IMG/VR virus record: IMGVR_UViG_3300025652_000569
Span: 1 to 23,472 of that record
Strand: one strand, 5' to 3'
Length of the DNA: 23,472 nucleotides
Origin: a virus
Part shown: positions 1-23,472 of the stretch, piece after piece
Layout: each line of letters opens with the position of its first letter
How positions within the stretch are numbered: the first letter of the stretch is position 1
Notes under the pieces: generated by a model
What the model was told of the DNA's origin: nothing
Databases searched by the model: none
The model's input: the letters and a program-made list of their open reading frames with translations, nothing else
Position numbers and translations under genes: made by a program

Positions 1-1
1 T

Positions 2-205
2 GCCGGCCTTCAGAATGGCATCGTGACCTATCAGGACATCGAGGCAAGCTACGGTCGAGACGTTGAGGAACTCTTTGAGCAGCACGACAGAGAGCAAAAA
101 CTGGCAGAGCAGTACAACATTAAAACAGCATTCCAACCATTCGGCGCGAAGTTGCCGACAGCAGCAGAAGTTCAAGGAGTCATTCCAGATGACGGAAACA
201 ATTGA
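2..205 (+). CDS. Phage portal protein, C-terminal end (partial at left edge)
   Basis: An open frame enters from the left edge and ends at the TAA at 203-205. It reads about 67 residues, with a segment like GLQNGIVTYQDIEASYGRDVEE followed by a charged helix. The pattern of a G-rich turn, 'D-I-x-x-x-Y-G-R-D-x-E-E' and then E/Q-rich residues is typical of the C-terminus of lambda gpB-type portals, the dodecameric ring at the capsid vertex through which DNA is packaged. The fused protease-capsid gene directly downstream, with overlapping ends, is the expected neighbour. The GTG at 23 is internal; the true start lies outside the window. The family call rests on a short C-terminal segment plus synteny. 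Confidence 0.72.
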   Translation, partial: AGLQNGIVTYQDIEASYGRDVEELFEQHDREQKLAEQYNIKTAFQPFGAKLPTAAEVQGVIPDDGNN

Positions 206-2159
206 AGAGCAAAGACACGTTATCAGCGTCGAAGAAACAGACACGTCGATAATCATTGAGTTTCAAAAAGAAGAGGTTGTCGAGGAAGAGGTTGTTGACG
301 TTGTTGAAGAGGTTCCGGTCGATGACGTTGTTGATGAAGAGGCTCGCGATATCGAGCCGGGCAAAGTTGTTTACCGAACAATCGACCTTTCTCGCGGAGC
401 AATCGACGAAGAAAAAAGAATAGTTAGAATCGGTGTTTCCAGCGAGACGCCGGTTGAAAGAGAGTTTGGCTTGGAAGTTCTGAGCCATAGAAAAGAAGAC
501 ATAGACATGGCGTTTATGTCTTCCGGGCGAGCACCGCTGCTGAACAACCACAAAATGGATGAACAGATCGGCGTTATTCGTTCTTTTTACCTTGACGAGA
601 CGCAACGCAGAACCGTTGCGATGGTGGAATTTGGAAAGTCTGCTTTGGCTCAAGAGGTTTTTGAAGATGTGAAATCCGGTATTAAGCAGAATATATCTGT
701 CGGGTATAGCATCACGAAAATGGCGCGTTCCAAAGACAGCGAAGGCAGAGAGATCTACCGGGCATCATGGACGCCGATGGAGGCATCTATTGTAAGTATC
801 CCGGCTGATTCCTCCAAATTTGTTGGCGTTGGGCGTTCCGATCAAAAAACTTTAATCAATAATACTGGAGAAAAAACCATGAGTGATAATACTCTTGACG
901 TTCGCCAAGTTACTGATTCAGCAAAAGCAGAAGTTCAAAAGTCTTTTACTGAAATCATGTCTTTAGGCAAGCACCACAATCAGCGTGATCTGGCTGAAAA
1001 AGCAATCGAGCGCGGCATTAATGCAGAGCAGTTCCGTGGCGAGTTGTTGGAAGCTATTTCCAATGCCCGACCTTTGGAAACTCCTGCGGCCGTCGTTGAC
1101 ATCCCAAAGCGAGAGCAACGCTCTTACAGCATCATCCGCGCAATCAAAGCTGCTTCATCTGGCGACTGGCGTGAAGCCGGTTACGAGCGTGAAATCTCCG
1201 ATGAGATTGCACATCGTTCAGGCAAAGAAGCGCGCGGCTTTTATCTGCCCGGCAACATTAGCTGGGGCCAGCGCGGCCAGACTGCCGGTACTGATACTGC
1301 CGGGGGCTTTTTGGTCGGCACTGACCATTTGGCTGACCAGTTCATCGAGGCACTGCAAGCTCGTTTGACCATTACTAGTCTTGGCGCTCGCGTCATGCAA
1401 GGCTTGAAAGGCGACGTTGCTATTCCCAAGCTGTCTGCTTCTGTGACTAATGCCGCGTTCGTTGCTGAAGGTTCAGCACCAAGCGAAGGCGCTGCCACTT
1501 TCTCACAGGTTACAATGTCTCCAAAGACTTTGGCCGCTTATGTTGACGTTTCACGTCGATTAATCCAGCAGTCAGACCCTTCAGTTGAGCAGATTCTGCG
1601 TAACGACATCATCAACACTTTCGCACGAAAGATTGACGAAGTTGCTATTCAGGGCGGCGCAGCCAACGCTCCTTCTGGTATCATTGCAAACGCCGGCACC
1701 AATGTCGTTTCAATGGGCACCAACGGCGCAGCGTTAACTTACGCCAAAGTGATTGAGCTGATCAAGGCAGTCGAAGAAGACAACGCCATGATGACCAGCG
1801 CCAATTTCCTGACCAATCCTAAAGTGATTGCTGCTTTGCGTACCATCAGCAAGCAGGCTTCCGGTGTTGAAGGCAACTTCATCATGGATCCACAGGGCAC
1901 TGTACTGGGTTCAAACGTAGCATCAAGCACTCTTGTTCCGTCTAACCTTACCAAAGGCACAGGCACAGCATTAAGCGCATTGGTATACGGTGATTTCTCT
2001 CAGATCATGCTTGGCTTCTGGTCAGGTGTTGATGTGGTTGTTGATCAGTCAAGCCTGTCAACTTCTGGCGGAACGCGTCTTGCATTCTTCCAAGATCTTG
2101 ACGTTGCTCTGCGATATCCTGAGTCTTTCTCAGTAATCAAAGACATAATCGCAAGCTAA
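189..2159 (+). CDS. Fused prohead protease-major capsid protein (HK97 fold)
   Basis: This 656-aa protein starts at ATG 189, preceded by AAGGAG at 174-179; longer in-frame starts upstream lie deep in the portal gene. Residues 24-55 form an acidic V/E/D-rich tract. Residues about 75-215 resemble the U35 prohead protease family: His121 in L-N-N-H-K and Ser170 in N-I-S-V-G-Y are the probable catalytic pair, followed by W-T-P-M-E-A-S-I-V-S-I-P-A. Residues about 231-370 are a helical, delta/scaffold-like linker. Residues about 400-656 are an HK97-type capsid domain (T-A-G-G-F-L-V near its start, R-R-L-I-Q-Q-S in the middle). Protease and capsid are usually separate genes; here no stop divides them. 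By family knowledge the protease matures the prohead by cutting the linker. A strong internal ribosome site precedes Met231, so a separate 426-aa capsid precursor is likely made too. Confidence 0.9.
   Translation: MTETIEEQRHVISVEETDTSIIIEFQKEEVVEEEVVDVVEEVPVDDVVDEEARDIEPGKVVYRTIDLSRGAIDEEKRIVRIGVSSETPVEREFGLEVLSHRKEDIDMAFMSSGRAPLLNNHKMDEQIGVIRSFYLDETQRRTVAMVEFGKSALAQEVFEDVKSGIKQNISVGYSITKMARSKDSEGREIYRASWTPMEASIVSIPADSSKFVGVGRSDQKTLINNTGEKTMSDNTLDVRQVTDSAKAEVQKSFTEIMSLGKHHNQRDLAEKAIERGINAEQFRGELLEAISNARPLETPAAVVDIPKREQRSYSIIRAIKAASSGDWREAGYEREISDEIAHRSGKEARGFYLPGNISWGQRGQTAGTDTAGGFLVGTDHLADQFIEALQARLTITSLGARVMQGLKGDVAIPKLSASVTNAAFVAEGSAPSEGAATFSQVTMSPKTLAAYVDVSRRLIQQSDPSVEQILRNDIINTFARKIDEVAIQGGAANAPSGIIANAGTNVVSMGTNGAALTYAKVIELIKAVEEDNAMMTSANFLTNPKVIAALRTISKQASGVEGNFIMDPQGTVLGSNVASSTLVPSNLTKGTGTALSALVYGDFSQIMLGFWSGVDVVVDQSSLSTSGGTRLAFFQDLDVALRYPESFSVIKDIIAS
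867..881 (+). promoter_or_regulatory. Internal ribosome binding site and start codon for the capsid part
   Basis: GGAG at 867-870, an 8-nt A-rich spacer and ATG at 879-881 lie in frame inside the protease-capsid gene. The position is exactly where the protease domain ends and the linker/capsid part begins (Met231). Translation from here would give a 426-aa protein of delta-like domain plus capsid domain, close in layout to a stand-alone HK97 capsid precursor. The arrangement recalls the lambda C/Nu3 internal start, although there the internal product is a scaffold. Use of this start is inferred from sequence only. Confidence 0.6.
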
Positions 2160-2166
2160 ACAGGGC

Positions 2167-2188
2167 GGGGAGGGCTTCGGCCTTCCCC
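2167..2188 (+). other. Strong stem-loop with UUCG tetraloop after the capsid gene
   Basis: Nine paired positions (one G-T wobble) enclose the loop TTCG closed by C-G, so the RNA has the very stable C(UUCG)G form. It begins 8 nt after the capsid stop codon. No run of T follows, so it does not look like a standard intrinsic terminator; a role as RNA 3'-end protector or weak attenuator between the abundant capsid message and the connector genes is more likely. The same loop type recurs at 21689, 21930 and 22434. Confidence 0.75.
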
Positions 2189-2203
2189 AATCTTGGGGGT
2201 AAA

Positions 2204-2383
2204 ATGCAGATAATAATCAACATTCCATGTCATGTTCGCGGTGTTCCACGATCTCGCGGTGACGTTTTAACGGTATCAGAAGCAGAAGCGCGGCAATATG
2301 TCAGCTCTGGTCATGCTGCTGATTTTGAAGTTGAAGAAAAAAAGACCTTGAAGAAGGCAGTTGAGAAAGTAGCCAAGCGATGA
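2204..2383 (+). CDS. Small connector-region protein, unknown function
   Basis: ATG 2204 follows a G-rich ribosome site (GGGGG at 2195-2199) and gives 59 aa. The start MQIIINIPCHVRGVPRSRGD is followed by V-S-E-A-E-A-R-Q-Y-V-S-S-G-H-A and a lysine-rich C-terminal helix. Small proteins with a 'rG-x-V-x-x-x-V-S-x-x-E-A-x-x-L-V-x-x-G-x-A' pattern commonly sit just after phage capsid genes, as this one does. Its stop overlaps the next start as ATGA. The coding case rests on ribosome site, tight overlap and position; no function can be assigned. Confidence 0.7.
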   Translation: MQIIINIPCHVRGVPRSRGDVLTVSEAEARQYVSSGHAADFEVEEKKTLKKAVEKVAKR

Positions 2384-2778
2384 GCTTAGAATTTGACTCT
2401 GATTTTGACGGATACTTTGACGCGCTATACGGTCACGGCGAAGTATGCACGTTCACGCCTGAAGGCGGAGCGGCGGTATCGATCAAGGTTATATTAGATC
2501 AAGAGTATTTTGAAGTACCCGGCGAGAGTGTCGGGGTAAATAGCAGCCAGCCGATAGTTTACGGCAAGGCGAAAGATTTGAAAGCGGCGAAGTACGGCGA
2601 TCAGCTAAGTTTTGCAGCTATAAAGGATTTAAGTGGGAACACGATCAAAGCCGCCACGATCTACAAGGTCACAGGCGTGCAACCGGACAACTCTGGCTTG
2701 ATCGTCTTGACGCTCACAGACACCACCGCAGCCGGGGCGTTGCGCCGGGAAAGCATCAATGTGGCCGGGGGTAACTAA
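2380..2778 (+). CDS. Head-tail joining protein (lambda gpFII-like)
   Basis: This 132-aa protein starts at ATG 2380, overlapping the previous stop by 4 nt. It begins with acidic residues (S-L-E-F-D-S-D-F-D-G-Y-F-D) and continues as a mostly beta-strand protein, with V-P-G-E-S-V-G-V-N-S-S-Q-P mid-protein and Y-K-V-T-G-V-Q-P-D-N-S-G-L near the end. These features and the length (gpFII is 117 aa) match proteins that fill the connector between portal and tail. Position between capsid and tail terminator supports the call, which rests on general pattern rather than a diagnostic motif. Confidence 0.6.
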   Translation: MSLEFDSDFDGYFDALYGHGEVCTFTPEGGAAVSIKVILDQEYFEVPGESVGVNSSQPIVYGKAKDLKAAKYGDQLSFAAIKDLSGNTIKAATIYKVTGVQPDNSGLIVLTLTDTTAAGALRRESINVAGGN

Positions 2779-3218
2779 TGCACGTTAGACAGCAAATTAG
2801 AGAGCATGTCGGCACGATATTAACTGGCCTAACGTCAACAGGCGACAGGGTGTATCAGTCAAGAGTTTGGCCGCTAAATGCCGACACGATGCCGGCGCTT
2901 TTAGTGTACACGACAACTGAAACGTCAGAAACTGACACAATGGGGCCGACTCTTACTTTGAACCGAGAGCTGGTCTTGATCGTCGAGGCATACGTTCGTA
3001 ACATTACAGTTTACGACGATCTTATAGACACGATTTGCAGTGAAGTAGAAGTCGCAATGGCTGCTGATAGAACGCTTGGAGGGCTGGCAAAGTTTAGCTA
3101 TCTCTCTGGGACAGACATCAGCTACAACGGTGAGGGTGAGCAGCCGGTCAGTATTGTAACGCTAGAGTTTGCGATACAATACAGAACAGCAGTAAACGCT
3201 CCAGATATAGGTGTATAA
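2778..3218 (+). CDS. Tail terminator / minor tail protein (lambda gpU-like)
   Basis: This 146-aa protein starts at ATG 2778 in a TAATG overlap. It opens with V-R-Q-Q-I-R-E-H-V-G-T-I-L-T-G-L, has a short 'P-A-L-L-V-Y' strand and then alternating helices and strands ending in V-T-L-E-F-A-I-Q-Y-R-T. This is the usual look of gpU-type terminators, which form a ring ending tail-tube growth and giving the tail its head-binding face. Location directly before the tail tube region is as expected. Confidence 0.65.
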   Translation: MHVRQQIREHVGTILTGLTSTGDRVYQSRVWPLNADTMPALLVYTTTETSETDTMGPTLTLNRELVLIVEAYVRNITVYDDLIDTICSEVEVAMAADRTLGGLAKFSYLSGTDISYNGEGEQPVSIVTLEFAIQYRTAVNAPDIGV

Positions 3219-3219
3219 T

Positions 3220-3369
3220 ATGCAATTGCAAAGTCCTGATGGAAGCACAAAGATAACCGCTCACCCATCGAAAGTTGAATCATTCTTGGCTCGCGGATGG
3301 GAGCCGGTTAATCAAAAGGTGAAGCCGAAAGCGAAAGCGAAAGCCGAGCCACAAAAAGAGGTTATATAA
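3220..3369 (+). CDS. Small basic protein between tail terminator and tail tube
   Basis: This 49-aa reading frame starts at ATG 3220, one base after the terminator gene's stop codon, and ends by TAATG overlap with the tail tube gene. It has an N-terminal part ending in V-E-S-F-L-A-R-G-W-E-P-V and a lysine/alanine-rich tail with K-P-K-A-K-A-K-A. The 'F-L-x-x-G-W-x' segment is like that of other tiny phage proteins found beside tail genes. Exact tiling between two firm genes supports coding. No function is recognised. Confidence 0.65.
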   Translation: MQLQSPDGSTKITAHPSKVESFLARGWEPVNQKVKPKAKAKAEPQKEVI

Positions 3370-3761
3370 TGGCTACTCATACAGGTACAGCAGGAACAAT
3401 TAAAGTCGGCACTGCCGCAGTTGCAGAGCTGAGAAGTTTCAGCATTGAAGAAACGGCTGACACCGTAGAAACCACCGTAATGACTGATTCGGCGCGAAAA
3501 TTCAAGCCTACGCTGACATCTTTCAGCGGCTCAGCAGACGTTTACTGGGACGAAACAGACACCGCCGGTCAGGTGGCTTTGTCTGTTGGTTCTGAAGTTA
3601 CCATCGGATTCTATCCAGAAGGCGATGCCGCTGCTTCGACTTACTACACCGGGTCAGCTATTGTGACTGGCGTTAGTCGTTCAAGTTCTTTCGACGGAAT
3701 GGTAGAGGCATCTATTTCCTTGCAGGGTAATGGCGCACTCACCACTAGCGTTGTAGCTTGA
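3369..3761 (+). CDS. Major tail tube protein
   Basis: This 130-aa, beta-rich protein includes G-T-I-K-V-G-T-A-A-V-A-E-L-R-S-F-S-I-E-E-T and later S-A-D-V-Y-W-D-E-T-D. This is the pattern of short gpV-type tail tube subunits without the C-terminal Ig domain. Hexameric rings of such proteins stack to form the non-contractile tube. It lies directly before the tail-assembly chaperone pair, as in lambda-like phages. The codons for D-T-V-E-T-T-V-M fall in the loop where related tube proteins have a conserved pattern. Confidence 0.82.
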   Translation: MATHTGTAGTIKVGTAAVAELRSFSIEETADTVETTVMTDSARKFKPTLTSFSGSADVYWDETDTAGQVALSVGSEVTIGFYPEGDAAASTYYTGSAIVTGVSRSSSFDGMVEASISLQGNGALTTSVVA

Positions 3762-4096
3762 GTATTTTAGACAAGGCAAAGTCGCATTATCAGAGCGTCT
3801 TGGCTGCTGACCCGAAGCCTATTGAGATCGAAGAATGGGGCGGACGCTATTATGTACGTCCTCAGATCTCGGTTAAAAAGAAGATGGAGATACAGCAACG
3901 TCTAACTTCTGACAAGATGGACGAAGGTCTTGCTCTGACGGTGATATACTATTTGTGTCAGGAAGACGGCGAGTCCTGTTTTACAAAACCGGAACTCACC
4001 GAAATTGTGAGATCTGTCGATCCGGACGTACTGATTAGGGTTGCGGGTGAAATCGCTGACATGCAGCCGAAAGCGGAAGATCTCGAAAAAAACTGA
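3758..4096 (+). CDS. Tail assembly chaperone, short form (lambda gpG-like)
   Basis: The frame starts at TTG 3758, sharing TTGA with the tube stop, so translation is probably coupled. The 112-aa product has I-E-E-W-G-G-R-Y-Y-V-R-P near residue 30, then K-K-K-M-E-I-Q-Q-R-L and acidic helical stretches. This matches the gpG side of tail chaperones, which bind the tape measure during assembly and are absent from virions. It ends with G-A-A-A-A-A-A-A-C-T-G-A, a slippery site overlapping the stop, allowing the longer GT product. The rare TTG start is the only start that fits; no strong ribosome site is visible. Confidence 0.78.
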   Translation: MSILDKAKSHYQSVLAADPKPIEIEEWGGRYYVRPQISVKKKMEIQQRLTSDKMDEGLALTVIYYLCQEDGESCFTKPELTEIVRSVDPDVLIRVAGEIADMQPKAEDLEKN

Positions 4097-4227
4097 TAGA
4101 CGACGATGCTCTACTCTTCGCCTACCAACTTGCGGAACATTTACACAAGACGGTTGATGAGATCACAGAGATGAGCATGGTCGAGTTTCAAGGCTGGGTT
4201 GCGTACTTCAAGGTGAAAAATGGCTAA
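3758..4227 (+). CDS. Tail assembly chaperone GT fusion by -1 frameshift
   Basis: If ribosomes slip back one base at A AAA AAC (4087-4093), the read continues from CTG at 4093 to the TAA at 4225-4227. This adds 44 residues starting LIDDDALLFAYQ and ending with V-A-Y-F-K-V-K-N-G, for a total of about 156 aa. The added part contains E-M-S-M-V-E-F-Q-G-W-V-A-Y-F, the classic 'E-x-x-x-x-E-x-x-x-W-x-x-Y-F' end of gpT-type domains. It has no start or ribosome site of its own, so slippage is the simple way to make it. In lambda the T domain recruits tube subunits while G binds the tape measure. The fusion overlaps the tape measure start by 8 nt. Confidence 0.85.
4087..4093 (+). other. Programmed -1 frameshift slippery heptamer (A AAA AAC)
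   Basis: In the zero frame the codons are GAA AAA AAC TGA, giving the X-XXY-YYZ heptamer A AAA AAC immediately before a stop codon. Both tRNAs can re-pair one base back. The -1 frame continues open and encodes a recognisable gpT-like domain. No stable 3' stem-loop is obvious in the next 30 nt, so the adjacent stop codon and the run of seven A may be the main stimulators. Confidence 0.85.
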
Positions 4228-5992
4228 TCCTGTAAGAATTCCGATCACAGCGACCAACAAGACCGCTCAAGCCTTCGCTCAAGTGAACAAGGGCTTGAAG
4301 TCAATGGGCAGCTTCGCGGGGCAAACCGCGATGAAGATCGGAAAGATCGGTATTGCCTTCGCCACGGTCGGCGTTGCAACTGCCACAGTCATGACCAAAT
4401 CATCAATGCAAACCATTGACGCGCTTGCAAAGACTGCTGACCAACTGGGAATCAACACAGAAGCGCTCGGCGGGCTTCAACACGCGGCCAACCTTGCAGG
4501 CGTGGAAAACAAAACATTTGAAAAATCTTTGCAGAATCTGGCAATCGGGGTATCTGACGCCGCAAATAATACGGGCGTTGCGAAAGATGCCTTCCTTGAA
4601 TTGGGCATCAGCGCAGCAGCACTTGAAAAACTACCGCTAGATCAGCAAATGCTGGTTGTCGCAGACGCGATGAAAAACGTCAAGTCTCAGACGGACAAGG
4701 TGCGGATAGCAGCAGATTTGTTTGGCGCTCGCGGCGTTGCAATGCTTAACATGATTTCAGGCGGTTCTGGCGACCTCAGAGAGATGGCGGCAGAGGCTGA
4801 ACATCTTGGCATTACCATGTCGCGGGTCGACGCGGCACAGATTGAGGTTGCTAATGATGCCGTCTCAAGGGCCACGGGAGTTTTCACCGGGCTTGGCAAC
4901 CAACTCGCAGTGTCGTTCAGTCCGATCATTGCAGGGGTTGCGGATTCGTTCAGGCAATCGGCGTTAGACTCTGCTGAATTCGGAGACGTAGGGCAGAGGG
5001 TTGCTGACGCTGTTGTCAGGGGTTTTGCCCAAGCGGCTGACGTTGTTCACAATTTAAAAATCGGATTTTTGGAAGCAAAGCAGACCGTGCTTGGATTCGG
5101 TGCGGCTATGGTTGGCAAGCTGGTTCCCGCACTTCAGGTTTTCATCGATGTTTACAACTCGATAGCGAGTGTGCTTGGCGGCGATCAGATTGCATCAAAT
5201 CCGCTTGAAGATTTCCTCACTGGTATTAACTCATCAATTGCCGAGACAAAAAAACAACTTGCCGAACTTGGCTCACAAGAAATGCCAAGCACAGGGATCG
5301 AAGAGTTTTACGAAAAGGTTAAGGCGAAAACTAGAGAAACAGCCGAAGTGATTGCCAAGGACGCTGTTGGCAAAGTTATTCTTGAAGATTTGGACACTAA
5401 TGGCCCGGCCATACTTGAAAGACTAACATTTAACCAAGAGCAGCAAATCGAAGGCCAGAAACGATTGGCCGCGTTTAATCAGAAATCAGGCGTGGCGCAA
5501 ACAAGCCAAGTTGTAGGTGAGTTAGCCAATCAGTTTTCAGCAATTGCAAGCAATAACAAAAAACTATTCGCGGTCAACAAAGCATTCCAGATTGGTCAGG
5601 CGATCATGCAAACCTATTCTGCGGCTACCTTGGCGCTCGCTAGTTACCCACCGCCTCTGGGCTTTGTTATGGCCGCTGGAGCAGTTGCAAGCGGACTCGG
5701 GCAGGTTGCTCAGATCAAATCGCAATCGTTCGAGGGTGGTGGCTTCACTGGTCGCGGAGCGAGAGCAGGTGGGCTGGATGGAAAAGGTGGATACATGGCG
5801 ATGGTTCACCCAAACGAGTCTGTAATCGACCACACGAAAGGCCAGACCGGTGGCGTGACTATTGTCAACAACATTGACGCGTCTGGCGCTGGCCCAGAAG
5901 TAGAAGAGAAAATCAAAAAAGCAATGGAGCAAACGAGCGCCGCAACTATCGCTCAGATTCAGTCATTGATGCAGAGGCGAAGATTCGTATGA
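4220..5992 (+). CDS. Tail tape measure protein
   Basis: This 590-aa protein begins ANPVRIPITATNKTAQAFAQ and is largely alpha-helical. Residues about 41-58 and about 455-498 are hydrophobic, the latter with Y-P-P-P-L-G-F-V-M-A-A-G-A. The C-terminal part from about residue 506 has G-G-G-F-T-G-R-G and M-V-H-P-N-E-S-V-I-D, a motif common at the end of lambda-type tape measures. Tape measures set tail length and pass into the cell envelope during DNA entry. At about 1.5 angstrom per residue, the length implies a tail of roughly 90 nm, which is an estimate only. The stop overlaps the next start as ATGA. Confidence 0.92.
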   Translation: MANPVRIPITATNKTAQAFAQVNKGLKSMGSFAGQTAMKIGKIGIAFATVGVATATVMTKSSMQTIDALAKTADQLGINTEALGGLQHAANLAGVENKTFEKSLQNLAIGVSDAANNTGVAKDAFLELGISAAALEKLPLDQQMLVVADAMKNVKSQTDKVRIAADLFGARGVAMLNMISGGSGDLREMAAEAEHLGITMSRVDAAQIEVANDAVSRATGVFTGLGNQLAVSFSPIIAGVADSFRQSALDSAEFGDVGQRVADAVVRGFAQAADVVHNLKIGFLEAKQTVLGFGAAMVGKLVPALQVFIDVYNSIASVLGGDQIASNPLEDFLTGINSSIAETKKQLAELGSQEMPSTGIEEFYEKVKAKTRETAEVIAKDAVGKVILEDLDTNGPAILERLTFNQEQQIEGQKRLAAFNQKSGVAQTSQVVGELANQFSAIASNNKKLFAVNKAFQIGQAIMQTYSAATLALASYPPPLGFVMAAGAVASGLGQVAQIKSQSFEGGGFTGRGARAGGLDGKGGYMAMVHPNESVIDHTKGQTGGVTIVNNIDASGAGPEVEEKIKKAMEQTSAATIAQIQSLMQRRRFV

Positions 5993-6588
5993 CCATTTTT
6001 TCATTTCCGCAAATCACGCCGACATCAAGCAGCTTTGAGTTAGTAACGAACACGAAAACATTCCGCTCGCCTATCACCAACGCAGTACAAACGGCCAATC
6101 GTCAGGGTTCTCTGTGGAAAGTTGGGATGTCGTTTAACAACTTAAGCGGCGATGACAGATCGGATATGCAAGCGTTCCTTGCAAAACTCAACGGGCAGGA
6201 GCATCGCTTTGCGCTGTACGATCATTCATACACTCGCAGGGGATTTGGTGCAGGCACGTTAAGCGTCAATGGAGCCAACCAAAGTGGTGCAAGCCTTGTT
6301 TGCGTAACTACAGGCTTTTCAATCACAAATTATTTCAAAGCCGGTGATTATATATCTTTCAATAATGAGCTTCACATGGTCACGGATAACGCCAGCTCAG
6401 ACGGGGCAGGAGCTATTACTCTCAAAATAGCGCCGCCGATCAGAAAACCGACTATCAACAATCAGTCAATTGATTACACGGGAACGGTTAACGGTGTATT
6501 CATGCTGGCATCGAAATCTGGCTGGAGCAATGAACTCGCCGGGCTTTCATCGTTCAGCATTGATGCTGTCGAGGATGTTTTGGCATGA
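5989..6588 (+). CDS. Distal tail protein (likely)
   Basis: This 199-aa protein, starting at ATG 5989 (ATGA overlap with the tape measure gene), opens with T-I-F-S-F-P-Q-I-T-P-T-S-S-S-F-E-L and contains N-G-Q-E-H-R-F-A-L-Y-D-H and M-L-A-S-K-S-G-W-S-N-E-L. The mix of an N-terminal beta domain, an inserted module (about 85-150) and a return to the first domain is that of distal tail (Dit/gpM-like) proteins, which join the tube to the hub. Position directly after the tape measure supports this. The exact family is unresolved. Confidence 0.6.
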   Translation: MTIFSFPQITPTSSSFELVTNTKTFRSPITNAVQTANRQGSLWKVGMSFNNLSGDDRSDMQAFLAKLNGQEHRFALYDHSYTRRGFGAGTLSVNGANQSGASLVCVTTGFSITNYFKAGDYISFNNELHMVTDNASSDGAGAITLKIAPPIRKPTINNQSIDYTGTVNGVFMLASKSGWSNELAGLSSFSIDAVEDVLA

Positions 6589-7217
6589 GCAGACCATTTT
6601 TACCTGCTAGTTTGGCCGCGTTTGATCTGCCATACGTTACCGTTTTGACTTTTGTGAAGTTGGAGTTTGCCGCCGAGACGGTATACGTTCATAACGGAAT
6701 CGGATCTTATACATGGGGCGATGAGGATTGGCTTGGCGTGGGAAGTCTTGGCTCAGTATCTCAGCTAGAGGAAGGCTCAGACGTTAGCCCGTATTCAATA
6801 ACGCTCACGCTGTCGGCGCTTGATGCAACGTTGTCCGGTCAGGCGCTGAACGAAGATTATTTCATGCGCCCCGTCACGGTTTACGTCGGTGTTCTGTCGG
6901 CAGACGATGAATTGCTCGATGATCCGCTGCCAATGTGGGCCGGTTTCATGGATGTCATGAGCATCACGGCTGGGCAAGAAGGCGGCTCTGGTGACCAGAT
7001 CGTTGTCACCTGCGAATCTGAACTGGCGGCGTTCGATAGGTCTGCTAACTTAAGGTATACGAACCAGACACAACAACGGCTCTATCCTTCAGATACTTTC
7101 TTCGAGTTCATGCCAAAAATTGAAGGGCTGAAAATCAAATGGCGCGGCGATTCAGACAGCGGTGGAACGGCAGGAGGTGGTAGGATTGGCGACCCGCTGA
7201 CTCGGGAAATGCACTAA
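6585..7217 (+). CDS. Tail hub / minor tail protein (gpL-like or DUF2163-like)
   Basis: This 210-aa protein starts at ATG 6585 in an ATGA overlap. It has F-V-K-L-E-F-A-A-E-T-V-Y-V-H-N-G-I-G followed by Y-T-W-G-D-E-D-W-L-G-V-G and later M-W-A-G-F-M-D-V-M. These phrases, seen in many marine phage tail proteins upstream of an NlpC-like gene and a J-type gene, suggest a baseplate-hub component. The C-terminal 60 residues have an R-Y-T-N-Q-T-Q-Q-R segment common to this group. Assignment is by phrase recognition and order; I cannot separate gpL-type from DUF2163-type. Confidence 0.6.
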   Translation: MSRPFLPASLAAFDLPYVTVLTFVKLEFAAETVYVHNGIGSYTWGDEDWLGVGSLGSVSQLEEGSDVSPYSITLTLSALDATLSGQALNEDYFMRPVTVYVGVLSADDELLDDPLPMWAGFMDVMSITAGQEGGSGDQIVVTCESELAAFDRSANLRYTNQTQQRLYPSDTFFEFMPKIEGLKIKWRGDSDSGGTAGGGRIGDPLTREMH

Positions 7218-7594
7218 TGGTTCTCCAAGCATTGAATTCATGGAGGAGGCGACAGTTTGAGTACGGCGATTCAGATTGCTGCCAGTTCGTTGCTCATGTG
7301 CTTTTGGAGCTAACCGGAAAAGATTATATTCACGCTTTCGGGTACAATAGCGAGAAGGGCGCTGAAGAGATTTTGGCCGAACACGGAGGATTGGAGGGGC
7401 TAGTTTCCTTTGCGCTTCAGAAGCTGCCAAGCGAAGATTTCGGCGACGGTGATCCTGTTATTGTTGATCTGCCTATTATCGGCGAAGCGATGGGCATAAA
7501 ATTCGGAACGGAAGCTGTTTGCTTGACGAAAAAGGGCATGGCTAGAGTCAACGAAAGATACATCATCAAGGGTTGGAAGATATGCCACCAGTAA
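7217..7594 (+). CDS. NlpC/P60-like tail protein (DUF6950-like)
   Basis: This 125-aa protein contains W-R-R-R-Q-F-E-Y-G-D-S-D-C-C-Q-F-V-A-H-V at residues 9-28. The Y-G-x-x-D-C motif carries the nucleophilic cysteine (Cys21 or Cys22) of NlpC/P60-type cysteine peptidases. A G-G-L-E-x-L-V segment follows near residue 58. The catalytic histidine is not obvious in this short protein, so it may be a degenerate or structural member. In lambda, gpK of this class precedes gpI and gpJ and is linked to local peptidoglycan opening during entry. The start forms a TAATG overlap; the end overlaps the J gene by 13 nt. Confidence 0.7.
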   Translation: MVLQALNSWRRRQFEYGDSDCCQFVAHVLLELTGKDYIHAFGYNSEKGAEEILAEHGGLEGLVSFALQKLPSEDFGDGDPVIVDLPIIGEAMGIKFGTEAVCLTKKGMARVNERYIIKGWKICHQ

Positions 7595-10500
7595 TTATAG
7601 CAGTTGTCTCAATTGGATCAGCGGTGATCGGGGCCGTTGGCGGCGCTGCTTTTCTGGCTGGTCTAAGTCTTTCTGCTTTTGTTGGCGTAACGTTGGTTGC
7701 CGGTACAGCTATAATCGCTGGCGGGGCAATGCTTGCCACAAAACTTATGTCAATTGACATGCCGGGCGTCCCAGACACTGACAAGTCACGACAGGTAACG
7801 TCAAAAAGCACTGTCGAACCGATGAAGATAATTTATGGTCAGGCGCTGGTGTCTGGGCCGTTAGCTTTCTTGGGATTATCGGGCGACGACAACGAAGACC
7901 TTCATCACGTTATTGCGCTTGCAGGCCACGAAGTCGAAGCAATTACAGACGTTTGGCTTGATGATGAGGTAATAATCAACCCAAACGGGATAGTTACTTC
8001 TGGAACATTTGGGCCGGTTACTGTGACGGTTGATGTTCCGATATTTAACGGCATAGAATTTCCAAACATTCCGCAAGTTCAAGTTTACAAATATCTTGGC
8101 ACCGCTGATCAAACCTATGATCCAATTCTTGTTTCGAGGTTTGCTGATTATAGTACCAACAATAAAGGCCAAGGAATCGCGTATATCCACACGATTTTCA
8201 CGCTGTTGGAAGCCACTGTAAGCCAAGAACTTTGGGGCAAGTATTCACCGAACAACATTCGCGCTTTGGTCAAAGGTCGGAAAGTATACGATCCACGCCT
8301 TGACGTAGCTGCTGGTAATGCTGCTGGCGCAAATCCAGCCAATCCAAGTTATATAGCCTACTCGGACAACCCAGCTTTGTGCGTAGCCGATTACCTAACC
8401 AATAAACAATTCGGTATGGGCGTGGCAACAAATAAAGTCGATTGGCTTGAGGTGATTATAGCAGCCGACGCTTGCGATGTTTCCGTACCAGTTCCGGGAG
8501 GCACTGAAAAGCGATTCACCGCGAATGGCGTTTTGTTTGGAACTGATCCACACATGACCAGCATCAACAAGCTGCTGAGTTCAATGAATGGTTCGCTGGT
8601 ATACTCTGGTGGCGAGTACATCATCAGCGCAGGCGTGTATCAGGCACCGACTCATGTATTGACCGAGGATGATTTGGCCGGGTCTGTGACGGTTAAAACA
8701 TCTGTTGAACGAGCAGACAGATTCAACACTGTCAAATCTATCATTATCGACCCTGCTCAAAACAATAAATCGGTCGAGGTTCCACGGGTTCAACTGACCG
8801 CCGCGTTTAATCGTGACAACCAAGAGACTTTAGAGCGCGAAATAAATCTGCCGTTTACCAATTCAAGCTACATGGCTCAACGAATTGCAAATAAGCTGAT
8901 TCAGATGAGCGACCAGCAAAAGCTGCTGACGTTTCCAGCTAACCTTTCAGCAATGGCAATCACGGTCGGTGATCGGGTTGAAGTAAATATTGAAGAGCTT
9001 GGCTTTTCGTCTAAGGTCTTCCGTTGCATGGGTTGGAGCTTTACAGAAAGCGGTATCTCTTTAACGCTTGCAGAAGATGACCCCGGAAGCTACGCAGATC
9101 CTGACGCGATAGAATATTCAACTATCAGCGCGGCGGGTATTATCACAAACGGATTTCCCGGTGTACCTGATCCGCAAAGTCTGATCGCGGTTGCAGGCGT
9201 GAATTCAATTGATTTGAATTGGCGAAATCCAAGCAACACTTCAAGGTTTTCAAGTGTAATTGTTTATGCTTCTTCGACCGATCAATGGTCAGATGCTGTC
9301 GAAATTGGTCGAGGTATAATCACATCTTTTAAACATGACGCAAGCACCGAAGCAGACTCGATAACTTCCGGTGATCAGCGTTGGTATTGGATCAGAGCAA
9401 TTGGTATAGGTTCTAGCGCCAACGTATTCAGCGACCGAAATCCAGACAACGACCAATCAAACGTCACGGCAACCGCGCTGACAAACATAGCAGATTCTGT
9501 CGAGTGGCAAGATGTTTCCAATTTAAACGGTGGCAGGCCATTTGACAACGCGACCGTCGGCGCTACGGCTGGCAGTAATTTAACCGCATCGACAGGCGCA
9601 CTGCTTGGCGATGATGACGTTTTAAACAGCGTTGTAATTGAAGATATCACCGAAATTCAACTTGCTGGAACCGGCGAAATTCTTGAGTTGATCGGCGGGG
9701 CTAGAGCTGACTTGCAGCAGCTTGGCGACGTTGCTGCTTATGCGTTCAACAACGGTCAATATTTGCTGGGCATAACAAACGACCTTGACGCAAGTTTTGG
9801 CAATTTACAGCAAACCGTTGTTGATATTACCGCCGGTACTACTGATGTTTTTGTCAGCGATGAGCCGCCGGTTGCTGGCGTTGGAGGCGTACCCGATCCG
9901 ATTGATATTTATTCGCGCTGGTATGATTCAAACGACAACAACAAGCCATATTACTGGAACGGGACAACTTGGGTTGATTTGAGCGATCCACGAATTGCGT
10001 CCAATCAAAGTGAGATCACTGCTGTCTCGGCCAACCTTGATGGCACAATCACAACGGTAAACGGGCATACAACTCAAATTTCGGCGACTACAAGCGCGGT
10101 AAGCGTTTTAGATGCAACGGTAGTCCTGATTGACGAAGACTTGGTTGCGCTCACAGGATCGTACGATGCTTTTGTTTTGGCTTATGATGCGGAAGACGCT
10201 GACGGCAGGATCTCGGTCAATGCTGGCGCAATTGATACTTTAGAACTTAAAGTCGAAGACATAGACGGGCTGATTGCTGTTTCTGCGACCGATATCACTG
10301 AACTTAAGGTCAGCAGGCAGAATTATACAAAGCTAGAAGGCACGGACGGCGAACCGTTAACGCTTGTCAATGACGGCCCAGAGATCGAATTGCAAGACAC
10401 CAGCGCGGTAGGTGGGGCAACCGGAACAGCCGTCTCCATTCTGGACACTAGAATAGTCGAGACAGAGCGCGGTATCTCAGTCACCAGCCAAGACATTGTT

Positions 10501-12021
10501 TCTCTGACTTCTGCTCTGAATGATACCAATTTAAATCTGGCAGGCGAGGCAAATGCTATATCGAATTTGTCCACTATTGTCGAGATACAAGGCGATGTCA
10601 TAACCGCCACGTCTAGCGACATAGTATTGCTGACAGCTCGCGTTGGAAATAATGAAGGCGAGATTAACCAGTTAAACACTGTCACGGCTGGCTCAACTAG
10701 CCTATTAGTTAAATCGTTCTTGGAATTAACTGGAACGGTAGGCGATGCCCAAGGTGATATCACTCAACTTAATACTGTGGACTTAAGCTCAACAAGTGCA
10801 TTAGTACTGGCACATTTAAAGGTTAGCTCGACGGTCGGGGAAAACACCGCAGTAATATCACAGCAATTAGAAAGCATAAACGGCATCGAAGCTAATTATA
10901 GCGTCAAGGTTGACATCAACGATCGGATCACTGGGTTCGGATTCAACAGCACAGCAGCAAATGCCGAGCCAGATAGCCTGTTTTATATAATTGCAGACAG
11001 GTTTGCAGTGGTAAATCCTGAGTCAACAGAAGACGCGCCGATTGTTCCGTTTGCTATAACTTACGACGTGGAAACCAGCACATCGAAAGTAATAATGACC
11101 GGTAACGTCATTATTGATGGCGATTTGATTACAACCGGAACCGTAAACGCTGACCGAATTGATGTTGCAGGTATTATTACTGCTGGCAGCATTGTAATCG
11201 GAAGCGATATTGAAAACTTTATTATTGGCTCTGATGTGAATGCAAACGTCACGAGCATCAGCGGTGGCGTAATAACCACCGGAACTGTTAAGGCCGCAAA
11301 TATAAACATCGACGGCATAACTTTGAGCAGAAGCGGCGATTCTTTGGTGATTAACGCAGAAGGCGTTGGCACAGCTCAATTAGCTGGCAATGCAGTAACC
11401 ATTGACAAAATAGCTGACAGCATCCAATCGAGTGACTATGTAACCGGAGTTAGCGGTTGGAAAATTACTAAAGCAGGTGCGTCTGAGTTTTCTAATGTCA
11501 CAGTCCGAGGAAGCGTAGACGCTGGAAGCATCAACATCGACGGAGTGACTTTAGACACTGATCCTATTACTGGCAATCTGATTGTAAAAGGCGGCGGTAT
11601 TGGAACTGGGCAATTAGCAACCGGAGCAGTAACTGCTGATCAGCTTGCACCAGTCGCCGTTACCGCTGACAAAGTTGACCCAAATGCTATTATATTCAGT
11701 CAAGGCGATGTGGTTGTAATCTATAACTGGGACGGGACTAATCACAGCCCATCTGCTGATTACATTGATGTACCCGTAATATTTACAAACGTTATCGGCG
11801 AATCAATCGCTGGCGTTACGACACTCAGAATTACTTGGGTTAGCTCTACAGAATTAACTGGGGCTGAATTTGGCACAAATGATGATACTGTGGTAACCGT
11901 AGATGCTGGCGGAGGCACAAGTGACGGTTATGTCAGAATGAAGGTTGTGCACACTGCGTCGGGCATTTCGACTTACGTTACAGGCACTATTTTGGCGAGC
12001 GGCGGGAGCGGCGGCAAATGA
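7582..12021 (+). CDS. Tail tip / host-specificity protein (lambda gpJ-like), with gpI-like N-terminus
   Basis: This 1479-aa protein is taken from ATG 7582, preceded by AAGGGTTGGAAG; TTG 7573 would add three residues. Residues 4-54 are strongly hydrophobic, resembling the membrane-prone part of lambda gpI fused to J. Next comes T-V-E-P-M-K-I-I-Y-G-Q, the usual opening of J-type tip proteins. An FN3-like domain lies at about 525-625, a repetitive T/S/V/D-rich region at about 810-1100, and a DUF1983-like segment with Y-S-V-K-V-D-I-N-D-R-I-T-G-F-G-F near 1103-1170. The rest has I-T-T-G-T-V-N-A-D-R-I-type repeats, typical of receptor-facing ends. It should form the trimeric tip that recognises the host receptor. 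Confidence 0.9.
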   Translation: MPPVIIAVVSIGSAVIGAVGGAAFLAGLSLSAFVGVTLVAGTAIIAGGAMLATKLMSIDMPGVPDTDKSRQVTSKSTVEPMKIIYGQALVSGPLAFLGLSGDDNEDLHHVIALAGHEVEAITDVWLDDEVIINPNGIVTSGTFGPVTVTVDVPIFNGIEFPNIPQVQVYKYLGTADQTYDPILVSRFADYSTNNKGQGIAYIHTIFTLLEATVSQELWGKYSPNNIRALVKGRKVYDPRLDVAAGNAAGANPANPSYIAYSDNPALCVADYLTNKQFGMGVATNKVDWLEVIIAADACDVSVPVPGGTEKRFTANGVLFGTDPHMTSINKLLSSMNGSLVYSGGEYIISAGVYQAPTHVLTEDDLAGSVTVKTSVERADRFNTVKSIIIDPAQNNKSVEVPRVQLTAAFNRDNQETLEREINLPFTNSSYMAQRIANKLIQMSDQQKLLTFPANLSAMAITVGDRVEVNIEELGFSSKVFRCMGWSFTESGISLTLAEDDPGSYADPDAIEYSTISAAGIITNGFPGVPDPQSLIAVAGVNSIDLNWRNPSNTSRFSSVIVYASSTDQWSDAVEIGRGIITSFKHDASTEADSITSGDQRWYWIRAIGIGSSANVFSDRNPDNDQSNVTATALTNIADSVEWQDVSNLNGGRPFDNATVGATAGSNLTASTGALLGDDDVLNSVVIEDITEIQLAGTGEILELIGGARADLQQLGDVAAYAFNNGQYLLGITNDLDASFGNLQQTVVDITAGTTDVFVSDEPPVAGVGGVPDPIDIYSRWYDSNDNNKPYYWNGTTWVDLSDPRIASNQSEITAVSANLDGTITTVNGHTTQISATTSAVSVLDATVVLIDEDLVALTGSYDAFVLAYDAEDADGRISVNAGAIDTLELKVEDIDGLIAVSATDITELKVSRQNYTKLEGTDGEPLTLVNDGPEIELQDTSAVGGATGTAVSILDTRIVETERGISVTSQDIVSLTSALNDTNLNLAGEANAISNLSTIVEIQGDVITATSSDIVLLTARVGNNEGEINQLNTVTAGSTSLLVKSFLELTGTVGDAQGDITQLNTVDLSSTSALVLAHLKVSSTVGENTAVISQQLESINGIEANYSVKVDINDRITGFGFNSTAANAEPDSLFYIIADRFAVVNPESTEDAPIVPFAITYDVETSTSKVIMTGNVIIDGDLITTGTVNADRIDVAGIITAGSIVIGSDIENFIIGSDVNANVTSISGGVITTGTVKAANINIDGITLSRSGDSLVINAEGVGTAQLAGNAVTIDKIADSIQSSDYVTGVSGWKITKAGASEFSNVTVRGSVDAGSINIDGVTLDTDPITGNLIVKGGGIGTGQLATGAVTADQLAPVAVTADKVDPNAIIFSQGDVVVIYNWDGTNHSPSADYIDVPVIFTNVIGESIAGVTTLRITWVSSTELTGAEFGTNDDTVVTVDAGGGTSDGYVRMKVVHTASGISTYVTGTILASGGSGGK

Positions 12022-12668
12022 AGATTGAATGTATTATGGAAGGCAACCGACTTGGCTGGACGGCAACGCCAATCGGATTCAGAGATTTGTTCGATTTCCA
12101 TGAGACAATGGAAGATTGGCCCGAGGATCATGAAGGCAAGTTTACGCTGTCCAGATCAACTCTGGTGGTAAACAAGCACGTCGTTCATAGCAGGTCAATA
12201 GAAACCCCATTGACAAATGAAAGCGCCTTCAACGGCGTCTGGGCGGTTCGTGACGCATCAGGCCAGTGGATAGGATACTGGCGCGACAAGATCAAGGGTA
12301 AATTGGTTCATACTGGGCAGACTGCTATTCATCCAGATCAGCGCGGAAAAGGGTATTTCAGAACATTCATGCACATGCAGGCATATTTAGCATTTTACGT
12401 TTACAATTGTGACAACTGGTCGTTTGAAGTCATGGACGAACAACCCGCACTAATGACCAAGATAGACCGACACTGGGACGGTGGAGCAGATCAAAAAGGC
12501 GCTGAACGACAAGGGTCAACTGGCGCTAATGTAGTAAAATTCAGCCAATCGAGAGAAGATCAACTGACGCGGTTTGGCACAGCGAGACACTCTCAAGACA
12601 TTGCTGACGGGCTGGTGATGACGCCAGAAAACGCAGGATACTCGAACGTGTTTCAATTTACAGAATAG
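12018..12668 (+). CDS. GNAT-like acetyltransferase fold protein in the tail region
   Basis: This 216-aa protein begins at ATG 12018 in an ATGA overlap with the tip gene. Residues 96-118 read L-V-H-T-G-Q-T-A-I-H-P-D-Q-R-G-K-G-Y-F, a clear match to GNAT motif A: a beta strand, 'H-P', then R/Q-x-x-G-x-G/A for acetyl-CoA pyrophosphate binding. The following helix (F-M-H-M-Q-A-Y-L-A-F-Y) also fits. A W-x-x-G-Y-W strand precedes it. The remaining parts are unlike common GNAT proteins. Substrate is unknown; the genes between tip and fibre suggest a virion or host-surface role, though this is a guess. Confidence 0.6.
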   Translation: MKIECIMEGNRLGWTATPIGFRDLFDFHETMEDWPEDHEGKFTLSRSTLVVNKHVVHSRSIETPLTNESAFNGVWAVRDASGQWIGYWRDKIKGKLVHTGQTAIHPDQRGKGYFRTFMHMQAYLAFYVYNCDNWSFEVMDEQPALMTKIDRHWDGGADQKGAERQGSTGANVVKFSQSREDQLTRFGTARHSQDIADGLVMTPENAGYSNVFQFTE

Positions 12669-12684
12669 ACCAATCTTACATAAT
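12657..12684 (+). promoter_or_regulatory. Possible sigma70-type promoter for the tail fibre gene
   Basis: TTTACA at 12657-12662 and CATAAT at 12679-12684 are separated by 16 nt; each matches the consensus at five of six positions. The pair straddles the end of the GNAT-like gene and the only true gap (42 nt) between the tip and fibre genes. A start site near 12691 would give a short leader before the AGGAG ribosome site. Read by eye; A/T-rich chance matches are common. Confidence 0.3.
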
Positions 12685-12710
12685 ACGGCCCGAACGGTCA
12701 GGAGAACGAA

Positions 12711-14447
12711 ATGGCTCAGATAGATACTCTAACGAACGTCGGCGCAGTAGTAAGCACTGACCTTGCGCTGATCCTGCGCGGCGGTGCAAACGTGCTCGGA
12801 ACCTTTGGCAGTCTGGTAGGCCAGAACGCGACAAGTGTCACCATCACAGGCGGGACGGTCAATGGCACGGTGATCGGCGGTGTAACGCCAGCGGCTGGTA
12901 GTTTTACTACGCTGGGAACTACAGGAGCCGCCACCTTTAGTGCAGGCATCACAGCCACTACTGGTGCGTTTAGTGGTGGGGTAAACATTACTGACTCATC
13001 CTATGGTATATACTCTACAGCCGTAGCAGCAACCATAGGGTATATTGGAAATTCAGCAAACGATTTAACTATTTTCAGTTCGACAGCGGGGCATAACGGA
13101 CTACGCTTTCATGATAACGGCATTCTGCCAATTGATAATACTGGCGCTCTTGTTGACGCGGATGCTGACCTTGGTATAGGTACATATCGTTTCAAAGATT
13201 TATATTTGTCGGGAACTGTCAATGCAGGAGCGGCGACGTTTAGTGGTGTTGTTAAAGTCAATACTGCGCTCGCGTTGGGAGATATAAATCTCACGCAAAC
13301 AGCAGATGCAAAAGGTATCGTGATAGTTGATTCAACGGAAAGTGGTGCTTTAAAACTTCAACATAATGCAGCCAGCAGTTATATAGCAAACAACGATACG
13401 CGCAACATGGTTTTTGCAACTAACTCTTTAGATAGAGTGACTATTGACGGCAGCACAGGAGCGGCGACGTTTAGTGGTAATGTGACTATTGGATCACAAA
13501 CTTTTATTTCAACTACTGGCGGTGTTTATGTTGACGGGGGTTATACAACAAGAGTGACCGCAAGTGGGTCTGGTGCCGCAGGACACGATATGTTGTTTTA
13601 TACGGGCACTGGCGCTGGCTCAGAACGCCTCCGAATCGACGCCAGCGGCAATTTGTTGGTGGGTAAAGCGGCTTCTAGCTTTACTACAGCAGGCGTTGAA
13701 CTGGCGCAAGGTGGCACAGCAGGTAAGGTTCAGATACAACGCTCTTCTAGCCCCTTAGCTCTTGTTAATTTAACGGACGATGGAAGCATCCTTAATTTTT
13801 ATAAAGGAACCACAAGCGTAGGTAGTATTGGTACTTTAGGAGGCAATTTATTTATAGGCTCCCCAAACGGAACAGCGGCACATTTAAGGTTGGGTGAAGG
13901 AGGAATTTTTCCAAGTGATAGCGGCGGGTACAATAGAAATGCTGCTATTGATCTTGGTGGCATATCTTCAAAGTTCAAAGACCTATACCTATCAGGCGGT
14001 GTTAATGCAGGAGCGGCGACGTTTAGTGCGGGTGTAGTTATAAATGAAAGCGGCGTAGACTCTGACTTCCGCGTTGAGTCTGACAATGACTCTAGTGCGC
14101 TCTTTGTGGATGGGGCAGACGGAACAACAACGGTAAGAAAATTAAACTTAGGAGTAGGCGGTGGCTTGAGGGGTGAAGGGGCAATAAGTGTAGGCACTTC
14201 TGCAACCGATATAACTTCTGAAAATGATTTTGGCTCACTTTGTATCGTATCAGGTAATAGTAACGGAAATATATTTACCGATTTAGTCTTTTTTGCTACG
14301 ACTGTGGGAGCAATAGTAATAGCAGGTGGTACTGTATCTGGTGGCCCTGCGGGTAGAACATATTCAGTAGTGTCTTCTAAACTAAAACTAGCAATGGCAA
14401 GTGGCACTTCATTAGTAAAAGCCACAGCCTTTATGGGTACGCTGTAA
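12711..14447 (+). CDS. Repeat-containing tail fibre protein
   Basis: This 578-aa protein starts at ATG 12711 after AGGAG. The first 40 residues (A-Q-I-D-T-L-T-N-V-G-A-V-V-S-T-D) look like a virion-attachment segment. The rest is low in charge and built of recurring phrases such as A-A-T-F-S-G/A and L-S-G-x-V-N-A-G-A-A-T-F-S, with G-F-R-F-K-D-L-Y-L-S-like joins, a style common in marine phage fibres. No intramolecular chaperone (peptidase S74) motif is seen; the end is G-T-S-L-V-K-A-T-A-F-M-G-T-L. It probably makes trimeric side or tip fibres that bind host surface polymers. Confidence 0.78.
   Translation: MAQIDTLTNVGAVVSTDLALILRGGANVLGTFGSLVGQNATSVTITGGTVNGTVIGGVTPAAGSFTTLGTTGAATFSAGITATTGAFSGGVNITDSSYGIYSTAVAATIGYIGNSANDLTIFSSTAGHNGLRFHDNGILPIDNTGALVDADADLGIGTYRFKDLYLSGTVNAGAATFSGVVKVNTALALGDINLTQTADAKGIVIVDSTESGALKLQHNAASSYIANNDTRNMVFATNSLDRVTIDGSTGAATFSGNVTIGSQTFISTTGGVYVDGGYTTRVTASGSGAAGHDMLFYTGTGAGSERLRIDASGNLLVGKAASSFTTAGVELAQGGTAGKVQIQRSSSPLALVNLTDDGSILNFYKGTTSVGSIGTLGGNLFIGSPNGTAAHLRLGEGGIFPSDSGGYNRNAAIDLGGISSKFKDLYLSGGVNAGAATFSAGVVINESGVDSDFRVESDNDSSALFVDGADGTTTVRKLNLGVGGGLRGEGAISVGTSATDITSENDFGSLCIVSGNSNGNIFTDLVFFATTVGAIVIAGGTVSGGPAGRTYSVVSSKLKLAMASGTSLVKATAFMGTL
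12922..14028 (+). repeat. Dispersed short repeats inside the tail fibre gene
   Basis: A 25-bp unit encoding N-A-G-A-A-T-F-S is identical at 13221-13245 and 14004-14028. Twenty-one of its bases recur at 13456-13476. A fourth copy at 12922-12942 differs only at three third-codon positions. The longer protein block around each full copy, with F-K-D-L-Y-L-S-G-x-V, is also shared between about 13190-13245 and about 13974-14028. Exact identity at DNA level suggests recent duplication or conversion between repeats. Confidence 0.8.
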
Positions 14448-14482
14448 ACTAACTTAACAACTTAACAAAAGTAGAAAGAAAC

Positions 14483-14827
14483 ATGGCAATTAACAACACT
14501 TGGTCAGTGACCAACATGCAACACACAGATGCCGACGGTGGTGTCTTTTTAGTCTACTGGTCGATGGTAGCGGCAAGCGATGGGTCACCATCCTACACTG
14601 CTTCTGAAGGCGGCAAGCTGCGTTGTGAGTATGACGCTTTAAGCCCGACCTATATTCCCTACGCTGACTTGACCGAAGCTGACGTTTTGGAATGGGTCTA
14701 CACTAGCTTGATCGAAGGCGACGAAACCGCTGCCGAAGCTAAAGCGCGTGTAGAAGCTGACCGTGATGGAAAAGTACAGAAGCAAATTGATGCTGCTACA
14801 ACTACTGCGACGGGAGTGCCTTGGTAA
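14483..14827 (+). CDS. Small virion-associated-type protein, paralogue 1 (DUF7936-like)
   Basis: This 114-aa protein starts at ATG 14483; the preceding 35 nt are A-rich with a weak AGAAAG ribosome site. It reads W-S-V-T-N-M-Q-H-T-D-A-D-G-G-V-F-L-V-Y-W, later A-D-L-T-E-A-D-V-L-E-W-V and ends T-G-V-P-W. The second protein at 14988 shares D-G-G-V-x-x-x-x-W, D-L-T-E-x-x-V-L-x-W-V and G-x-P-W. Small proteins of this kind are common next to fibres in cyanophages and other marine phages; from memory they match DUF7936. Function is unknown. Confidence 0.72.
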   Translation: MAINNTWSVTNMQHTDADGGVFLVYWSMVAASDGSPSYTASEGGKLRCEYDALSPTYIPYADLTEADVLEWVYTSLIEGDETAAEAKARVEADRDGKVQKQIDAATTTATGVPW

Positions 14828-14991
14828 TGGAGTACGTTTTGAATGCTTATATAATATTGACTTCTGTAGTCACTATTGCATCAATTATCGCTAACTACAC
14901 TGACACCCCACGCGACGACGTATGGGTGGCAAAGGCTTACAAGCTGATGGAGAGCTTTGCATTCCTAAACAATAAGGCGAAACAACCATGA
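14827..14991 (+). CDS. 54-aa single-TM peptide between the paralogues
   Basis: ATG 14827 shares TAATG with the previous gene, and the stop shares ATGA with the next. The product starts MEYVLNAYIILTSVVTIASI, a transmembrane helix of about 20 residues, and then has N-Y-T-D-T-P-R-D-D-x-W-V-A-K-A-Y-K-L-M-E-S-F-A-F-L-N. The T-P-R-D-D and K-A-Y-K-L motif is seen in small phage membrane proteins that I recall near fibre or lysis genes. A holin-like or envelope role is possible but unproven. Confidence 0.7.
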   Translation: MEYVLNAYIILTSVVTIASIIANYTDTPRDDVWVAKAYKLMESFAFLNNKAKQP

Positions 14992-15278
14992 ATTGGAATA
15001 TTGCACAACTCGAACGAACTGTCGCTGACGGCGGCGTAACCATAGCGCACTGGAGAGTTTCAAAGGCCGACGGCGATTACTCTGCCAGCTCATACGGCAC
15101 TTGCTCGTTCACGCCTGATGAAGCTGCTGAAGACTTTGTGGCCTTTGAAGATTTGACTGAAGAAGTAGTACTGGGCTGGGTTCAGGCGACGATGGACGTT
15201 GAAGCTCTTGAAGAGAGTTTTGATGTCAATATCGAGTTGCAGAAAAATCCGGTGAATGCTAGTGGTTTGCCTTGGTAG
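14988..15278 (+). CDS. Small virion-associated-type protein, paralogue 2 (DUF7936-like)
   Basis: This 96-aa protein, ATG 14988, is a shorter paralogue of the 14483 gene. It has N-W-N-I-A-Q-L-E-R-T-V-A-D-G-G-V-T-I-A-H-W-R-V near its start, F-E-D-L-T-E-E-V-V-L-G-W-V mid-protein and ends A-S-G-L-P-W. It lacks the longer acidic/lysine C-terminal helix seen in paralogue 1. The two genes lie on either side of the one-TM peptide gene in the same tight unit. Function unknown. Confidence 0.72.
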   Translation: MNWNIAQLERTVADGGVTIAHWRVSKADGDYSASSYGTCSFTPDEAAEDFVAFEDLTEEVVLGWVQATMDVEALEESFDVNIELQKNPVNASGLPW

Positions 15279-15318
15279 GTTTTGTGATAAGATACAATTT
15301 CAACCAGAGGAGATGGAA

Positions 15319-15546
15319 ATGATTACAATTGATGATGTATTGTACGAAGAAGCGGATCTGAATGATGTGGCAAAGGCTCAAGTCGAGCGCATTAATCAAC
15401 TGCGCCAGCAGCAAGCACAATTGGCCCAGCAGGATAACGAGCTGAAGGTATTGATCTCGGCCTACGCTAATGCGATCAGTCAGTCTGTGAAAGAAGAATG
15501 CGAAGAAAAAAAGAAGAAGAAAAGGAAAAGGCTGAATAATGCTTGA
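15319..15546 (+). CDS. Small coiled-coil protein (DUF6447-like)
   Basis: The start chosen is ATG 15319, which follows AGAGGAG with good spacing; the frame is open further upstream but without signal. The 75-aa protein begins MITIDDVLYEEADLNDVAKA, then a helical Q/L-rich coiled coil (I-N-Q-L-R-Q-Q-Q-A-Q-L-A), and ends in a lysine cluster. The 'I-D-x-x-x-Y-x-x-x-D-L' opening followed by a coiled coil is that of DUF6447, often present beside lysis genes in marine phages. The end overlaps the holin start by 8 nt. Function unknown. Confidence 0.7.
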   Translation: MITIDDVLYEEADLNDVAKAQVERINQLRQQQAQLAQQDNELKVLISAYANAISQSVKEECEEKKKKKRKRLNNA

Positions 15547-15916
15547 GCAATTGATTGGGCCAATAACCGGGTTGCTGGGGAAATTTGTCGAGGACAAAGA
15601 CCAGAAAAACGCTTTGGCGCATGAAATTGCAACATTAGCGCAGAAAGAAGCGCACAAAAATGCAGCCTTGCAGTTGGAAGTCAACAAGGCCGAGGCCGCT
15701 CACAAAAGCCTTTTCGTCGCCGGGTGGCGTCCGTTCATCGGGTGGTGCTGCGGGCTGGGTCTGTTATACTCCGTGCTTTTGGCGCCATTGCTAGATATTT
15801 GGTTTGAAATGCCGGTGATTGATTCAAGCATCTTGATGCCAACCATGACCGGGATGCTCGGACTTGGAGCCTTGAGAAGTTACGAGAAAGTAAAAGGAGT
15901 CAGTCGCGAAAAATGA
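15539..15916 (+). CDS. Holin, three-TM type (GTA_holin_3TM-like)
   Basis: This 125-aa protein starts at ATG 15539. Residues 1-55 form an amphipathic/helical part, then F-V-A-G-W-R-P-F-I-G-W-C-C at residues 59-71, the most characteristic phrase of the 'holin of 3TMs' family (PF11351). Hydrophobic stretches run about 64-88 and 96-114. Such holins make the inner-membrane holes that let endolysin reach the peptidoglycan. Position just before two one-TM proteins and a lysozyme without a signal peptide fits. Confidence 0.85.
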   Translation: MLEQLIGPITGLLGKFVEDKDQKNALAHEIATLAQKEAHKNAALQLEVNKAEAAHKSLFVAGWRPFIGWCCGLGLLYSVLLAPLLDIWFEMPVIDSSILMPTMTGMLGLGALRSYEKVKGVSREK

Positions 15917-16083
15917 TTACCGAGCAGGCAAAGGCAGCACTTGATGTGGCATCAGTCACCGCCACGGTTTCCGCGTTAATGGGCTGGCTTCCGGCTGTTG
16001 CTGCGGGTCTTTCTATCGTTTGGACTCTCATCAGAATATGGGAAACCGAGACGGTGAGGAAGCTTTTCAAGCGGGATGAATAA
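15913..16083 (+). CDS. Small one-TM protein in lysis cassette (holin-like)
   Basis: A 56-aa frame opens at ATG 15913 (ATGA overlap with the holin) and closes at TAA 16081-16083. It reads A-S-V-T-A-T-V-S-A-L-M-G-W-L-P-A-V-A-A-G-L-S-I-V-W with a TM helix at about 14-41, then T-L-I-R-I-W-E-T-E-T-V-R-K-L and a basic end. The 'W-L-P-x-x-A-A-x-L-S-I-x-W-T-x-I-R-I-x-E-T' style is common in small phage holins. It may be a second holin or an antiholin partner. Confidence 0.72.
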   Translation: MITEQAKAALDVASVTATVSALMGWLPAVAAGLSIVWTLIRIWETETVRKLFKRDE

Positions 16084-16238
16084 TGGAAACAGTAGACGCA
16101 ATTGTTTCTCTCTGGCCTGTCGCTGCTGGCATATTCTTGCTCGTTTTGACTATTGGCCGAATTTTGAACCGGCTTGAGGTTTTAGAATCGAAAATGATTG
16201 AGGCGTGGAAGGCTATCAACGAGCTGATTCGCAAATGA
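16083..16238 (+). CDS. Small one-TM protein before lysozyme (holin/spanin-like)
   Basis: A 51-aa frame begins at ATG 16083 in a TAATG overlap and ends by ATGA overlap with the lysozyme. Residues about 5-27 are hydrophobic (I-V-S-L-W-P-V-A-A-G-I-F-L-L-V-L-T-I-G), followed by a helix with heptad-like leucines (R-L-E-V-L-E-S-K-M). An N-terminal anchor with a helical tail could be a small inner-membrane spanin or a regulator of the holin. No lipobox partner was seen. Confidence 0.68.
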   Translation: METVDAIVSLWPVAAGIFLLVLTIGRILNRLEVLESKMIEAWKAINELIRK

Positions 16239-16645
16239 AAAAGCTCCGAGAAATGATCAAGCGACATGAAGGCGTTGAAACTCACGCTTACAAGTGCAGC
16301 CAGAACAAGACTACCATTGGCGTTGGGCGCAACATCGATCCAAACGGTGGTATAGGGCTATCAGAGGCCGAAATCGACTACTTGCTGAATAATGATATAA
16401 ACCGTTGTATCGGCGAGCTGAGTGGCTTTGTGTGGTTTCCTGATTTAAGTGAAGCAAGACAGAACGCCATGATCGACATGGTGTTTAATCTCGGCATCAC
16501 TCGATTCAAAGGCTTCAAAAACGCCATCACGGCAATGTCGAAATCAGACTTCGAGACTGCCGCCGATGAGTTCTACGATTCACGCTGGGCGAAGCAGGTC
16601 GGAAACCGAGCTATCGAGATCTGCGAGATGATCCGAAAGGGTTAG
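16235..16645 (+). CDS. Endolysin, T4-type lysozyme (GH24)
   Basis: The start is ATG 16235, overlapping the previous stop (ATGA); an upstream in-frame ATG at 16205 is less likely. The 136-aa protein has K-R-H-E-G-V-E-T-H-A-Y-K-C near its start and then T-T-I-G-V-G-R-N. Glu12 is the catalytic acid and Thr27 matches T4 Thr26. The position of T4 Asp20 is Cys21, a natural change known in other phage lysozymes. It hydrolyses the MurNAc-GlcNAc bond in peptidoglycan. There is no signal peptide, so release should need a holin. Its stop codon overlaps the stop of the minus-strand gene. Confidence 0.92.
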   Translation: MKKLREMIKRHEGVETHAYKCSQNKTTIGVGRNIDPNGGIGLSEAEIDYLLNNDINRCIGELSGFVWFPDLSEARQNAMIDMVFNLGITRFKGFKNAITAMSKSDFETAADEFYDSRWAKQVGNRAIEICEMIRKG

Positions 16646-17352
16646 GTTGGATCTTTGCACAAAGTCGCCTCGACAAATATCGCAACTTCGTTGGTTCCTG
16701 CTGAAGACTTCGCCTCGAACTGAAAATCTGTTTTTTCTGCAATCTTGAACGGAACCTGTCTATCGTAGGAAACTTGCGACGTCGCAAACGTTGCCTCTGC
16801 GACTCGGAGCGTTCGACCGTTCGTGGTAATTACGTTTCTGATGGTGATAAATTTGTTCGCGTTCGTGGTCGCGGAGTTGGCGTCAATTCTGAAAATATAC
16901 ATCGAGTGGCCGGCGGGTACGGTGTAAATACAGGACTGCATTACGCCCAGTGTCGCTTCGATGAAGGCGTACTTCACGCCGCCGTTCGTTATTGTTATAT
17001 TTCCGACATTGCTACCGGCAAAAATCACGGCTGAGTTGATTCGGAAAAATGGCGTAGTAGTTGTAATTGCCGAGGTTCCGGTAAGCGTGACGATTTCAGA
17101 TATCGGCTCGTAATCGCTATCAAGACCGGAGATTAAAACAGGCATAACATCAGACGCGGATGTCGATACCACCGACATTATCACCGCAGCGGACGGGAAA
17201 GCGTACGTCGCACCATCGTTCCAGACGGTCTCGAAAGCAGTTTCTACAGCTCTATTAAAGCCGAAAATATTCAGGGCTGATTCGTGGGGGAAGATGCCAC
17301 GGGCCACGTCATAGAGGTGATTGTGGCTTTTGTACGGGTCAAGATATGGCAT
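16642..17352 (-). CDS. Putative virion-associated beta-rich protein, only minus-strand gene
   Basis: This 236-aa protein starts with ATG at 17352-17350, after GAGG on the minus strand. It opens MPYLDPYKSHNHLYDVARGI and P-H-E-S-A-L-N-I-F-G-F-N-R-A-V, and is otherwise threonine/serine-rich beta with F-R-I-N-S-A-V-I-F-A-G-S-N-V-G-N-I-T-I and Y-T-V-P-A-G-H-S-M-Y-I. I recall a family in marine phages with the same 'Y-L-D-P-Y-K ... D-V-A-x-G ... N-x-F-G-x-N-x-A-V' opening, thought to be structural. Its TAA overlaps the lysozyme TAG on the other strand. Starting from the divergent region at 17353-17421, it is probably transcribed separately. Confidence 0.7.
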   Translation of the reverse strand: MPYLDPYKSHNHLYDVARGIFPHESALNIFGFNRAVETAFETVWNDGATYAFPSAAVIMSVVSTSASDVMPVLISGLDSDYEPISEIVTLTGTSAITTTTPFFRINSAVIFAGSNVGNITITNGGVKYAFIEATLGVMQSCIYTVPAGHSMYIFRIDANSATTNANKFITIRNVITTNGRTLRVAEATFATSQVSYDRQVPFKIAEKTDFQFEAKSSAGTNEVAIFVEATLCKDPT

Positions 17353-17421
17353 TATTTGTCCTCGTTAGTTGATTCTTTCGCTTAAAGTGTTAACCTTATA
17401 TCTCGAAAAGGGAGAAACACA
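17353..17421. promoter_or_regulatory. Divergent control region between minus-strand gene and recombination module
   Basis: This 69-nt gap is flanked by two genes that point away from each other, so it should hold promoters for both or for at least the right-hand operon. It is A/T-rich; TTGATT at 17369-17374 and TTATAT at 17396-17401 are promoter-like but spaced too far apart to pair well. AAAGTGTTAAC at 17384-17394 differs by one base from AAAGTGTTTAC at 21427-21437 in the other likely promoter, so it may be a shared operator. Exact elements are not resolved. Confidence 0.4.
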
Positions 17422-17997
17422 ATGAAACAGTCAGAAATAATTAATGAACTATCCGCTGCGCTCGCAAAGGCTCAGTTGGAAATTAAGAACCCAGCGAAGA
17501 ACGCTACCAATCCTTTCTTAAAGAACCGCTACGCTGATCTCGGATCTTGCCTAAATTCTATTCGCGCAGTCGCTGCGGTAAATGGCTTGGCTTTCGTTCA
17601 GTCTGTCGAAATGTTCGCTGATAGCATATCAATTTCGTCACAAATTAGCCATTCGTCGGGACAATGGATCAGACAAACGGCGGTCGCTGTAATACAAGCC
17701 GGCGGAAAGAACTTGATGCAAGATGTCGGCTCGATGTCAACTTACCTCAAGAGATACCAAGCGCAGAGCATGTGGGCCATCTCAGGAGATGACGACACCG
17801 ACGCGCAGGAAATAACCACCGGGGGTATTGATGAGCGCAAGGCCGCGCACATCGACGCCTTGATAGTATCGACCAACTCGAACAAAACCGCATTCCTTCA
17901 GTTGTACAAAGTTAAGGATATAAAAGAGCTTTCGGAAGATTCTTATTCCAAAGCTCTTAAGCAGCTTCAGCAGAAGAAAGCGAAGCAGGTCAAGTGA
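17422..17997 (+). CDS. erf: ERF-family single-strand annealing protein
   Basis: This 191-aa protein starts at ATG 17422 after AAAGGGAG. Residues 1-130 hold the ERF pattern: L-A-K-A-Q-L-E-I-K-N-P-A-K-N-A-T-N-P-F, then K-N-R-Y-A-D-L at about 34-40, G-L-A-F-V-Q-S near 55, and later D-V-G-S-M-S-T-Y-L-K-R-Y-Q. By family knowledge such proteins bind single-stranded DNA and anneal complementary strands in phage recombination, working with an exonuclease. The next gene is such an exonuclease, overlapping by GTGA. Confidence 0.92.
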   Translation: MKQSEIINELSAALAKAQLEIKNPAKNATNPFLKNRYADLGSCLNSIRAVAAVNGLAFVQSVEMFADSISISSQISHSSGQWIRQTAVAVIQAGGKNLMQDVGSMSTYLKRYQAQSMWAISGDDDTDAQEITTGGIDERKAAHIDALIVSTNSNKTAFLQLYKVKDIKELSEDSYSKALKQLQQKKAKQVK

Positions 17998-18623
17998 AGA
18001 TACACAACGTCGAACAAGGCTCAGAGGCGTGGTTTAAACTCAGGCTGGGCATTCCATCGGCTTCGCGTTTTAAAGACCTCCTGACGCCTACTGGGAAGCC
18101 TTCGGCGAGTTCCGACAAGTATCTGAATGAGTTGCTGGCAGAACGGTTAAGCGGCAAGCGATTCGAGACATTCAAAAGCCATTGGATGCAGCGTGGAAAT
18201 GATTTGGAACCAGAAGCGGCTGGCGTTTTTTGGCTTCAAGAAGATTTACATTGTCGAGAAATCGGCTTTGTAACCAATGACAGCATGACTGTTGGGTGTT
18301 CTCCCGATCGGATTGTTGGCGATGGTATGGCAACCGGGTTGGAGATCAAATGTCCCTCACCGGGTGTTCATACTGCTTACCTTCGAGAGTATGCTAAAAG
18401 CGGTGCAATGCCGTCAGAATATTATGCACAGGTTCAAGGGACTATGTGGCTGATGGATTTTTCTGATTACTATTTCATGAGCTATCATCCCGACCTTCCG
18501 AACCTGATCATGAAGGTTGAACGAGACGAAAAGTATATTGCTGGACTTTCAGCGGCAATTGAAAAACTTCTGGAAGAATTGAACACTAACTTTGAATTGA
18601 TAGGGGAAAAATATGCAATATGA
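17994..18623 (+). CDS. YqaJ-family recombination exonuclease
   Basis: This 209-aa protein starts at GTG 17994, overlapping the ERF stop. It has W-F-K-L-R-L-G-I-P-S-A-S-R-F near residue 13, then R-G-N-D-L-E-P-E-A at 68-75, C-S-P-D-R-I with Asp105, and L-E-I-K-C-P with Glu117 and Lys119. These are the PD-(D/E)XK residues of lambda-exonuclease/YqaJ nucleases. A Y-Y-A-Q-V-Q-G-T-M motif follows. It should resect double-stranded ends 5' to 3', leaving single strands for the ERF protein. Confidence 0.93.
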   Translation: MKIHNVEQGSEAWFKLRLGIPSASRFKDLLTPTGKPSASSDKYLNELLAERLSGKRFETFKSHWMQRGNDLEPEAAGVFWLQEDLHCREIGFVTNDSMTVGCSPDRIVGDGMATGLEIKCPSPGVHTAYLREYAKSGAMPSEYYAQVQGTMWLMDFSDYYFMSYHPDLPNLIMKVERDEKYIAGLSAAIEKLLEELNTNFELIGEKYAI

Positions 18624-18852
18624 CAATCGCGGGCAAGTAAGTCTTTGGAAGAACGACGGCGGCGAACGTGCGCCGGTTCTATCTGGTAAGATCGTGGCTC
18701 ACCGAGATATCAAAGAAGGCGAGACAATCGACATTTCCTTGTGGAAGCAAGAATCGAGCGGTAATCAGCCAGTTTTAAAAGGCAAAGTTTCTGACGTTTT
18801 TAGCGGGAAAAGTGCCGAAGCAAAGGACTTAAGCGATGACCTGCCGTTTTAA
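18613..18852 (+). CDS. Small SSB-tail-bearing protein of the recombination module
   Basis: This 79-aa protein, ATG 18613 after GGGG, overlaps the exonuclease by 11 nt. It has two similar halves: S-L-W-K-N-D-G-G-E-R-A-P-V-L-S-G-K and later S-L-W-K-Q-E-S-S-G-N-Q-P-V-L-K-G-K. It ends D-L-S-D-D-L-P-F. An acidic D-D-L/I-P-F tip is the partner-binding tail of bacterial SSB proteins. With ERF and exonuclease beside it, a single-strand DNA or partner-recruiting role is likely, but no OB-fold is evident in so short a protein. Confidence 0.7.
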   Translation: MQYDNRGQVSLWKNDGGERAPVLSGKIVAHRDIKEGETIDISLWKQESSGNQPVLKGKVSDVFSGKSAEAKDLSDDLPF

Positions 18853-19087
18853 TTTCGGAAAATCGCTGAGATTGGCTCAGATAAAAGCGGGGGTGAGTTC
18901 TACGGAACTCGCTTCTCGCCTTGATATTACCAAACAGCAGGTATCCCAGTGGCGTTATAGACAGGACGCAAAACTGTCTCTTGTTGAAAAGGTATCTGAA
19001 CAATTAAACATTTCGCCGATTCACTTTTTGGAGCTATCTGATGGTGGAAGGATTGCATGGCGCGAGTTTTGCTCGAAATCAAGATGA
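18836..19087 (+). CDS. Cro/XRE-type HTH regulator
   Basis: This 83-aa protein starts at ATG 18836 (17-nt overlap). Residues about 8-55 carry an HTH: F-G-K-S-L-R-L-A-Q-I-K-A-G-V-S-S-T-E-L-A, followed by L-D-I-T-K-Q-Q-V-S-Q-W-R as the recognition helix. The size and single HTH are those of Cro-like repressors. Such a protein would probably act on the operator in the divergent region at 17353-17421 and possibly near 21427, which share AAAGTGTT(A/T)AC; binding is inferred. Confidence 0.8.
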   Translation: MTCRFNFGKSLRLAQIKAGVSSTELASRLDITKQQVSQWRYRQDAKLSLVEKVSEQLNISPIHFLELSDGGRIAWREFCSKSR

Positions 19088-19118
19088 TTTTCGAAGACTT
19101 GATTGATGATCTGAAGAA

Positions 19119-19556
19119 ATGAACGGCGAATTCTGGCTGGTACGCCAACGGGCTGAAATCGATGCGGTCTTGAAGTATTTCCGTAAACATCTTGAGGACT
19201 GGGATTACGAAAAGCCAATCGCTTGGAAGCTGGCACCGTTCGCAGATCGAAGGTCGGTCAGTCAAAACTCACTATTTCACCTATGGTGCGCCGAGATGTC
19301 ACTACACTTCTCGAAGAAAGTCCCGGTTAGCGCCGAAGACATGAAAGCAATTTTGAAAAATAACTTTCTTGGCGTTGAAGATGTTGTCATTGGAAGCACG
19401 GTGATCCCGGCGCAACTGAGATCAACAACGAAACTTTTAAAGGGTGAAATGCACGATTTCATGGAGCAAGTTTTTCACTGGGGGCTGGATCACGGTGTTA
19501 CACTAACGAATCCAAAAGAATCGGAGTTCTATCGTGCCAGAAACCCCACGGGCTAA
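19119..19556 (+). CDS. ninB: NinB-like recombination protein (lambda Orf family)
   Basis: This 145-aa protein starts at ATG 19119. Key phrases are F-W-L-V-R-Q-R-A-E at the start, R-S-V-S-Q-N-S-L-F-H-L-W-C-A-E-M near residue 45, and M-K-A-I-L-K-N-N-F-L later. The 'R-S-x-x-Q-N-x-x-x-H-x-W' block is characteristic of NinB/Orf, a mediator that helps load recombinases onto SSB-coated DNA. It precedes a NinG-like gene, as in lambda. Symbol is by family resemblance. Confidence 0.78.
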   Translation: MNGEFWLVRQRAEIDAVLKYFRKHLEDWDYEKPIAWKLAPFADRRSVSQNSLFHLWCAEMSLHFSKKVPVSAEDMKAILKNNFLGVEDVVIGSTVIPAQLRSTTKLLKGEMHDFMEQVFHWGLDHGVTLTNPKESEFYRARNPTG

Positions 19557-19944
19557 ATCACTAAGGCTCTTCCAGCTTCTGAGAAGGCTTGAGGAAGCCG
19601 ACGACGATGGATTCTGCGAGTGTGTAACCTGCGGGGAATACAGGCATTACACGACCGTTCATGGCGGTCATTTCCTGCCGAAAGGCAAATCATCCTTCTG
19701 GGCGCACTCTCCCGACAACGTTTTTCCTCAATGCCCCGCGTGTAATCTATACGGGATGAAGCACGGATCAGCAGCGCAGGTCTATACCATTTTCATGATT
19801 AGAAAATTCGGTGAAGAAAAGGTCGGTCACATGCTGGCGACTCAAGGCAACATCATCAAGATATACGCCAAGGATTACCGTGAGATGATCGCGGATTACA
19901 ACGCAAGAATCAAAGTCGAGAAAAAGCGCATTGGTGTGCTTTGA
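19534..19944 (+). CDS. ninG: NinG/Rap-like recombination protein
   Basis: This 136-aa protein starts at GTG 19534, preceded by GGAG with 7-nt spacing. Cys28, Cys30 and Cys33 (F-C-E-C-V-T-C-G), then H-G-G-H-F (His43, His46), and Cys67/Cys70 in F-P-Q-C-P-A-C-N-L-Y form the metal-binding pattern of NinG. A-K-S and R-K-F-G near the middle also fit. Lambda Rap cuts recombination intermediates with structure specificity. NinB ahead strengthens the call. The end overlaps the HNH gene by 14 nt. Confidence 0.85.
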   Translation: MPETPRAKSLRLFQLLRRLEEADDDGFCECVTCGEYRHYTTVHGGHFLPKGKSSFWAHSPDNVFPQCPACNLYGMKHGSAAQVYTIFMIRKFGEEKVGHMLATQGNIIKIYAKDYREMIADYNARIKVEKKRIGVL

Positions 19945-20338
19945 GTGCGAGTCGAAGGCGCATCACGCTCACCACGTCGTTCCGCGAGTTCTTGGCGGCA
20001 CTAAAACAATATCGCTTTGCTCCGTATGTCATGCCAAGATTCACGGTGATCACCTTCTGAGAACCTCTGAGCTGACAAAGGCGGGCATGAAGAAAGCGCG
20101 AGACGCCGGGTTTTATGTTTCCGGTAGAGCGCCATTTGGTTCTGAGGTAATCGACGGCAGGCTACAGAAAAACAAGCGTGAACAAAAGATCATTAAAGAA
20201 ATGGTTAAAATGAAAGACGCAGGGATTTATTTTGCAACCATCTCCAAAGTGATAGAAGTGAAACACGGGATTAAATTATCAATTTCATCCATCAGACGGA
20301 CAATCATAAGGGCGAGAAATGAAAATATCACTGAATGA
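19931..20338 (+). CDS. HNH endonuclease with recombinase-like helical C-terminus
   Basis: The frame starts at TTG 19931 or GTG 19934; the latter gives V-C-F-E-C. Cys3 and Cys6, H-H-A-H-H-V-V-P-R-V-L-G-G-T and S-L-C-S-V-C-H-A-K-I-H-G form an HNH fold with structural zinc. Residues about 45-135 read K-A-G-M-K-K-A-R-D-A-G-F-Y-V-S-G-R-A-P-F-G and later K-R-E-Q-K-I-I-K-E-M-V-K-M-K-D-A-G-I-Y, like the 'recombinase' domain that follows the catalytic part of large serine integrases. The pairing of HNH with such a tail is uncommon. Its target is unknown. Confidence 0.75.
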   Translation: MVCFECESKAHHAHHVVPRVLGGTKTISLCSVCHAKIHGDHLLRTSELTKAGMKKARDAGFYVSGRAPFGSEVIDGRLQKNKREQKIIKEMVKMKDAGIYFATISKVIEVKHGIKLSISSIRRTIIRARNENITE

Positions 20339-20564
20339 CGCAACACCAAGCGAGTGGGACGCCGTGAACCGGCCAGCACATTACAACGCTTCAGGTGTCG
20401 AGTGTATCGATTACATCCAGCAGCAGCTTGGAGATGATTACAAAGGGTATCTCCTTGGGAACTGTATCAAGTACATCCACAGGCACAAATACAAACATTC
20501 TCCAAAGCAAGATTTGTTAAAAGCTAAATGGTATCTGGAACGCTTGATAGCCGCGACGGACTAG
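20319..20564 (+). CDS. DUF3310 protein (T7 gp1.7-like nucleotide kinase family)
   Basis: This 81-aa protein, ATG 20319, overlaps the HNH gene by 20 nt. It has V-N-R-P-A-H-Y-N-A-S-G-V-E-C-I-D-Y-I, then G-N-C-I-K-Y-I-H-R-H-K-Y-K and D-L-L-K-A-K-W-Y-L-E-R-L-I. All three blocks are hallmark phrases of DUF3310. The T7 member gp1.7 is reported as a dGMP/dTMP-type kinase; whether this small one is active is not known. It ends the gene-dense early module before the non-coding stretch. Confidence 0.9.
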   Translation: MKISLNDATPSEWDAVNRPAHYNASGVECIDYIQQQLGDDYKGYLLGNCIKYIHRHKYKHSPKQDLLKAKWYLERLIAATD

Positions 20565-20574
20565 AGTAAAGTAA

Positions 20575-20945
20575 GGATATCGGCGGGGATGCGAACCCCT
20601 GAAGGCCGGTAGAAAGGGGAGATGGGGAAATACCGGGCCAAACCGACCCGTTAATTGTCTCACCTCCCAACTTCAAATGCAACTAACGTGAATGGTTGTC
20701 GCAAAGGACAGTTGGGTTCTCGCCGTGCCCACATTTCCCCAAAGCAGCGCGTCCGAGTCCAGCTTCTCGGGTAAGATCACGACCCATACGCAAAGGCCCA
20801 AGTGGGTTGTCTGAGTAGCGTTCAGGCAGGAAAGCGAAAGCACATGAGTACCACATCTTCGGGTGTAGCCACGCAAGACCTAACCAGATTTACGATCTGC
20901 ATGGTTGTGGCTTGCAAAGGGAAAAAGCTGGACTGCGCCCGAAAT
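20575..20945 (+). ncRNA. Candidate structured non-coding RNA (no convincing gene in 20565-20961)
   Basis: Between two firm genes lie 397 nt with many complementary segments. Helices seen by eye: 20585-20588 with 20596-20599; 20604-20611 with 20631-20639 (8 pairs, one bulge); 20666-20672 with 20710-20716; 20756-20765 with 20925-20934 (10 perfect pairs over a long range); 20779-20786 with 20803-20810; 20853-20857 with 20862-20866 capped by TTCG; 20867-20872 with 20907-20912, enclosing 20882-20889 with 20895-20906. The loop segment 20623-20631 also pairs perfectly over 9 bases with 20733-20741, giving a pseudoknot-like link. Strand is inferred from the neighbours. It matches no RNA family I recognise; it could be a free RNA or the leader of the next gene, whose ribosome site is at 20951. 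Confidence 0.5.
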
Positions 20946-20961
20946 AAATCAAGGAGCCAAA

Positions 20962-21414
20962 ATGGCAAGGCAACGTTTTGAAACGACAGAGATGCTAGAG
21001 CTAGAACACGCCGCACGACAGACCATCATTGAGAAGACAGGGAGACGAATAGACAAGCTATCTGACATGCTCTGGGGTGTCGATTGGGTAATCTACACAG
21101 ATGACAAGGTGAGCCACTTCGCCGAGTTTAAACGCCGTTACAACGACAAAGACGCCTATCCCGACATCAGACTCTGCGCGATGAAATATTCAAAGCTGCG
21201 GAAGTACGCCGAAGACTTCCAATTAAGATGCAGCTATTTTATCGTGGAATTCGACGATGCTTATGTTGCGATAGAAATCGGCCCACAAGACAACATTCCA
21301 AAAAACCTCGTTCCATTTGGACGATCCTCGAACCACCGCGATGAATTTGAAGTACAACCTTGCATCGTGATCCCGCGAAACCACTTCCGATTGATAAAAA
21401 TCAAAGATATCTGA
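20962..21414 (+). CDS. PD-(D/E)XK-like nuclease, unknown role
   Basis: This 150-aa protein starts at ATG 20962, with AAGGAG at 20951-20956; a longer GTG version at 20905 would run into the structured region. It contains G-V-D-W-V-I-Y and then S-H-F-A-E-F-K-R-R-Y-N-D: Asp41, Glu55 and Lys57 fit the D-(x)n-E-x-K core of PD-(D/E)XK nucleases. A helical E/R-rich N-terminus precedes it. Similar small proteins in phages could be Holliday-junction or nicking enzymes. The direct follow-on from the structured region makes a regulatory link conceivable. Confidence 0.6.
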   Translation: MARQRFETTEMLELEHAARQTIIEKTGRRIDKLSDMLWGVDWVIYTDDKVSHFAEFKRRYNDKDAYPDIRLCAMKYSKLRKYAEDFQLRCSYFIVEFDDAYVAIEIGPQDNIPKNLVPFGRSSNHRDEFEVQPCIVIPRNHFRLIKIKDI

Positions 21415-21432
21415 ATATAGTTAACAAAAGTG

Positions 21433-21460
21433 TTTACTATCCCAATTATATCCGTATACT
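21433..21460 (+). promoter_or_regulatory. Likely sigma70-type promoter for the small-gene run
   Basis: TTTACT at 21433-21438 and TATACT at 21455-21460 are separated by 16 nt; they match the consensus at four and five positions. The 78-nt gap after the nuclease gene has no other role. AAAGTGTTTAC at 21427-21437 overlaps the -35 box and resembles a segment in the divergent region at 17384, so a shared repressor could act here. A leader with CAACAACGGAAAGGGG follows. Confidence 0.5.
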
Positions 21461-21492
21461 GATACTCAACAACAACGGAAAGGGGTTACATT

Positions 21493-21681
21493 ATGAACAT
21501 GAACATTCAGTACAGTCTAAATGCTATTGCCATTATAGATATTCAAATTCAGCAAGAGCTTGTTGGCAAAGCTAGTTACAAAAGAATGGCCGCTAAAGTT
21601 AGAAAAGAGGCTGGCAATTATCAAGCCGAGGCCGAGGCCGCTATATTTAGAGCGTCAACTTTATACAGTATTTCGGTATAA
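21493..21681 (+). CDS. Small protein 1 of tiny-gene array
   Basis: This 62-aa protein starts at ATG 21493 after GGAAAGGGG. It reads MNMNIQYSLNAIAIIDIQIQ, then a basic stretch with K-A-S-Y-K-R-M-A-A-K-V-R-K-E-A and an alanine/glutamate helix ending in Y-S-I-S-V. It is the first gene after the probable promoter and is followed within 8 nt by a UUCG hairpin. A frame-shifted longer reading is a shadow. No family is recognised; a host-interaction role, frequent for such early small genes, is a guess. Confidence 0.7.
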   Translation: MNMNIQYSLNAIAIIDIQIQQELVGKASYKRMAAKVRKEAGNYQAEAEAAIFRASTLYSISV

Positions 21682-21688
21682 CATCACA

Positions 21689-21702
21689 GGGGCTTCGGCC
21701 CC
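21689..21702 (+). other. Intergenic GGGGC-UUCG-GCCCC hairpin (copy 1)
   Basis: A five-pair G/C stem closes the loop TTCG. It lies between the stop at 21681 and the next ribosome site, GGAAGGGGA at 21712-21720. No T-run follows, so it is more like an mRNA-processing or stabilising element than a terminator. The identical 14-mer recurs at 22434-22447. Confidence 0.8.
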
Positions 21703-21725
21703 AATAACAACGGAAGGGGAACAAA

Positions 21726-21923
21726 ATGGCTACTTTGACATACTGGAAAGCGGAAATGAATGGCGGCTACATGGCCGACGCGTTGAGAGCTAAAACAAAA
21801 AAAGAGTTGATTCGTCAAATTGAAGAGTGCAGTGATTCGTCTTTTGAAGCTCCAGAAAAAATGGTTATCGTCTACAAAGACGCTTTTGATTTGATGGAAT
21901 GTGTCGTTTTTAATGACGCCTAA
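21726..21923 (+). CDS. Small protein 2 of tiny-gene array
   Basis: This 65-aa protein starts at ATG 21726 after GGAAGGGGAAC. It has T-L-T-Y-W-K-A-E-M-N-G-G-Y-M-A-D-A-L-R-A-K-T-K-K-E-L and later E-A-P-E-K-M-V-I-V-Y-K-D-A-F-D-L. The short 'Y-W-K-A-E ... Y' start and V-x-V-Y-K-D strand suggest a compact alpha/beta fold. A UACG hairpin follows seven bases after the stop. No family recognised. Confidence 0.72.
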   Translation: MATLTYWKAEMNGGYMADALRAKTKKELIRQIEECSDSSFEAPEKMVIVYKDAFDLMECVVFNDA

Positions 21924-21929
21924 CCAGCC

Positions 21930-21943
21930 GGGGCTACGGCCCC
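21930..21943 (+). other. Intergenic GGGGC-UACG-GCCCC hairpin (copy 2)
   Basis: The same five-pair stem as copies 1 and 3, but with the loop TACG. Since UACG and UUCG both belong to the stable UNCG tetraloop class, the change keeps the fold, which suggests the structure rather than the exact bases is kept. It precedes GAGGAA at 21955-21960, the ribosome site of the next gene. Confidence 0.8.
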
Positions 21944-21966
21944 ACTAACGAAACGAGGAACGACTT

Positions 21967-22107
21967 ATGCTTAACTACCAAGCAACTTTCGCCACCACCG
22001 GCCAAGTTACCTTCCAAGCCAATGGCAACATGGCGGCACACGCCATCGCCAGCAAGATTCAGAAGCAGCATGGCAAGCGCCAAAGCCCAGTGGTCAGAAT
22101 CAAATAA
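21967..22107 (+). CDS. Small protein 3 of tiny-gene array
   Basis: A 46-aa frame opens at ATG 21967, with GAGGAA 6 nt ahead, and ends at TAA 22105-22107. It reads MLNYQATFATTGQVTFQANG, then A-H-A-I-A-S-K-I-Q-K-Q-H-G-K-R-Q-S-P-V-V-R-I-K. It fits the pattern of a two-strand N-terminus and one basic helix. The next gene starts 17 nt later without a hairpin between. Function unknown. Confidence 0.68.
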   Translation: MLNYQATFATTGQVTFQANGNMAAHAIASKIQKQHGKRQSPVVRIK

Positions 22108-22124
22108 GGTAACGGGAGAGAGAT

Positions 22125-22427
22125 ATGGCCACCAAACAACAAGCAATCAAAGCCCTCGCGGCACACTGCCCAGCGGCCATGCTAATCGAGATCGAGTTGG
22201 ATAGCGACTATTCGGTGATGCTTGAAGCACCCGAGGGGCACCATTGGTCGGGGTCAGTACACTGCAAGGCTGTGGCTACATGGTTTAAGGGCGGCTATCC
22301 GAAGTCCGAATACTGGGCCGAGGTGATTACCGACATTCGCGAGTTGACGACCGCCGTGCCTTGCGACAGCGATGACTGCGAAGGCGTCAGGGAATGGGGC
22401 GAATGCGAATACTGGGAAGAATCCTAA
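22125..22427 (+). CDS. Small protein 4 of tiny-gene array
   Basis: This 100-aa acidic protein starts at ATG 22125 after GGGAGAGAG. It opens ATKQQAIKALAAHC and has E-A-P-E-G-H-H-W-S-G-S-V-H-C-K-A-V and later C-D-S-D-D-C-E-G-V-R-E-W-G-E-C-E-Y-W. The four cysteines and two histidines might bind a metal but are irregularly spaced. A UUCG hairpin follows its stop by six bases. No family recognised. Confidence 0.72.
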   Translation: MATKQQAIKALAAHCPAAMLIEIELDSDYSVMLEAPEGHHWSGSVHCKAVATWFKGGYPKSEYWAEVITDIRELTTAVPCDSDDCEGVREWGECEYWEES

Positions 22428-22433
22428 CCAACA

Positions 22434-22447
22434 GGGGCTTCGGCCCC
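22434..22447 (+). other. Intergenic GGGGC-UUCG-GCCCC hairpin (copy 3)
   Basis: Identical in all 14 bases to the hairpin at 21689-21702, including the preceding CA and the following AATAA. It lies between the stop at 22427 and the ribosome site AAAGGGGA at 22457-22464. The three copies mark gene ends in this array. Confidence 0.8.
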
Positions 22448-22469
22448 AATAATCTTAAAGGGGATAAAC

Positions 22470-22610
22470 ATGAATACATTATTAATCGAAGCACGTTTCA
22501 TTGCTGAAACAATAAACTCGGCGCGGTTTGAAGGTCGCGAAATAACGGATGACCAAACTGTCAGGCTTTGCGAATTGCTTGATATTCTGTTATCAGAAAA
22601 AGCGGCATAA
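22470..22610 (+). CDS. Small protein 5 of tiny-gene array
   Basis: A 46-aa frame opens at ATG 22470 after AAAGGGGAT and stops at TAA 22608-22610. It reads MNTLLIEARFIAETINSARF, then E-G-R-E-I-T-D-D-Q-T-V-R-L-C-E-L-L-D-I-L-L, probably two helices. It is five bases ahead of the helicase start, so the two may be translationally coupled. Function unknown. Confidence 0.68.
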   Translation: MNTLLIEARFIAETINSARFEGREITDDQTVRLCELLDILLSEKAA

Positions 22611-22615
22611 CCTGA

Positions 22616-23472
22616 ATGTTGCGACCTCACCAAGAAAAAGCCACAGAGATGCTGCGGCAGTCAATGAGGCAAGGAAACAAGAACGTAATTCTGGCGGCGC
22701 CGTGCTCTTTCGGTAAAACCAGAGTCGCGGTTGAGATCCTGAAGGCGGTGGCAGAGAACGGCAAATTTGGCATCTTTATCTGTGACCGTATCAAATTGGT
22801 CGATCAGGCATTAGCTGAGTTTGACCGCGCAGGCGTCAGGGTGGGGGTGTTGCAGGCCGATCACTGGCGCAGTGACCCAAACGCACCGATCCAAATAGCA
22901 TCGATTCAGACGATAGCCAGACGGCGCTACAAGCCGCTCTTTCATCTCGCGATTATTGACGAATGCCACACGCACTACAAAGCCACCACGGAGCTGATGG
23001 AATCATCAAGAAACTCTCTCTTTGTGGGACTCAGCGCCACGCCGTATTCAAAGGGATTGGGTAACTTTTACTCGGATCTTATCGTACCGATAACCACTCA
23101 GGAGCTGCTTGATCAAGGCTATTTATGCCCGGTTAAGTATTACGGCGGTATTCACGCCAACCTGAACGGGGTTAAGACTAAAAGGGTATCAACTGGCGCA
23201 GTGGATTACGATCCGAAATCATTATCAGATGCGGTCGAAAAAGATCCGAGTCTGGTCGGCGCTATTATCGAGAATTTCAAGCGATTCGGGAAAGGTCAGA
23301 CGATAGCATTCAGTCCGTCGATCAAGCACTCTCAGAAGCTCGTGGAGATGTTTAGAGAAGAAGGCTTTAGCGCAGAGCACATTGATGGTTACATGGAGCC
23401 AGACGAACGGCAGGAGCTATTCGACGGCCACGACAACGGCGACTTTCAAATTCTATCTTGCTCGCGGTTACT
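22616..23472 (+). CDS. SF2 DNA/RNA helicase, N-terminal part (runs off right edge)
   Basis: The frame starts at ATG 22616 without a clear ribosome site, so coupling with the gene before it is likely. About 285 residues are visible. L-R-P-H-Q is a Q-motif-like start; A-P-C-S-F-G-K-T at 28-35 is the Walker A box, I-I-D-E-C-H at 113-118 the DECH box and G-L-S-A-T-P at 138-143 motif III. The second RecA domain begins with Q-T-I-A-F-S-P-S and H-I-D-G-Y-M. Phage SF2 helicases of this layout act in replication or recombination (UvsW/DEAD type). The rest lies beyond the window. Confidence 0.88.
   Translation, partial: MLRPHQEKATEMLRQSMRQGNKNVILAAPCSFGKTRVAVEILKAVAENGKFGIFICDRIKLVDQALAEFDRAGVRVGVLQADHWRSDPNAPIQIASIQTIARRRYKPLFHLAIIDECHTHYKATTELMESSRNSLFVGLSATPYSKGLGNFYSDLIVPITTQELLDQGYLCPVKYYGGIHANLNGVKTKRVSTGAVDYDPKSLSDAVEKDPSLVGAIIENFKRFGKGQTIAFSPSIKHSQKLVEMFREEGFSAEHIDGYMEPDERQELFDGHDNGDFQILSCSRL

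Follow-up and report, generated by a model that had tools for sequence, protein, structure and literature searches.

What occupies the long gap between genes in front of the replication genes of this virus? The window analysed here is the whole 23,472-nt stretch of an IMG/VR virus record (IMGVR_UViG_3300025652_000569). An earlier note, made from its letters alone, had proposed an uncatalogued structured RNA of about 370 nt at 20575-20945, between a DUF3310 gene and a nuclease gene. The gap itself is free of genes as described: the last position of the DUF3310 ORF is 20564, and not until the ATG at 20962 does another convincing ORF begin. The element also proved to be real, with its boundaries refined to about 20577-20941 and a predicted promoter just upstream. 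The locus is laid out as follows:

20319-20564, + strand: DUF3310 ORF of 81 aa, the upstream neighbour (Pfam PF11753, E 4.7e-20)
20544-20572, + strand: sigma70-like promoter, TTGATA-17-TAAAGT, with 9 of 12 consensus matches
about 20577-20941, + strand: structured RNA of about 365 nt with a 3' module of type T1, recognised by covariation, a strand test, the lack of open frames and homologues
20962-21414, + strand: PDDEXK_14 nuclease ORF of 150 aa, the downstream neighbour (Pfam PF24579, E 7.3e-15)
22616-23470, + strand: SF2 (ResIII/DEAD-type) helicase ORF, cut by the contig end (cluster c0)

The proposal had leaned on self-complementarity above chance. For the single sequence this could not be sustained: shuffling gave a mean minimum free energy of -121.1 and the + strand itself -124.8 (z -0.69), with 30 of 100 shuffles folding equally well, and the - strand gave a z of -0.46. 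Because folding of the single sequence was uninformative on both strands, homologues were used, and the evidence presented below is covariation and not folding energy.

Related IMG/VR contigs were reached via the neighbouring proteins. The DNA after DUF3310 matched the RNA region in about 40 loci, in several of which the 3' half was 84-86% identical, compared to 67-69% for the DUF3310 protein. A two-block pattern search of IMG/VR returned 81 stretches, with at least 80 homologous contigs among the matches listed; the carriers are mostly uncultured phages. In all listed stretches the pattern match was 76-81 nt long, and the 5' motif GTCGGCGGG was found about 265-350 nt upstream of it, except in 11 stretches that are truncated or carry a divergent 5' domain. 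The resulting viral set comprised 58 unique full-length sequences, 37 of them below 95% identity, with 43% identity for the most distant pair.

Outside this set, pattern matches in 85,000 bacterial species were rejected as chance on account of their irregular spacing and scores of at most 8.2 bits with the covariance model R1, which gives the window 170.1 bits. No match was found in the plasmids searched. R1 also found none in 369 and 385 bacterial genomes from the classes to which two seed genomes, Halomonas and Rhizobium, belong; as these genomes include no known positive, the evidence from this search is weak. BLASTN of three forms of the RNA against cultured phages returned only short antisense-tRNA look-alikes and one 25-nt match, and none of the cultured phages examined carried a convincing RNA. 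The closest cultured relatives are the Roseobacter phages CRP-406 and CRP-821 by capsid (41-42%), and Pseudomonas phage PS-1 and Pelagibacter phage EXVC032P by helicase (37-38%). The 613 nt of noncoding DNA in the homologous helicase region of PS-1 contained no R1 match. This stretch (L201:5382-5994) and one in phage YA3 (L279:2501-3231) both lie between a cro-type gene and the homologous helicase; they are several hundred nt long and partly 84% identical to each other, and that of PS-1 has no Rfam match. Possibly they hold another structured RNA in the same place.

In the homologues, compensatory changes were abundant. The 12 strongest covarying column pairs of the whole alignment all fell within helices of the first consensus fold, and the consensus folding energy lay 6 to 15 SD below column-shuffled controls, with alifold z-scores of -13 to -15 among these values. 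A structure of 67 pairs was then specified by hand. It includes two pseudoknots and consists of 14 helices across the 3' 250 nt of the RNA only, and it was evaluated on 29 sequences outside the window's own clade, with compensatory changes taken straight from the alignment. In these sequences 98.6% of the positions concerned were paired, and 35 of the 67 pairs showed compensatory changes. The covariation score was 0.441, compared to 0.150 in shuffles (0/500); slid registers reached at most 0.061, a comparison that flatters the structure because it was built from the same sequences. As G-U cells far exceeded A-C cells (152 versus 8), the + strand is the RNA, and the GAAA, UUCG and GNRA-type loops on that strand agree with this call. 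A frame open across the region was present in none of the 58 unique homologues. On this comparative evidence, the region is a genuine structured RNA of the + strand.

The earlier note had recognised no known family, and covariance-model searches bear this out: Rfam 15 gave no above-threshold match in the window and no match at E≤10 in 13 homologues, so that by Rfam search the RNA is not GOLLD, ROOL, a group I/II intron, a riboswitch or tmRNA. One candidate, an HDV-like ribozyme (HDV-F-prausnitzii), was rejected, as its score was 14.9 bits (threshold 44, E 4.6) and its match covers the start of the nuclease gene. No account of the RNA was found in searches of an open-access literature library. 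Judged by these models, the RNA belongs to no Rfam family and was previously uncatalogued. Its parts are:

20577-20655, + strand: 5' domain, common to all 3'-module types, with P1, P2 and, in homologues, an H-type pseudoknot
20580-20583/20643-20646, + strand: P1, window core, 98.9% paired in 39 sequences
20585-20588/20596-20599, + strand: P2 hairpin, 100% paired in 39 sequences, compensatory in 12
20701-20745, + strand: central hairpin domain, with 20711-20717/20727-20732 inside 20706-20708/20736-20738 (covariation helices 1 and 2)
20753-20770, + strand: hairpin with the PK1 loop; stem 20753-20757/20766-20770, loop 20760-20765 pairing with 20925-20930
20777-20941, + strand: exchangeable 3' module, type T1, with compensatory pairs (model R1)
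20783-20785/20919-20921, 20790-20792/20913-20915, 20796-20799/20804-20807 and 20810-20814/20821-20825, + strand: T1 helices
20834-20835/20840-20841 (GAAA loop) and 20853-20857/20862-20866 (UUCG loop), + strand: T1 hairpins
20867-20872/20907-20912, 20877-20880/20903-20906 and 20885-20888/20896-20899, + strand: T1 helices
20925-20930, + strand: 3' strand of PK1, AAGCUG, near the 3' boundary of the RNA

Two long-range helices had been singled out from the window alone, and only one of them is conserved. In the 10-bp pairing 20756-20765/20925-20934, the core 20760-20765/20925-20930 (PK1) covaries, occurring as CAGCUU/AAGCUG, CGGCUU/AAGCCG, CCACUU/AAGUGG and CGACUU/AAGUCG; its columns are 100% paired, and at two of its pairs both sides are changed, in 16 and 7 sequences. 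The other, 20623-20631/20733-20741, was rejected: it is perfect in the window and in L124 and matches at 8 of 9 positions in L093, but in the 34 remaining homologues just 0-4 of the 9 positions pair. The expectation that some helices cross was correct, with compensatory changes found in crossing as well as nested helices, and the helix noticed for its TTCG cap is the UUCG hairpin listed above, whose tetraloop varies among homologues. The H-type pseudoknot of the 5' domain is 83% paired in homologues, with C-G to U-A changes in 10. The loop of the central hairpin forms a second pseudoknot in homologues, which was largely lost by deletion in the window's clade, and A2 (second pseudoknot, central hairpin domain) is a gap in the window rows of the alignment. 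In the T1 3' domain, 24 of 37 pairs are changed on both sides. Most helix pairs within T1 (56 of 66) do not fit one common tree, a pattern to be expected from recombination or recurrent change.

A separate observation concerns the first nucleotides of the 5' domain, where 20580-20605 looks like a tRNA T-arm and acceptor read in antisense; the blastn matches are tRNA-Glu genes. In L289, an antisense tRNA-like stretch matched the 5' pattern.

The most unusual property of the family is its modularity. As seen across the homologues, the 5' domain is conserved, and what follows it is one of three structured 3' modules that are unrelated to each other. Some relatives with a helicase about 93% identical to the query have the same 5' domain and another 3' part, termed T2; in the T2 members (L205, L206, L208 and L217) the 3' part is closed by AGAGGCGG/CCGCCUCU while the 5' domain is kept. 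The third type, T3, was found in L034, L230, L232, L247, L253, L254, L256 and L284, and also in L248 and L255, in which P2 is changed on both sides to GAGA/UCUC. The T3 module is itself structured (21 compensatory pairs, z -8.7), and with it the RNA reaches about 450 nt. The shared 5' domain accompanies every T2 stretch and all T3 stretches inspected, and neither T2 nor T3 modules match an Rfam family.

In a divergent branch (L094, L098, L101, L130 and L137) it is the 5' domain that is replaced. The new domain keeps the layout of P1 (GUCGG/CCGAC) and a short hairpin and has its own promoter, and PK1 is retained as CCGACU/AGUCGG. Where the contig continues in these members, about 95-120 nt separate the RNA from the start of the next ORF, which in L098 may be preceded by a separate promoter. 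Upstream of the RNA and on the opposite strand, L098 also carries (7437-7516, +) an 80-nt mini-tmRNA (Rfam tmRNA, 64.7 bits, threshold 47). Its acceptor, T-arm and encoded CCA are present, but 14 nt replace the mRNA-like part and the pseudoknots. The same kind of sequence is found upstream in L137, a close relative. Among its possible identities are a decoy, a tRNA-like RNA and a rearranged attachment site.

The RNA appears to be transcribed from its own sigma70-type promoter, a well-supported prediction that places the transcription start at about 20577-20580, at the 5' end of the RNA. The 3' end of the DUF3310 ORF overlaps this promoter. Nearly all of the 63 distinct flanks, which are not 63 independent cases as many are kin to each other, have a promoter at a fixed distance from the RNA; it is TTGATN-17-TANNNT-like and for the most part stops 4-5 nt short of the RNA start GUGUCGG. 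At least 8 of 12 consensus matches were present in 86% of the flanks, compared to 15% of shuffled flanks. The flanks comprise the DUF3310 3' end, a cro-like context with an operator-like CACCGGAAGGTG palindrome in the promoter spacer, and others. The promoter has thus been kept in unrelated surroundings.

At its other end, the RNA usually stops 12-25 nt before the next start codon, in the replication operon. It runs into the Shine-Dalgarno sequence and start codon of the next gene in 49 of 59 rows scanned, and 8 of the 10 Shine-Dalgarno misses are chance bacterial loci. In the window, the nuclease gene has the Shine-Dalgarno sequence AAGGAG at 20951-20956. No terminator was found 3' of the RNA, a run of five Ts being present in only 3 rows. 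Nothing points to control of translation, as no conserved pairing hides the Shine-Dalgarno sequence.

Two genes are constant downstream, that of the SF2 helicase (c0, ResIII-like; its cluster representative L120 matches Pfam ResIII at 3.4e-21 and Helicase_C at 8.7e-18) and that of a small primase-like protein with a CHC2 zinc ribbon (c3). The interval from RNA to helicase contains none to three small ORFs, often including a member of one of the four families named next; in relatives, the slot of the window's nuclease contains unrelated ORFs or none. In the slot directly after the RNA, four unrelated families of 150-160 aa (c11, c25, c26 and c30) replace one another; one of these is PDDEXK_14, and a PDDEXK-like motif only suggests that the others are nucleases. 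An informal look for a link between 3'-module type and nuclease family revealed none, and c26-type nucleases follow both T1 and T3 RNAs. Upstream, there are two contexts, one with NinB, NinG, an HNH-recombinase protein and DUF3310 and the other with a divergent operon and a small cro-like HTH gene; T3 occurs in both. The protein encoded at 19931-20335, common upstream in one context, carries an HNH-type zinc motif at its N terminus, and its C terminus has a stretch similar to the serine-integrase recombinase family (PF07508 in the cluster representative). Repeated GC-rich hairpins, GGGGCTTCGGCCCC and GGGGCTACGGCCCC, stand after small ORFs downstream of the RNA at 21685-21705 and 21928-21945 and have no T tracts. 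A tRNA search with ARAGORN came back empty both for the window and for 22 homologous loci.

What does the RNA do? We lean, at a little under an even chance, towards a cis-acting leader of the early replication transcript. It would form the folded first part of an early transcript that continues into the variable nuclease slot and the helicase and primase genes, and would act in cis, for example on the elongating RNA polymerase or on processing or stability of the replication-operon mRNA, with the exchangeable 3' module holding the variable part of its interaction. This leader is favoured because the RNA usually lies between a promoter and the next Shine-Dalgarno sequence with no terminator after it. 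In addition, the first downstream gene varies and helicase and primase stay, which suits an effect on the transcript better than one on a single gene. On the other hand, the detached next ORF of the divergent members suits a free-standing RNA, and module exchange together with a 3' end folded back via PK1 suggests a self-contained globular RNA. Both observations count against the leader, and along with the size, the multiple pseudoknots and the sharp 5' and 3' limits they speak for a trans-acting, ornate RNA of the GOLLD/ROOL sort, which we regard as possible but not probable. Such an RNA would have its own early promoter, be cut from the read-through transcript and form a compact, perhaps multimeric particle binding a host or phage partner set by the 3' module. 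GOLLD likewise pairs a conserved region with a less conserved one (PMC12286853). A free-standing RNA fits poorly with the missing terminator, the usual end beside the next Shine-Dalgarno sequence, the restriction to one operon and the distance from tRNA clusters.

The cis leader and this trans-acting RNA are close in likelihood, and the other readings are less likely. A replication-origin RNA, whose transcript would prime or activate origin firing beside the helicase and primase genes, seems unlikely. The helicase-primase pair is the constant neighbour in both genomic contexts, the RNA's own promoter looks repressible in one of them, and the mosaic variation within T1 is specificity-like; the promoter of an antisense counter-RNA is, however, not established. 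Such an RNA would resemble plasmid RNAII or phage origin transcripts, and its exchangeable parts would give compatibility groups. Even less can be said for a riboswitch-like leader, one that responds to a ligand and regulates how the gene after it is translated: its position between promoter and Shine-Dalgarno sequence would be right, but the gene to be regulated swaps freely among unrelated ORFs, no conserved alternative structure sequesters the start site, a terminator is lacking, and it would be unusual for three unrelated 3' modules to share one role, all of which makes it improbable. Finally, a decayed gene or DNA-level element that is foldable by chance would fit a single-sequence folding energy that is no better than that of shuffles. 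This reading conflicts with the covariation score and its controls, the G-U/A-C asymmetry and the lack of open frames, and is hardly credible, having already been refuted by the homologues.

For the favoured cis-acting leader, we consider the put RNA of phage HK022 the best comparison, though it is much smaller and unrelated. The put RNA suppresses termination in cis via the zinc-binding domain of the RNA polymerase beta' subunit. In HK022, the putL site directly follows an early phage promoter and works in cis as RNA with no dedicated protein, and the predicted order of promoter, RNA and gene found here resembles that of the put RNA downstream of the HK022 PL promoter (PMC9378689). The position predicted for our RNA, at the start of an early transcript, is shared. 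However, the put RNA has about 70 nt and two stem-loops, compared to 67 pairs in the 3' 250 nt alone of our RNA, and we saw no likeness in sequence or fold. RNAII-like plasmid or phage origin transcripts are also structured, lie beside replication genes and have variable parts, as is the case for this RNA. Group I/II introns and HEARO/omega RNAs are likewise large structured RNAs near endonuclease ORFs; in contrast to these, our RNA matches no such Rfam model at E≤10, the genes on either side of it are complete, with no splicing to join them, and no IscB, IsrB or TnpB ORF was noted beside it.

Phages are known to encode few large structured RNAs, and even GOLLD and ROOL, the best-known examples, are still without a function. 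These form homo-oligomeric RNA particles. Like them, the present RNA is a large, pseudoknotted, noncoding phage RNA. It differs in its size (365-450 nt, compared to about 660 for ROOL env-120 and more than 800 for many GOLLD RNAs), in its lack of a match to the GOLLD/ROOL Rfam models, in its conserved part being the 5' part and in its place before replication genes with no tRNA islands near, whereas GOLLD and ROOL are found near tRNA islands in phages and prophages.

The family therefore adds an uncatalogued RNA class, with dozens of distinct sequences and strong covariation that includes two pseudoknots. Given the predicted 5' promoter and the fixed place before replication genes, its function lends itself to direct tests with reporters and deletions. 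As a kind, such large and structured RNAs are already known from phages; the unusual part is that whole structured 3' modules are exchanged on a constant 5' domain, which is uncommon for a noncoding RNA. The constant promoter-linked 5' domain with swapped, unrelated 3' modules might be a device that sets specificity and can be exchanged, as in conflicts among phages or with the RNA polymerase or defences of the host, an idea that we put forward as speculative and less likely than not. The exchange of 3' modules, and in the divergent branch of the 5' domain, is comparable to the domain exchange of specificity proteins. If this is true, the phages carrying this RNA would practise modular swapping at the level of RNA, akin to that of specificity proteins.
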